Translations under genes and position numbers: made by a program
Notes under the pieces: model-generated
Seen by the model: only the letters and a program-made list of their open reading frames with translations
What the model was told of the DNA's origin: nothing
Database searches by the model: none
In this document: one piece after another, positions 1 to 64,000 of the stretch
How the letters are laid out: the number at the start of each line of letters is the position of its first letter
How positions within the stretch are numbered: the stretch's first letter is position 1
Assembly: GCF_035920445.1 (NCBI RefSeq)
Contig: NZ_CP109162.1
Coordinates: forward strand, 2,852,001-2,916,000
Origin: Nocardia sp. NBC_01730
Lineage (GTDB): Bacteria > Actinomycetota > Actinomycetes > Mycobacteriales > Mycobacteriaceae
Length of the DNA: 64,000 nucleotides
Direction of reading: 5' to 3'

Positions 1-1338
1 GCTGCTGCCCAGGCTTCCCGCGCGGGCCGCCGGCGTGAACAGGTAGCCCAGTAGCGGGCCGATATGCGAATCGGGGGAGGTGACCAGGCCGAGGCCGACA
101 ATCGTCGCAACGATCAGGCAGCCGACCCCGGCGATGTTCACCCGGCCATAGCCGCCGACCAGGCTGTAGAGAGCCACCCGGTCGTACCCCAGACGACGGC
201 GTTGCCATATGTCGACGACGTACACGCCCGTCCAGGCGGCCATCACCACCCCGGTCGTGGTGAGGAACGCCTGAAATGGCGCAAAGAAGCCCGGCGCGGC
301 GAAGGCCACATACCCGCCCGCGGCGGCGATCAGAACCGCATCGACCAACACGGTGAAATGCCGAGGGATCCGGACGCCCAACGTTTGCAGTGCGAGCCCT
401 GAGGAGTACAGACCGATAATGGAACCGGACACGAACCCCACCAACGCCAGGGCCAGATACGGCACCAGGAACCAGGTGGGCAAGTGGGCCGACAGGGCAC
501 TCACCGGATCGGTCGCGGCCTGCTCCGCGACGTCCGGGTTCCCTGCGGCCAACAACGTCCCGAACCCCATCAGAACGATGGCAGGTGCGGTACCGCCAAG
601 CGTGGTCCAGCCGACCAGTGCGCGTTTACTGGACTCACGAGGAAGGTATCGGGTGTAGTCGGCCGCGCAATTGATCCAGCTCAGGCCGAGCGCATTGGCG
701 ACCAGCATGACACCGCCTGCGAACGCACCCACGCTCGCCTGGCCATGTACCGCAAAGGAGATGTTGGGTAGCGTCAGCACGAAGTAGCCGACCGACAGCC
801 CGGCGAATATGAGGGCAAACCACTTCTGGATCCGCAAGATCACGTGGCAGCCGTAGATTCCGACCACCGTGGTCACCAGGATGACCATGACCAGAGTGAC
901 GACCATGACCGGATCGGTATCCATGTCCGGATCGAGGCGATGCGCCACGGTGCGCGCCGCGAGGGCCGCCAAGACCGCCGAGAACGTCTCCCAACCCACC
1001 AACGCAAGGTAGCTGAGCAAGGTCGGGATCTTGTTGCCGTGGAACCCGAATGCCGCGCGGCCTGCCACCATCGTCACCGCTCCGCCCTGCTGCCCGGCCA
1101 GCGACACCAGGCCGAGCAGGCCGAAGGAAAAGACCGCGCCCACTGCCGCGGCCAGCGCCGCAAGGTGCCAGTCGAGGCCGAGCGCAGTCACATACGGACC
1201 GAACGACACCAGGATCACGTTGCAGCTCGTGGCAGCCCATGGCCAGAACAGAGCACGCGGCTTTTCCCTGCGTTCCTCGTCGGTGACCCACTCGGTGCCT
1301 TTGCGCTCGAATGACCAGTCCGATGGTTTCGCTGCCAT
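1..1338 (-). CDS. NCS1-family cytosine/purine permease (3' end cut by window)
   Basis: Integral membrane nucleobase:cation symporter of the NCS1 (CodB/purine-cytosine permease) family. The minus-strand frame is open from an ATG at 1338 to the window edge, giving 446 visible residues, so only the C terminus is missing. After a soluble 30-residue start there are at least ten hydrophobic segments. Family-like stretches are the N-terminal FWPWAATSCNVILVSFGPYV region, the conserved WINCAADYTRY loop near residue 240 and a late TGVYVVDIWQRRR segment. It stands alone and is preceded by a palindrome at 1381-1398. The exact substrate (cytosine, purine, allantoin, hydantoin) cannot be read from sequence. 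Confidence 0.85.
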   Translation of the reverse strand, partial: MAAKPSDWSFERKGTEWVTDEERREKPRALFWPWAATSCNVILVSFGPYVTALGLDWHLAALAAAVGAVFSFGLLGLVSLAGQQGGAVTMVAGRAAFGFHGNKIPTLLSYLALVGWETFSAVLAALAARTVAHRLDPDMDTDPVMVVTLVMVILVTTVVGIYGCHVILRIQKWFALIFAGLSVGYFVLTLPNISFAVHGQASVGAFAGGVMLVANALGLSWINCAADYTRYLPRESSKRALVGWTTLGGTAPAIVLMGFGTLLAAGNPDVAEQAATDPVSALSAHLPTWFLVPYLALALVGFVSGSIIGLYSSGLALQTLGVRIPRHFTVLVDAVLIAAAGGYVAFAAPGFFAPFQAFLTTTGVVMAAWTGVYVVDIWQRRRLGYDRVALYSLVGGYGRVNIAGVGCLIVATIVGLGLVTSPDSHIGPLLGYLFTPAARAGSLGSS

Positions 1339-1836
1339 ATGAATCCGTTCGACGGGAGCGGGCTGTCCGAACCAACCGCCGCAAGTACGTACACTTGCTC
1401 ATTGTGCCGCTGAATGACGGCACACTAATTGAGTGTAAGATCTCGGGCGATTTACGCAAGCCCCTTCAGCCAGACAGCCGCACCCCGCCCTTCTGTTCGC
1501 CTCCGAGGCGTCCGATGCTGGGATTTTGCCGGTGACCTCGTTGCGATACGCCAGACAGCATCGGTGCGCATGGAGCTGAGGCACTTCGCCACAGCTACCA
1601 TCACGCCCGCACCCTGGCCGCCGGCGTCGTCCTCGCCAGCGCGCCAGCGGCAGGCATACTCCGGATCGCTTCGCGCGAGATGCCTTCCTCCACTTCCGCC
1701 GCGCCAGAGGCCACTGTTCGGGATCGACCCGTCGCCGACCGCGACATCCCAGCCTTACCCAGCTCGGATTCGGCGTGTTGGTTGCAACAGCGAAACGTGA
1801 CGGCTCTGAAGTCTCCGACCCGCGGCGGCGGATCCC
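1339..1836. other. 498-bp non-coding stretch between permease and PheC-like gene
   Basis: No convincing gene is seen. The part next to the permease start (about 1339-1440) is less GC-rich and holds two inverted repeats, 1381-1398 and ACACT-N5-AGTGT at 1422-1436, as expected of a regulated promoter. The rest has short open frames without family resemblance. Confidence 0.6.
1381..1398. promoter_or_regulatory. Operator-like palindrome upstream of the permease
   Basis: GCAAGTACGTACACTTGC has 6-bp perfect arms (GCAAGT/ACTTGC) around a 6-bp centre and lies 43 bp upstream of the permease start. Size and symmetry suit a GntR- or TetR-type dimer. No regulator gene is adjacent inside the window, so the partner is unknown. 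Confidence 0.4.
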
Positions 1837-2637
1837 TCAGCCGGCGGAGGCGTTCGGCCCGATCCACTCGTCGAATAGCCGGTCAAGCGAGCCGGTCGCG
1901 AGTTGTGTCGCCAACCAGGCATTGAGCGCGGCGGCCAAGAGCGGGTCGTTCTTGCGGACCAAGAGCACCTTGCCGAACGAGTCGAACGGCGCCTCCGGGT
2001 GCAGCACTTGCAGGTCCGGGTGCTGACGCACGCGGTAGCGGCCCTCGACCGAGTCGGTAACGAACACGTCGGCACGGCCCTGCTCGATCTCGCCGAAGAT
2101 CGTCAGGTTGTCGGGCCACAGGGCGAGCTGCGCGTCCGGGAAGTTCTTGCGCGCGAATTCCTCGTTCGTGCCACCGCGATTCGCGATCACTCGGACACCG
2201 GGACGGTTGATCTGCTCGATCGTCGAGTAGTCGGTGCCGCTCGAACGGCGCGTGATCGGCGTCTTGCCGTCGGTGCCGTAGGTGATCGAGAAGTCGGCGA
2301 ATTCGCGACGGGACGGCTGATCGGAGATGCCGCCGACCGCGACATCGCAGTGGAGCTCGGCGAAATCCGTTTTCAGCGTCGCCCACGTCACCGGCACGAA
2401 CTCGATCGGGCGGCCGAGCACGGCCGCGAATTCCTCCGCGAGATCGACGTCGACGCCACGGTAACCATCCGGACCGTCACCGACGGAATATGGCGGATAG
2501 TCCCCGGGCGTGCAGGCGCGCAAGGCATTCGACAGCTCCTGCGCGGCCGCCGGAATCACCGAGGCGACAAGGGCTGCCCAGCCGGCTACCAACACTGCGC
2601 CGATCCGGCCGGACAGCCGCATAACTCGATTGTGCAC
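1837..2637 (-). CDS. Secreted PheC-like cyclohexadienyl dehydratase / solute-binding protein
   Basis: Exported protein of 266 residues with the bacterial family-3 solute-binding fold. An N-terminal signal peptide (hydrophobic 12-30, AxA-like end AAAQ at about 30-33) precedes the body. The body matches my memory of Pseudomonas PheC (periplasmic prephenate/arogenate dehydratase) better than ordinary amino-acid binding proteins: CTPGDYPPYS near 42, GRPIEFVPVTW near 75, DGKTPI near 123, RPGVRVIANRGGTNE near 145, and VTDSVEGR near 193. E198 sits where I recall the PheC catalytic glutamate. The start is a GTG with GAGGAC upstream; an ATG five codons later is an alternative. It lies 3 bp after the preceding gene, so it is probably co-translated. 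Enzyme versus binding protein is not settled. Confidence 0.7.
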   Translation of the reverse strand: MHNRVMRLSGRIGAVLVAGWAALVASVIPAAAQELSNALRACTPGDYPPYSVGDGPDGYRGVDVDLAEEFAAVLGRPIEFVPVTWATLKTDFAELHCDVAVGGISDQPSRREFADFSITYGTDGKTPITRRSSGTDYSTIEQINRPGVRVIANRGGTNEEFARKNFPDAQLALWPDNLTIFGEIEQGRADVFVTDSVEGRYRVRQHPDLQVLHPEAPFDSFGKVLLVRKNDPLLAAALNAWLATQLATGSLDRLFDEWIGPNASAG

Positions 2638-2640
2638 CGC

Positions 2641-2991
2641 TCAGTCCTCGTTGCGAGCCTTGGGGAAACGGGTCTGTCGGGCGACCCAGCCCGCCATCTC
2701 GGCCCAGTGGCCTCGACGCGGGGTGACGACCGAAGTGAGCTCGCGATCCCATTCGTCGGATTCGGTCAGGCCGTCGACGAAGCCGACAAGCTCCTTGGCG
2801 GTGTCCAGGTCGGCGACGACCCGGTCACCGAGAACGCCGTCGGCACCTACCAGGGTGACGCGGACGCCGATGCGCCCGAGGGGCTGGAGCACGGCCGTGG
2901 CGGAACCGCCGTGATCGGCAACGAATCCCTTGACGGACTCCACGAGGGCACCCGACATCTTCGCTGGGGCCGTGGCGGCTCGAGTACTCAT
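2641..2991 (-). CDS. Conserved hypothetical protein, 116 aa
   Basis: Small soluble protein with no signal peptide or membrane segment and no motif I recognise. It alternates beta-rich stretches (VRVTLVGADGVLGDRVVADL, about 43-62) with helices and ends in a charged RFPKARNED tail. Codon use matches its neighbours. It is immediately upstream of the PheC-like gene in the same direction and divergent from qor, with 62 bp between the two starts. It is probably the first gene of a two-gene transcript. Function unknown. Confidence 0.7.
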   Translation of the reverse strand: MSTRAATAPAKMSGALVESVKGFVADHGGSATAVLQPLGRIGVRVTLVGADGVLGDRVVADLDTAKELVGFVDGLTESDEWDRELTSVVTPRRGHWAEMAGWVARQTRFPKARNED

Positions 2992-3053
2992 GGCAACGGA
3001 GTTTACCGACCGGTAGAAAGCAGTCCAGCCGTTCGGGTGTACAACTAAAACTC

Positions 3054-4019
3054 ATGCACGCCATTCAGGTTTCCGAACACGGTGGTCCCGAGGTCCTGAA
3101 GTACGTGGACGTCCCCGATCCACGCATCGCGCCGGACCAGCTGCTGGTCGACACGCAGGCGATCGGCGTCAATTTCATCGACACCTACCTCCGCACCGGA
3201 CGCTACCCGCAGGACGTCCCGTACATCCCGGGCGCCGAGGGCACCGGCGTCGTCACCGGGATCGGCGCGAACGTGTCCGAGTTCGCGGTCGGCGACCGGG
3301 TCGCGTGGGCGGCCGCGCCGGGCAGCTACGCGCAGAAGGTGGCGGTGAACGCCGCCGTCGCCATCGCGGTGCCGGACGGAGTCGAGGCTCCGGTTGCCGC
3401 CTCGGCGCTGCTGCAGGGCATGACAGCGCACTACCTGCTCGAGTCGATCTACCAGCCGGAGCCAGGGGAAACCGTTCTGGTGCATGCCGGCGCGGGCGGT
3501 GTCGGGCTGATCCTGACCCAGCTGGCCACGGCACGCGGCATCCGGGTGATCACGACGGTGTCCTCCGACGACAAAGAGACCCTCTCCCGCACGGCGGGCG
3601 CCGCCGAGGTGCTGCGCTACGGCGACGATCTCGCCGACCAGGTACGCAAGCTCACCGACGGCGTCGGCGTGGCCGCGGTATACGACGGCGTCGGTGCGGC
3701 AACCTTCGAGTCGAGCCTGGCCTCGCTGCGCGTCCGCGGCACGCTCGCCCTGTTCGGCGCCGCGAGCGGCCCCGTGCCGCCATTCGACTTGCAACGACTC
3801 GGCCCGGCCGGTTCGCTGTTCGTCACTCGCCCGACCCTCGCGCACTACATCCGCGACCGCGCCGAATTGACCTGGCGCGCGGGCGATGTACTCGGCGCCA
3901 TCGCCGACGGCTCGCTGAACATCCGAATCGGCGCCACCTACCCACTCGCCGACGCCGAGCGGGCCCATCGCGACCTGGAGGGCCGCAAGACCACGGGTTC
4001 CATCGTTCTGCTCCCTTGA
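3054..4019 (+). CDS. qor: NADPH:quinone oxidoreductase (zinc-independent MDR family)
   Basis: Cytosolic medium-chain reductase of 321 residues, the usual length for Qor, which reduces quinones with NADPH. Visible features are an N-terminal GroES-like domain with NFIDTYLRTGRYP (about 40-52), the PGAEGTGVV segment (59-67), the nucleotide-binding HAGAGGVG (144-151), and a C-terminal EGRKTTGSIVLLP ending typical of quinone reductases. The catalytic zinc ligands of alcohol dehydrogenases are absent, as in Qor. It is monocistronic, followed by a strong hairpin at 4040-4073. Its position near ctaB and tkt matches the mycobacterial order. Confidence 0.9.
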   Translation: MHAIQVSEHGGPEVLKYVDVPDPRIAPDQLLVDTQAIGVNFIDTYLRTGRYPQDVPYIPGAEGTGVVTGIGANVSEFAVGDRVAWAAAPGSYAQKVAVNAAVAIAVPDGVEAPVAASALLQGMTAHYLLESIYQPEPGETVLVHAGAGGVGLILTQLATARGIRVITTVSSDDKETLSRTAGAAEVLRYGDDLADQVRKLTDGVGVAAVYDGVGAATFESSLASLRVRGTLALFGAASGPVPPFDLQRLGPAGSLFVTRPTLAHYIRDRAELTWRAGDVLGAIADGSLNIRIGATYPLADAERAHRDLEGRKTTGSIVLLP

Positions 4020-4039
4020 GCCGCGGTCGGAAAGCATTG

Positions 4040-4073
4040 CGGCGGTGGGCAAGTCGCTGATTGCCCACCGCCG
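4040..4073. terminator. Bidirectional hairpin terminator between qor and tetR
   Basis: Perfect 13-bp inverted repeat (CGGCGGTGGGCAA and its complement) with an 8-nt loop, between convergent qor and the TetR gene and ending one base before the latter's stop codon. There is no long U-tract, which is usual in actinobacteria. Confidence 0.75.
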
Positions 4074-4074
4074 A

Positions 4075-4677
4075 TCAGTAATCTCGCCCGGTGAGTCCGC
4101 GGTAGACGAAGCGAGTCAGGCCGTTCACCGCCTGTTCGTCGGTCAGGTCGACGGTGCCGTCCTCGACCGCGACCAGCAGGCTCTGGGTGAGCAGGAACAT
4201 CATCGCCAGACTGGCGTCGGGCGTGCTCGGCAGCCGTAATCCTTCGGCAGCGAAGCCTGCCACGTGGTCGATGATGTCCGTGCGCTGCTGACTGCCGAAC
4301 CGTGCGACCATGCGGGCGAAGTCGTCGTTGACCAAGGCCGCCTGATTCACCGCGCGCAGCACCGCCGCATGTTCCCGCGCGAAGCCCCAATACCCGGCGA
4401 CGTGGTAGCGCACCGCCTCCGGGTCGCTGAAGTCCGGGTTGTGGTCGGGCTTCTCCGCGCGCTCGTCACCCACCGCGGCCAGGTCGCTCAGTAGCGCTTG
4501 AAGCAGTTCTTCCTTGCTGGCGAAGTGGTTGTAGAACGACCCCGCCGCCCGGCCCGCGGTCGTCGTGATGTCGGTGATCTTGGTGTTCAGATAGCCGCGC
4601 TCGGCGAACAGCCGCAGCGCGGCGGCCTTCAGCGCCTGCTCGGTCTCGGCCGACTTCTCCTTGCGGCTCAGGGACAC
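4075..4677 (-). CDS. TetR-family transcriptional regulator
   Basis: Predicted dimeric DNA-binding repressor of 200 residues. The N-terminal TetR helix-turn-helix covers about 15-58 (LRLFAERGYLNTKITDI, then GSFYNHFASKEEL). The C-terminal ligand domain is variable and the ligand is unknown. I place the start at the GTG at 4677, because AAGGAGG lies 8 bp upstream of it; an upstream TTG would extend it by 11 residues but has no ribosome site. It is divergent from the FAD monooxygenase at 4761, so it probably controls that gene and itself through the shared 83-bp region. Confidence 0.85.
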   Translation of the reverse strand: MSLSRKEKSAETEQALKAAALRLFAERGYLNTKITDITTTAGRAAGSFYNHFASKEELLQALLSDLAAVGDERAEKPDHNPDFSDPEAVRYHVAGYWGFAREHAAVLRAVNQAALVNDDFARMVARFGSQQRTDIIDHVAGFAAEGLRLPSTPDASLAMMFLLTQSLLVAVEDGTVDLTDEQAVNGLTRFVYRGLTGRDY

Positions 4678-4690
4678 CCGCACCACCTCC

Positions 4691-4751
4691 TTGACACGGA
4701 AACGTACCAACTCTCATACTGAAAACTCATTCACTGAATTTAATTTCACTG
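4691..4751 (+). promoter_or_regulatory. Divergent promoter/operator of the FAD monooxygenase
   Basis: TTGACA (4691-4696), 18 bp, CATACT (4715-4720) makes a sigma-70-type promoter pointing at the monooxygenase. Just downstream, TTCACTG occurs twice (4730-4736 and 4745-4751), 15 bp apart, in an unusually AT-rich patch around the likely start of transcription. This is a plausible TetR binding site. The monooxygenase ribosome site is GGGAG at 4751-4755. Confidence 0.5.
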
Positions 4752-4760
4752 GGAGTATCC

Positions 4761-6176
4761 ATGACTCGACTCGTCCTCGTCGCGGGCGCCGGCCCCACCG
4801 GCCTCACTCTCGCTCTCGACCTCGCTCGCCGGAACATCCCGGTCCGGATCATCGACAAGGCCGCGACGTTCTTCGCCGGTTCCCGCGGCGACGGCATCCA
4901 GCCGCGCACGCTGGAGGTGTTCGACGACCTGGGCGTGCTCGACGCGGTGCGCGCGGCCGGGATGCCGATACCCGCGATGCGCGTCCACCTCGACGGCGAG
5001 TTCGTCACCGAGCGCAGGATGTGGGAGCCGATCGAGCCGACGCCCACCGCCCCCTACCCGAATCCGTGGGTGCTCGGCCAGTCCGGGACCGAGGGCATCC
5101 TGCGCGATCGGCTCGCCGAATTCGGCGTGCACGTCGAACTCGGCACCACGCTGGTCGCCTTCGACCAGGACGCGTGCGCCGTCACGGCGACGCTGGAGCG
5201 CGACGGCGCACGCGAGACCGTGCGCGCCGCCTACCTGGTCGGTGCCGACGGCGGTAGGAGCACTGTGCGCAAGACGTTGGGCATTCCGTTCGAAGGCAAT
5301 ACCGACGAGTCGATCCAGATGCTGCTCGGCGACGTGCGGGCCGACGCACTCGACCACGAGTTCGGTTACTGGTTCGCCACCGCCGACCGGCCGATGGAGG
5401 GCATCGCCCTGTCGCCGGTGCCCGGTGGGCGCCAGTTCCAGTTCGCCGCCCCCTCGACCGGCGACGCGCAGGCGAGCCTCGCACTGCTTCAGAAGTACAT
5501 GGACCGCTACTACGGACGCGACGACATCACCCTCACCGAGCTCAGCTGGGTTACGGTGTGGCGGCCGAATGTCCGACTGGCCAAGCGGTTCCGCGACGGC
5601 CGCGTCTTTCTGGCAGGTGACGCCGCGCACGCGCACCCGCCCACCGGAGGACAGGGGATGAACACCGGCATCCAGGACGCCTACAACCTCGGCTGGAAGC
5701 TGGCCGCCGCCCTCGCAGGTGACGACGCACCGTTGGACAGCTATGAATCCGAGCGAAGGACGGTGGCCGCCCGGGTACTCGGTCTGAGCTCGGAACTGTT
5801 GGACAAGCTGGTCGACGGCGACGAGGACGCGATGCGGCGCGGACCGGAGACCCAGCAGCTGGATATCAGCTACCGCGATCGGGCCGCGCGCGAGCCGCTG
5901 GCGGCAGGCGATCGCGCACCGGACGCGCCGCTGAAAGACGAAGCGGGACGACCGGTCCGGCTGTTCGACCTGTTCCGCGGACCGCACGCGACGCTGCTGT
6001 CGTTCGGCAGCACCGCCCCGGCCGGGCCGGACGCGTACGCGGTGGTTCGCCCTGGGATGCCGGTGGCGGGACCGCACGTGGTGGATGTCGAGGGGCACGC
6101 GCACACGGCCTACGCCGCGTCCGAAGGCACCCGTGTCCTCATCCGGCCGGACGGCTACGTGGGCGCGATCAGCTGA
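4761..6176 (+). CDS. FAD-dependent aromatic-ring hydroxylase / monooxygenase
   Basis: Group A flavoprotein monooxygenase of 471 residues (UbiH/phenol hydroxylase/PheA-TfdB type) that would hydroxylate an aromatic or polyketide substrate with NAD(P)H and O2. Visible motifs are the Rossmann GAGPTG (9-14), [10 protein letters not shown] (41-50), the GADGGRS motif (161-167) and the FAD-ribose motif [10 protein letters not shown] followed by [18 protein letters not shown] (285-313). The last 70 or so residues form the thioredoxin-like tail typical of this subfamily. It is divergent from a TetR gene, which suggests substrate-inducible detoxification. Its last 8 bases overlap the end of convergent ctaB. 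Substrate unknown. Confidence 0.85.
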
Positions 6177-7158
6177 AGAAGCTGCCGATGGTGTCCCAGC
6201 CGAGCACCGAGTCCACCGCGAGGCCGCAGAACACCACGGCCAAGTAGTTGTTCGACTGCAGGAACAGCCGCAGCGGCTTCACCGATTCGCCGCGCCGTAC
6301 GCCCGCGTACAACTGGTGGGCCATGAGCAGGAACCACGCTCCGGCCATCAGGGCCACGGCTGCGTACACCACACCGGTCGCCGACACTAGGGCCAGGGTG
6401 GTGAGCACGGTCAGCCAGGTGTAGATGACGATCTGCTTGGTGACGGTCCGTTCGGTGGCCACCACCGGCAGCATCGGCACGCCTGCCGCGCGGTAGTCCT
6501 CTTTGTAGCGCATGGCCAGCGCCCAGGTGTGCGGCGGTGTCCAGAAGAAGATGACACCGAACAGCGCGAGGGCCGGCCAGCCGATGCCGCCGGTGACTGC
6601 CGACCAGCCGACCAGCGCGGGCATGCAGCCCGCCGCGCCGCCCCAGACCACGTTCTGCGCGGTGCGGCGCTTGAGGCCGAGCGTGTACACGAAGACATAG
6701 AAGAGGATCGTCGCGACCACGAGCAAGCCGCTGAGCAGGTTGGCCTGCCACCACAGCCAGGCGAACGAACCGACGCCGAGCAGCACACCGAACACGAAGG
6801 CGTTCCTGGTCGGCACCGCGTCCCTGGCCAGCGGACGTTTGGCGGTCCGCTTCATCACCTTGTCGATGTCGGCGTCGGCGACACAGTTCAGCGTGTTCGC
6901 GCTCGCGGCGCCCATCCATCCGCCGAACAGCGTGACCACGATCAACCGGAGGTCGACCGTGCCACGATCGGCGAGCAGCATGGTGGGAATCGTTGCGACC
7001 AGCAGCAGTTCGATGACGCGCGGCTTCGTCAGCGCGATGTACGCCAACACCCGCCGCACGAGTCGAGACGGTAGACCGGGACCCGTGAACCGATCGGCCA
7101 GCGCCGTCGCGGACGAGCCGTGTGCGCCATCGCCACCCGGCTGTTGCCCAATCCGCAC
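6169..7158 (-). CDS. ctaB: Protoheme IX farnesyltransferase (haem O synthase)
   Basis: UbiA-type polytopic membrane prenyltransferase that adds a farnesyl group to haem B to make haem O for the aa3 cytochrome oxidase. The prenyl-diphosphate/Mg site reads [15 protein letters not shown] (91-105) and the second conserved loop is [19 protein letters not shown]. About nine hydrophobic helices follow. The start is the GTG at 7158, preceded by GAGGAGAGACA; the frame is open further upstream but that part is low-complexity with no membrane signature. This gives 329 residues, slightly longer than average because of a 30-residue hydrophilic N terminus. Its 3' end overlaps the convergent monooxygenase. 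Confidence 0.92.
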
Positions 7159-7629
7159 TGTCTCTCCTCGCACGCTGTGCATCGCCTCCGGCCTGGACCA
7201 GCAGCACGTCCATCCCGGCGGTACGGATGCGCCGGTGCCGGACTTCCGTCCGCCCCGGCGCCCCCTCCGACCCGGTGCGGCGCGACTACTACTACAAAGG
7301 ATGGTAGACCCCCGCCGCCCCCTTCTCTCCCCGCGCCCCCGCGCACCCTTGCCGAAACGTGACCGATCAGACCGGTCCTCGCACGCGGTCCCGACCGCTC
7401 CCATTCGAGGCCACTCTGCACCACGAGTCCGATGAGTGCCATTCGCGGCCCGGCCCGCCGTCGCGGCCCTCGGACACAGCCGCCGTTAAACACGGGTTAC
7501 CGCTGTGCCGGTCAAGCAGCACATCTAGGGTAGTTGGGTAAACCGGTATGCACGCCATCGCTGCCGTGCGTTCATCGCCGTCAGAAACCCACCGCCGTCG
7601 ACGAAACCAATGTCAGGAGAACCTCGGTC
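7159..7629. other. 471-bp intergenic region between ctaB and tkt
   Basis: No gene is supported. The stretch separates two divergent genes and should hold both promoters. TAGGGT at 7526-7531 is a plausible -10 for tkt about 100 bp upstream of its start; the same hexamer lies 47 bp upstream of gap. The ribosome site AGGAGA is at 7614-7619. Confidence 0.5.
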
Positions 7630-9771
<2,142 letters not shown>

Positions 9772-9777
9772 GCGCTC

Positions 9778-10932
9778 ATGGCACAGAATGACAATCTCGC
9801 CGCCCTCTCCGCGGCAGGCGTCTCCGTGTGGCTCGACGATCTGTCCAGGGACCGGATCCAGTCCGGCAATCTGGCGGAACTGATCGCCACCCGCGGCGTC
9901 GTCGGGGTCACCACCAACCCGACGATTTTTCAGGGTGCGCTGAGCCAGGGGCACTCCTACGACGGCCAGGTGAAAGAGCTCGCCGCCCAAGGCGCGGACG
10001 CCGACGCCGCGGTCCGGACCATCACCACCGACGATGTGCGCGCCGCCTGCGATGTCTTCGCCCCGGTGTACGAGGCGACCGGCGGCGTCGACGGCCGGGT
10101 CTCCATCGAGGTCGATCCCCGGCTGGCGTTCGACGCGGAGAAGACCACCGCCCAGGCCGTCGAGCTGTGGAAGATCGTCGACCGGCCCAACCTGTTCATC
10201 AAGATCCCGGCCACCGAGGCGGGCCTGCCCGCGATTACGGCCGTGATCGCGGAGGGAATCAGCGTGAACGTCACGCTGATCTTCTCGGTCCAGCGCTACC
10301 GCTCCGTGATGGGCGCGTACCTGGACGGCGTGCGGAAGGCCAAGATCGCCGGGCACGATCCGGCGAAGATCCATTCGGTCGCCTCGTTCTTCGTGTCCCG
10401 GGTGGACACCGAGATCGACAAGCGGCTGGAGGTGATCGGCGCCGACGAGGCGCTCGCGCTGCGCGGCAAGGCCGGCATCGCCAACGCGCGTCTGGCCTAC
10501 TCCGAGTACCAGAACGTATTCGACGGCGGCAAGCGCACCTCCACCTACACGGACCTGGCCGCGTCCGGCGCGAATCGCCAGCGGCCGCTGTGGGCTTCGA
10601 CCGGCGTGAAGAACCCGGACTACTCCGACACCATGTACGTCACCGAACTGGTGGCGCCGAACACGGTGAACACCCTGCCGGAGAAGACCATGGAGGCTGT
10701 CGCCGACCACGGCGAGATCCGCGGCGACACCGTCAGCGGCACCGCCGCGGAGGCCGAGGAGGTCTTCGACAAGCTGGTCGCGATCGGCATCGACCTGGCC
10801 GACGTGTTCGCGGTGCTCGAGCGCGAAGGCGTGGACAAGTTCGAGAAGTCCTGGCAGGAGCTGCTGTCCGCCACGGCCGAAGAGTTGAACTCGGCCACCG
10901 CCTCCGGAACTGACGTGTCCGGAAACAGCTGA
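9778..10932 (+). CDS. tal: Transaldolase
   Basis: Transfers a dihydroxyacetone unit between sedoheptulose-7-phosphate and glyceraldehyde-3-phosphate. It has 384 residues, the long actinobacterial type. Signatures are GVTTNPTIF (43-51) and the Schiff-base lysine in [11 protein letters not shown] (K142). Further conserved stretches are [11 protein letters not shown] (164-174) and [17 protein letters not shown]. It sits 6 bp after tkt and 3 bp before zwf. Confidence 0.97.
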
Positions 10933-10935
10933 CCG

Positions 10936-12513
10936 ATGGCTGGTACAGCATCCACGGGAAAACCAGCGGCGATCGCCTGGAAGAACCCGCTCCGCGACAA
11001 GCGGGACAAACGACTCCCGCGCATCGCGGGGCCGTGCAGCATGGTGATCTTCGGCGTCACCGGTGATCTGTCCCGGAAGAAACTGATGCCGGCCATCTAC
11101 GACTTGGCGAACCGGGGGCTGCTACCCCCGGGCTTCGCCTTGGTCGGCTTCGCCCGCCGTGACTACACGGACGAGGACTTCGCCGCGGTCGTCCTCGACG
11201 CGGTGCGGTCGCACGCGCGCACCCCTTTCCGTCAGGAGGTCTGGGACCAGCTCGCCGAGGGGATCCGATTCGTGCAGGGCAGCTTCGATGACGACGCGGC
11301 GTTCGCCGTCCTCGCCGACACCCTGGCCACTCTGGACAAGGAGCGCGGTACCGGCGGCAATCACGCCTTCTACCTGTCGATTCCGCCGAACATGTTCCCC
11401 GTCGTGCTCGATCAGCTCTCCGAATACGGGATGGCACAGCCGACCGGCACCGACGACACGGGCCGCAAACCGTGGCGGCGCGTGGTGATCGAGAAGCCTT
11501 TCGGGCATGACCTGGAAAGCGCCCAGGAACTCAACGCGCTGGTCAACCGGGTATTCCCGGAAGAGACGGTGTTCCGCATCGACCACTATCTCGGCAAGGA
11601 GACGGTGCAGAACATCCTGGCACTGCGCTTCGCCAACCAGCTGTTCGACCCGATCTGGAATGCCAACTACGTCGACCACGTGCAGATCACCATGGCCGAG
11701 GACATCGGATTGGGCGGGCGCGCAGGCTATTACGACGGCATCGGCGCTGCGCGCGACGTGATCCAGAACCATTTGCTGCAGCTGCTCGCGCTCACCGCCA
11801 TGGAGGAGCCGATCAGCTTCGAACCCAAGCAACTGCAGACCGAGAAGATCAAAGTGCTTTCGGCGACCAAGCTCGTCGAGCCGCTGGACGAGACCACCGC
11901 GCGCGGCCAGTACGCAGAGGGCTGGCAGGGCGGCGAGCACGTGGTGGGCTTGCTGGACGAGGAAGGGTTCGACCCGCAGTCGCGCACCGAGACCTATGCC
12001 GCGATCACCCTCGAGGTCGACACCCGCCGCTGGGCAAGCGTCCCGTTCTACCTGCGCACCGGAAAACGGCTGGGCCGCAGGGTGTCCGAGATCGCGGTGA
12101 TCTTCAAGCGGGCGCCGCACTTGCCGTTCGATCAGACCATGACCGAGGAACTGGGGCAGAACGCGCTGGTCATCCGGGTACAGCCGGACGAAGGCATCAC
12201 CATGCGGTTCGGCTCGAAGGTGCCAGGCTCCGGCATGGAAGTACGTGACGTCAACATGGACTTCAGCTACGGCGAGGCGTTCACCGAGTCCTCCCCCGAG
12301 GCCTACGAGCGCCTGATCCTCGACGTGCTGCTCGGGGTGCCGTCGCTGTTCCCGGTGAACGCGGAGGTCGAATTGTCCTGGCGCATTCTGGATCCGGCGC
12401 TCGAGCGCTGGGCGACCGAAGGCAAACCGGAGCCGTACGAAGCGGGCACCTGGGGTCCCCCCTCCGCCGACGAGATACTCGCCCGCACCGGGCGCGAATG
12501 GCGGCGACCGTGA
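10936..12513 (+). CDS. zwf: Glucose-6-phosphate 1-dehydrogenase
   Basis: Catalyses the first, NADP-reducing step of the oxidative pentose phosphate pathway. It has 525 residues. The NADP site is FGVTGDLSRKKL (39-50), followed by EKPFGHD and the active-site signature RIDHYLGKE (214-222) with its catalytic histidine at 217. The C-terminal half carries the usual substrate-binding beta sheet. Its stop overlaps the start of opcA, whose product is its assembly/activity partner in actinobacteria and cyanobacteria. Confidence 0.97.
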   Translation: MAGTASTGKPAAIAWKNPLRDKRDKRLPRIAGPCSMVIFGVTGDLSRKKLMPAIYDLANRGLLPPGFALVGFARRDYTDEDFAAVVLDAVRSHARTPFRQEVWDQLAEGIRFVQGSFDDDAAFAVLADTLATLDKERGTGGNHAFYLSIPPNMFPVVLDQLSEYGMAQPTGTDDTGRKPWRRVVIEKPFGHDLESAQELNALVNRVFPEETVFRIDHYLGKETVQNILALRFANQLFDPIWNANYVDHVQITMAEDIGLGGRAGYYDGIGAARDVIQNHLLQLLALTAMEEPISFEPKQLQTEKIKVLSATKLVEPLDETTARGQYAEGWQGGEHVVGLLDEEGFDPQSRTETYAAITLEVDTRRWASVPFYLRTGKRLGRRVSEIAVIFKRAPHLPFDQTMTEELGQNALVIRVQPDEGITMRFGSKVPGSGMEVRDVNMDFSYGEAFTESSPEAYERLILDVLLGVPSLFPVNAEVELSWRILDPALERWATEGKPEPYEAGTWGPPSADEILARTGREWRRP

Positions 12514-13418
12514 TCATCGACATGCCGGAGACCACGACCGGCGAGGTCACAAAACGCTTGGTGCAGCTACGCGAGAGCAACGGCGTGATCACCATGGGCC
12601 GGGTGCTCACCCTGGTGGTGTGCACGCTGGACAGCTCCGAGGCCGAAGACGCGATCGACGCCGCGAACGACGCCAGCCGCGAGCATCCCTGTCGCGTCGT
12701 GGTGCTCGCGCGCGGCGACCGGGAGGCCGCGACCCGACTGGACGCGCAGATCCGCGTTGGCGGCGACGCGGGCGCGGCGGAGGTGATAGTGCTTCGGCTG
12801 CAAGGTGATCTGGTCAACCACGAGAACAGCGTCGTCATCCCGTTCCTGCTGCCGGACACGCCGGTGGTCGCCTGGTGGCCGCGCGGCGCACCGGAGTTCC
12901 CGTCCAGGGACGCGGTGGGTCGTCTGGCGACCCGGCGCATCACCGACGCCACGTTCGCGGCCGACCCGCAGGCGACGATCAAGAAGCGACTCGCCTCCTA
13001 CGCGAGCGGCGACACCGACCTGGCCTGGAGCCGGATCACCTACTGGCGCGCGCTGCTGGCCGCCGCGTTGGACGAACCGCCGTTCCAACCGGTGGAGTCG
13101 GTGACGGTGTCCGGGCTACGCAACGAACCCGCACTGGACATGCTGGCAGGCTGGCTGGCCGCCCGGCTCGGCTGCCCGGTTCGCCGCCGCTCGGGCGCGC
13201 TGCGCGTGGAAGTACACCGCCCGTCGGTCGACTTCGCGATCGAGCGGCCGCAGACCGGCCGCACCGCGACGGTCACCCGCACCGGCGACCCGGATCAGCG
13301 GATCGCACTGGCGCGCAGGGAGACTCGCGACTGCCTCGCCGAGGAACTACGCAGGCTGGATGCCGACGATATCTACGCGGAGGCCCTGGCCGGAATCGAG
13401 AAGGTGAGCTATGAGTGA
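12510..13418 (+). CDS. opcA: Glucose-6-phosphate dehydrogenase assembly protein OpcA
   Basis: OpcA family protein that associates with and activates Zwf. I chose the GTG at 12510, giving 302 residues, because it overlaps the zwf stop as GTGA and because mycobacterial OpcA, as I recall it, begins with the same (V/M)I(I/V)D(M/L)P(E/D)TTT motif. An ATG at 12498 would add four residues. Conserved family segments include GRVLTLVV near 29 and PDTPVVAWWPRGAP near 115. It overlaps pgl by 8 bp at its other end, so zwf, opcA and pgl are translationally coupled. Confidence 0.93.
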   Translation: MIIDMPETTTGEVTKRLVQLRESNGVITMGRVLTLVVCTLDSSEAEDAIDAANDASREHPCRVVVLARGDREAATRLDAQIRVGGDAGAAEVIVLRLQGDLVNHENSVVIPFLLPDTPVVAWWPRGAPEFPSRDAVGRLATRRITDATFAADPQATIKKRLASYASGDTDLAWSRITYWRALLAAALDEPPFQPVESVTVSGLRNEPALDMLAGWLAARLGCPVRRRSGALRVEVHRPSVDFAIERPQTGRTATVTRTGDPDQRIALARRETRDCLAEELRRLDADDIYAEALAGIEKVSYE

Positions 13419-14166
13419 CCACACCGATTCGGAATTCCCCAGTGACACCGTCGAGGTCCATCTCGACGCCGACGCGCTGGTCGCCGCCGCGGCGGCACGA
13501 TTTGTCGCGATCGTCGTCGCGGCCCAAGCCGAGCGCGGCTCCGCGTCGGTGGTGCTGACCGGCGGCGGGACCGGAATCGGACTGCTCGAACAAGTGCGCA
13601 AGACGCCCGGCGATATCGACTGGTCCCGGCTCGACGTGTTCTGGGGCGACGAGCGTTTCGTCCCCACCGGCGATCCGGAGCGCAACGATCTACAGGCCAG
13701 GCAAGTACTGCTCGACCACGTGCCGCTGGACTCGGCGCGGGTGCATCCGGTGGCATCCTCCGACGGTGAATACCCCGACCCGGTCGAGGCCGCCGCCGAG
13801 TACTCCGCGGCCGTGCATGCCTATCTCGCCGAGCACGGAGCGTTCGACCTGCATTTGCTCGGTATGGGCGGAGAAGGCCACGTGAACTCGCTGTTCCCCC
13901 ACACCGACGCGGTGCGTGCGGAGCACGAACTCGTTGTCGCCGTGACGGATTCGCCGAAGCCGCCGCCGGTCCGGGTGACCCTGACCCTGCCCGCCATCCG
14001 CCGCGCCCGCCACGTGGTGCTGGTGGTGGGCGGCGCGGCCAAGGCCGAGGCGGTCGCCGCCGCCATCGCCGGTGCGGATCCGGTGGACATTCCGGCAGCG
14101 GGCGCCATGGGTACCGACTCCACCACGTGGCTGCTGGATCAGGACGCCGCGGCAGCGTTGCGCTGA
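13411..14166 (+). CDS. pgl: 6-phosphogluconolactonase
   Basis: Hydrolyses 6-phosphogluconolactone made by Zwf. It has 251 residues of the NagB/Pgl fold. Recognisable stretches are VVLTGGGTGIGLLEQ (about 47-61), FWGDERFVP (about 71-79), the RNDLQARQVLLDHVP region, and LLGMGGEGHVNSLFP (about 149-163), where most family members have DGH rather than EGH. It is the last gene of the pentose-phosphate operon and overlaps opcA by 8 bp. Confidence 0.94.
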   Translation: MSDHTDSEFPSDTVEVHLDADALVAAAAARFVAIVVAAQAERGSASVVLTGGGTGIGLLEQVRKTPGDIDWSRLDVFWGDERFVPTGDPERNDLQARQVLLDHVPLDSARVHPVASSDGEYPDPVEAAAEYSAAVHAYLAEHGAFDLHLLGMGGEGHVNSLFPHTDAVRAEHELVVAVTDSPKPPPVRVTLTLPAIRRARHVVLVVGGAAKAEAVAAAIAGADPVDIPAAGAMGTDSTTWLLDQDAAAALR

Positions 14167-14210
14167 CCGTAAGTCGGCCGACCGGCGGAGTTCTACGGGA
14201 TGATCTTTCG

Positions 14211-16523
14211 ATGACCGATCAGGCAGTGGATCTGGACGAGCGGTTTCGCACCGCGATCTCGGCGCTCACCCCGCAGCCGAAGCGCCCGGCGAGTCAGTCG
14301 ATCGAGCCGGGCAGCGCGATCACGGGTGAGGCGTGCCTCGCGCTGTTCGAATCGCAGGCGACGAGCAGACATCTCGACCTAGCGGCACGCCGGCTCGGCA
14401 GTGCCCGGCGCGGCTACTACAGCATCGGGTCCTCTGGTCACGAAGGCAATGCGGCGCTGGCCGCTGTCCTGCGGGTCACCGATCCCGCCCTGCTGCATTA
14501 CCGGTCTGGGGCATTCTTCGTGCACCGGGCCCGCCAGGTGCGCGGCCTCGACCCGATCCGGGACGTGTTGCTCGGTGTGGTCGCCGCGGCGGCGGATCCG
14601 ATTTCCGGTGGGCGGCACAAGGTCTTCGGCAGCGCGGCGGCGAACGTCATCCCGCAGACCTCCACGATCGCCTCGCACCTTCCGCGCGCGGTCGGGCTGG
14701 CGTTCGCGATCGACCGTGCGGCTCGGCTCGGCGTGTCCGCACAGTGGCCGCCGGATTCGGTGGTGCTGTGCAGTTTCGGTGACGCATCGGCGAACCACTC
14801 CACGGCGGCGGGCGCGATCAACGCCGCGATACACACCGCACACCAAGGGATTTCGATGCCGATCCTGTTCGTCTGCGAGGACAACGGTATCGGGATCAGC
14901 GTGCCGACGCCGCCGGACTGGATCGAGCAAGCGTACGGCGATCGGCCCGGCCTGGCGTTTTTCAGCGCGGACGGATGCGACGCGCGCGACGCACTGACGG
15001 CCGGAGCCGCCGCCGCGCAGTGGGTTCGGGACCGCCGCACGCCCGCGTTCCTGCGGCTGCGGACCGTTCGCTTGCTGGGCCACGCGGGTTCGGACGTCGA
15101 AGCGGCCTACCGCCGCCCCGCGGACATCGCCGCCGACCTGCTGCTCGATCCGGTGCCGGCGACGGCGCGGCTGCTGATCGCCGCCGGTGTGGCGACGCCC
15201 GCCGAGATCCTCGAGCGGTACCACGACCTGGGCCACCGGGTGACCGCGATGGCCGAACTCGTCTGGCGTGAGCCGAAACTCACCTCCGCCGAGGCGGTGA
15301 CCGCCCCGATCGGAGCGTCCCGCACCGCGCTGGTGCGCGCCGATGTGCTCCGGATCAACGCACTCCCGGCCGGCGCGGAACCCAGCCGAGAATCACCGGG
15401 TAGCGCCGCAGCACAGCTTGGTGCGAACAGAGCGACGCCGCCGGACAATCCGACAACCCTCGCCCAAGCGATCAATCACACGCTCGCGGATCTGCTGGCC
15501 CGCGATCGAGACGTGCTCGTCTTCGGGGAGGATGTCGGCCGCAAAGGCGGGGTGTACGGCGTGACGAAGGGGTTGCAGAAGACATTCGGTGCGCGCCGCG
15601 TGTTCGACACCCTGCTGGACGAGCAGAGCGTCCTCGGCACCGCGCTCGGCGCGGGACTGGCCGGATTCGTGCCGATCCCGGAGATCCAGTACCTCGCCTA
15701 CGTGCACAACGCCGCCGACCAGCTGCGTGGCGAAGCGGCCACGCTGTCGTTCTTCTCCGATGGCCGCTACCGGAACCCGATGGTGGTCCGGATCGCCGGG
15801 TACGCCTACCAGAAGGGCTTCGGCGGCCACTTTCACAACGACAACTCGATCGCGGCGCTGCGCGACATCCCCGGCTTGATCATCGCGTCCCCCTCCCGCG
15901 CCGACGACGCCGCGGCCATGCTGCGCACTTGTGTTTCCGCGGCCAGGGTGGACGGCAGGGTATGTCTGTACCTGGAGCCCATCGCGCTTTATCACACCCG
16001 CGACCTGCACCGGCCCGGCGACGACGGCTGGCTCGCACGCGCGACGCCCGCCGAGCACGTCGAGATCGGCCGGGCCCGCGTCTACGGCGACGGCGCCGAC
16101 CTGACCCTCGTCAGCTTCGCAAACGGCGTGCCGATGAGCCTGCGCGTCGCGCACCGCTTGGCCCAGCGCGGCCTCCGCGCACGCGTGCTCGACCTGCGCT
16201 GGCTCGCGCCGCTGCCGGTGGACGATCTGCTCCAGCACGCACTCGCGACCGGCCGTGTCCTGGTCGCGGACGAAACCCGCCACAGCGGCGGCGTGTCTGA
16301 GGCGGTGTGCGCCGCTCTGATCGACGCGGGTTTCGAGGGGCGCGTCGCACGGGTCACCAGCGAGGACAGTTTCGTCCCGCTGGGACCGGCTGCCGACACG
16401 GTGCTGCTCGACGAGACCAAGATCGAGACCGCGGCGGGCGAACTCCTCGGCGAGGTAACCCACGCGGGCCCGCGGCACGCCGGAGCGCGGGGTTCCCGGG
16501 AATTCGATTCGACGGGGGAATAG
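14211..16523 (+). CDS. Fused alpha/beta thiamine-dependent 2-oxoacid dehydrogenase E1
   Basis: Single 771-residue chain joining an E1-alpha and an E1-beta subunit of a branched-chain-type 2-oxoacid dehydrogenase. The alpha half has SIGSSGHEGNAAL and the TPP motif GDASANHSTAAGAIN (about 190-204) ending at EDNGIGI; GDA replaces the usual GDG. The beta half starts near 430 with VFGEDVGRKGGVYGVTKGL and contains PEIQYLAYVHNAADQLRGE and GGFGGHFHNDNS. It decarboxylates a 2-oxoacid, probably branched-chain, but no E2 or E3 gene is near. I start at the ATG at 14211; the frame is open 28 codons upstream but overlaps pgl. It follows pgl by 44 bp. Confidence 0.85.
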   Translation: MTDQAVDLDERFRTAISALTPQPKRPASQSIEPGSAITGEACLALFESQATSRHLDLAARRLGSARRGYYSIGSSGHEGNAALAAVLRVTDPALLHYRSGAFFVHRARQVRGLDPIRDVLLGVVAAAADPISGGRHKVFGSAAANVIPQTSTIASHLPRAVGLAFAIDRAARLGVSAQWPPDSVVLCSFGDASANHSTAAGAINAAIHTAHQGISMPILFVCEDNGIGISVPTPPDWIEQAYGDRPGLAFFSADGCDARDALTAGAAAAQWVRDRRTPAFLRLRTVRLLGHAGSDVEAAYRRPADIAADLLLDPVPATARLLIAAGVATPAEILERYHDLGHRVTAMAELVWREPKLTSAEAVTAPIGASRTALVRADVLRINALPAGAEPSRESPGSAAAQLGANRATPPDNPTTLAQAINHTLADLLARDRDVLVFGEDVGRKGGVYGVTKGLQKTFGARRVFDTLLDEQSVLGTALGAGLAGFVPIPEIQYLAYVHNAADQLRGEAATLSFFSDGRYRNPMVVRIAGYAYQKGFGGHFHNDNSIAALRDIPGLIIASPSRADDAAAMLRTCVSAARVDGRVCLYLEPIALYHTRDLHRPGDDGWLARATPAEHVEIGRARVYGDGADLTLVSFANGVPMSLRVAHRLAQRGLRARVLDLRWLAPLPVDDLLQHALATGRVLVADETRHSGGVSEAVCAALIDAGFEGRVARVTSEDSFVPLGPAADTVLLDETKIETAAGELLGEVTHAGPRHAGARGSREFDSTGE

Positions 16524-16571
16524 TGGAAATACAGTGATAGTGACGGTGACCAGTAGCGGAAGGGCACGGCG

Positions 16572-17051
16572 ATGACCACGATGTCCATGCTCGGCGAGGT
16601 ACGGCCGGAGCACGAGCACACAACGGACGGCGATCTGGTGCTCCTGCACTATCTGCGATCCTTCCGCAAGCCGGTGCTCGAGGTGTGGTCGGCGGCTACC
16701 GAGCGCGGCCAGCTCACCCGCTGGCTCGGCGCCGTCACCGGCGGCAACGGCAACCTCACCATCGAACCGCTCGACGGCCCGGTCTCCGGTCCGATCGCAG
16801 TGCGCGTCGACCACTGCCAGGCACCGCACGAATTGGTCGTACACATCGACGGTTGCCTGCTCGAGGTCCATATGAACCAGGTCGGCGTGGTCACCACCGT
16901 CGAACTGACCCGCCGCCACGTCTGCCCCGCCGACGTCGGCGCCATCGGCCCCCGCTGGCAGTATCTGCTCGACCGCCTCACGGCCTACCTCGACTACCAG
17001 CCCCTGCCCTGCTGGTCCGACTACCCGAAGCTGACCGCGGAATACCAGTAG
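16572..17051 (+). CDS. START/SRPBCC-like (AHSA1 type) small protein
   Basis: Soluble 159-residue protein with the polarity pattern of an SRPBCC/AHSA1 ligand-binding fold: YLRSFRKPVLEVWSAATERG (about 28-47) with an early helix, then QLTRWLGAV, then a run of beta strands and a C-terminal helix around WQYLLDRLTAYLDY. Ligand unknown. It follows the E1 gene by 48 bp in the same direction and is convergent with the next gene, with 8 bp between stops. Confidence 0.6.
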   Translation: MTTMSMLGEVRPEHEHTTDGDLVLLHYLRSFRKPVLEVWSAATERGQLTRWLGAVTGGNGNLTIEPLDGPVSGPIAVRVDHCQAPHELVVHIDGCLLEVHMNQVGVVTTVELTRRHVCPADVGAIGPRWQYLLDRLTAYLDYQPLPCWSDYPKLTAEYQ

Positions 17052-17059
17052 ATCACTGC

Positions 17060-17662
17060 TCAGAAGAAGAACCCGGCGATACCCCAACCGGGGCGGGCCT
17101 GGGCCTCCCTGATCCATGCGATACAGGATTCGATGGCGGCCAGCACCTCGTGGTCGATCTCTTCGCGCTGTGGTGGCGTGGTCGATTCCCACTGGACCAG
17201 GGCTTCAGCACATTGCTCAGGGGTCCATTCGCCGTAGCCGGGCAGGTCGTCGGGCTGGGGCAGTGCGGGTGGCAGCGAGTGGTACATGAAGGCGCGGACG
17301 CTGATCGCCTTGATGCCGAGCGTGGCCAGCCCGTCATCGATGTGATCGAGCCAGCGACCGCGGAACGCGGAGAAGTACCGGTTGTCCACGAACCTGCCGT
17401 AGAACTGGCAGATCGTTTGGTAGGCATAGCCGTATTGGAACCCGTATGACGGGTCGAAAGGGCCGCCCCCGATGACGGCGCGCACCGCGTCGTAGCGGGT
17501 GGGTGCGCCGTTCGCGATCTCCTCAGCGAACCAGTCGTCGTCGTGGGTCAGCTGGGCCTTGAACCGGCCGCCGATCATGCGCCGGAGCTTGTCGTCCCTG
17601 GACCCGATGGCGCCCTTGATCCGGTCCAGTTCGACGACATAGATGCTCAGGCAATAGCTCAT
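17060..17662 (-). CDS. Conserved hypothetical protein, 200 aa (possibly DUF7691-like)
   Basis: Soluble protein beginning MSYCLSIYVVELDRIKGAIG and rich in aromatic and acidic residues, with GFQYGYAYQTICQFYGRF (about 95-112), GYGEWTPEQC and a hydrophobic end GIAGFFF. I recall similar proteins of about 200 residues with the same two ends in streptomycetes, annotated as a domain of unknown function, but cannot confirm the family number. No catalytic motif is obvious. It is a single-gene unit. Confidence 0.65.
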   Translation of the reverse strand: MSYCLSIYVVELDRIKGAIGSRDDKLRRMIGGRFKAQLTHDDDWFAEEIANGAPTRYDAVRAVIGGGPFDPSYGFQYGYAYQTICQFYGRFVDNRYFSAFRGRWLDHIDDGLATLGIKAISVRAFMYHSLPPALPQPDDLPGYGEWTPEQCAEALVQWESTTPPQREEIDHEVLAAIESCIAWIREAQARPGWGIAGFFF

Positions 17663-17723
17663 TCAGGAGACACTAGCGGTGGTCACCGACAATGAACGGC
17701 CCTCCGTGCGAAGGTGTTTCGAC

Positions 17724-18713
17724 TCAGGCCGGGATGCCGGACGGGTGCGCGACGAGGTGGCGCAGATAGCCGGTGATCAGCCTGTTGACCTCCTCGGCGC
17801 GTTCCAGCTGCACCAGGTGGCCCGCGTTCGCGATCTCGGTCACTTCACGCAGGTCGGGGACGTGCTCACGCATGGTCGTCAGCGGGTCTCGGCCGCTGAA
17901 GCCTTCCATGTCGGGGTCGCGATCGCCGTACAGGAAGTAAGCCGGGACGGTGACCTTCGCTCCCGCGTAGTCGGCCGTCAGTTCCCAGTTGCGATCCAGG
18001 CTTCGGTACCAGTTCAATCCGCCGGTGAACCCGGTGCGCTCGAAATCCTGTGCCAGAGTCTCCAATTCGTCCTCGCCCAGCCACCGCCACGGCAGTGCGG
18101 GGGCTGTGGGAAGCACGTCGAGGTAGCCGTTGCCTGCTGCCGGGAAACGCCAGGTGTCCAGGTAGTGGTAGTCGGCGCTGAGGGCGTGGTACACGCGGGC
18201 AAGGAATTCGCGCGGACGCGCGCCGAGCTCCGCGTCGGCGACGCCTGGTGCCTGAAAGTAGTCCAGGTGCAGGAAGTGTCGCGCGGCCGCCTTCGCCCAC
18301 AGCTGTGAGGGCGCTCGCGGTGGACGCGGTGCGAACGGGTTGTTCAGGACGATGATGCCGCGCACCCGCTCCGGTGCCCGCAGCGCCAGCTCCCACACCA
18401 GCGCGGCGCCGAAGTCCAGTCCGACGAACACCGCCTGCTCGGCGCCGAGGTCGTCGAGCAAACCCAGCAGGTCCTCGCACACCGCACGATTCGTGTATGC
18501 CTCGAGTTCGGCGGGGACCTCGGTCTGCCCGTAGCCGCGCAGGTCCGGCGCGATGGCGCGATAGCCCGCCGCGGCGACCGCGGGCAGCTGGCGGTGCCAG
18601 ATGTACCAGGTGTGCGGGAAGCCGTGGCAGAAGATCACCGACTCGCCCTCCCCCTGCTCGGCGACGTGTATCCGGATGCCGTGGGTCGTCACGAACCGAT
18701 GAGTCAACTCCAC
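17724..18713 (-). CDS. Alpha/beta hydrolase, epoxide-hydrolase-like
   Basis: Soluble alpha/beta hydrolase of 329 residues. The oxyanion motif is HGFP (30-33). The nucleophile elbow is GLDFGA with Asp100 instead of Ser, as in epoxide hydrolases and haloalkane dehalogenases. The acid is Asp266 in YGDRDPD and the base is His299 in NAGHLVQ. The cap domain lies between about 130 and 250. The start is the GTG at 18713 with GGAGG 5 bp upstream; the longer open frame runs into the divergent SDR gene. It shares a 54-bp promoter region containing a KstR-like palindrome with that SDR, so both may belong to a sterol or lipid regulon. Substrate unknown. Confidence 0.82.
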   Translation of the reverse strand: MELTHRFVTTHGIRIHVAEQGEGESVIFCHGFPHTWYIWHRQLPAVAAAGYRAIAPDLRGYGQTEVPAELEAYTNRAVCEDLLGLLDDLGAEQAVFVGLDFGAALVWELALRAPERVRGIIVLNNPFAPRPPRAPSQLWAKAAARHFLHLDYFQAPGVADAELGARPREFLARVYHALSADYHYLDTWRFPAAGNGYLDVLPTAPALPWRWLGEDELETLAQDFERTGFTGGLNWYRSLDRNWELTADYAGAKVTVPAYFLYGDRDPDMEGFSGRDPLTTMREHVPDLREVTEIANAGHLVQLERAEEVNRLITGYLRHLVAHPSGIPA

Positions 18714-18729
18714 TCCGGCCTCCAAAACA

Positions 18730-18743
18730 TAGAACGCGTTCTG
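18730..18743. promoter_or_regulatory. KstR-like operator in the hydrolase/SDR divergent promoter
   Basis: TAGAACGCGTTCTG contains a perfect 12-bp palindrome (18731-18742). It fits the KstR consensus TnnAACnnGTTnnA, as I remember it for the TetR-family repressor of cholesterol genes in mycolic-acid bacteria, at every fixed position except the last A. It sits centrally between the two divergent start codons (18713 and 18768). Confidence 0.55.
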
Positions 18744-18767
18744 GTTTCGCGGTAATGTTCCTGGACC

Positions 18768-19616
18768 GTGAGCGGAATACCCGACGGGCTCGAAGGCAAG
18801 ATCGCGGTAGTCACCGGCGCCAGCCGCGGCATAGGCAAGGGCATCGCGCTGGAATTGGGCGCTGCGGGCGCGACGGTGTTCGTCACCGGGCGCTCGGCGA
18901 CGAAGGGGCGCATACCGGGCACCGTGCACGAAACCGCCGCCGAGATCGACGCGGCGGGCGGGGTCGGGATTCCGTTCGTCTGTGACCACCGGGACGATGA
19001 CGCGGTCGAGCGGCTGTTCGAGCGGATCCGCACCGAGCACGGCCGGCTGGACGTGCTGGTGAACAACGTCTACAACTCCCCTGCCGCGGCACGCTGGCTC
19101 GGCAAGCCGTTCTGGGAGGTGCCGCCCGCGGCGTGGGATGAGAGCTTCGACGTGGGCGTCCGATCACATTACGTGGCAAGCTTCTTCGCCGCGCCGCTGC
19201 TGATCGAGTCGGGCGGGTTGATCGTCAACATCTCCTCCCCGGGCGCACGCAGGTATATGCACAATGCCGTATACGGCGTAGCGAAGACCGCGCTCGACCG
19301 GCTCACCGCCGACATGGCGCACAATCTCGCGGGCACCGACGTGACGGTCGTCTCGGTGTGGCCCGGGATCGTGGACACCGAACTGCTGCAGATGGTTCCG
19401 GCCGACGCAACCGGGCAGCGACTGGTCACCTTGCCCGGCGAAGGGACGTTCGACCTCGCCGAGGCGGAGACGCCCCGCTTCCCGGGCCGCGCGGTCGTCG
19501 CACTGGCCACCGACGCCGGGCGACGCGCACGCACCGGATTGCCCTGGCAGGTGGCGGATCTCGCCGTGGTCTACGGCTTCACCGACATCGACGGACGCGT
19601 TCCCCGCATCGACTGA
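18768..19616 (+). CDS. Short-chain dehydrogenase/reductase (DHRS1-like)
   Basis: Classical SDR oxidoreductase of 282 residues with a GTG start. The cofactor motif is TGASRGIG (16-23), followed by CDHRDD near 65 and NN in VLVNNVYNS. The catalytic Ser is in NISSPG and the Tyr/Lys pair is Y169 and K173 (YGVAK). The C-terminal part around VVSVWPGIVDTELL resembles human DHRS1-type reductases, for which I recall activity on steroids and other carbonyls. The shared KstR-like operator with the divergent hydrolase suggests lipid or steroid metabolism. Confidence 0.85.
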   Translation: MSGIPDGLEGKIAVVTGASRGIGKGIALELGAAGATVFVTGRSATKGRIPGTVHETAAEIDAAGGVGIPFVCDHRDDDAVERLFERIRTEHGRLDVLVNNVYNSPAAARWLGKPFWEVPPAAWDESFDVGVRSHYVASFFAAPLLIESGGLIVNISSPGARRYMHNAVYGVAKTALDRLTADMAHNLAGTDVTVVSVWPGIVDTELLQMVPADATGQRLVTLPGEGTFDLAEAETPRFPGRAVVALATDAGRRARTGLPWQVADLAVVYGFTDIDGRVPRID

Positions 19617-19649
19617 ATCCGCCGCGGCGACATGTGGTGACCGGCCTGG

Positions 19650-19883
19650 TCAGGCGAACTTGATCTCCAGGCCGATGCCGAGAATGGCGATGAGCCAGAT
19701 CGCCCCGGTGAAGATGGTGATGCGGTCGAGGTTCTTCTCCACGACGGTCGAGCCGGACAGGCTGGACTGCACGCCGCCGCCGAACAGGCTGGACAAACCT
19801 CCACCCTTGGCGCGGTGCAGCAGCACCAGCAGCACCAGCAGCACGCTGGTGATGATCAGGAGGATATCCAGGAACATCCGCAT
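19650..19883 (-). CDS. secG: Preprotein translocase subunit SecG
   Basis: Small membrane subunit of the SecYEG channel, 77 residues from the ATG at 19883, matching mycobacterial SecG length. Two transmembrane helices (about 4-22 and 54-73) flank the highly conserved cytoplasmic loop LLHRAKGGGLSSLFGGGVQ and SSLSGSTVVEKNLDR. The frame extends 11 codons upstream without family similarity. It is convergent with the SDR gene. In mycobacteria I recall secG near tpiA; here four genes lie between. Confidence 0.95.
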   Translation of the reverse strand: MRMFLDILLIITSVLLVLLVLLHRAKGGGLSSLFGGGVQSSLSGSTVVEKNLDRITIFTGAIWLIAILGIGLEIKFA

Positions 19884-19954
19884 GCCGGACAGTGTATGCG
19901 GTCGGCGGAATCCCACCGAATCAGGACCGCTCGGCCGCGTCGCCGCCGGTACTG

Positions 19955-21556
19955 CTAGCGCGCGTCGACGGCGACCAGGTGGGTGACCTGGTCGTCGTCA
20001 CCGGTGGTGAATTTCGCGACGGCCTGCTCGCGCAGCTGGTCCCGTGCGGTGAGCCGGACCTGGTGCTGGTGCATGTGCTCGGCCCAGGACCGCACGACGA
20101 ACGCTTCCACATAGCGGTCGAGCACCCCGACGTCACGGTAGAGACGCCATTCCATAGCTCCGGTGCGCTGCCTGGACCGGCCGACGAAAACCATGGCGGC
20201 CAGGAATTCCTCGACGTTCTCCTGCGGCACGTCGTAGCTGCGCAGGATCAGCACCGGGCCGTCGGCGGGATCGGGTTCGACGACCAGCTGCGGTTCCGGC
20301 CAGAACGCCGCCGGGGTCAGATCCAGCTCCTCGGCGTTGTGCCGAATCGGTAACCACGGGGTGCTCAGCGCACAGACCGCGAGGAGCGCCGCGGCCCACA
20401 GCAGTGCCGACACCGACCCGAGCGCGTTGGCGACCAGGCCCCAGACCAGCGAGCCCATCGCCTGACCGCCCATGAAAACCAGCAAGTACACCGAGAGCCC
20501 GCGCGCACGCACCCACGCGGGCAAAAGCAGCTGCATGGTCGAGTTCATCGTGGACATCGCCAGCAACCACGCAAGCCCGGCGAAGATCAGCAGCACCAGC
20601 ACCGCGGGCAGCACGCGCAGCAGCGCTGTGCCCGCGGTCGCGAGGCCGAACAGGATCGCAGCCGTGGTCAGCCGCTGCGTCGGAGTCAGCAGACTCCGCA
20701 GTCGCGACAACGCGGCGGCACCCAACACCGCGCCCAGCCCGAGTGCGCCGAGCATCAGGCCGTAGCCGGAGGACGATAGCCCGAGCCGATCCCGCGCGAT
20801 CACCGGGAGCAGCGCCCACACCGCGCTGGCCGGCGCGATGAACAGGATCGAGCGCAGCAGCACCCGGCGGATCGCGGGTGCGGCGCGGATGAACCTGGTG
20901 CCCGCCTGCAACGCCGCGAGCGGACGTTCGGTGGGCAGTCGCCGATCCTTCGCCGGCCTGCGCCAGACGGTGAGGACCGCGACGATCCCGCCGAACGACA
21001 CCGCGTTCAGTGCGAACACCAGCGTCGGCCCGGACAGCGAGACCAGCACACCGGCCAGCGCGGGGCCGACCGCCCTTCCGATGTTGATGTTCATGCTGCC
21101 CAGCGCCGCGGCGGCCGGGATCTGCTCACGCGACACCAGTTCCGGCTGAATCGCCTGCCACGCGGGCGCGGTCAGCGCCTGCCCACAGCCCAGCAGGAAC
21201 AACAAGGTCAACAGCACGCCCGGGGTGGTGTGCCCAGTCGCGGTCGAGACCGCGAGAATCGTCGCGAGCACCGCCATCGTGGACTGCGCGCCGAGCAGCA
21301 GTCTGCGCCGATCCACCAGGTCGGCGATCACCCCGGATGGGATAGCCAGCAGCATCACCGGCAGCGTGATGGCGGTCTGTACGAACGACACCAACGCCGC
21401 GGCGTTGGGTTGGTCGACCAGGATCCACTGCGCCCCGACGGTCTGCATCCAGGTGCCGAGATTCGACACCAGCTGGGCGATCCACAGCGCGCGGTATACC
21501 GGCGAACGCATCGGCGCCCAGGTAGAGCCTGGAGCAGTCGTTGCGGCAGCGTTCAC
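19955..21556 (-). CDS. MFS transporter (MFS_3/EntS-like) with cytoplasmic C-terminal domain
   Basis: Major facilitator protein of 534 residues with about 12 hydrophobic segments, beginning MRSPVYRALWIAQLVSNLGT after a 15-residue leader. It has the A-like motif GVIADLVDRRRLLL after helix 2. The last 110 residues are soluble (SYDVPQENVEEFLAAM, then SWAEHMHQHQVRLTARD) and resemble an antibiotic-biosynthesis-monooxygenase-like dimer domain found in MFS_3 exporters. The start is the GTG at 21556, 10 bp after the stop of the EamA gene, so the two form an operon. Likely a drug or siderophore exporter; substrate unknown. Confidence 0.82.
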   Translation of the reverse strand: MNAAATTAPGSTWAPMRSPVYRALWIAQLVSNLGTWMQTVGAQWILVDQPNAAALVSFVQTAITLPVMLLAIPSGVIADLVDRRRLLLGAQSTMAVLATILAVSTATGHTTPGVLLTLLFLLGCGQALTAPAWQAIQPELVSREQIPAAAALGSMNINIGRAVGPALAGVLVSLSGPTLVFALNAVSFGGIVAVLTVWRRPAKDRRLPTERPLAALQAGTRFIRAAPAIRRVLLRSILFIAPASAVWALLPVIARDRLGLSSSGYGLMLGALGLGAVLGAAALSRLRSLLTPTQRLTTAAILFGLATAGTALLRVLPAVLVLLIFAGLAWLLAMSTMNSTMQLLLPAWVRARGLSVYLLVFMGGQAMGSLVWGLVANALGSVSALLWAAALLAVCALSTPWLPIRHNAEELDLTPAAFWPEPQLVVEPDPADGPVLILRSYDVPQENVEEFLAAMVFVGRSRQRTGAMEWRLYRDVGVLDRYVEAFVVRSWAEHMHQHQVRLTARDQLREQAVAKFTTGDDDQVTHLVAVDAR

Positions 21557-21566
21557 TCGCCGAAGC

Positions 21567-22511
21567 TTAGTCTCGTGACCAGCGCCGACCCGTCGCCGTG
21601 TCCGGAACCCGCGCCGTCGACCGCGAGGGCGTGGCGGCGCGGAGCAGCGCCACGACGAGCAGCGCGGCGCCTGCCAGCCCCGACGCCGTGAGCCGTTCGC
21701 CGAGCACCACCGCGGCAAGCACCGCGCCGGTCAGCGGTTCGAGCAGGGCGAGGACCGCGGCGATCCCCGGCCCCGCGTTCGACAGCCCGCGGAAGTAGAG
21801 CGTGTACGCGACCGCGGTCGGCACCAGACCCAGCACCAGGACCAGCGCGATACTGCCTGCCGTCGGATCGAACGCCAGGCCGGAAGTCGCGGCGAGCGGG
21901 GCAAGTAGCAGCGCGCCGCCGGTGAACCCGAGACCCGTAGTGGTCATCGCGTCGAGTCCCGGCACCGGCACCGCGTTGATCACGGTGACCGCCGCGAACG
22001 CCGCCGCGGCCGCCGACGCCAGCGCCGCGCCCGCAAGCAAGCCGCCCGCGCTGACCCCACCGGAGGGAAGACCGACCAGCAACGCAAGACCGCACAGGGC
22101 GATGCCGATCGTGACGGCGCGACGCCCGTCCACCGCGTTCCTTCCGGTGAGGTGTTCCAGCACAGCGACGACCACCGGCGACATGCCGATGGTGATCAGA
22201 GTGGCCAGGCTGACCGAGGAGGCCGCGACAGCGCCGAAATAGGCCGCCTGAAAGGTCGCCGCGAGCACGGCGACCGCGCCGACTCTGCGCCACGCCAACG
22301 GGTTTCGTGGCCAGGGCCGCCTCGTGGTGGCCAGCAGCGCCACTAACAGCAGCCCGCCGACGGCGAGTCGGCAGGTGGCTACCGAAACGGGGGAAAGGCC
22401 GGTGGCCTGGTACAACAGCGTGCCGAGCAAACCGCCGGTGCCCCAAAGCATTCCGGCGCCGACGAGGTAGACCAGCCCAGAACGGCCGACCGTGGACACA
22501 GATGTGGACAT
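21567..22511 (-). CDS. EamA/DMT-family permease
   Basis: Drug/metabolite transporter superfamily protein of 314 residues with ten hydrophobic helices in two EamA halves. The first has the GAGMLWGTGGLLGTLL opening and VSLATLITIGMSPVVVAVLE. The second has TAVAYTLYFRGLSNAGPGIA and VLALLEPLTGAVLAAVVLGE, the usual end of an EamA repeat. It probably exports metabolites or amino acids. It is the first gene of a two-gene operon with the MFS transporter and is divergent from the META lipoprotein gene across 256 bp. Confidence 0.87.
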   Translation of the reverse strand: MSTSVSTVGRSGLVYLVGAGMLWGTGGLLGTLLYQATGLSPVSVATCRLAVGGLLLVALLATTRRPWPRNPLAWRRVGAVAVLAATFQAAYFGAVAASSVSLATLITIGMSPVVVAVLEHLTGRNAVDGRRAVTIGIALCGLALLVGLPSGGVSAGGLLAGAALASAAAAAFAAVTVINAVPVPGLDAMTTTGLGFTGGALLLAPLAATSGLAFDPTAGSIALVLVLGLVPTAVAYTLYFRGLSNAGPGIAAVLALLEPLTGAVLAAVVLGERLTASGLAGAALLVVALLRAATPSRSTARVPDTATGRRWSRD

Positions 22512-22767
22512 GAAGGATCGCGCTCCTGCGACGAGAGGGGGAAGGTGGTCGCGGAAGCGAGGTGCACAGCGATGCGATAAGCGCGCTCACCTGCCGGTGG
22601 CGCGCCGGAAACCTACACCTCGCTCAGGAGGTGGGCGGCGGTGTGATCGGGAAGCATCGGTGCACGGAACAGATACTAATACTTGCCAGCTCTTCGATGC
22701 TGCGCTTGGCACGCCGGCAACCGGTGAACAGCCGGGCTGGGATCCGCGTCGTCGGTAGCATCGCCCC

Positions 22768-23550
22768 ATGGCGGCACACTTCGCGCGACTCGGTCCGGCG
22801 GTCCTGCTCGCCCTCAGCGCGGTCGCGGCATGCTCGAGCGGCGGCCCGGACAAGAGCTCCGACGAGCCGAGCCCGATCGGCCGCACCTTTCTCTCCACCG
22901 GTGTCGAGGGGACGCCGATCCCTGGCGGCGGCCCGCTCACGGTCACCTTCACCGACGGCCGCGTCTCCGCCGACGCGGGCTGCAACAAGTACACCGGCGC
23001 GGTCTCACTCGACGACCACACCGTGCGCGTCTCCGGCCTGGCCGGCACCTTGATGGCCTGCGGCGGCGATCGTCAGGGCGCCGACGAGTGGCTCAGCGGC
23101 CTGCTGAATTCCGACCCCAGCTGGCGGCTCGACGACGCGAAGCTCACCCTGCACAGCGACAACCGCACCGTCACCATGATCGACAAGAAAGTCGCTCGAC
23201 CCGACAAGCCCGTGCAGGGGACACCGTGGCTCGTCACCGCGCTCATCACCCCTGATGCCCAAATCCGCTCGCAAACCATCGACGAGACGAAACCGGCCCT
23301 CACCATCGCCGCGGACAGTGGCGTCTCCGGCTGGACAGGGTGTAATCGCATGACCGGCAGCGCCCACGTGTCGGGCTCGGAGATCACATTCCGGATCGCC
23401 ACCACCAAAATACTGTGCTCCCCGGAGGTGATGGAGGTCGAACAGGCGGTCCTGAAAGCGTTGGACGGCAAGACCACCGCCACGGTGGACGCCGACACCC
23501 TGACCCTGCGCAACGAGAACGGCAGCGGTCTCACGCTGCACGCACAGTAA
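22768..23550 (+). CDS. META-domain lipoprotein (HslJ-like)
   Basis: Secreted lipoprotein of 260 residues. The signal peptide ends in the lipobox LSAVAAC with Cys22 as the lipidation site, followed by a Ser/Asp-rich linker. Two META domains follow, roughly 37-142 and 150-258, each with a Cys-containing signature: DAGCNKYTGAVSL and LMACGGD in the first, SGWTGCNRMTGS and KILCSPEVMEVE in the second. META proteins such as HslJ are linked to envelope stress and antibiotic tolerance in other bacteria; the role here is inferred only. It is monocistronic. Confidence 0.85.
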   Translation: MAAHFARLGPAVLLALSAVAACSSGGPDKSSDEPSPIGRTFLSTGVEGTPIPGGGPLTVTFTDGRVSADAGCNKYTGAVSLDDHTVRVSGLAGTLMACGGDRQGADEWLSGLLNSDPSWRLDDAKLTLHSDNRTVTMIDKKVARPDKPVQGTPWLVTALITPDAQIRSQTIDETKPALTIAADSGVSGWTGCNRMTGSAHVSGSEITFRIATTKILCSPEVMEVEQAVLKALDGKTTATVDADTLTLRNENGSGLTLHAQ

Positions 23551-23563
23551 GCGCCGGTAGCTC

Positions 23564-23686
23564 CTACTTCTGCCGGGTGAGCACCACGCGATCGGCGATC
23601 TGTTCCTACTCCCCCTGCGGCGCGAAGAAGATCTCCATGACCACCCGACCGGCCGACTCCAGCCAGATCGCCGCGCGCATCGTCAT
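23564..23686 (-). pseudogene. Possible interrupted mini-ORF downstream of tpiA
   Basis: From ATG at 23686 a 26-codon frame with strong GC3 bias (MTMRAAIWLESAGRVVMEIF then FAPQGE) stops at TAG 23608-23606. The same frame continues with EQIADRVVLTRQK to the next TAG at 23564. The bias on both sides of the stop suggests a short gene with an in-frame amber codon. No ribosome site and no recognised homologue, so it may be chance. Confidence 0.2.
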
Positions 23687-23739
23687 CGGGTCACGCTGTC
23701 GACCACTCGTAGCGGTTGTCTGTCTGCGAGAACCCGACC

Positions 23740-23769
23740 AGCCCGGTATCGCAGGAGCGATACCGGGCT
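23740..23769. terminator. Hairpin terminator after tpiA
   Basis: Perfect 13-bp inverted repeat AGCCCGGTATCGC with a 4-nt AGGA loop, 24 bp past the tpiA stop codon. It can end minus-strand glycolytic transcription and possibly also transcription from the META gene on the other strand. Confidence 0.8.
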
Positions 23770-23793
23770 GTCGCGCGTTGTTCCTCGACGAGA

Positions 23794-24579
23794 TCAGGGC
23801 AGGGGGCCGCCCGCGGCGATCGCGGAGAGGGTGGCGAACTCGTCGCCCTTGAGCGACGCGCCGCCGACCAAGGCGCCGTCGATGTCGGTCTGGGCGACCA
23901 ACTCTCCGACGTTCTTGGCGTTCACCGAGCCGCCGTAGAGAACGCGGACCGCCGCGGCGACCTCTGGCGAGGCCAGCCGCGCCAGCTCCCCGCGAATCGC
24001 GCCGCAGACCTCCTGCGCGTCGGCGGGGGTGGCGACCTTGCCGGTGCCGATCGCCCACACCGGCTCGTAGGCGATGACGATCTTCGAGATCTGCTCCGCC
24101 GTCAGGCCTTTCAGCGAACCGCGCAGCTGCTCGAGGTTGTACTCGACGTGCGTCTGCGCCTCGCGGATGTTCAGGCCCTCGCCGATGCACACGATCGGGG
24201 TGATCCCGTGCTTCAGCGCCTGCTTCGTCTTGCCGAGCACGAGGGCGTCGTCCTCGTTGTGGTACTGCCGCCGCTCCGAATGGCCGACCACGGCGAAGGC
24301 GCAGCCCAGCTTGGCGAGCATGGCCGCGCTGATCTCTCCGGTGTAGGCGCCCGATTCGTGCACCGAGACATCCTGCGCGCCGTAGGTGAGCAGGAGCTTG
24401 TCCCCGTCGACCAGCGTTTGCACGCTGCGGATGTCGGTGAACGGCGGGATCACCGCCACATCTACCTTGTCGAAGTACTTCTCCGGCAGCGCGAACGCGA
24501 TCTTCTGCACCAGAGCGATGGCCTCGAGGTGGTTGAGGTTCATCTTCCAGTTGCCGGCGATGAGTGGTTTGCGTGCCAT
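23794..24579 (-). CDS. tpiA: Triosephosphate isomerase
   Basis: Interconverts dihydroxyacetone phosphate and glyceraldehyde-3-phosphate. It has 261 residues, a TIM barrel. Catalytic residues are visible: Lys12 in AGNWKMN, His100 in VVGHSERR and Glu172 in [11 protein letters not shown]. The phosphate-binding end is YGGSVNAKN and [10 protein letters not shown]. It is the last gene of gap-pgk-tpiA, 2 bp after the pgk stop. Confidence 0.97.
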
Positions 24580-24581
24580 GC

Positions 24582-25796
24582 TCAGTCCTCCAACACCGCG
24601 ATGCCAGGGAGTTCTTTGCCCTCCAGGTATTCCAACGAGGCGCCGCCGCCGGTGGAGATATGCGAGAAGCCGTCCTCCGGGAGCCCGAGCGCGCGTACGG
24701 CCGCGGCCGAGTCGCCACCGCCGACTACGCTGAACGCGCCCTTGCCGGTGGCGGTCACGATCGCCTCGGCGACCCCGCGGGTTCCCGCGGCGAACTTCTC
24801 GAACTCGAACACGCCCATCGGGCCGTTCCAGAAGACGGTCCTCGCCTCGGTCAGGAGCGCGGCGAAACGCTCCACCGACTCCGGGCCAACGTCCAGACCG
24901 ATCCAGCCGTCCGGGATCTCATGTGCCGGCACGACCTTCGACTCGGCGTCGGCGGCGAACGCGTCGGCCACCACGATGTCCCGCGGCAGGTGGATGACGT
25001 CGGCGTACTGCTCGAGCAGGTTCTTGCAGGTGTCCACCATCTCCTCCTGCAGCAGCGAGGAGCCTACCGAAAGACCCTGTGCGGCAAGGAAGGTGAAGCA
25101 CATGCCGCCGCCGATCACCAGGGTGTCGACCTTCGGCGCCAGCGCCTCGATGACGGCCAGCTTGTCGGAGACCTTGGACCCGCCGAGCACGACCGCGTAC
25201 GGCCGGTCCGGATTCTCGCTCAGCCTGGCCAGTATGTCGACCTCGGCGGCGACCAGCGTGCCCGCGTAATGCGGCAGCAGCTTCGCCACGTCGTACACCG
25301 ATGCCTGCTTGCGGTGCACGACACCGAAGCCGTCGGAGACGAACGCGCCGTCATCGCCCACCAGCTCGACCAGCGCTGCGGCGAGCTTGCCGCGCTCAGC
25401 GTCGTCCTTGCTGGTCTCGCGCGGGTCGAAGCGGATGTTCTCCAGCAGCAGCACGTCGCCGTCGGTGAGGCCCTCGGACCGCGCGAGCGCGTCCTGGCCC
25501 ACGACGTCACCGGCCAGCTGGACATTGCGGCCCAGCTCCTCGGCGAGCTTGGCGGCCACCGGCGCCAGCGACAGCTTCGGGTCCGGCTCGCCCTTCGGGC
25601 GGCCGAGATGGGCGGTCACCACGACCTTGGCGCCCGCCGCCACCAGGGCCTCGATAGTCGGCACCGAGGCGACGATCCGGCCGGGATCGGTGATCTTTCC
25701 GTTGTCGTCGAGGGGGACGTTCAGATCGGAGCGCACGAGCACGCCCCGACCCTCGACACCCTCTTCGAGCAGGTCCGCGAGTGTCTTGACAGCCAT
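24582..25796 (-). CDS. pgk: Phosphoglycerate kinase
   Basis: Transfers phosphate from 1,3-bisphosphoglycerate to ADP. It has 404 residues from the ATG at 25796; the frame is open upstream only into gap. Signatures are [10 protein letters not shown] near 22, [10 protein letters not shown], the hinge [11 protein letters not shown], and the C-terminal nucleotide loop [11 protein letters not shown] followed by [15 protein letters not shown]. It lies 5 bp downstream of gap. Confidence 0.97.
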
Positions 25797-25801
25797 ACGC
25801 G

Positions 25802-26839
<1,038 letters not shown>

Positions 26840-26867
26840 TCAGGCGGATCATTCCGATGCCCTACTC

Positions 26868-26873
26868 ACCCTA
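26868..26873 (-). promoter_or_regulatory. Candidate -10 element of gap
   Basis: TAGGGT on the minus strand (plus-strand ACCCTA) fits the actinobacterial TAnnnT consensus, 47 bp upstream of the gap start. The same hexamer precedes tkt. No clear -35 was seen. Confidence 0.35.
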
Positions 26874-26940
26874 ATGCCCAGCCGTTACCTCACCGACACG
26901 CACCTGGCATTCGTGCGGACGGGATGCCTGGTCAGAACCG

Positions 26941-26972
26941 CGCTGTCCCGGCGGATGGCCGCCGGGACAGCG
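26941..26972. terminator. Hairpin terminator after whiA
   Basis: Perfect 14-bp inverted repeat (left arm CGCTGTCCCGGCGG) with a 4-nt loop, 3 bp beyond the whiA stop codon. It separates the yvcK-whiA transcript from gap. Confidence 0.8.
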
Positions 26973-26975
26973 GGC

Positions 26976-27953
26976 TCAGGCGTCGTCGAGCAACTCGGCC
27001 GTGACGGCTGATTCGGTGTCGGGCACGCCGAGCTCTTTGGCGCGCCGGTCGGCCATCGATAGCAGGCGCCGAATGCGGCCCGCAACGGCGTCTTTCGTCA
27101 TCGGCGGTTCGGCGAGCTGGCCGAGTTCCTCCAGCGACGCCTGGCGGTGCTGCACGCGAAGTTTGCCCGCGGCGGCGAGATGGTCGGGCACATCGTCGCT
27201 GAGGATATCCAGCGCGCGTTCCACCCTGGCCGCCGCGGCGACCGCGGCCCGCGCCGAGCGGCGCAAGTTGGCGTCGTCGAAGTTGGCCAGCCGGTTCGCG
27301 GTAGCGCGGACCTCGCGGCGCAACCTGCGCTCCTCCCAGACCATCCGGGTGCCATGCGCGCCCATCCTGGTCAGTAGCGCGCCGATCGCCTCGCCGTCGC
27401 GCACCACGACGCGGTCGGTGCCGCGCACCTCGCGCGCCTTCGCCGCGATCCCGAGCCGCCGGGCGGCACCGACCAGCGCCAGCGCCGCCTCCGGCCCCGG
27501 GCAGCTGACCTCCAGCGCCGAGGAACGCCCCGGTTCGGTGAGCGAACCGTGCGCGAGAAACGCTCCGCGCCAAGCGGCTTCGGCGTCGGCGATGCTGCCG
27601 CCGACCACCTGCGCGGGCAGACCACGCACAGGACGACCGCGCACGTCGAGCAGGCCGGTCTGCCTGGCCAGCGCCTCGCCCTCCTTGGACACGCGCACCA
27701 CATACCGTGAGGTCTTGCGCAGACCACCCGCGCCGAGCACATGCACGTCGGAGCCGTAGCCGTAGAGCTCGAAGATCTCCCGGCGCAGCCTGCGCGCGAT
27801 GGAGCCCATGTCCACCTCGGCCTCGACGATCACCCGGCCGCCGACGATGTGTAGGCCGCCGGCAAAGCGCAGCAGCGCGGACAACTCCGCCCTGCGGGAA
27901 CTCACTTGCGACACTACGAGCCTACTCAGCTCATCTTTCACATCGGCTGTCAT
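26976..27953 (-). CDS. whiA: WhiA, DNA-binding regulator of division/sporulation
   Basis: Conserved Gram-positive regulator with a LAGLIDADG-like N-terminal domain and a C-terminal helix-turn-helix. The ATG at 27953 overlaps the yvcK stop as ATGA and gives 325 residues beginning [14 protein letters not shown], as in mycobacteria. A GTG two codons earlier is possible. Landmarks are [36 protein letters not shown] and the C-terminal [16 protein letters not shown] with [14 protein letters not shown]. It is the last gene of rapZ-yvcK-whiA. Confidence 0.96.
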
Positions 27954-28996
27954 CGCCACGGGACGCGCTCCTTTCCACCCAACCCGGAACGCACATCCTG
28001 ACCCATGTGCCGTCCCTCGACTCGAAGCCCTGCCATTTGCGGCCGAGGTTGCCGGATCACTTGATCCAGTGCGGCGGCGAGCTTTCCGGGGTGATGCCGG
28101 GCCGTCCCCGCTTCGGCGACATCGGAGAAGGTTACTCGTGCCCGCAACTGTTCCGCAGCCCTGGCCACATGTTCTCGCTCGCGCCCCTCTGGCACCGACC
28201 CGGAATCGACCAGTACATCGTCGACCACGAATTCCGGGGCGTGCTGAGACAATACGTGCAGATGCCGCTCGGCGGAGAAGCCCGCAGTCTCCCCCGGCTC
28301 GGCAGCGAGATTGAGCACCAAGACCTTCCGCGCCCTGGTGTACACCAGGGCTTCCCGCAGCTCAGGCACGAGGACGTGCGGAATGACGCTGGTGAACCAC
28401 GAACCGGGACCGAGCACGACGACATCGGCGTGTTCGATCGCCGATGTCGCCTCGGGACTGGCCGGCGGATCGGACGGAATCAACCGCACCCGCCGCACCT
28501 TACCCGGCGTGGTGGCGATGGCAACCTGGCCGCGAATGCAGCGGCTCACCCGCGGATCAGCTTCCAGCCCAGACACATCCGCCTCGATGTCGAGCGCGAT
28601 CGGCGACATCGGAAGCACCCTCCCGGTGACACGCAACATTTTGGCGACCTCGTCGAGCGCGGCTACCGGATCGCCGAGCACCTCGGTCAGCCCGGCCACG
28701 ATGAGATTGCCGACAGAGTGCCCGGCCAACGCGCCTGTGCCGCCGAAACGGTGCTGAACGGTCTGCGTCCACACCCCGTCGGCGTCCGCGGCGAGAGCGG
28801 CCAACGCCATGCGAAGATCCCCCGGCGGCAGCACCCCCAATTCGGCGCGTAGCCGCCCGGACGAGCCGCCGTCGTCCGCGACGGTCACCACCGCGCAGAT
28901 CTTCCTGGTCAGCCGTCGCACCGCGGTCAGTGTCGCGTACAGGCCGTGTCCGCCACCCAGCGCGACGATGCTGGGATTGGATTCCCAACCGGTCAT
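27950..28996 (-). CDS. yvcK: YvcK/CuvA gluconeogenesis/cell-envelope factor
   Basis: UPF0052/CofD-like protein (YvcK in Bacillus, CuvA in mycobacteria) required for growth on gluconeogenic carbon and for cell wall integrity; it binds UDP-sugars in Bacillus. It has 348 residues. The N-terminal nucleotide motif is [13 protein letters not shown] (11-23), then [35 protein letters not shown] and [15 protein letters not shown]. It overlaps rapZ and whiA by 4 bp each (ATGA). Confidence 0.95.
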
Positions 28997-29973
28997 TCGC
29001 GCCCCAGATCCCGGTGCACGACGCGCACCACGTCGGCGGATCCCTCCGACCCGCCGGGGACCTCGCTGATCAGCTCGCCCAGTGCCTCGGCTATCGCGAC
29101 GCTTCGGTGTTTGCCTCCGGTACAGCCCACTGCCACGGTCATATATCGCTTCCCCTCTTGGCGGTAACCGTTCGTGGTCAGATCGACCAGGTGGTGACAG
29201 GTACGCAGGTAATCATCCGCGCCGGAGCGCGACAATACGTACTCGCTGACCACCGCCTCCTGACCGGTATGTTCCCGCAATTCCGGTATCCAATGTGGAT
29301 TAGGTAGAAAACGCACATCCAACACGATGTCAGCGTCGAGGGGAACCCCATACTTGAAGCCGAAGGACTGCACGGTGAGTTGCAGCGCGCTGGGCGCGCC
29401 ACCCCCGTACGCCTCCTCCAGCTTGCGGTGCAGCTGATGGATCGACAGCTCGGTGGTGTCGATGACCAGATCCGCGGCGGTTTTCACGGCCGACAGGCGC
29501 ACCCGCTCGGCGGCGATACCTGCCGACAACGTGCCGTCCTTGCTCTCGCTCTGCAGCGGATGACGGCGGCGGGCGAATCCGAAGCGGCGGATGAGCACGT
29601 CGTCGGAGGCCTCCAGGAACAGGACCCTGGTGCCGACACCGAGCGTCCGCAACTGTTCGGTGACCGCCGAGAGATCGCCGGTGAAGAACCGGCTGCGCAC
29701 ATCCATGACCAAGGCAAGGCGACGGATCGGCGGCGTCGCGGAGGCGCCCAACTCGACCATCCGGCCGAACAGCTCAGGCGGCAGATTGTCCGCGACATAC
29801 CAGCCGAGGTCCTCGAGTACGCGAGCGGCGGTGCCACGGCCCGCGCCGGAGAGCCCGGTCACGATCACGACCTCGACCTGTGGATGCGCTCCGGCGAGGG
29901 CGCCGGACAAGCCCGCTCGCCCTCCGCTCGTCGGCGGACCGCCCCCACTGCTGTTCGATTCGACGCGTGTCAT
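28993..29973 (-). CDS. rapZ: RapZ/YvcJ nucleotide-binding protein
   Basis: P-loop protein of the RapZ (YvcJ) family; in E. coli it is an adaptor that steers a small RNA to RNase E. It has 326 residues. The Walker A motif is GLSGAGRGT (40-48), followed by LEDLGWYVADNLPPEL, and the C-terminal domain has FGFKYGVPLDADIVLDVRFL and VGCTGGKHRSVAIAE. The first 30 residues are a disordered Gly/Ser extension. It is 112 bp downstream of uvrC and overlaps yvcK. Confidence 0.94.
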   Translation of the reverse strand: MTRVESNSSGGGPPTSGGRAGLSGALAGAHPQVEVVIVTGLSGAGRGTAARVLEDLGWYVADNLPPELFGRMVELGASATPPIRRLALVMDVRSRFFTGDLSAVTEQLRTLGVGTRVLFLEASDDVLIRRFGFARRRHPLQSESKDGTLSAGIAAERVRLSAVKTAADLVIDTTELSIHQLHRKLEEAYGGGAPSALQLTVQSFGFKYGVPLDADIVLDVRFLPNPHWIPELREHTGQEAVVSEYVLSRSGADDYLRTCHHLVDLTTNGYRQEGKRYMTVAVGCTGGKHRSVAIAEALGELISEVPGGSEGSADVVRVVHRDLGRE

Positions 29974-30085
29974 GTCCTACCGGATCCGTCTCTCGGGTGC
30001 CTTCCGATCATCCCGCACCGGTTTCGGTATCGGGCACAGACCCATAACGTACGCGAAACCAAAACTTCCGGTGCGCTGTCAGCGA

Positions 30086-32095
30086 CTATTCCGCCTCTAG
30101 TGCGGCGAGGACCGCCTTCGCGGTTGCCAGCCCGATGCCGGGCACCTCGGTGATCTGCTCGACCGTGGCCTGCTTCAGCTTGGCTACCGACCCGAAATGG
30201 GTGACCAGTGCGGTCCGGCGTGCCGTGCCGAGGCCGGGCACCGAGTCCAACGCCGACGCCGTCATCCGACGCGAGCGTTTGCTGCGGTGGAAAGTGATCG
30301 CGAAGCGATGTGCCTCGTCTCGGACCCGCTGCAGCAAGTACAGTGCCTCGCTGTTGCGCGGCATGATCACCGGCTCGCTCTCCCCCGGCACCCACACCTC
30401 TTCGAGGCGTTTGGCCAGGCCGATCACCGCGACGTCGGTGATGCCGAGTTCGTCGAGCACCTCGGCGGCGGCCGCGACCTGAGGCGCGCCGCCGTCGACC
30501 ACATACAGGTTGGGCGGATAGGCGAACTTGCGCGGACGCCCGGTGTATGGGTCTATGCCCGGGCGGGAGACGAGTTCCGATGTGTCGTCGTCGCTTCCGA
30601 TGGCGGCCAAGTCCTCCTGTTCCATCAGGTCGCGTTCGCGGCGCAGCTTCAGAAACCGGCGGCGGGTCACCTCGGCGATGCTGGCGACGTCGTCGGAGCG
30701 GCCGTCGCCCGCGGCCTCCTTGATCGCGTAGTGCCGGTACTCGGATTTGCGCGGCAGACCGTCCTCGAACACCACCAGCGAGGCCACCACGTCGGTGCCC
30801 TGCACGTGGCTGATGTCCACGCACTCGATGCGCAGCGGGGCGCTGTCGAGCTCCAGCGCGTCCTGGATGTCCTGCAGAGCTTGCGATCTCGAGGTCAGAT
30901 CGCCCGCGCGCTTGAGCTTGTGCTGGGCAAGCGCTTCCATCGCGTTGCGCTGTACGGTCTCGGCGAGGGCCTTCTTGTCGCCGCGCTGCGGTACCCGCAG
31001 TCGCACCGCCGAACCGCGCAGGTCCGACAGCCACTGCTGGACCTGTTCTACGTCGGCGGGCAACTCGGGGACGAGCACCTCGCGCGGCACCACGGTGGCG
31101 GGCTGCTCGTCGGTCGCCTGTTCGGCCACGGTGACCTGCTCGCCGTAGAACTGGGTGAGGAACTGCTCGACCAGGGCGGCCAGTTCGCCGCCCGCTTCGG
31201 GAGTGTCGACGGCATCGCCCGACTTGTCGACCACCCAGCCGCGCTGGCCGCGCACGCGACCGTCGCGAACGTGGAAGATCTGCACCGCCGCCTCCAGCTC
31301 GTCGGTAGCGAAGGCGATCACGTCGGCGTCGGTGCCGGTGCCGAGCACCACGGCCTGCTTCTCCAACGCACGGCGCAGCGCCTGGATATCGTCGCGCAGC
31401 CGGGCGGCGGTCTCGAAGTCCAGGTCCTCGGCGGCGGCGTGCATGCGGCGCTCGAGCTCCCGGACCATACGGTCGGTCCGGCCGGCGAGGAAGTCGCAGA
31501 AATCCTCGACGATCCCGCGGTGCTCGTCGGCGCTCACCCGGCCGACGCACGGCGCCGAGCACTTGTCGATGTACCCGAGCAGGCAGGGACGCCCGATCTG
31601 GCTGTGCCGCTTGAAGACTCCGTTGGAACAGGTGCGCGCGGGGAACACCCGCAGAAGCAGATCGAGGGTCTCACGGATCGCCCACGCGTGCGCGTACGGG
31701 CCGAAGTACCGGACGCCCTTGCGGCGCGCTCCGCGGTAGACGAACAGCCGCGGGTACTCCTCATCGAGAGTGACCGCGAGTACCGGATACGACTTGTCGT
31801 CTCGGTAGCGGACGTTGAAGCGCGGATCGAACTCCTTGATCCAGTTGTACTCCAGCTGCAGCGCCTCCACCTCCGTGGAGACGACCGTCCACTCGACGCC
31901 CGCGGCCGTGGTGACCATCTGCCGCGTACGCGGATGCAGACCGGCGACGTCGGCGAAGTACGAGTTCAGCCTGCTGCGCAGGCTCTTTGCCTTGCCTACG
32001 TAGATGACCTGCCGATGGGCATCCCGGAACTTGTAGACACCGGGTTCGACGGGGATCGTGCCCGGCGCGGGCCGGTACGTCGCTGGATCTGCCAC
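30086..32095 (-). CDS. uvrC: Excinuclease ABC subunit C
   Basis: Makes both incisions in nucleotide excision repair with UvrAB. It has 669 residues. The domain order is normal: GIY-YIG nuclease (GVY 19-21, YVG 32-34), a Cys-rich region ([16 protein letters not shown], then [11 protein letters not shown]), a UvrB-interacting UVR helix pair near 200-240, the RNase H-like second nuclease ([15 protein letters not shown] and [10 protein letters not shown]) and two C-terminal helix-hairpin-helix motifs ([24 protein letters not shown]). It is followed by rapZ. Confidence 0.97.
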
Positions 32096-32151
32096 GTGTC
32101 AAGCCTATCCACCGGGTCCGACAGCCCGGCACGGCTCCGCGGAGGCCGCGG

Positions 32152-32577
32152 TCAGGACGCCAGGACGCCGAACCAGGCCTTCGCGTCCGGCCGCCGCAGC
32201 AGGTGGACCACAGCCGCCGTCGTGCCGAGCGAGTAGCAGGCGGCGAGAACGCCGACCGCGGGCGGGACGATCGCGAGGTCGCCGATCGCACGACACCCGA
32301 GGACGGCCTGCCCGATCGCCAGAATCAGCGCGAGTGTGCGCACGGCGCGCGCGCCTTCGGCGAATCCGAAAACGAGCAGGCCGAGCGCCCAGGCGACGCA
32401 GAACTGGGACGAAGCCGCCGCGGCGGCTTCGGCACCGCGCGTCACGCCCATGATGACTGGATAGGCGATCGCGAACCCCACCATCCCCCAGACGGCCTCC
32501 CGCACATCCTGAACCGCGTCCGGCATACCCGTTTGCACGGCAACGACCGGATCCTCACCCGAATACGCCGAATCCAC
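32152..32577 (-). CDS. Small integral membrane protein, four helices
   Basis: Predicted membrane protein of about 141 residues with four hydrophobic segments (starting GMVGFAIAYPVIMGV, then SQFCVAWALGLLVFG, TLALILAIGQAVLG, and VPPAVGVLAACYSLGTTAAV) and a short cytoplasmic end. The start is uncertain: I take the GTG at 32577 with GGGGG upstream; a GTG at 32613 or the ATG at the MPDAV motif are alternatives. No family recognised. It lies 56 bp upstream of uvrC in the same direction. Confidence 0.6.
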   Translation of the reverse strand: MDSAYSGEDPVVAVQTGMPDAVQDVREAVWGMVGFAIAYPVIMGVTRGAEAAAAASSQFCVAWALGLLVFGFAEGARAVRTLALILAIGQAVLGCRAIGDLAIVPPAVGVLAACYSLGTTAAVVHLLRRPDAKAWFGVLAS

Positions 32578-32721
32578 AGACGTACCCCCGTTCCACTGAA
32601 CGAATTGACACACCCGAAGAACACGCCGAGCCGCACGCTAACACGACACCGACCCGGACAACTCGGACTTCGGCAAACGCGCGTGGTAGGCCTGGACGGT
32701 GACCGCCCGCCGAGCGGTCGT

Positions 32722-33411
32722 CTACTCCGCGAGGCCGTGCCCGCGGAGGGCCGCCAGCAAGGCCTCCGGGCGCTCGGTGATGGGGAGGGGTTCGACCTGA
32801 GCGAATCGACAGCCGAGCGCCGTCGCGCCGCCATCGGCCTCGGCGCTGTCGCCGACCATCAGCGTCGCGCCGGCGGGCACGCCGAGTTCGTCGAGGGCGG
32901 AGCGGAAGATCGCCGGATCCGGCTTCATGGCGCCCACCTCGTAGGACAGTGTGAACGCCTGGATGGACCGGTCCCAGCCGCGCGCGGCGAACGAGGGACG
33001 GATGTCGAACGGGATATTGCTCACGACGGCGACCGGGACACCTTGTGCCGCAAGAAGTTCCAAAACGGTGACCGTGTCAGGGTAAGGCGTCCACTGCATC
33101 GGGTCGACGAGCCGGGCGTAGAGCCGCTCGGCGTCCTCGTCGGTCGGCACGCCCGATTTCCGCAACACCTCCAGCATGGCGACGCGGTGCAGCACGGGGT
33201 CGAGGTCACGGTTGTCCCACGCGTACTGCTTCTCCGCGTCGAACCCGACGATCTGTCCGACCGGCGCCGTCATCCGTCGCATGATCTCGGCCTTCTCGTG
33301 CACGTCGAACGCCCGGCCGTCGGGCCAGGTCAGATCTCCGTACCAGGTTTCGTCCTCCTCCAGACGAAACAGGGTCCCGGAGAAGTCGAACAACACGGCG
33401 TCGATCGTCAC
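32722..33411 (-). CDS. HAD-superfamily hydrolase
   Basis: Haloacid dehalogenase-like hydrolase of 229 residues. Motif I is FDFSGTL (8-14) with nucleophile Asp9; the usual second aspartate is Ser11. Motif II is VVSNIPFD, motif III the Lys in GAMKPDPAIF, and motif IV VGDSAEADGGAT. A four-helix cap lies between about 20 and 110. Overall it resembles HAD-IA phosphatases, but the missing general-acid Asp leaves the reaction open. Confidence 0.82.
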   Translation of the reverse strand: MTIDAVLFDFSGTLFRLEEDETWYGDLTWPDGRAFDVHEKAEIMRRMTAPVGQIVGFDAEKQYAWDNRDLDPVLHRVAMLEVLRKSGVPTDEDAERLYARLVDPMQWTPYPDTVTVLELLAAQGVPVAVVSNIPFDIRPSFAARGWDRSIQAFTLSYEVGAMKPDPAIFRSALDELGVPAGATLMVGDSAEADGGATALGCRFAQVEPLPITERPEALLAALRGHGLAE

Positions 33412-33570
33412 CGCGCCAGCCTACCGACGGACCAGCCGAGCCCGCATGGTCGCGAGCGCCGCAGCAGACGATTCGACGGCGCCGACTGGCGATACCTGCT
33501 GCGGCCAGCGCGATTTCGTGGGTGGTCGGAGAAAGTCGCGCGAGTCGGTGCCGGACGATAGAGTCCGGGC

Positions 33571-35523
33571 ATGAGGCGCAAGCGAGGAACGTGGGTCGGC
33601 GCTGTGGCGGCGTTGGCGCTCACCGTGGGAATGGCCACGGCCTGTTCGTCCGACGAGGACAGCGCTGGTGGCATGTGCGCGACGGTCCCGAACGGCACGC
33701 CGGTCGCGGCGGCCTCGGCGGGTCCGGCGGGCCGCGGCACCCAGGATCTGAGCACGAATCCGGAGATCGCGAGCGGGTACCGCTCCGGCATGACGCCGGT
33801 GCGCACGCACAGCTTCGCGGTGTCGACCGCGAACCCGGTGTCGACGAAGGCCGCCTGCGAGGTGCTGCGCGACGGTGGCACCGCGGCGGACGCACTGGTC
33901 GCGGCGCAGACGGTGCTCGGACTGGTCGAACCGCAGGCGTCCGGCATCGGCGGCGGCGCGTTCCTGCTCTACTACGACGCGAACACGAAATCCGTGGACG
34001 CCTACGACGGCCGCGAGATCGCCCCCTCCGCAGCGACCGAGAACTACCTGCGCTGGGTCGGCGACACCGATCGGGCCGAGCCCAAGCCGAACGCACGTGC
34101 CAGCGGTCGGTCCATCGGAGTGCCCGGCGTGCTGCGCATGCTGGAAATGGTGCACAACGACCACGGCAAGAGCGGATGGCGCGACCTCTTCGATCCGGCC
34201 ATCGGGCTGGCCGATCGCGGATTCCCGATCAGTCCCCGCCTTGCGGGGCAGATCGCGGAGTCGGCGAAGGACCTCGCCGTCGACGAGGACGCCAGGGCAT
34301 ATTTCCTCAACCCTGACGGAAGCCCCAAGCCCGCCGACACCGTGCTCACCAACCCGGCCATGGCGAAAACGCTCGGCGCTATCGCCGCCGACGGCGCGCA
34401 GGCCTTCTACACCGGCGCGATCGCCCGTGACATCGTCGACGCCGCGGGCCGGTCCTCCGGCGGGCGCACCCCGAGCCTGATCTCGACCGGGGACCTGGCC
34501 GGTTACCAGGCCAAGAAGCGCACCGCGCTGTGCACCGGCTACCGCACGCACGAGATCTGTGGCATGCCGAGCCCCTCCTCCGGCGGGATCGCAGTCGCTG
34601 CCACGCTCGGCATTCTGGAGAACTTCGACCTGGCCGCCATGCGGCCGGACGACATCGACCGCAACGGCGGAAAGCCGAACGCCCAGGCAGTGCACCTCAT
34701 CTCGGAGGCCGAGCGACTCGCATACGCCGACCGTAACAAGTACGTGGCCGACACGGACTTCATCCCACTACCCGGTAATTCGGCTCAGACCCTGCTGAAC
34801 AAGGACTACCTGAAGCAGCGCACCGGGCTGATCAACCCGAACCGTAGCATGGGCACCGCGCAGCCCGGCGACTTCGGCCCCGTTCCGGTCGGCATCAGCC
34901 CGCAGCCGCCCGAGCACGGCACCAGCCACATTTCAGTGGTCGACAAATACGGCAATGCCGCGGCCATGACCACCACGGTAGAGTCGGCGTTCGGTTCGTT
35001 CCACCTGGTCGACGGCTTCGTGCTGAACAATCAGCTCACCGACTTCAACGCCGACCCGCTGGGCACCGACGGCGTGCCGGTGGCCAACCGCGTCCAGCCG
35101 GGCAAACGTCCGCGCAGCTCGATGAGCCCGACACTGGTGTTCGACAAAACCGCCGACGGCTCGCGCGGCGAGCTGACCCACGTCGCAGGCTCCCCCGGTG
35201 GCTCGGTGATCATCCAATATGTGGTGAAAACCCTGGTCAATATGTTCGATTGGGGCTTGGACCCGCAGCAGGCGGTCTCCGCGGTCGCCTTCGGCGCGGC
35301 GAACAGCCCGACCACCGGCGTCGGCGGCGAGCACCCCGCGGTCAACGCGACCGACAACGGCGAACGCGACCCGCTCGTACTCCGGCTCCGTGAACTCGGC
35401 CATCAAGTCTCGGTCGCGCCACAGACCAGCGGTCTCAGCGCTCTCGAACGCGACGGCGCCGACAGCTGGATCGGCGGCGCCGACCCCCGTCGCGAGGGCG
35501 CGGTCCTCGGCGACACCCGCTGA
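33571..35523 (+). CDS. ggt: Gamma-glutamyltransferase, lipoprotein type
   Basis: Exported gamma-glutamyl transpeptidase/hydrolase of 650 residues that cleaves glutathione-like gamma-glutamyl bonds. The N terminus has a lipobox (GMATAC, Cys25), so the enzyme is probably anchored outside the membrane. The large-subunit part has PQASGIGGGAFLLYYD (about 112-127) and MPSPSSGGIAVA. Autocleavage at Thr451 in EHGTSHISVVD gives the small subunit, which has RPRSSMSPTLVF and HVAGSPGGSVI. The start codon is ATG after a 159-bp gap. It is followed by a hairpin. Confidence 0.93.
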   Translation: MRRKRGTWVGAVAALALTVGMATACSSDEDSAGGMCATVPNGTPVAAASAGPAGRGTQDLSTNPEIASGYRSGMTPVRTHSFAVSTANPVSTKAACEVLRDGGTAADALVAAQTVLGLVEPQASGIGGGAFLLYYDANTKSVDAYDGREIAPSAATENYLRWVGDTDRAEPKPNARASGRSIGVPGVLRMLEMVHNDHGKSGWRDLFDPAIGLADRGFPISPRLAGQIAESAKDLAVDEDARAYFLNPDGSPKPADTVLTNPAMAKTLGAIAADGAQAFYTGAIARDIVDAAGRSSGGRTPSLISTGDLAGYQAKKRTALCTGYRTHEICGMPSPSSGGIAVAATLGILENFDLAAMRPDDIDRNGGKPNAQAVHLISEAERLAYADRNKYVADTDFIPLPGNSAQTLLNKDYLKQRTGLINPNRSMGTAQPGDFGPVPVGISPQPPEHGTSHISVVDKYGNAAAMTTTVESAFGSFHLVDGFVLNNQLTDFNADPLGTDGVPVANRVQPGKRPRSSMSPTLVFDKTADGSRGELTHVAGSPGGSVIIQYVVKTLVNMFDWGLDPQQAVSAVAFGAANSPTTGVGGEHPAVNATDNGERDPLVLRLRELGHQVSVAPQTSGLSALERDGADSWIGGADPRREGAVLGDTR

Positions 35524-35538
35524 ACAGCTTTCATCGCC

Positions 35539-35577
35539 CCATGGCCCGCGCGGTGACTTCCAACCTGCGGGCCATGG
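35539..35577. terminator. Hairpin terminator after ggt
   Basis: Perfect 11-bp inverted repeat CCATGGCCCGC / GCGGGCCATGG with a 17-nt loop, starting 16 bp after the ggt stop and lying before the convergent PH-domain gene. Confidence 0.65.
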
Positions 35578-35687
35578 TCAACCCTCCATAGGCTTGCCAG
35601 CTCAACCAGCCGTTCTTTCTTCCTTGGGGAGGCCATGGGGGAATCCCAGAACAGCGAGGCGGCACATCTGTGCCCGGCGCGGGCCGA

Positions 35688-36188
35688 TCAGTTGTTCCCG
35701 GAGTATTTCGCGCCGAGTTCGCGCAGCCGGGCCATCGCCTGCGCGGCATGCTCCTTGTCATTGGAGCGAATCGCCAGCATCGGGACGTAGTCGTCGTCGA
35801 CCAACTCCAGGCGCGCCCAGGACTTCCGGTCCGGGAACGACACGCCACGGATGTGATCCCACCCAAAATCGTTGTCGCCCAGAATATTCCGTACAGACAT
35901 GCCGCGCGCCCCCACCCGCACCCTCGGCCTGGTCAGCAGCAGCACCGCCGCCGCACCGAGCAGGCCGATCCCGATCATCGCGACCTGGTCGGCGACCCGG
36001 AAATTCACGCCGGTCGACCCGCTGCGCAACCAGATACCACCCGCGGTGAACCCTGCCGCGACCAGGACCGCCACAACCCAGGCCGTCCGCACCGCGCGCC
36101 GCGGACGCACCTCGAAATCCCAGTCCGGCGAATCGCTCCCCGCCGCGGCCGAGCCGACGTTCCTCCGGAAAATACGAACGACCGGCAT
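35688..36188 (-). CDS. PH-domain membrane protein next to ribH
   Basis: Protein of 166 residues with two transmembrane helices (about 37-53 and 67-84) in its first half, then a bacterial PH-like domain (VRVGARGMSVRNILGDNDFGW, in parts, through LAIRSNDKEHAAQAM). This layout matches the conserved membrane protein I recall beside ribH in mycobacteria (Rv1417). It lies 3 bp after ribH, so it is co-transcribed with riboflavin genes, yet has no known role in the pathway. Confidence 0.8.
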   Translation of the reverse strand: MPVVRIFRRNVGSAAAGSDSPDWDFEVRPRRAVRTAWVVAVLVAAGFTAGGIWLRSGSTGVNFRVADQVAMIGIGLLGAAAVLLLTRPRVRVGARGMSVRNILGDNDFGWDHIRGVSFPDRKSWARLELVDDDYVPMLAIRSNDKEHAAQAMARLRELGAKYSGNN

Positions 36189-36191
36189 CGG

Positions 36192-37947
<1,756 letters not shown>

Positions 37948-37982
37948 GTCTGCTGCGCTCCATCTCGAAATAGGTGCCTCAC

Positions 37983-37994
37983 CACAGTACTGTG
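37983..37994. promoter_or_regulatory. Perfect palindrome upstream of ribBA
   Basis: CACAGTACTGTG, a perfect 12-bp palindrome 36 bp upstream of the ribBA start, followed outward by a GCAGCGCC/GGCGCTGC hairpin (38003-38021). An operator or leader structure is possible. No FMN riboswitch core sequence is present. Confidence 0.35.
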
Positions 37995-38040
37995 TTCAAT
38001 TTGCAGCGCCTGCGGCGCTGCGTGTTCGCGGCCCCCTCTT

Positions 38041-38107
38041 GGCTCGTGTCCGAGCGGGCGAGACTCGCGACTGCGTCGCATGCGCTTCGCCCACTCGGAC
38101 ACGAGCC
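38041..38107. repeat. 21-bp inverted repeat with repeated core, ribE-ribBA gap
   Basis: Arms 38041-38061 and 38087-38107 are complementary with one G:T-type mismatch around a 25-nt loop that can itself form GCGAC-TGC-GTCGC. The core 38055-38079 recurs 139 bp on, at 38194-38218, with two differences in 25. Together they fill most of the 317-bp ribE-ribBA gap, which carries no gene. Could be a dispersed intergenic repeat, an mRNA stability element or an attenuator. Confidence 0.6.
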
Positions 38108-38264
38108 GGGCCGCGAACGGCGCTCGTAAGACTCGCACCTCGGCGGGGCGGGGAGTGCGGTGACTGAGCTGTTCGGAATTGTTTCGGAGCGGACGGGCGA
38201 GATTCGCGACTGTGTCGCGGGCGGCTTCCGGCCGAGCGGACGGGACCGAGCGGATCGGACACGC

Positions 38265-38888
38265 CTAGCCGCGTTGCTGGAGGCGTTCGACGTACTTGGC
38301 GATTACATCCACCTCCAGGTTCACGGTGGTGCCGACGGTGGCGAAGCCGAGGTTGGTCAGCGACAGAGTGGTCGGGATCAGGGAGACCTCGAACCAATCG
38401 CGGCTTCCCTCCTCGGTGGGCTGGTCGGCGACGCCGAGACCGGAGACGGTGAGCGAGATGCCGTCGACGGTGATCGATCCCTTTTCCACGACGTAGCGAG
38501 CGACGTTCTCGGGCAGGGAGATCCGTACCACGTCCCAGTTCTCCGACGGGGTCCGCGAGAGCACAGTGCCGGTGCCGTCGACGTGGCCCTGCACCAGGTG
38601 GCCGCCGAGCCTGCTGTTCAGCGCGGCGGCGCGCTCCAGATTCACCTTCGAGCCGACGTCCAGCTTGCCGATGCTGGAGCGGTTCAGCGTCTCGGCCATC
38701 ACGTCGACAGTGAACGACTCACCGCCGACCACCTCGACGACAGTCAGGCACACCCCGTTCACGGCGATCGAATCACCATGTCCGGCATCGGAGGTCACCA
38801 GCTTGCCCTTGATCGTCAGCCGCGCGGCGTCAGCCAGCTGCTCGCTGGCGACGATCTCGCCGAGTTCCTCGACGATGCCTGTGAACAT
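38265..38888 (-). CDS. ribE: Riboflavin synthase, alpha chain
   Basis: Dismutates two lumazines to riboflavin. It has 207 residues with the internal duplication of the family: MFTGIVEELGEIV opens the first barrel and HLVQGHVDGTGTVL (about 97-110) the second. SIAVNGVCLTVVEV and ITVDGISLTVSGLG are the paired substrate loops. It begins the ribE, ribBA, ribH group, although a 317-bp repeat-bearing gap separates it from ribBA. Confidence 0.96.
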   Translation of the reverse strand: MFTGIVEELGEIVASEQLADAARLTIKGKLVTSDAGHGDSIAVNGVCLTVVEVVGGESFTVDVMAETLNRSSIGKLDVGSKVNLERAAALNSRLGGHLVQGHVDGTGTVLSRTPSENWDVVRISLPENVARYVVEKGSITVDGISLTVSGLGVADQPTEEGSRDWFEVSLIPTTLSLTNLGFATVGTTVNLEVDVIAKYVERLQQRG

Positions 38889-39453
38889 GTGCCCTGACTC
38901 CCTGTCGCGTCGTTGTCTTCCGGTTGCGGAACAGCGCGGGCCCCGACTGCTATTCCCGCCGACTCCTCAGCCTAACGACGCCAGGTCGTAGCGGACAGCA
39001 GCCTGACCGATCGAAGCCCGGCCGGCGCGGGGAGCCGGAAGCAGACCGCAGGGCGAGCAAGTCGCACTCGAACAAGCACCCGCCATCGAAAGCGGAACGA
39101 AAATTGCCCACACATGCCGAAATCGCGCCGATCACCAGAAGGCGATTCCTGTTCAAGCCTATTTTCGCTACCGCCCGAATCAATTTCTTCTCGCGTACGC
39201 AATGTTCGTTTCCCGCGCGGTACCCCACCGAAACACGCTTATAACGTGAAGTAGCACACAGACGGAAATAGAGGCGATATCGTCATATGGCTGATGTCTC
39301 CCGTTCAACTTCCCGCGAGAGCAGTTCGATGTGGAGCGGTTGAACGTGGGGCCGCAGTACACGCCCAGGAAGTTCGACCCAGGATGTCCACAACTCGAGA
39401 AAGCCGAAAACCACAGTGGGCCAAATCAAGCTCGACACAGTTGAGGGCGCGGC
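38889..39453. other. 565-bp region upstream of ribE, no confident gene
   Basis: It spans two divergent genes and is less GC-rich than its surroundings between about 39,080 and 39,300. TATAAC at about 39,240 is a promoter-like hexamer on the plus strand. A 37-codon frame starting GTG at 39,331 (MERLNVGPQYTPRKF) ends just before the next gene but has no recognised relatives. No FMN riboswitch motif was found on the ribE side. Confidence 0.5.
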
Positions 39454-39924
39454 GTGACCGCCATTCTCGATTCGGCGCTGGAAGTCCGCTGCTCGCAGTA
39501 TCGCCGCGAATTCGATCTGCCCGCAGCGGTCGATACCACCTCGCGCCGCATTCTGCTGCATATCGGCACCGATTACGGCGCCATCACGATGCCCGCCGAG
39601 CTCGGCGAACGAGTACAGCAACGGCTCGTCCAGGCCGGGATCGCAGGCCCGGTCGTCGAACATCCGCGCGCCCGGCTCTGGACGTTCCTCACCGGACCCG
39701 CCCGGCGCGACACGCTCAGCACCGGCGTCTCGGCCCAGTTGTTCCGGTTGTATGCCACGGTCGCGTGTACCGGCAGCCAGGTCGTGCTGCCCTCGCCGGA
39801 GGACGAGCGCACCGGCTACCGCACCTGGATCCGACCACCGGAGGTCGCGTCGCCCCGGCCGCCGCTCAGCGCCGTGATCGAGGCGACGCGGGAGGTCGGC
39901 ACGCGGAAAGTCCGCGTCGAGTAG
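39454..39924 (+). CDS. Hypothetical protein, 156 aa (possibly prim-pol-like)
   Basis: Soluble protein with a GTG start and GAGGG upstream. The sequence runs from DTTSRRILLHIGTDYGAIT through LGERVQQRL, WTFLTGPARRD, LFRLYATVACTGSQ and VVLPSPEDERTGYRTWIRPP. The last phrases remind me of the N-terminal part of actinobacterial primase-polymerase-like hypothetical proteins. The catalytic residues of that fold are not identifiable, so I give no function. Convergent with rpe, 5 bp apart. Confidence 0.6.
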   Translation: MTAILDSALEVRCSQYRREFDLPAAVDTTSRRILLHIGTDYGAITMPAELGERVQQRLVQAGIAGPVVEHPRARLWTFLTGPARRDTLSTGVSAQLFRLYATVACTGSQVVLPSPEDERTGYRTWIRPPEVASPRPPLSAVIEATREVGTRKVRVE

Positions 39925-39929
39925 GAAGT

Positions 39930-40622
39930 TCAGCGCGTCCGCGCCGAGGCCGCCGTACTGCGCAGCGCCTGCACGGTGGCCGCGGGATCCGCGGTGTTGT
40001 AGACCGCGGACCCGGCGACGAAGCAATCGACGCCCGCCTCCGCGGCGGCCTCGATGGTGTCGGCGTTGATGCCGCCGTCGATCTCGACCACCAACCGCAG
40101 CTCGCCGGAGTCGACGAGGTTGCGCACGACGCGCGCCTTCTCCAGCACGTGCGAAATGAACGACTGCCCGCCGAAGCCTGGCTCCACGCTCATCACGAGC
40201 AGCGTGTCGAACTCGCGCAGGATCTCCAGATACGGTTCGATCGGCGTATTGGGCTTCACGGAAAGCCCGGCCTTGGCGCCCGCCGCGCGGATGTCGCGCG
40301 CGACCGCGATCGGATCGTCGGTCGCCTCCGCGTGAAAGGTCACGTTGTAGGCGCCTGCCTCGGCGTACGGCGGCGCCCAGCGACCCGGGTCATCGATCAT
40401 GAGGTGGCAGTCCAGTGGGATGTCGGTCGCCTTCAACAGGCTTTCGACCACGGGAAGACCGATCGTGAGGTTCGGTACGAAGTGCGCGTCCATCACGTCG
40501 ACATGCAGCCAGTCGGCGCCCTCGACGGCCCGCATCTCGTCCGCGAGGTGTGCGAAGTCGGCGGACAGGATGGACGGGGCGATCATCGGAACGGCCGGAC
40601 GCGTGAAAGTCGGGTTGGACAC
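39930..40622 (-). CDS. rpe: Ribulose-phosphate 3-epimerase
   Basis: Interconverts ribulose-5- and xylulose-5-phosphate, linking the pentose phosphate genes above with tkt. The TIM barrel of 230 residues has [29 protein letters not shown] (most homologues have MDGHF), [20 protein letters not shown] and [12 protein letters not shown] start at the GTG at 40622; the frame is open 19 codons upstream without similarity. TAGACT lies about 8 bp before that GTG, so the mRNA may be leaderless. Confidence 0.95.
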
Positions 40623-40682
40623 AACGCGGCAGTCTAACGGTCGGTAGGGTTGCCCGGCGCGGGAGTGGGTAGCCTGCATAGG

Positions 40683-41105
40683 ATGATCAATATTTCGGCG
40701 GAACAGGGGCTCTACAGCACCCCGGTGGAGATTCGGGTGGCTGCGTCGGTGACACAGCTGCCCATCGTGCGTGGGCTCGCCGAAACACTCGTCCTACTCA
40801 GCGATTTCACGCTGGACGAGGTGGCCGACATCCGGCTTGCCGTCGACGAGGTCTGCTCGACGCTGATCGCGGTCGCGGCACAGGAAACCAGCCTGAACTG
40901 CCGGTTCACCGTCGGTGACACCGAGCTGCTCGTCCGGGTCGACGGGATCGCGGAGAAGCCGGGGCTGCCCGACCAGCGCAGCTTCGGCTGGCATGTGCTG
41001 CGCACGCTCACCGACGCGGTGAACGCGACACAGGATTCGTTCGATTCGACGGTTTCCGGGTATCCGACGAGGGTCGAGTTCCGTCGGCTCCGGGGGAAGG
41101 CGTAG
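40683..41105 (+). CDS. rsbW: Anti-sigma factor (RsbW/UsfX-like kinase domain)
   Basis: HATPase_c-type anti-sigma regulator of 140 residues that would bind and inhibit the SigF encoded next to it. The start is the ATG at 40683. The body has [20 protein letters not shown] and [10 protein letters not shown] as the N-box helix, then [11 protein letters not shown] and [13 protein letters not shown]. The terminal stop overlaps the sigF start (TAGTG), so both are coupled, as in SigB/SigF operons. Confidence 0.85.
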
Positions 41106-41968
41106 TGGCCGACGAGGAGACCGTGTCCGAAACCCGACAAAACGACGACGCCGACACGCTGACCACGGAGGACGCCGTCGAGGAGAGCGAAACCCTCGAG
41201 GCCGCGGGCGCGGTCCCTGGTTACGACGATGTCGGACTGCTCTTCGGGCAGCTCACCGCCAGTGAGCCGGGCACCGCTCGGCACACCGCGCTACGCGCGG
41301 AACTGATCAGCCGCTGCATCCCGCTCGCCGACCACATCGCACGCAAGTTCAGCGGACGCGGCGAACCGTTCGACGACCTCACCCAGGTGGCCAGGGTCGG
41401 TCTGGTGCACGCGGTGGACCGCTTCGACATCGAGCGGGGATCGAACTTCCTATCCTTCGCGGTGCCGACCATCATGGGGGAGGTCCGCCGCTATTTCCGC
41501 GACAATACGTGGGCGATGCGAGTCCCGCGGCGGGTCAAGGAAACTCACCTGCGCATCGGCGCGGCGATCGACTCGCTCTCGCAAAGCCTCGGCCGCGCGC
41601 CGACCGCAAAGGAGATCGCGGCGGAGTTGGACGTCCATCCGGACGAGGTGACGCAGGCCGTCATCGCGGGCAACGCCTACCAGCCGAGCTCGATCGACGC
41701 GGCCACGCTGGGCCGCGACACCGAAGCCTCGCTGCTGGACACCCTCGGCGAGGAGGAGTCCCAGTTCGACCGTGTCGAGGAATACGTCGCGATCCGGCCG
41801 CTGCTGGCCGGACTGCCCGAGCGGGAACGCCGGATCCTCACCATGCGATTCTTCGAATCGATGACACAAACCCAGATCGCACAGCAGATGGGGATCTCGC
41901 AGATGCACGTGTCGCGCATCCTGGCGAAAACCCTTGCCCGCCTGCGCGATCAGTCCAGCCGCGAGTGA
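41105..41968 (+). CDS. sigF: RNA polymerase sigma factor, SigB/SigF/SigG family
   Basis: Stress-type group 3 sigma factor of 287 residues. An acidic N-terminal extension (1-45) precedes region 2 (FDDLTQVARVGLVHAVDRFD, and FLSFAVPTIMGEVRRYFRD), region 3 (GRAPTAKEIAAELDVHPDEV) and region 4 (LPERERRILTMRFFESMTQT, QIAQQMGISQMHVSRIL). It is paired with the RsbW-like anti-sigma, so probably released by an anti-anti-sigma encoded elsewhere. It sits between rpe and rsmB, an interruption of the order I know from mycobacteria. Confidence 0.92.
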   Translation: MADEETVSETRQNDDADTLTTEDAVEESETLEAAGAVPGYDDVGLLFGQLTASEPGTARHTALRAELISRCIPLADHIARKFSGRGEPFDDLTQVARVGLVHAVDRFDIERGSNFLSFAVPTIMGEVRRYFRDNTWAMRVPRRVKETHLRIGAAIDSLSQSLGRAPTAKEIAAELDVHPDEVTQAVIAGNAYQPSSIDAATLGRDTEASLLDTLGEEESQFDRVEEYVAIRPLLAGLPERERRILTMRFFESMTQTQIAQQMGISQMHVSRILAKTLARLRDQSSRE

Positions 41969-41974
41969 TGAAGC

Positions 41975-42325
41975 TCAGCCCCGCCCGCGTTCGCGCAGCG
42001 TGCGCGCCTTCGCCGGGGCGGTGAGCCACCAGGCGGCGTCCAACATCTCACGCAGCCGATCGGAGGCAACGCGATCCAGGTCGACAAGGATGTAGGCGCA
42101 GCCGTCATAGTGCGGCGTGTGTAGTAGCCGGGATCGCCGGAGACCAGCAGCGCCTCTTTCTCCGCCATCTCGTAGACCGGCACGAGCCCGCCCTCGGGCC
42201 TCGCGACGCAACCGGGCGAACCCCTTGTCGTCGACCTTCAACGCCGGGCTGCGCCACCAGATCGACTCTTCCACGCCCGGGAGCTCGGTCGCCAAAGCCA
42301 CTACGTCCTGCCAGGTCATCGTCAT
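41975..42325 (-). pseudogene. MmcQ/YjbR-family gene with two compensating frameshifts
   Basis: MmcQ/YjbR small protein. The main frame gives MTMTWQDVVALATELPGVEE, then WRSPALKVDDKGFARLRREA, and ends with PHYDGCAYILVDLDR and EMLDAAWWLTAPAKARTL. The middle family segment (EGGLVPVYEMAEKEALLVSG, then DPGYYT) is only present in another frame. One extra base in the GGG at 42196-42198 and one missing base near 42119-42120 would explain this. The frame stays open but about 26 residues are scrambled. This is either a decayed gene or two sequencing errors. Confidence 0.75.
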
Positions 42326-42374
42326 GATCCAAGAGTGCGGCAGGACCGGGCGTCCACGCTTGGACCAATGCAAC

Positions 42375-44132
42375 TCAGCGCGGCTTGCGGAGCGCGGCCA
42401 GGAACATCGCGTCGGTGCCGTGCCGGTGCGGCCACAGTTGCGCCCCTGGTCCGTCGCCGACGTCGGTGACGCCGGGCAGCAGGTCGCGGGCGTCCAACTG
42501 CTCGGCACCCAGACGACGCACGGCATCGGCGACGACAGACACTGTCTCGGCCAGATGCGGGGAACAGGTCGAGTACACGACGACCCCGCCCGGCCGCAGC
42601 AGATCCCATGCGGCGGTGAGTAATTCGCGCTGCAGCACGACCAGTTCACGGACATCCCCAGGGGTCCGCCGCCAACGCGCCTCCGGCCTGCGGCGCAGGG
42701 CGCCCAAGCCGGTGCACGGGGCATCCACCAGGATGCGGTCGTAGCCGCGAGTCAGTCCGCTCGCGCGGCCATCGGCGACGTGGACGTCGACCGGAAGGTC
42801 GCGCACCGTTTTGCGCACCAGTTCGGCGCGGTGCTCGGCGGGCTCGACCGCGTCGACCCGGAAGCCGTCGATCGCGGCGATCGCCCCGAGCAGTGCGGCC
42901 TTGCCGCCCGGTCCCGCGCACAGGTCGAGCCAGCGGCCGTTGTCTCGGCCATCGAGTCCGGCCCGCGTCAGCGCGAGCGCGACCAACTGGCTTCCTTCGT
43001 CCTGTACTGCTGCCATGCCCTCGCGCACCGGCTCGAGCTTGCCTGGGTCGCCGCCTTCCAGGTACACCGCGTACGGCGACCATCGGCCTTCCGCGCCACC
43101 GGTCACCAGCGCGAGTTCCTCCGCGGTGATGTCGCCGGGCCTGGCCACCAGATGCACGAGCGGTCGGGCGTCGTCTGCGGCGAGTACCTCGCGCAGCTCC
43201 CCCGCCCGCGCGCCGAGCGCATCGGCGAACGCCTGCGCGATCCACACCGGGTGCGCATACTCGAAGGCCAACCTGCCGACGGGGTCGGCGGGCGCGAGCG
43301 TTTCGACCCATTGCTCGGTGGTCCGCTCCCCCGCCCGCCGCAGGACTGCGTTCACGAAACCGGCCTTGCCGGTGCCGAATTCGGCGCGGGTCAGGGCCAC
43401 CGAAGTGTCGACCGCGGCGTGCGCGCCGATCCTGGTCCGCAGCAGCTGATAGGCACCCAACCGCAGTACGTCCAGGAGCGGCCCGTCGATCTCCTCGATC
43501 GGCCTGCCTGCTCCCTCGGCGATCACCGCGTCGAGCAGCCCGAGCGACCGGCACGCGCCATAGGCGAGTTCGGTCGCCAAGGCCGCGTCCCGCCCGGACA
43601 ACCCACGGTCCCGCAGCAGAGCGGGCAGGACGAGATTGGCGTAGGCGTCGCGTTCGCGCACCGCGCGCAGCACGTCCCTGGCGACCGACCGCGGCGGATC
43701 GACGTTCTCGTGTCGGGCAGATCGACCGGCGCCCCGCGCATCTTGACGCGCAACAGTCTTCGGCTTCGTGGTGGCGCGCGCCGGGCGCTGCTCGGTGGAA
43801 CGATCTGTTCGCCCCCCCGTCGCCCGCTGCCCCGTCGAGGCACGCCGTTCGTCACGGTTGCGCCCGCCCGCCTCGCCCTTGCCGCCACCCCGAGAAGGCT
43901 GCTCGGCGGCGCGCGATTGCGCGGTACCGTTCCGGTTCTGCGTCACGCGCTTCGGATGTTGGCCGCTGTCGGCCGAGTTCCGCTGCCGTGCGCCGCTCGG
44001 CTGTGCACCCTGGGCACGGTCTCGACCGGTGCCGCCGGACCGATTCGTACGCTCCGCCGCGGCATCCTGTTCGCCGCCGCGCCGCCCACCACGTCGATTG
44101 TCGTCGCCACGACGGTTTTCGCGCGGGTTCAC
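42375..44132 (-). CDS. rsmB: 16S rRNA m5C967 methyltransferase RsmB (Fmu)
   Basis: SAM-dependent rRNA cytosine methyltransferase of 585 residues. The first 140 are a disordered Arg/Gly/Asn-rich extension. Then comes a NusB-like domain ([20 protein letters not shown] onward, to about 290), followed by the catalytic domain with [32 protein letters not shown] and the second cysteine motif [13 protein letters not shown]. Both catalytic cysteines are present. The GTG start at 44132 overlaps the fmt stop (GTGA); the frame runs on upstream opposite fmt but without similarity. Confidence 0.93.
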
Positions 44133-45052
44133 TCGACCACCGCGCCGGGCCGCAGGCGCGCACCACGCGCCCAGTCGAGCGCGGCCATCATGCGCTTGCC
44201 CTGCGGCTGAACCTGATCCAGCCGCACGGCGGTGGTCGCGGTGCCGATGAAGACGCCGGTCTTGCGGACCTCGATCGCCCGCTCCGGCAACACCTCCTCC
44301 ACCAGCTCGACCGGGCCGAGCTTGAGCCGGGTGCCGTCGACCTCGGTCCACGCCCCCGGCGCAGGGGTGACCGCGCGGATACGTCTGCCGATGGCCAGCG
44401 CGGGCTGATCCCACCGGACGTGCCCGGCCTCGACGCCGACCTTCGGCGCGTAGGAGACGCCGTCGTTGGACTGCGGAACCGCTTGCAGCGAACCGTCTTC
44501 CACACCATCCAGGGTCGCCTCGAGCAGCCGGGCGCCACTGTCGGCGAGTCGCTCCAGCAGCGTACCCGCGGTGTCGGTAACGGAGATCTTCTCGGTCACC
44601 ATGCCGAACACCGGGCCGGTGTCCAGTCCGGCCTCGATCTGGAAGGTCGACGCGCCGGTGATCTCGTCGCCGCCGTCGATCGCTGCCTGCACCGGTGCGG
44701 CCCCGCGCCAGGCGGGCAGTAGCGAGAAGTGCAGGTTGATCCAGCCGAACCGGGGGATATCGAGCACCTGCTGTGGCAGCAGCGCGCCGTAGGCCACCAC
44801 AGGGCAGCAGTCCGGCGCCAATTCGGTGAGTTGCGCAATGAATTCGGGCTCGGACGGCCGCCGCGGCGTGAGCACCGGAATACCGCGCTCGTCGGCCAGC
44901 CTGCCGACCGGGGACCTGGTGACCTTGCGACCCCGCCCTGCCACCGCATCCGGCCGGGTGACCACCGCGACCAGCTCGTGGCGCCCCGATTCCAGGAAGC
45001 GCCGCAGCGACGGCACCGCCGGTTCGGGGGTCCCCGCGAAGACGATGCGCAT
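44129..45052 (-). CDS. fmt: Methionyl-tRNA formyltransferase
   Basis: Formylates initiator Met-tRNA. It has 307 residues from the ATG at 45052. The formyl-THF domain has [20 protein letters not shown], the active-site [15 protein letters not shown] and [14 protein letters not shown], followed by the C-terminal OB domain from about 205. It overlaps def at its start (TGATG) and rsmB at its end, so def-fmt-rsmB is a coupled translation-initiation operon. Confidence 0.96.
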
Positions 45053-45618
45053 CAACGGCCCAGCCCGAACGGGTTGGCTTGGCCCGTTCCACTCAGCGAC
45101 CGCGCGGGCCGTACCGTCGATCCTGCGGAGAACCAATCGGATTCGCGGATGGTCCGCATCGCCTCCTTGCGCTGGGCCGGGTCGAGGCGATCGATGAACA
45201 GCACGCCGTCGAGGTGATCGGTCTCGTGCTGCACGCACCGCGCGAGGAGCCCCTCCGCCTGCCACGTGACGGGCGCGCCGTCCAGGTCCACACCGGACGC
45301 GCGCACGCGCCGCGCGCGCCGCGTGTCGTAACGCACTCCGGGTATCGACAGGCAGCCCTCCGGACCGACCTGCTCCTCGTCACCGATGACCTCCCACTGC
45401 GGGTTCACCAGGTGTCCTGCGGCATCGCCGGTGTCGTAGACGAACACACGCAGCCCGACCCCGATCTGCGGCGCCGCCATGCCGACTCCGCCGTCGTCGT
45501 GCATGGTCTCGGTCAGGTCGGTCACCAGCTGTCGCAGGTCGCGGTCGAACGCGGTGACCTCCGTGGCGCGGGCACGCAGGATGGGATCGCCGAACAGGCG
45601 AACGGGCTGAATGGTCAC
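45052..45618 (-). CDS. def: Peptide deformylase
   Basis: Metalloenzyme removing the N-formyl group from nascent proteins. It has 188 residues from the GTG at 45618, which has GGGAG 7 bp upstream; a GTG at 45645 would add nine. The three motifs are complete: [10 protein letters not shown] (44-53), EGCLS with Cys89 and HETDH with His131, Glu132 and His135. It is the first gene of def-fmt-rsmB. Confidence 0.96.
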
Positions 45619-45646
45619 GGCTGGCTCCCGGAAGCGGACGAACACG

Positions 45647-45670
45647 GTCGTCTCATTCTAGTGAGACGAC
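45647..45670 (-). promoter_or_regulatory. def operon promoter inside an inverted repeat
   Basis: A perfect 9-bp inverted repeat, GTCGTCTCA / TGAGACGAC with 6-nt centre, surrounds TAGAAT on the minus strand (45655-45660), a good -10 match about 37 bp upstream of the chosen def start. Symmetry around a -10 suggests repressor control, or may be chance. Confidence 0.4.
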
Positions 45671-45986
45671 GCGGATATCCCCGATTCGCCAACCGGAAGC
45701 TGGTAGAACTGCTATGCGGTCCGGGCGGGGTGTGGAGCCCCCCGCCCGGCCGCCCGAAAAACGACCTGGTCAGCGACCCTGAGAGGGATCTTTCCTGCTG
45801 TTCACCTCCGACATCAACCAACAGGTGAACGCCGCGGCCGGCCACGCGACGGCGCCGTGGTCGTGCTCGGTGACGGCTCGGTCCGCACCGCGCCCGAGAC
45901 ACCAGAGCACGGCGGCCGGGTGGGGTATTGCGGGCATGATGCGCCTTCAACCTGCCGAAACCGGCTGAGTACCGCACAATACCCCG
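45671..45986. other. Intergenic region between def and the methyltransferase
   Basis: No confident gene. It contains a 10-bp GC hairpin, CCGGGCGGGG at 45721-45730 pairing with 45740-45749. Near 45,800-45,910 protein-like phrases appear in two plus-strand frames (FTSDINQQVNAAAG and VVVLGDGSVRTAPETP), possibly a decayed fragment. Confidence 0.4.
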
Positions 45987-47066
45987 ATGGCTGCAAGCAA
46001 GAAAAAGGTTCCACCGCTGCCCGTGATCCGGGTCGTCGAGCGGATTCGCGCCGCATTGACGGTACTGAACCGGAAGCTCACACCCCCACCTCTCGCCCTG
46101 TTCGAGATGATTGCCGCCGCCTCGACGGCACAGGCCGTCTGTGCGGCTGCTCAGCTCGGCATCGCCGACGCGTTGGCCGCAGGCCCGCGCGACCTCGCGG
46201 ATCTGGCGGCCGACATCGACGCCGATCCCGACTACCTGCGGCGACTGCTTCGCTGGCTGATCAGCCAGGACATCTTCACCCAGCACCCGGACGGAACCTA
46301 CGGTCTGACACCGCTCGCCGAACCCCTACGCGCGGACGCGCCGGTGTCCATGCGCAATTTCGCGCTGTTCATCGGCTCTCCCCAGCATCGCCAGTACTGG
46401 TCATACCTGAGCGATGCGGTGCGGACCGGGGCCGCGGTGATTCCCGAGGGCATGGATGGTCTTCCGTTCTTCGACTACGTCCGCAAAGACCGCGAATTCG
46501 GTGCCGTCTTCGACGGCGCCATGACCAGTATTTCGGAGCTGATGCTGGAACCGATGCTGGCCGCCGGTCACTTCAACCGATTCGGAACGATCGTCGACGT
46601 CGGCGGTGGGCGGGGCAGGCTGCTCGCCGAAATTCTCGCCCGAGCACCCGAAACCCGCGGCGTTCTCTTCGATCTGCCCGAAATCGTCGCCGACGTGCAG
46701 GCACCAGACCGGTGCACCGTCGTTGCCGGTTCCTTTTTCGATACAGTTCCCGAGGGCGGAGACGCCTATGTTCTCAAACATATCGTGCACGACTGGGCCG
46801 ACAGTGAGGCCGAGAAGATCCTGCGCACCGTGCACCGCGCCATGGCCGGGTCGGCACGACTGTTGTTGCTGGAAGTAGTTCTCCCCGAAGGAAATCGGCC
46901 ACACCGGGGTAATTTCCTCGATCTGGAGATGATGGTCAGCGCCGGTGGTCGCGAGCGCACCGAACGGGAATTCCGCGAGCTTCTCACCGCCGCGGGATTC
47001 GAGTTGGTCCGCATCACCCCCACCGCCACACCCGACAGCATCCTAGAAGCGCGCAAGGCGGAGTGA
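45987..47066 (+). CDS. SAM-dependent O-methyltransferase (COMT/AziB-type)
   Basis: Methyltransferase of 359 residues. An N-terminal winged-helix dimerisation domain (about 35-110, including QLGIADALAAGPRDLADLAA) precedes the catalytic domain with IVDVGGGRGRLLAEIL (about 203-218) and the catalytic histidine region LKHIVHDWAD. The family methylates phenolic hydroxyls of secondary metabolites. It is followed at 185 bp by an FAD monooxygenase, a combination seen in small aromatic or polyketide tailoring cassettes. Substrate unknown. Confidence 0.88.
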   Translation: MAASKKKVPPLPVIRVVERIRAALTVLNRKLTPPPLALFEMIAAASTAQAVCAAAQLGIADALAAGPRDLADLAADIDADPDYLRRLLRWLISQDIFTQHPDGTYGLTPLAEPLRADAPVSMRNFALFIGSPQHRQYWSYLSDAVRTGAAVIPEGMDGLPFFDYVRKDREFGAVFDGAMTSISELMLEPMLAAGHFNRFGTIVDVGGGRGRLLAEILARAPETRGVLFDLPEIVADVQAPDRCTVVAGSFFDTVPEGGDAYVLKHIVHDWADSEAEKILRTVHRAMAGSARLLLLEVVLPEGNRPHRGNFLDLEMMVSAGGRERTEREFRELLTAAGFELVRITPTATPDSILEARKAE

Positions 47067-47250
47067 CCAGGTCCTCGGGACGCATGCTGTGTCCTCTTCA
47101 GTATGAGCGAGGGGCGCTCCGTGGTCGCGCTCCGGGCGCAACTGGTCGCCCCACCAGGAGTGGCTTTCAAGGCAGTGGATGGCCCAGTGACACCGGGCGA
47201 GCCAACTGTCAACTCGACCCCCTTCCCCATCAACAGCGTTTGGAGCAGCT

Positions 47251-48378
47251 GTGAGTTCGTCGTCTTCCCCTCGCAGTGCCCTGCTGATCGGCGCCGGCAT
47301 CGGCGGACTTACCCTCGCGCTCGCGCTCGCGCGACGCGGCGTCACCGTAGAAGTCATAGATATCAATCCGGACCGCAACGTCGCCGGCTGGGGGCTCAGC
47401 CTCACTGGACCGAGTCTGCGAGCTCTCGATGCGCTCGGTCTCGCCGACGAGTGCATCGCCGCCGGTTACGGAATCACGGCAATCAGCAACTGCGGCTCGA
47501 ACGGGGAAGTGCGCAACATCATCCCCTTGCCGCCGCTGCTCGGTCCACAGCGTCCCAGCCAGATCGGGCTCGGCCGGCCGGCGCTGTACGACATCCTCTG
47601 CGAGGCTGCGCTGGCAGCCGGAGTCGTGATCAGCTACGGGCGCACGATCGACGGGCTGCACGACAACGGAGAAACTGTCCGGGCCACCGTCAGCGACGGC
47701 ACTGAGCGCTTCGCCGATATCGTCGTCGGTGCCGACGGGGTCCATTCCCGGGTGCGGTCGTTGCTCGGCATTCCCAGCAGTTCGCGATACATCGGGCAGA
47801 TGGTCTGGCGGGCTCTCGTACCTCGCCCGGGCTGGGCGACATCACTGCACACCTTCGCGGGCACTGGAAACAACGCTGGGCTCGTCCCGATCGCGGACGA
47901 CCGAGCGTACGTCTTCCTCACCGAGAACCAGGCGGAGCCTACCCTGATACCGGAGGACACCCTGGCCGACAGCATGCGGGAGCTGCTGGCTCCATTCAGC
48001 GGGCGAGTCGCCGAGGTCCGTGACCTCATCACCGATTCGGCGTTCGTCGTGCGGCGGCCTGTGCAGGTGGTCATGGTCGAGGGCCCATGGCACCACGGCC
48101 GCACCGTGATCATCGGTGATGCCGCGCATGCGCCCTCACCGCAATTGGTCAGTGGCGCCGCTCTCGCCATCGAGGACGGCGTTCTGCTCGCCGAGGAATT
48201 GGCCGCGGCGGCCGACGTCGAGAAGGCACTGGTCGCTTTCACACGGCGGCGGCTGGAGCGATGCCGACTGGTAGTCGAGTCCTCGGTCCGAATCGCCGAC
48301 CTCGGTCGCACCGGCCGGCACGCCGAAGCAGACGACGTGCAGCAGCGATGCCACCGAGCGATGGCTGTGCCGGTGTGA
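47251..48378 (+). CDS. FAD-dependent monooxygenase (UbiH/salicylate-hydroxylase type)
   Basis: Single-component flavin hydroxylase of 375 residues. It has GAGIGGL (14-20), the VVGADGVHSRVRSLLG motif and IIGDAAHAPSPQLVSGAALA followed by IEDG. The start is GTG with GGAG 7 bp upstream. It lacks the thioredoxin-like tail of the other monooxygenase in this window, so the two are different subfamilies. It probably works with the preceding O-methyltransferase. It is convergent with the giant gene, 37 bp apart. Confidence 0.88.
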   Translation: MSSSSSPRSALLIGAGIGGLTLALALARRGVTVEVIDINPDRNVAGWGLSLTGPSLRALDALGLADECIAAGYGITAISNCGSNGEVRNIIPLPPLLGPQRPSQIGLGRPALYDILCEAALAAGVVISYGRTIDGLHDNGETVRATVSDGTERFADIVVGADGVHSRVRSLLGIPSSSRYIGQMVWRALVPRPGWATSLHTFAGTGNNAGLVPIADDRAYVFLTENQAEPTLIPEDTLADSMRELLAPFSGRVAEVRDLITDSAFVVRRPVQVVMVEGPWHHGRTVIIGDAAHAPSPQLVSGAALAIEDGVLLAEELAAAADVEKALVAFTRRRLERCRLVVESSVRIADLGRTGRHAEADDVQQRCHRAMAVPV

Positions 48379-48415
48379 CCGACATCCGGTCGACCCTGCA
48401 ATTTCTGGCACATGT

Positions 48416-51400
48416 TCAGGTTGTACCGGAACGAGGAGTACTGCTCCAGTGGCCACGTTCGGCGGCCGGCGGCAGTGCGCCCAATCGCACATCCGGGGCG
48501 TCGGCACCGGGCCGGGCCAGCCGATCTCCGGACCGGAACTCGACCTCGGCATTGCCCTCGCTGTCCACGGCGATTCCGAAGACCCGCGAAATGCCCTGTG
48601 CCTCACGCTTGGCCACCCACGCATCGACATCCTCGTAGGTGCGCTCCACCCCGTGTTCGTCGTTCTCGCGGACCACCAACCGGCCTTGCTCATCGATCTC
48701 GACGGCGAACATGTGCCCCATCCGGGGCGCGCGCTCGAAGATCAGCGCACCAGCCACCACGCCGCGGCCGTCGCGCGCATGATCGACCAGCTCCGACAGC
48801 GACCCGAACCGCCGCCAATCGGCATCCAGCGCCGCCGCTACCGCCCCTTCGGTCACTCCCGCCAACCGCACCGTCTCGGTGTCGATCAACTCGGCAGCGG
48901 ACACGGCCTTTCCGTGCCGAGCCCGGAACAGCCGAATCCGGCGCACCACCGAAACTGCGCAATTCAGTGGGCCGGTATGAGGTTTGATCAGTGCGGCAGT
49001 GCGTAGGACGGCCACCACGTCACCGACCAGTATCCCCAGGTGCACACCGACATCACCGATATCACGCAACGGCACGGTGGCCAGTTTCTCGAAGACCCGG
49101 TCGGTCGCCTGGCCGGCATAAACCGGATTCCGCAGTAGTCGCAGCAGTCGGTTGAACACCGCCCGCTCGAATTCCTGCCGCGCGGCGGCAGCTCGATGAG
49201 CCCCGAACAGCAATGACGCCAGAGCCGCACCCGGTTCGACATGGTCGGTGGCACCGTCGGTCGACGTGGGTTTCCTCTGGTAGCCGAGATGAGCAATGGC
49301 AGCACGAACCCGACCGTCGGCTTCGCTGTTCGACAACCGACCACCATGGACAACGGTGTGCGCACTGGTGCGGCTCACGCCGGCTTCGCGGGCGACATCG
49401 GCCAGAGTCACCGCAACCGCCGGATTCAGCAGGCCGAATTCACGATAGCGTTTCTGCACCGCTATCGGGACGGCATCGCAGAGCAGATGAGCTACCCGAC
49501 GCGCACGGGAATACAGAGCGCGCTCATTGCCCTCGGTCGCCTTCGCCAGCGCGGGCACCGTCTTTCCTTCTTCGAAAACCCATCTGTAACAGGCAAGTTC
49601 GTTCTTCGAGAACAATGCGACACAATCCACCAGCAGTGCCCGATCGTGTTCGACGGCCACTCTGGCCAGGAGCATCGCATCCTCGTCGCTGCGCGGCTTA
49701 CCCTGAGACAGGGTCTGCGCCAGGGCTTTCGCGATCCGTGTCCGGTGGATGTAGACCGCGTTCGGCGACCGACCGGGCTGTAGTCGAACCACCTTCTCGA
49801 CGTCTTTGCCCTCGACGAACAGCCAGGTGGCAACCTGCTGATCGGTCGAAGGCAACTGTCGAACAGCCGCCCGCAACTGGGCTTCCGATGCTGTCTCGAT
49901 CGCTCGCAGGGCCCACGCCTTTTCGCGAGTTCGGCTGCTCCGATTGTCTTCACGATTACGGAGGATCTGCTCGGCCAGCGCCGGAACTGTCGCCGTATCC
50001 AGCTGACCTGAGTCCTCGCTGTCACCGACTTCGTCCAAGGGGGTTTCGGCATCCGGATCGCGCCCATCGATCCGGGCCTGGTAGTAACTGCGCACCTCGG
50101 GGTCGAGGTCGAAGCCGAGTTGATCAGCCACCATAAGCAGTCGTTTCGCGGTGTCCAGGCTGACATTGGGATCCTTGGCGGACATCCGCCATATCGTCGT
50201 CCGGCTGGCGCCGGCGGCCCGTGCCAACGCGGAAATCGACACGGTGGGGTCCGGTCGGTCGCGATGAAAATCCCACACTGCCGGATCCACTTCGAACCCC
50301 CGGCGCTCGACAGCCGCGAGCGCCCGCAATGCGGTCCCCTTGGCCACATCCAGATCACCGTTCACGGCTCGGATAACGGTCACCCTGGATATACCGACCT
50401 GCTGTGCGATCTCGTCCAGCACCCCGGATAACCCGTGCTGGTGCGCGATCCCGTCCAGCGGAAACGCCGGTGTGGCATACCGCGACCGTGGCGGAACGGC
50501 CGCAAACCCAGGCACGGGGCTGTCCACATGCTGGACGTCGTAGAGCGCGGGAAGATCATCGTCGATATCGATCGGTTGGGGTCCGACCTCCATCTGCAGT
50601 CTGCGGGTCAGCTCATCGAGCAAATCACCGTCCAGTTCCCGCAGCGTGTCCTGGTCATAGCTGAACCGCAGCTGTTGCCGCTTCGCCCATTCAGCCATCG
50701 CACGCCCGGATTCCGCCCGCGGCAGACCACCGGCGAATCGCTGTCGCAGCCATCGCCGCTGCAAGGGTTTCATCCGGTCCAGGCACCGCTCCAGCACCTG
50801 CGGATCGGCATCGAGCAATGCCCGGAATCGCGGCGACCCGGATGTCCAGCCCGCCGCCACCGCGGTCGAAAGCCGCGCCCGGAATTCCTCGAATCTCAGC
50901 TGCTCCGGCGACATGTCCTCGGACAGACGCGATTCCAGTGCGCTCAACACTTCGCCGACAACCCGCGGCAGCGGCCCAGGCACCCCGACGTTGCGCGCCT
51001 CGACCTCGATCACGTCCCGCATCCGCGTGCGCACCGCCGAATCGCTTGCGATCACTGTCGCGTCGAATATCGGACTCGCCTGCGGCTCAATGGATTCCGT
51101 CACATGATCCGGTTCGGAAGACGGGGTGGGGTCGGTAAGTCTGCGGTAGAACGCCCGCACTCCGGGCAGTCCAATCCCTTTCGAGGCGGCGACCGCCAAT
51201 ACCCGCGACACAGTCGCCGCATCCACCACCGGACTGCAGCGCAGTATGCTCGCCACCTCGGCTTCCGGCACACCCGCGGCATGTGCCAGCGCGGCCACAT
51301 CCACCCGTGCCCCGACCATGAACCGCCGCTTGCCTTCCCGGGGCTGCTGGCCGGGCTGGAGTTCGTCCATCGGCTCGCCGTCGGCGAAGAGGAACGCTTC

Positions 51401-54400
51401 CACTGTCATGACGCCGGCTGGCTTGTGCCAATCCGCGAACGGCGTCAGCTCCGCCTCGTGGCCGTCGAACTCGAGCACCCACACCCGGCCGTCGTCGCCG
51501 CGGAACATCACCACCGCATGCCCACCGGCAGCACCGAAATCCAGTACCCCCAACACTGTCTTCCCCGCTGCCGCCTGCTCGGCAAGGTCATCCACCGTGT
51601 CGAAGTCGCGCGCGTCGGCGCCCACTGCCTCGGCGGCGACATTGATATCCACCCCGGCTGCGGCGATCTCGCCCTCGGCCACGGGCAGCGGGTGCCGCAA
51701 CCGGATACCACGCTTCTCCAGGAACCGGAACGCCACCGACATACACAATCGCGGTCCGGCCCCGGCGCGGTGTGCCGCCTGCTGGGGTGCGGTGGCGTTG
51801 TCGGTGTCGGCGGACTCGCCGTCCGAAACCGACGACTCGCGGGCGAAAAGTGACGACTCGCGGGGCGGTGTTGCGGTGTGGGGCAGGACGGCCGCGGTTA
51901 CCACGAGGTCGGGGGTCGCGGTGAAATAGCCATCGAAGGTTTCCAGTGGCGGGCCGCCGTCGTTGGCGCTGCGGTCGTCGACCAACAACCGGGCGGTGAA
52001 GGTGCCGGCCACTGGGTCGACAGTGACCAAGATGTTCTCGGAGTTCAGCCGACGTCCGGTCAGCGGGAACCAGGCTTTGAAGACGCTCTCCTTGGCGGAC
52101 ATCAACAACGAGCCCCACCGGATGCGGTCGCCCCGAGCGGCAAGCTCGCGCAGGTGCTCCTGTTCCTCCGGCCGCAGCCCAGTGGCCGGACCTTCTTTCA
52201 TCAGGAGCATGCTGCGTTCCGCGTCGATACCGAGGGCCCGCAATTCGGCCGACAGCGCGGCCGCCGCAAGGTAATACCCGCGAGTATGGGTGATCGAGCC
52301 GATGACCCCCGTCTGCCATTCCGGTGCCTTCATGGCCAGGGCGCTCATGCCCGGGGTGGGCTCCGGCCGCAAGATCGGCACCTCCGGGAGACCGAGGCGC
52401 GCCAGGGCGCGGCGGGCGCAGGTGCGGCCGTTGACGATCTCTCGCACCCGATGCGGCGGCGTGCCATCCTGCAGCAGCACCTGCTCCGCGGGCAGCAGCT
52501 CCGCAGTCGGGTCGTCGCCGACGATCTCCACCGCCGCAACCCCGGCGGGCAGCCCGACCCGGTCGGCGATGGCCACATCGAAGTCCAGGTCGCTGACCCG
52601 CACCGGGCTGCCGGGGTGCCCGGACAGCAGCGGGACGTCCAGCACGACCGCGAGATGGCTGTTGTCCGGAACCACGTCATTCGGGGCGATAGGTTCCCCC
52701 GCGGCCGGGATCCCGCGGATGAGGCCCGCCGGCGCCTGACCCGCCGCCACCATCGCCGCACGGTCGCGGCCTTCCCCGAACGCCACCTCCGGCTCGCCGT
52801 TGCCATACACCCCGACACCACACACCCCCACCACACCCACATCCCCATCCCGGTTCTCCCGCTCCGCCGCCCACCTCTCGATCGCCTCCTCCCCCACAAT
52901 CTTTCGCGTCTCACCCGCCGCATCGACCTCCACAACCTCCAACACACCGTCCGCGCTGTGCCACACCCCGAACGCGTGATCACCCATCACCACCGGCCCG
53001 TCGGTCCGACGCACCCCGAACCGCATCACCCCACCCAACGCACCACCGTGGTCCCGCACCCACTGGACGGCATCCATCAGGGACGCGAAACCACCCTCGT
53101 GCCAATCACCACCGATCTCACGAGCAAACGCCTCTTCCTCGACCGTGCTGCCGAGGTTGTCCAACGCCTGCTGCACCTGCGCCGGATCCACTTCCTCCCC
53201 CCGTGCGCGGGCGATGAACTCCACCATCCCGGCCACCACCGGCGGCGCGCACTCACCCGCTCCTACCAGAGGCGGCCGATATCCCAACTCCGCGATCGCT
53301 TCCCACACCCGCGCTGCAGTCGCCTTGCCGACCTGCGGCCCCTCGAGCGTCGGTCCGTAACGCAGCACCCACCCCACCGTGCGCCGGTTCACTCCGACCG
53401 TTCGCGCCACATCGTCCTGCGTCACGGTGTTCTGCGCTACCCGCGACCGTCGCTGACCGGGCCGCAACATCCAGAATTCCCGAACCACCGGATCCACTTC
53501 GAGGCCCACCACGTCTGCTGCCGCTATCACCCGCCGCGCAGTGGTTCCGCTGATTCGAGGATCCCTCGCGAGCACCCGCGACAACGTCGACTGATTGATC
53601 CCGAGCAGATCCGCCACGACGTTCTGTGTGAGGCTTGCCAGGGCGTCCCCGAGCGCTTCCTGCACCCCCTGGGCCAACGCCTCGACAGTACTGCCGTCCC
53701 ACCAGGTCATCATTTCCGGCCGGAACCTGATCTGCCGCCCTTCGGCGGCTTCCGACCGGGTCACCGCCGATGCGGCCGATGCCCGTGGCAGGCCGCGCGC
53801 GAACCGCGCCCGCAGCCATCTTTGCCGTGCCGGTTCCAGATCCCGCAGGCACCCCTCGACGACGCTCCGGCTCGCCACTGCCACGGCCTGCAGAAGCGAT
53901 GTCCTGGGTTTCGCGGCGGCCATGACCGCGACCAGCAACCTCGCCCGGAATCGTTCGAAACTCACATCCTTGCGGGAGATTCCGTCGCCCAGATACACCT
54001 CCAGCATGGCCATCACCCGACGGATCACCTCAGTCGCCTTGGCTTCGGGCAGCTGCATCGTTTCCACCGTGAACGCAACCGCCTGATGGAACTGCTCGCG
54101 CACCTCGGCGAACGGCATCGTCTCCGCGACCGCGGGACGGTATGGCGCGGTGCCGTAACCCCGTTCCGCGGCGAGGGTTTCCAGGAGCTCCTGATAGGGA
54201 GCGCGAACCGCCGCTGGCACGTCGATCCCCATCCGGTCCGCCTCCGCCAGCACCAGCGCTGCCTTCTCCCAATGCACCGAGCCGTAGTTCCGCAGCACCC
54301 GAGAAACAACGCCCGGGCTCACCCCGACCCGCTCTGCCAAGGCGACCAGCGTGGTGTTGCCCGACTGCACCGGCAGCCTGATCCCGAGTTGGTCGGCAAC

Positions 54401-57400
54401 GTCCGCCACCGCTGTCCAGACCCCGCGATGCACTTTCCGGCCGTCGAAGACATGCTTCACCCGTTGTCTCGACACCCCGGTCGCACGGGAGACGACAGTC
54501 GCCCCTGCGGGCAGGACCAAACCGAGGCCGTCCCCCTCGGGGCCTAGACCACGAAGCACCCGGCAACCCAGGCTTTCGGCACCCGCGACCGCCTGCTGCC
54601 GATTCGTGGCAGATGTCCCCCTATCGTCACCGTTGAAGACCTGCGCCGCCACGTCTCTCTTCAACGCGGCTTTCTCCGCCACATCGATCAGCCGCACCTT
54701 CAGTTCGCTGCGACGCAACCGGAGTCCCACCCGGCGAGCGGCATTCAGGATCCGTTGTCGTACCTCCGGTTCCACCTCGGGCTCGCCGAGGATGCCGTCG
54801 ACGACCTGATAGACCGTCTCTCGATCCACCCCGGCCAGGCGAGCCACATCTGCCGCGGTCGCCCGCCGCACCGTCCCCACAGGCGTGTGCAATGGACTGC
54901 CACCGTCGGCCAGCAGCCCGGCCACCACAAGCTCGGCCACCGTGCCAAGGGTCGTACATCGGACCCGCAACGCCGCGGCATCCAGTCCGTCGACCTCACC
55001 GAGAAGGTCGACGGCGGCCCCGCCGTCGAGGAGCCACCGCCGCATCCTCTGCAGTTCATCGGCAGGGAACCGGCCCGCACCATGACGCCGCACTATCGCG
55101 GTGAGTCCAGCAGGGTCGTCCGCGCAGGCAGCGGCGACAACCGCGAGTGCTTCGGCGACGGTCCGGGTGTCCACGCCGATCACATACTCCGCCAACCGCA
55201 AGACCGCCGAACGCTCCAACGACTCGACAGTCGCTGTGTCACAATCCAACTCGGCCGCGATGACGGCGACAGGACGTCCGTGGACAACGCGCGCCTCGGC
55301 AATCACGGCCTCGTCTGCGGAGATCAGCCGGTAGGCACGCTGCCAATACAACGCGACCTTCACCAGCGCCGGATCGTTGCGCTGGGTCTCGACCACCAGC
55401 CTCGTGGCACGAGCGGTGACCTCCGGAGTGACCACGGCGGGCTCGTGCGCCATCCGCCGCAGCGCCGCCGGACTACTCTCCGCCACAACATCATTCGGTG
55501 CGATATGCGCCCCCGCGGCCTCGGCCGGGATGCCGCGGATCGGGCCGGCGGGGGCCTGGCCCGCCTCGATCATCGCGGCGCGGTCCCTGCCCTCCTCGAA
55601 CGCTGTCGCCGGCTCACCATCGGAATACACCCCGATCCCACACACCCCCACCACGCCCACGTTCCCACCCCGATTCTCCCGCTCCGCCGCCCACGCCTCG
55701 ATACCGCTGTCGCCCTGGATTTTTCGCACTTCACCGGCACTGTCGACCTCGACAACCTCCAGGACGCCGTCGGCGTTGTGCCACACTCCGAACGCATGGT
55801 CGCCGAGAATCACCGGACCGCCATCCCGACGCACCCCGAACCGCATCACCCCACCCAAGGCACCATCGTGGTCCCGCACCCACTGGACGGCATCCATCAG
55901 GGACGCGAAACCATCCTCGTGCCAATCACCACCGATCGCACGAGCAAATACCTCCTCCTCAACCGCCGCACCCAGATCCAGCACCTGGCGCAACTGCGCC
56001 GGATCCACCTGCTCACCGCGAGCCCGCGCAATAAACTCCACCATCCCCGCCACCACCGGCGGCACACACCCACCCGGCCCCACGGCCTCCGGGCGATACC
56101 CAATTTCCGCGATCGCCTCCGACAAGCGGTCGGCTGCTTCCTGCGGGGGCGCGGGGTCGGTCGACGATTCGGGGAGTCTGTTCAGGCTCTGGGTGAGGAT
56201 TGCGACCACTCGGCGGGCACCGGTCCTCAGGTGTTGGCGGAAGACAGCGGGCTCCATGCCCAATTCCGCGGCCAGGATGGGCTGCGCCGGCTGGTCTGGG
56301 GCCTGCTGGACCCACAGTGCGACGCAGCGGGCCTGGTCCGAGTTATGGTTCTCCAGCGTGGCGATCGCGGCCTGCAGTGCGGTCAGGTTGTGTTCGTGTG
56401 CATCGGCGAGCATCAGCATGCGCTTGCCGCGCAGCGGCGACTGCACCGACAGGAACCTGGTCAGCCAGGCCGCACCGTTGTCGGCGTGCTCGATCACCTG
56501 GGCTACCGGCAGGCCCAGCTGGGCGGCCACTGTCTCGGCGGACAGCCGGGTGTCGGTCAGCACCATCGACTCGACACATTTCCATTGGATCTCGCTGTTG
56601 CGCCGCAATTTCCGGAGTGCGACCGCCAGCTCCCACGGGCGTTCGACCTGAGCCGGGATCAGCGCGAGCCGCAGCTGGGTGTAGCGCGCTCCCTTCCATT
56701 CGGCAGCGAACTGTCCCAGCACTTCCTGCGCCGCGGCGCGTACCTCGCCGGCGGCCACCGCCAGCTGCCCCGCCAGCTGGGTATGCGATGCAGGTGTGTC
56801 ATGGTCGAACAGGAATTGCAGGACATTCCGTTGCAGTCCGGTGAGTTTCGGCAGCATCATCTGCAAAAGGGCACGCTGCGTGATGTTCGCCATCATCATC
56901 CGCAGCTGTTCGATCGGATCGACCTCCGCCAGAATCGCCTCGGCGGAGTGGCGGTCTTCCCAGAACTGTCGCACCGCTGGATCCACCGGTATCCCCAGCT
57001 CTTCGGCCTTCGCCAATACCCGGAACACCGTCGTCTCCTCGACCGGCTTCCCGTTCAGCACATCTGTCACCATCGCCTCGGACGCCCCCACCGCATCCGC
57101 CACCTGACGGTGTGTCACCCGCCGCGGTGGATCGGGCAGCCCCTGCCAGAACTCCCGAACCCCCGGATCCACCGCGAGCCCCTTCTCGTCTGCCATCGCC
57201 AACACCCGCAACGCCGTCGCCTTGCTCACCGTCCGATTGCGTTGAAACACCCACCTAACTGTTAAATTACTCACTCCCAGTGCATCCGCTACGGCGCGCT
57301 TCGTCACCGGCGGCTGCGGACCGGGCTGCGCCTCCCAAAACTCCCGAACCCCCGGATCCACCACCAAACCCATCCCCTCGGCTACCGACAACACCCGCAG

Positions 57401-60400
57401 CGCCGTCGCCTTGCTCACCACCTCCGGTTTCCGACCCAGCACATTCCACACCGTCGTCCTGCCCACCCCCAGCGCATCCGCAACCTGGCGATACGTCACC
57501 CGCGGCTGCGGATCGGGCTGCGCCTCCCAAAACTCCCGAACCCCCGGATCCACCGCGAGCCCCTTCTCGTCTGCCATCGCCAACACGCGCAATGCGGTCG
57601 CCTTGCTCACCTCCGGTATCCCACCCAGCACATTCCGGAACGTTGACTCAGCCACCCCCACCGCAGCCGCCATCTGGCGATACGTCGCCTGCGGCTGCGG
57701 ATCGGGCTGGCCCTCCCAAAACTCCCGAACCCCCGGATCCACCGCGAGCCCCTTCTCGTCTGCCATCGCCAACACCCGCAACGCGGTCGCCTTGGTGATA
57801 TACGGACTCGCGCACGCCAGCGCCCGCGACACCGTCGCCGTGCCCACCCCCAGCGCATCCGCCACCTGTCGATACGTCACCCGCGGCTGCGGACCTGGAT
57901 ACGTCCGCCAAAACTGCTGAACCACCGGATCCACGGTCAGACCTAGGGTTCTGGCCCACTCCAGCACCCGCAAGGCGGTCTCTCGACTCATCGGTGTGCA
58001 GCTGAGCACCCGCGATACCGTCGCGCCGCTGACCCCAGCCCTACGCTCCAGCTCAGCCTTCTTCCCCCGCGGCCACGGCGCGACCGGGGTCGGGATCGGG
58101 GCATGGGTCGGTGCCTGGATCGAGCTCGAGGTCTGGGTCTGGGTCGGGGTCGGGGTCGGCGATACGAGCGCCTCCTGCACTCGCAAGGCTAATGCTTCCA
58201 CGGCATTGGCATCCAACTCGGCCTGGATGTCCTCGGTGTAGCCGAAACGAGAGACGTGCGCGATGTCCAACTGCGACAGCGCCTCGACCGCCTCGGCCCG
58301 TGCTCGGCCGCGCAGGAACCGCTCCACCAGCCATATCCGCCGCCTCTGGGGCATCTCGCGCACACATCTCTGGATGACCCCCCGATCCGCGGTCGCCAGG
58401 ACATTCCGCGTCGTCCCTTCCAACGCGATCTGCGCCGAGACAAGCACGCGGACCCGAAACATCTCGAAACCCACGTCGTCTGTGCTGATTCCGGCTTCCA
58501 GACGTTTCTCCGTCGTTGCCATCACGCGGTCGACGATCTCGGTGGCGTCGGGTTCGGTCAGCTCCAGCTGCGCCACGGCGGTCCGCACCGTCCGTTGGAA
58601 CTCCGCACGCACCTCGGTAAAGGCCACCATGTTCGGTCCGCCGGGATGCGGCACCGCGCCGTCGACAACCCCCGGACCGCCGATACGGCCCCGGCCATCG
58701 GACGGGCCCGGTGGCGGCGGTGGGGATTTCGGTCGAGTCCCACCGGCTCCGCCGTCGCCATCGTCGTCCGAACCCCAGCCGTCGCGGGCACCGATCCGCA
58801 CATTCGGACCGTGTCGCTTCGGCGGCCCCCCGCCCAGCGGGTGTTCCGCGTCGCCACCGCGCTTGAACACGATCGCATTCACGTCTGCCACCACGTGCCC
58901 GGCGCGCACCGCCCAGGCATCCAGATCCTGCTCACGCACTACACCGCCGTCGACGGTGTTGTCGAACACCACTGTCTCGCCGAGCCGCAACCCCTGCTTC
59001 GGGAACTGCTGCTGCAGCTCCTCGGTCACCTCGACCACGGCGAATGCGTGCGCGCCCACCACTTTCCCCCGATGGACCACATCCATGGCCCCGGCTATCA
59101 GCCCGCCGTTCTCACGCACGTGGACGATCGCCGCCCGCAGCCCCTTCGCTCCCGTGCCGATCGGCTCCACCCGCCAATCGGCATCCAGGCCTCGCGCAAA
59201 ATCCGCCCCGGTCATACCATTCGCGGCGATGTCCTCGTCCACCGTTATCGGACGCACCCCCCGGCCTGTCACCGGCCCCAAGGCTGTTTTGACGATCTTC
59301 TGCACCCAGTTGCCGCAATCCTTCGGCCCCTCCCTCCGCAGGTGTGCAACCACTTCGTCCCGGTCCGGAAGAAGCTCGTAGAAACGGCGCACTTTCGCCG
59401 GCATCGGGTAGCCGAGCTCGTCCGCCGCAGCCAACACCCGCCGTGCTGTCGCTTTACTCACCAACGGACTGCATGCCCGTACCCGTACCACGGTGGACCT
59501 GGTCACCCCGGCCGCGTAAGCCACGTCCTCCGCGAACACCCGTTCGGGCTGAGCCTCCCAGAACTCACGGTCCTCCGGTGTGCTCCCCCACCCTGCCCGC
59601 TCGGCCTCCGCCAACACTCGCAATGCGTTACGTTTGCTCACCTGCCCCGTACTGCGCGTGAACACCCGACTCACAGTCGACTGATCCACACCGATCGCGC
59701 GCGCCAACTGCTCCTCGGTCATGGGCGCCGACCTTGCCAATGGACGGGCACCGATATCGGTGTCTTCGAAATCGACGCCAATTCCGGCGGAGGATTCCTC
59801 GCCGGGGCCCAGCGGGTGCTCGGCGGTGCCGTCGGCATTGAGGACGATGCCGAAAACGCCGACCACGTCGGGTGGATGTACCCACTTCTCGAAGTCGACG
59901 ACGCGGCCGTCTTCTTCCACCACGACCCGGTCGCCGTCCAGGCGCACACACACCGCGTGACCGCCGATGGTACGGTCGGCGAAACCATCGAAGACCATCA
60001 TCGCGATCACCGCACCGCCGTGGGCGGCAACATGGGCACGGACGTCGTCCATGGATGCGAAGCCGCCCTTGTGCAGGTCGGCGCGGACCAATGTCGGCGC
60101 GATGCGCATCGGGGTTCCCGCGGAGCCGGAGCGGAACTGTGCCAGTTCCGAAGGAATTTCGGCACCCACCGCGGAAAACGCGGCGCGGGCGGCATCGTCG
60201 AAGCAGGTGGCCAGCGGCTGCGGTCGGCGCTGGACATCCACCGGGAGATAACCGGTCGCACCGTCCATCGTCCCCTCGGCGAGCACGGTCTCGGCCGTCG
60301 CACCGGCCAGGTCCACCAGGCCGGCGCCCAGGCCACGGTCCAGATGCGTCAGCATTGCGTCCAATTCGGCGACCCGAGTCGCCGCTTCGGCCATGGCACC

Positions 60401-63400
60401 GAGATCACGGACCCGCTCGGCCACCTGCCGCTGCTCACCCTGCAGCAACGGTCCGGCCAACAGGTCGGCGACCCGGTGGTGGGGCAGTTCGCCGGCAGTG
60501 AACGCCAGCTCGGCGCCCTGGGCATTCCGCAGCATCCGTTCCAGCTCGGCGCGAGACCGCTCCCGCATCCGCCGCAGCTGCGGCGGGGGCAGTGCGGGGT
60601 CCTCGTCGAGCCCCACCGCCAGCTGCATGAGTTCGCCGAAACAGGCGTCGCGCCTGCCGGCGAACTGTTTCCGGCGCACGACGAGGTCGTGCAGCCGGTT
60701 CGCGTAGCCGGTCTGCGCGTACCACCGCAGCCGCCACTCGTCATGGTTTTCGGCGGCATCGGCGAAGTCGTGCATGAGCAGGTACCGCTCGGCGGTGTCG
60801 AGCTGCTGCTGCGAGGCGCCCGGCGCGTGTGGCCCGATCTGCCAGGCGCGCACGGTATCCGGGGTCACCGTTGCCGCCGTCCATCCCGGCAGCCGTTGCA
60901 CCTGTGCGGTCAGGTGTGTGCGATGCTCACGCAGCGTGTCCAGCTCGAAACCGGATTGCGAGGTGATCGGCCGCGGATATCCGAACCGCTCCCGGTAGCT
61001 GTTGCTCGCGTCCCGGTAACGGCGGTCGGCCACCTGGTAGTGGGCGTGGGTGCGGCGCAGGGTGGCCTCCGCGTCGTCGAGGCGACGAATCCAGGTGTCG
61101 GCCGCGACGAATTCGTCGAGCGCGGCGATCACCACGCCGAATTGTCGCACCCGTTCGTTCGCCACCGCCCACTCCGGGCTGTCCGGATCGGCGGGCAGTC
61201 CTGGGGGGTGCTGGATCGGGTCCATGGCCAGCAACGCGGCCAGCTCGGCTCGCTCGACGTCCAGCCGGGACCGGTCGGCAGCTCCCGGTTCCACCGGATC
61301 GATTGGGACCAAGAATTCAGCGCTTCGCTGGGCCAGTTCCGCTCGGGCCCGCGTCCGGGCAGCCATGGCCTCGGCACGGAATTCGGCGGTAGCACCGGAC
61401 AGGACGTCCGCCCCATCGCGCCCCCGGTATGCGGTGGGTTCGACCGGCACATCGACCAGCACAGCATGCAGTGCGTCGTACCGCTGCACCAACCGCTCGG
61501 TGTGGTCGACCCCCTTGGCGGGGTCGTTCGACAACCGGCGGATCTCTTCGGCGAGCTCATCGATTCGAGCAGCCTGGGCGGCCTGCCGACGGATCTCGTC
61601 GACCGACCCCACACCCTGTTCAAATCGGGCCTGCGTCCCGTACCCCGCATCGGCAAACGCGCCGAGTTGTTCGTCCAACGTCCGCAGCCGACCGGCTTCG
61701 GTGACCTTGGCCATCAGGTGGTAATACATCCGGAAATCCTCTTCGGCGTCAAGGGATTCCGGTGACTTGGTGGCGTCATCGATCCGCGCCTGACCTTCGA
61801 GGAAAGCGCGAGCGTTCCGGTCGTCCATCAGCGCTTCCGCGGAAATGTCGAACAATCCGGCCACCTTGGCCCGTGCTTCGGAGAGCCTGCCGAACCAGAA
61901 ATTCCAGCCCGACGATCCCAGCGACAACAACTGAGCCACGTAACTGGTCTCGTTCACGTCCAGATCGACCAGCAACGGGCGGAACCAGTCTTCGAGCTCG
62001 CCGATCAATTGTTGCGCCCGCTGCTGTGCATCCCGCCGCAACCCTGCCGTCGGCTCCGGCAACGTGAACGCCCCGACATCCGCGGCGGGGCCTGCGGCAC
62101 CGATCTCCTCGGGCGGTCCGCCATCGTCACGGTGGTTTCCATCCCCCGGCTCCGGCATGGCTCCGATCTGCCCGTCCGGGCCACGACCGGGGCTGGGTCT
62201 GCCCCCGCGCAAGGGTCGTTTGCGGTTGCCATCCTCGTCGAAGACGATGCCGTCGATCCTGCCTATGCCATCCGCGTCGGCCGCCACATCCACCCAGGGA
62301 GGAACCTCCGGCTCGCGCATCTCCAGGATCTGTTGGGTACGCAGCAACAGGTCATCCATCTGCTGCTCGAGGTCGTTCAATGTCACGCTGAGCAATCCGA
62401 ACTCGGGATCATCGGCCTGCGACAGGGCCAGCTCGTCGAGTCGGTCCTCCACCTCGACGAGGTGTCGGCGCGTTGTGCGCCACCGGGCGCGCACCTCATC
62501 GAGCCCGCTGCGCGCCGCACGTAGCAGGACTAGTCGTTCTCGCCACTGTTCGGACACCTCGCGCGCGGCCACCAACTGCGCCTGCACCACCGGGTCGTGC
62601 GGAGCGAGGCCGAGGGTGGCGGCCTGCCGGGCGGCGTCCCACCGCGACTCATGCGCGCTGCGCAAGGTCTGTTCCAACCGGTCGAGCACCATGATCCGGT
62701 CCGTTGCCGCGAAGAACTCAGCGGTGAACTGGTACGCCTCGTCCAGACGTTGCACCGCTCGGAGGACGTTCATCTCTTCCTGGCTGCGCCCGCCCTGTGC
62801 CAGCAGTTCCCGGACTCGACGCGGGGTGAGCTCCCCCACGCCGAGGCCGGTATGGTCCAGCTGAACGAAGAGCTCGACCAACTGAACCCGATCGCCGTCC
62901 AGCCGCTCCAACTCACCGGAATTGTGGGGGTTGGCTCCGCGGGCCTGCATCTGGACGCTGCAGACGGCCAGCCAGGCAGCCTGCATTTTCCGGAATGCGA
63001 CCAGCTCGGGGCCCAGACCGGTGAAGACGGTGACGGACCGCTCGGCGGTGGGCCAACGCTGCGCCGCGCCGGCCAGGCCGTCATCCAGGGCGGACCGCAG
63101 GTCGAGGACGGCGACCTGCTCACGCATCTCCACGAATTGCACTGCCTGCACCTGGAGAATCGGTTCGTCGGGCAGGAGCTCGACCAACTGCTCGCGGGTC
63201 ACCGTCTTCAGGTCGACTCCCGGCGGCAGGTCTGTGACCATCATCACTCCGGCCAACGCGAACCGTTCCCGCAGGGCTGCTTCGCTCTCGACATCCGGCA
63301 CCTGACCGGACTGCGACAGTCGATCCTGTATCTCGCGCAGCTCGTGCGCCGCCCGGCCGAGCCGAGCCGCCTCCGTGGCCACCGACCGGAAGGTGTCGGC

Positions 63401-64000
63401 ATGCTCGCCGCCCCGCCAAGACTCCGAATACGCCTCGAACAGCGCTGCTTCCAGCGCGTCGATCTGCCGCACTCGCTCGGTGTATCGGTCGGCCACGGCG
63501 AACATGGCCACATCGCCGTGCAGGTCCACAAACCGCGCCGCGGCCGAGTCCACTTCGTCTGAAAGAGATCCCTGCGTTTGCATTGTCGCCAGTTCCGCGA
63601 TGAGCAGATGCGGGTCGGGGAAGCGCCGGCCCAGTATCCGCTCCAGCCGCTCATGCGCCTGCTGGTACGCAAAGTCCAGTTCCAGTCGCGCCGAGGAACT
63701 CGGGTTACCGAAATCCTCGATATCGAACGCCTGCAACAGGTTCGCCTGCATTTCCTCCGCCTGCCGCTCGGCGGTGCGCCGCATGCCGATCAGCGTCGAG
63801 TGCAGTCGACCCTCGGCGAACTCCGGTGAATCCTCCGGCGGCGGGGACGGCGGACCGTCCCCGGCACCGTCGCCCCTACCGCGACCGCCGGAATCCGGTG
63901 GCGGCCCGTCGCCGTCCCCGGCCGAGCCGTCGGATGTTCCCGCCGGGGTGTGCGCCCCCGGACCGTCGCCGGAGACCGACGCCACCACCCGCCCCGCACC
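48416..64000 (-). CDS. Giant mosaic protein, >=5,194 aa, N terminus outside window
   Basis: One continuous frame of 5,194 sense codons from the right edge to TGA at 48416-48418. The first visible residues are a Gly/Pro/Asp-rich linker, so the true start lies beyond 64000. Order in visible residues: helical N-terminal part (about 50-1260); papain-like module 1 (Cys1266); two LacI-type HTHs; module 2 (Cys1562); Pro-rich linker; sigma-like module (about 1790-1947); six tandem LacI-type HTHs (about 1978-2356); three sigma-4-like HTHs; module 3 (Cys2645); four LacI-type HTHs; second sigma-like module (about 3291-3452); two HTHs; module 4 (Cys3584); phosphopantetheinyl transferase (about 3781-4044); module 5 (Cys4086); HTH; third sigma-like module; two HTHs; two sigma-4-like; one HTH; module 6 (Cys5014). 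No membrane segment or signal is visible. I recall giant nocardial proteins labelled toxin glutamine deamidase, but no defined function. Confidence 0.9.
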   Translation of the reverse strand, partial: GAGRVVASVSGDGPGAHTPAGTSDGSAGDGDGPPPDSGGRGRGDGAGDGPPSPPPEDSPEFAEGRLHSTLIGMRRTAERQAEEMQANLLQAFDIEDFGNPSSSARLELDFAYQQAHERLERILGRRFPDPHLLIAELATMQTQGSLSDEVDSAAARFVDLHGDVAMFAVADRYTERVRQIDALEAALFEAYSESWRGGEHADTFRSVATEAARLGRAAHELREIQDRLSQSGQVPDVESEAALRERFALAGVMMVTDLPPGVDLKTVTREQLVELLPDEPILQVQAVQFVEMREQVAVLDLRSALDDGLAGAAQRWPTAERSVTVFTGLGPELVAFRKMQAAWLAVCSVQMQARGANPHNSGELERLDGDRVQLVELFVQLDHTGLGVGELTPRRVRELLAQGGRSQEEMNVLRAVQRLDEAYQFTAEFFAATDRIMVLDRLEQTLRSAHESRWDAARQAATLGLAPHDPVVQAQLVAAREVSEQWRERLVLLRAARSGLDEVRARWRTTRRHLVEVEDRLDELALSQADDPEFGLLSVTLNDLEQQMDDLLLRTQQILEMREPEVPPWVDVAADADGIGRIDGIVFDEDGNRKRPLRGGRPSPGRGPDGQIGAMPEPGDGNHRDDGGPPEEIGAAGPAADVGAFTLPEPTAGLRRDAQQRAQQLIGELEDWFRPLLVDLDVNETSYVAQLLSLGSSGWNFWFGRLSEARAKVAGLFDISAEALMDDRNARAFLEGQARIDDATKSPESLDAEEDFRMYYHLMAKVTEAGRLRTLDEQLGAFADAGYGTQARFEQGVGSVDEIRRQAAQAARIDELAEEIRRLSNDPAKGVDHTERLVQRYDALHAVLVDVPVEPTAYRGRDGADVLSGATAEFRAEAMAARTRARAELAQRSAEFLVPIDPVEPGAADRSRLDVERAELAALLAMDPIQHPPGLPADPDSPEWAVANERVRQFGVVIAALDEFVAADTWIRRLDDAEATLRRTHAHYQVADRRYRDASNSYRERFGYPRPITSQSGFELDTLREHRTHLTAQVQRLPGWTAATVTPDTVRAWQIGPHAPGASQQQLDTAERYLLMHDFADAAENHDEWRLRWYAQTGYANRLHDLVVRRKQFAGRRDACFGELMQLAVGLDEDPALPPPQLRRMRERSRAELERMLRNAQGAELAFTAGELPHHRVADLLAGPLLQGEQRQVAERVRDLGAMAEAATRVAELDAMLTHLDRGLGAGLVDLAGATAETVLAEGTMDGATGYLPVDVQRRPQPLATCFDDAARAAFSAVGAEIPSELAQFRSGSAGTPMRIAPTLVRADLHKGGFASMDDVRAHVAAHGGAVIAMMVFDGFADRTIGGHAVCVRLDGDRVVVEEDGRVVDFEKWVHPPDVVGVFGIVLNADGTAEHPLGPGEESSAGIGVDFEDTDIGARPLARSAPMTEEQLARAIGVDQSTVSRVFTRSTGQVSKRNALRVLAEAERAGWGSTPEDREFWEAQPERVFAEDVAYAAGVTRSTVVRVRACSPLVSKATARRVLAAADELGYPMPAKVRRFYELLPDRDEVVAHLRREGPKDCGNWVQKIVKTALGPVTGRGVRPITVDEDIAANGMTGADFARGLDADWRVEPIGTGAKGLRAAIVHVRENGGLIAGAMDVVHRGKVVGAHAFAVVEVTEELQQQFPKQGLRLGETVVFDNTVDGGVVREQDLDAWAVRAGHVVADVNAIVFKRGGDAEHPLGGGPPKRHGPNVRIGARDGWGSDDDGDGGAGGTRPKSPPPPPGPSDGRGRIGGPGVVDGAVPHPGGPNMVAFTEVRAEFQRTVRTAVAQLELTEPDATEIVDRVMATTEKRLEAGISTDDVGFEMFRVRVLVSAQIALEGTTRNVLATADRGVIQRCVREMPQRRRIWLVERFLRGRARAEAVEALSQLDIAHVSRFGYTEDIQAELDANAVEALALRVQEALVSPTPTPTQTQTSSSIQAPTHAPIPTPVAPWPRGKKAELERRAGVSGATVSRVLSCTPMSRETALRVLEWARTLGLTVDPVVQQFWRTYPGPQPRVTYRQVADALGVGTATVSRALACASPYITKATALRVLAMADEKGLAVDPGVREFWEGQPDPQPQATYRQMAAAVGVAESTFRNVLGGIPEVSKATALRVLAMADEKGLAVDPGVREFWEAQPDPQPRVTYRQVADALGVGRTTVWNVLGRKPEVVSKATALRVLSVAEGMGLVVDPGVREFWEAQPGPQPPVTKRAVADALGVSNLTVRWVFQRNRTVSKATALRVLAMADEKGLAVDPGVREFWQGLPDPPRRVTHRQVADAVGASEAMVTDVLNGKPVEETTVFRVLAKAEELGIPVDPAVRQFWEDRHSAEAILAEVDPIEQLRMMMANITQRALLQMMLPKLTGLQRNVLQFLFDHDTPASHTQLAGQLAVAAGEVRAAAQEVLGQFAAEWKGARYTQLRLALIPAQVERPWELAVALRKLRRNSEIQWKCVESMVLTDTRLSAETVAAQLGLPVAQVIEHADNGAAWLTRFLSVQSPLRGKRMLMLADAHEHNLTALQAAIATLENHNSDQARCVALWVQQAPDQPAQPILAAELGMEPAVFRQHLRTGARRVVAILTQSLNRLPESSTDPAPPQEAADRLSEAIAEIGYRPEAVGPGGCVPPVVAGMVEFIARARGEQVDPAQLRQVLDLGAAVEEEVFARAIGGDWHEDGFASLMDAVQWVRDHDGALGGVMRFGVRRDGGPVILGDHAFGVWHNADGVLEVVEVDSAGEVRKIQGDSGIEAWAAERENRGGNVGVVGVCGIGVYSDGEPATAFEEGRDRAAMIEAGQAPAGPIRGIPAEAAGAHIAPNDVVAESSPAALRRMAHEPAVVTPEVTARATRLVVETQRNDPALVKVALYWQRAYRLISADEAVIAEARVVHGRPVAVIAAELDCDTATVESLERSAVLRLAEYVIGVDTRTVAEALAVVAAACADDPAGLTAIVRRHGAGRFPADELQRMRRWLLDGGAAVDLLGEVDGLDAAALRVRCTTLGTVAELVVAGLLADGGSPLHTPVGTVRRATAADVARLAGVDRETVYQVVDGILGEPEVEPEVRQRILNAARRVGLRLRRSELKVRLIDVAEKAALKRDVAAQVFNGDDRGTSATNRQQAVAGAESLGCRVLRGLGPEGDGLGLVLPAGATVVSRATGVSRQRVKHVFDGRKVHRGVWTAVADVADQLGIRLPVQSGNTTLVALAERVGVSPGVVSRVLRNYGSVHWEKAALVLAEADRMGIDVPAAVRAPYQELLETLAAERGYGTAPYRPAVAETMPFAEVREQFHQAVAFTVETMQLPEAKATEVIRRVMAMLEVYLGDGISRKDVSFERFRARLLVAVMAAAKPRTSLLQAVAVASRSVVEGCLRDLEPARQRWLRARFARGLPRASAASAVTRSEAAEGRQIRFRPEMMTWWDGSTVEALAQGVQEALGDALASLTQNVVADLLGINQSTLSRVLARDPRISGTTARRVIAAADVVGLEVDPVVREFWMLRPGQRRSRVAQNTVTQDDVARTVGVNRRTVGWVLRYGPTLEGPQVGKATAARVWEAIAELGYRPPLVGAGECAPPVVAGMVEFIARARGEEVDPAQVQQALDNLGSTVEEEAFAREIGGDWHEGGFASLMDAVQWVRDHGGALGGVMRFGVRRTDGPVVMGDHAFGVWHSADGVLEVVEVDAAGETRKIVGEEAIERWAAERENRDGDVGVVGVCGVGVYGNGEPEVAFGEGRDRAAMVAAGQAPAGLIRGIPAAGEPIAPNDVVPDNSHLAVVLDVPLLSGHPGSPVRVSDLDFDVAIADRVGLPAGVAAVEIVGDDPTAELLPAEQVLLQDGTPPHRVREIVNGRTCARRALARLGLPEVPILRPEPTPGMSALAMKAPEWQTGVIGSITHTRGYYLAAAALSAELRALGIDAERSMLLMKEGPATGLRPEEQEHLRELAARGDRIRWGSLLMSAKESVFKAWFPLTGRRLNSENILVTVDPVAGTFTARLLVDDRSANDGGPPLETFDGYFTATPDLVVTAAVLPHTATPPRESSLFARESSVSDGESADTDNATAPQQAAHRAGAGPRLCMSVAFRFLEKRGIRLRHPLPVAEGEIAAAGVDINVAAEAVGADARDFDTVDDLAEQAAAGKTVLGVLDFGAAGGHAVVMFRGDDGRVWVLEFDGHEAELTPFADWHKPAGVMTVEAFLFADGEPMDELQPGQQPREGKRRFMVGARVDVAALAHAAGVPEAEVASILRCSPVVDAATVSRVLAVAASKGIGLPGVRAFYRRLTDPTPSSEPDHVTESIEPQASPIFDATVIASDSAVRTRMRDVIEVEARNVGVPGPLPRVVGEVLSALESRLSEDMSPEQLRFEEFRARLSTAVAAGWTSGSPRFRALLDADPQVLERCLDRMKPLQRRWLRQRFAGGLPRAESGRAMAEWAKRQQLRFSYDQDTLRELDGDLLDELTRRLQMEVGPQPIDIDDDLPALYDVQHVDSPVPGFAAVPPRSRYATPAFPLDGIAHQHGLSGVLDEIAQQVGISRVTVIRAVNGDLDVAKGTALRALAAVERRGFEVDPAVWDFHRDRPDPTVSISALARAAGASRTTIWRMSAKDPNVSLDTAKRLLMVADQLGFDLDPEVRSYYQARIDGRDPDAETPLDEVGDSEDSGQLDTATVPALAEQILRNREDNRSSRTREKAWALRAIETASEAQLRAAVRQLPSTDQQVATWLFVEGKDVEKVVRLQPGRSPNAVYIHRTRIAKALAQTLSQGKPRSDEDAMLLARVAVEHDRALLVDCVALFSKNELACYRWVFEEGKTVPALAKATEGNERALYSRARRVAHLLCDAVPIAVQKRYREFGLLNPAVAVTLADVAREAGVSRTSAHTVVHGGRLSNSEADGRVRAAIAHLGYQRKPTSTDGATDHVEPGAALASLLFGAHRAAAARQEFERAVFNRLLRLLRNPVYAGQATDRVFEKLATVPLRDIGDVGVHLGILVGDVVAVLRTAALIKPHTGPLNCAVSVVRRIRLFRARHGKAVSAAELIDTETVRLAGVTEGAVAAALDADWRRFGSLSELVDHARDGRGVVAGALIFERAPRMGHMFAVEIDEQGRLVVRENDEHGVERTYEDVDAWVAKREAQGISRVFGIAVDSEGNAEVEFRSGDRLARPGADAPDVRLGALPPAAERGHWSSTPRSGTT
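48480..48965 (-). other. Papain-like module 6, C-terminal domain of the giant protein
   Basis: Cys5014 in GPLNCAVSVVRRIRL, His5096 in RMGHMFAVEID, acidic LVVRENDEHGVE, tail SRVFGIAVDSEGNAEVEF and RLGAL just before the stop. As the last domain it occupies the place of the toxic tip in polymorphic toxins. Confidence 0.55.
51370..51750 (-). other. Papain-like module 5 of the giant protein
   Basis: Cys4086 in GPRLCMSVAFRFLE, His4161 in AGGHAVVMFRG, acidic VWVLEFDGHEAEL. The tail is MTVEAFLFADGE and then MVGAR, followed directly by an HTH. Spacing between Cys and His is 75, the shortest of the set. Confidence 0.5.
51870..52660 (-). other. Embedded 4'-phosphopantetheinyl transferase domain
   Basis: About 260 residues (visible 3781-4044) with the EntD/Sfp layout: the substrate-side HRVREIVNGRTCARRAL, VIGSITHTRGYYLAAAA, the Mg-binding GIDAE with Asp3926, and MSAKESVFKAWFP with Lys3970 and Glu3971. 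All core motifs of an Sfp-type enzyme that primes carrier proteins with phosphopantetheine are there. It is in frame within the giant protein, flanked by papain-like modules 4 and 5. No carrier, condensation or ketosynthase domain is seen in the visible protein. Confidence 0.85.
52780..53265 (-). other. Papain-like module 4 of the giant protein
   Basis: Cys3584 in GAGECAPPVVAGM, His3675 in VMGDHAFGVWHS, acidic LEVVEVDAAGE, tail VGVCGVGVYGNGE. A near copy of module 3. The phosphopantetheinyl transferase domain follows about 40 residues downstream. Confidence 0.55.
55600..56085 (-). other. Papain-like module 3 of the giant protein
   Basis: Cys2645 in GPGGCVPPVVAGM, His2735 in ILGDHAFGVWHN, acidic LEVVEVDSAGE, tail VGVCGIGVYSDGE. 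About 80% identical by eye to module 4 over roughly 200 residues, so the two arose by recent internal duplication. Confidence 0.55.
56935..58070 (-). repeat. Tandem array of six LacI-type HTH repeats, about 63 residues each
   Basis: Six consecutive units share the frame VTYRQVADALGVGTATVSRA, then SKATALRVLAMADEKGLAVD and PGVREFWEAQPDPQP. The first and last units have diverged; the middle ones are near-identical even in DNA (for example the 57,160-57,200, 57,545-57,590 and 57,735-57,780 blocks). Each unit looks like a LacI-family HTH plus hinge-like helix without a ligand domain. Confidence 0.8.
58835..59330 (-). other. Papain-like module 2 of the giant protein
   Basis: Cys1562 in GPKDCGNWVQKIV, His1651 in VVGAHAFAVVEV and the acidic ETVVFDNTVDGG. 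The CGNW start and FDN end are the closest of the six to polymorphic-toxin glutamine deamidases as I recall them. The tail reads NAIVFKRGGDAEHPL, then RIGAR. Confidence 0.6.
59810..60215 (-). other. Papain-like module 1 of the giant protein
   Basis: Cys1266 in PLATCFDDAARAAF, His1348 in IGGHAVCVRL 82 residues later, and acidic VVVEEDGRVVDF form a plausible Cys-His-Asp set. The module closes with VVGVFGIVLNADGTAEHPL and a DIGAR tail. I infer a papain-fold deamidase or peptidase. Confidence 0.55.
60220..63850 (-). other. N-terminal helical/coiled-coil region of the giant protein
   Basis: About 1,200 residues rich in Ala, Glu, Arg, Gln and Leu with heptad-like spacing and few Gly or Pro, except a Pro/Gly-rich break at about 62,050-62,210. 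The pattern suits long alpha-helical bundles as in WXG100-like or polymorphic-toxin scaffolds. Just before the break, IDGIVFDEDGNRKRPL (about 62,215-62,275) looks like the tail of a papain-like module whose Cys/His part is missing. Confidence 0.55.

Follow-up and report, generated by a model that had tools for sequence, protein, structure and literature searches.

The genome of Nocardia sp. NBC_01730 is a single contig of 8,676,891 bases with a completeness of 99.94%. We analysed a window of 64,000 nucleotides of this chromosome (positions 2,852,001-2,916,000), which closes with a minus-strand frame that is open throughout, with 5,194 codons inside the window (Table 1). With the contiguous chromosome added, the frame extends for another ~37 kb, staying open to 101236 (extended window coordinates), where a TGA at 101237-101239 bounds it upstream. 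This frame of 17,606 codons is called giant W. A preliminary description of the window had placed the start of the gene beyond position 64000, where the added sequence indeed carries the frame onward; the long helical N terminus that it had also read falls away, the window's first residues being no N terminus. By eye, the first ~190 codons of the frame look like out-of-frame low-complexity sequence, and the coding part of giant W therefore probably begins after them. Convergent with its stop, a gene at 47251-48378 looks by eye like an FAD-dependent monooxygenase and appears unrelated.

Table 1. Features of giant W inside the window.
Feature	Position	Strand	Evidence
Giant W, C-terminal 5,194 codons	48416..64000	-	ORF, codon signature
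Papain-like module, extreme C-terminus; first sequence of AlphaFold model	48458..49003	-	profile, pLDDT 80.9, pTM 0.81
LacI-type HTH	49274..49408	-	Pfam LacI profile
LacI-type HTH, below Pfam cut-off	50294..50419	-	Pfam LacI profile
Papain-like module, Cys and His kept	51293..51787	-	profile
Predicted 4'-phosphopantetheinyl transferase domain, PptT type, GIDAE and AKE kept	51884..52552	-	Pfam/NCBIfam, 6qwu alignment
Papain-like module, 80% identical to the module at 55514-56110, pair dN/dS 0.22-0.24	52694..53287	-	profile
LacI-type HTH	53273..53416	-	Pfam LacI profile
LacI-type HTH, below Pfam cut-off	54728..54853	-	Pfam LacI profile
Papain-like module	55514..56110	-	profile
LacI-type HTH, below Pfam cut-off	57185..57292	-	Pfam LacI profile
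LacI-type HTH	57755..57871	-	Pfam LacI profile
LacI-type HTH, below Pfam cut-off	57941..58045	-	Pfam LacI profile
Papain-like module	58772..59359	-	profile
LacI-type HTH	59408..59527	-	Pfam LacI profile
Papain-like module	59729..60247	-	profile

Giant W is a real gene, as the preliminary description had proposed, judged by its stops, its codon-position GC and its dN/dS. No in-frame stop is observed, against 295 +- 18 expected from shuffles preserving codon-position composition. In 57 of 58 windows, each 300 codons long, GC is lowest at the second codon position; the sole exception lies near the frame start, and giant C, a relative described below, carries the same signature in 172 of 173 windows. 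Because 295 stops were expected and none is present, and because the codon signature is continuous, we rejected a chance open frame in GC-rich DNA. For duplicated segments, dN/dS is below 1 in all 15 rows (range 0.21-0.75): 12 rows fall at 0.21-0.58, two recent duplicate pairs at 0.73-0.75 and one older pair at 0.74. These pairs are the top of a 428-row list, not random picks, and two rows (0.22 and 0.24) come from a single pair in the window, taken with two choices of flank.

The domain content of the window follows the mosaic first noticed there. Our genome search identified at least 42 LacI-type HTH matches (150 of 245 candidates scored), 37 of them in six giant frames; two more lie in a 6,034-codon frame and only three in frames of the size of ordinary regulators. 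Giant W holds eight of these matches, all inside the window, and a Pfam scan of three overlapping tiles of the window part lists 13 LacI stretches, so the many LacI-type HTHs of the preliminary description are found again. The sigma-4-like HTHs named alongside them are also recovered, with one sigma-70 region 4 upstream of the window at 40.5 bits (cut-off 25.7) and one inside it barely over the threshold (25.7 bits, cut-off 24.1). Likewise, the one phosphopantetheinyl transferase is a single domain, aligned to 6qwu (127.8 bits), the GIDAE and AKE stretches being in register; it scores 126.5 bits against the NCBIfam PptT model, far under the 365-bit cut-off of that model, and on its sequence we class it as a predicted PptT-type 4'-phosphopantetheinyl transferase. 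Giant E contains related domains. A pathway enzyme, NRPS or PKS was considered and rejected: no such domain appears in the Pfam and NCBIfam scans of ten tiles of giant W (for one tile, the best 25 of 32 Pfam families), and a lone PptT domain makes no carrier-protein line. In the head region of W, a PP2C-like stretch scores weakly, at 27.6 of 230 bits. Pfam covered the whole of W and, for the other giants, the last 800 residues plus nine segments.

Giant W is one of six giant frames in the genome (W 17,606; A 17,118; C 52,074; D 36,589; E 32,451; F 28,643 codons). Summed, they amount to 184,481 codons, or 6.38% of the genome, and their computed masses range from 1.85 to 5.68 MDa, the upper value belonging to the 156 kb frame of giant C (G000:C1:6936835-7093059, on the organism's own chromosome). 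Searching the genome with the head domain returned four further copies at 99-100% identity and one divergent copy at 26%. At the DNA level, identity among W, A, C, D and E is 96-99% over 9-14 kb, a stretch that spans the upstream genes and reaches into the first 1,850-3,370 codons of W's giant frame, and then they diverge. Over the 3 kb that follow the junction, no alignable sequence is common to C and W, and A, D and E retain only patches at 69-76% to W. These five giants fit the polymorphic-toxin architecture, with a constant N-terminal part and a variable C-terminal part. Among the variable tails, that of giant C includes four copies of a 380-480 residue stretch, of which the two pieces scanned both match alpha/beta hydrolases. 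Compared with shuffles, HExxH motifs are in excess in C (7 against 2.1), F (6 against 0.85), E (4 against 1.35) and W (2 against 0.6), slightly in D (2 against 1.4) and not in A (0 against 0.55).

The head of giant W is a 646-aa ORF with its ATG at 102273, in a different frame from the giant body, and it overlaps the first ~190 codons of W's giant frame. Head and body share a frame in A, D, E and F and are in different frames in W and C. In the latter two they part in a low-complexity tract (extended window 100333-102279; G000:C1:6935792-6937726), and three sisters with the same head read through in one frame. A sequencing error, a switch or a broken gene would each fit the present assembly. 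Because the head sits in another frame than the body, W and C may not each make a single chain.

A type VII-delivered polymorphic toxin had been one of the early readings of the window, and a search for WXG100/ESX genes gives it positive evidence. All 12 head-domain homologues match WXG100_2 (PF25547) at E <= 0.01 (best 1.1e-21), and three EccD genes in the genome pass the cut-off, one of them ~19 kb past the stop of giant C. Giant W's own head scores 20.2 bits, under the PF25547 cut-off of 27. The genome-wide PF25547 search lists none of the five shared heads, and it has the divergent head of giant F (G000:C1:533836-619767), a giant with only five papain-profile rows, at 50.3 bits. The head alignment contains invariant or near-invariant glycines at 239/243, 242/246 and 266/270/274/278, predicting a glycine-zipper-like pattern. 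A PDB sequence search with the head returned only designed coiled coils and other weak rows.

Upstream of W lie genes of 163, 121 and 547 aa. The 163-aa partner belongs to the YbaB/EbfC family (35.5 bits, Pfam cut-off 25.5), and a YbaB homologue is found at 21 of the 24 loci identified with the head profile in the named genome collection, one of the other three having almost no upstream sequence; no YbaB-like ORF is among those listed upstream of giant A. The 121-aa gene has no credible Pfam match, and a suspected likeness to EspC found no support in Pfam. The 547-aa gene has homologues at seven of the 24 loci, plus one fragment, and its counterpart (507-614 aa) stands beside all six giants, on the opposite strand at F. 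Structure modelling predicts an EsaG (DUF600) fold domain in this protein, in a model that is poor overall (pLDDT 56, pTM 0.39); Pfam YezG-like appears under cut-off in five of seven orthologues (best E 0.011), and a PDB sequence search returned nothing. The predicted EsaG-fold gene is on the head side of the giants, not after the tail. Scanning ORFs of at least 60 aa that pass a GC filter, we found no immunity gene apparent by eye within 5 kb after the tails (1.4 kb after C). The immunity gene that the preliminary description had suggested looking for has a candidate at every giant, on the head side, and none apparent after the tails. For the type VII toxin reading as a whole, the WXG100_2 matches of the head homologues, the EccD genes, the YbaB-like and predicted EsaG-fold neighbours and the constant head with its variable tail speak in favour. 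Against it stand W's sub-threshold head, the frame difference between head and body in W and C, the lack of an apparent immunity gene after the tails, the poor overall quality of the EsaG-fold model, the module rows with an empty Cys column, and the long module frames without a listed head match in four of 12 other Nocardia.

The papain-like modules of the preliminary description are borne out by structure prediction. An AlphaFold model of the module (pLDDT 80.9, pTM 0.81) is papain-like, a fold search agrees, and we therefore assign the module a predicted fold of the papain-like cysteine peptidase superfamily. An iterated profile identified 143 rows of this module in the giants, with 5-36 rows per gene; doubtful rows are included, such as giant W residues 12888-13028, which read as a helical linker. 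Cys is found in 113 of 115 aligned rows, His in 123 of 141 and Asp or Glu in 104 of 142, and the predicted catalytic residues follow the order Cys, His, Asp/Asn/Glu. The Cys column is empty in 28 of the 143 rows, and some of the modules are therefore degenerate or false.

The module resembles the Tox-PL1 family in its setting and in its predicted catalytic pattern. Only one of 11 modules matched Tox-PL1 / PF15644 Gln_amidase (E 0.11), and a PF15644 match in one segment of giant E scored 22.6 bits, under the cut-off of 24.1; because the Pfam cut-off is not reached, we do not place the module in that family. A PDB sequence search gave no match for the module, and a large protein database no relative outside the window within the length ranges searched. 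Within the genome, 119 of 122 variable-region modules have a nearest-neighbour match, 29 in the same gene (23 +- 5 expected from label shuffles) and 90 in another gene. The modules behave as one pool common to the six giants.

The head and module are found widely in the genus. The 24 loci from the named genome collection are all in Nocardia. Beyond the organism's own genome, the head domain occurs in 31 of 35 further Nocardia genomes, and none of 24 genomes representing other families of the order has it. Of 150 genomes of the genus, the organism's own among them, at least 89 have a module match, and among the matches listed at least 16 of these genomes, again counting the organism's own, have one in a frame longer than 10,000 codons (at most 22 candidates scored per genome, so counts are lower bounds). 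Across the order at least nine of 397 genomes match, with eight candidates scored per genome; the two of these genomes that lie outside the genus match only marginally (E 3e-4 and 7e-4, the frames being 116 and 101 codons long). A closer look at 12 further Nocardia, picked mostly for their long frames, shows heads of this kind at the start of module-bearing frames of 40,807, 33,513, 21,415, 17,205, 16,139, 15,942, 15,040, 14,683, 11,280 and 10,828 codons, among others, and many other heads in these genomes start short frames. A partial head match (49.3 bits) lies on an 11,938-codon frame in G109. No head match is listed on the long module frames of four of the 12 genomes (G018, 20,955; G031, 16,387; G075, 9,794; G098, 16,299 codons), on a 27,381-codon frame in G005 or on a 16,858-codon frame in G103. 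The preliminary description had named tiles lacking both a predicted fold and relatives in related genomes as grounds for refuting the giant gene; a predicted fold for the module, homologues and long intact frames in other Nocardia answer these grounds.

On sequence and modelled structure, we consider that the part of giant W inside the window is the end of a giant modular gene, and that this gene and its five relatives are probably type VII-linked polymorphic toxins. Taken jointly with the type VII reading, it is likewise somewhat probable that the family grew into megaproteins by swapping tails and capturing modules. The identical heads would recombine and so exchange tails, and the head with its small partner genes would bring the chain, or pieces of it, to an ESX machine and the envelope. 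The EsaG-fold protein may shield the producer or hold the chain export-ready. The papain, HTH, transferase and hydrolase modules might then act inside a rival or host cell, the papain-like ones as peptidase or deamidase effectors, as scissors cutting the chain, or as both. To our knowledge, LacI, sigma and PptT domains are not known as toxin warheads, and no known type VII substrate approaches the size of the Nocardia giants. A bolder version, which we hold only tentatively and regard as possible but doubtful, is a megaprotein arsenal of six 2-6 MDa 'polytoxins', each with one export head and interchangeable effectors, in which papain modules would be both scissors and weapons and identical heads would be handles for swapping 40-150 kb tails. 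If so, a single genome would reshuffle some hundred papain-like effectors along with tens of DNA-binding ones.

The papain-like modules could instead be mainly releasing peptidases of a self-cutting polyprotein, likely spaced to free many effectors and not effectors themselves. We think this rather unlikely. We found no conserved cleavage motif after the modules: a short motif is found near the ends of 35 of 143, against 10% of 5,000 random places, too few for a general cleavage site. Moreover, two of the six giants, W and D, end in a papain-like module, and the chain end is the usual place of a warhead. The gaps between modules, with medians of 617-907 residues in W, A, C, D and E and of 1,315 in F, favour self-cutting, as do the C39 leader peptidases among the fold matches of the module model and the greater ease of exporting a chain of 1.85-5.68 MDa in pieces. 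Precedent also exists in type VII toxins, where Tox-PL1 is described both as a C-terminal toxin and as an internal releasing peptidase, the internal domains being proposed as auto-processing peptidases (Zhang and colleagues, consulted sections of PMC3482391). The early suggestion of an intracellular scaffold, extended here to the cell surface, would make the giants structural or regulatory and their catalytic-looking modules binding domains; it draws on the comparable size of giant ORFs read as adhesin-like in Omnitrophota (parts of PMC10066038). HTHs would suit DNA binding in the producer, where most of the LacI HTHs identified among the scored candidates are in giants, and NCBIfam staphylococcal SD-repeat adhesin matches occur in W, in one low-complexity tract, which we take as spurious. 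We judge the scaffold unlikely: both Cys and His are kept in 110 of 115 aligned modules, Cys being otherwise scarce, the head and linked genes resemble toxin-immunity operons, no adhesin domain is among the Pfam matches listed for W, and the scaffold has no positive evidence of its own.

It is a shade less probable still that the tails are a decaying recombination graveyard, silent module cassettes selected only behind a working head. Two of the five shared-head genes do have their head in another frame, the three highest dN/dS values (0.73-0.75) would suit this reading, and exact internal repeats occur, such as 440 residues at 100% in giant E. A decaying tail should, however, gather stops, and W has none; the other 12 dN/dS rows and the intact similar genes of other Nocardia genomes also argue against decay. 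An assembly artefact that falsely joined many ordinary genes is highly improbable. Near-identical long repeats are a known trap for assemblers, and five giants share such heads over 9-14 kb. But the genome is a single nearly complete contig, the codon signature is continuous through W and C, and long module frames with the same head occur in other assemblies, including the single-contig G147 and G146.

The preferred reading, a type VII-linked polymorphic toxin, has several known counterparts. CdiA and Rhs toxins have a constant N-terminal part and a recombining, short C-terminal warhead; the giants share this plan, with a variable part that makes up most of a chain of 17,000-52,000 residues. 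The WXG100_2 family presumably covers the head of the mycobacterial toxin CpnT. Like the giants, CpnT has small partner genes before its gene, and its N-terminal export domain and C-terminal toxin part match the plan proposed for the giants, but the toxin is a single NAD hydrolase and an immunity factor appears in the operon figure (PMC7810871, in part). Papain arrays and gigantism, both seen in Nocardia, are not described in the consulted portions of that source (PMC7810871). With the EsaD-EsaG system of Staphylococcus aureus, where EsaG is an antitoxin neutralising a type VII-secreted nuclease, the giants share a linked gene with a predicted EsaG fold (sections of PMC9616950); in Nocardia, by contrast, the predicted domain is part of a 507-614-aa protein. 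No EsaD-type nuclease is among the Pfam matches listed for giant W. Similar in setting are the actinobacterial Tox-PL1/PF15644 type VII toxins, which have a WXG-type head, a papain-like Cys-His-acid domain and a variable tail (PMC3482391, consulted sections). In the accounts given there (PMC3482391), the domain is the toxin at the C-terminus or serves in processing inside the chain, whereas the Nocardia giants have arrays of modules, tens of thousands of codons, and HTH and metabolic-enzyme domains between the modules.

Single bacterial frames of tens of thousands of codons are also reported from Omnitrophota, where the Velamenicoccus protein has 39,678 aa and 42 predicted transmembrane helices (sections of PMC10066038), a length that giant C exceeds with 52,074 codons. 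In the same sections (PMC10066038), few domains are annotated in the Omnitrophota giants, which are interpreted as proteins of adhesion or predation; the Nocardia giants, unlike them, contain recognisable shuffled catalytic and HTH modules. The main text of a 'neglected giants' survey, as far as consulted, does not name Nocardia (PMC11573180). Among the titles and abstract beginnings checked, part of the matching literature, we found nothing on giant Nocardia toxins. A protein of about 85,000 residues has reportedly been described in a preprint. The giants occur in a genus with many cultured members. A chain of this size, if made whole, would probe how far transcription, translation and protein export can be stretched in bacteria, and if cut it would count as a cellular polyprotein toxin. 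In both cases a sizeable part of some Nocardia genomes opens to experiment, and the predicted EsaG-fold neighbour gives direct access to the question of whether the giants serve as weapons.

Several smaller elements lie around the giants or resemble them. Two giants are flanked by ORFs of 285 aa, E on its upstream side and F on its downstream side; these ORFs have the same first 70 residues and look transposase-like by eye. A 1,274-aa ORF after giant A (G000:C1:763482-767306) has MFS matches and one papain-module match at 39.1 bits, from a genome search that scored 150 of 264 candidates and gives lower bounds, and on these two kinds of match it may be a strayed tail piece. Finally, the 6,034-codon frame (G000:C1:3214936-3230373) combines its two LacI HTHs with a WXG100_2 match of 43.2 bits and is perhaps a smaller relative of the giants.
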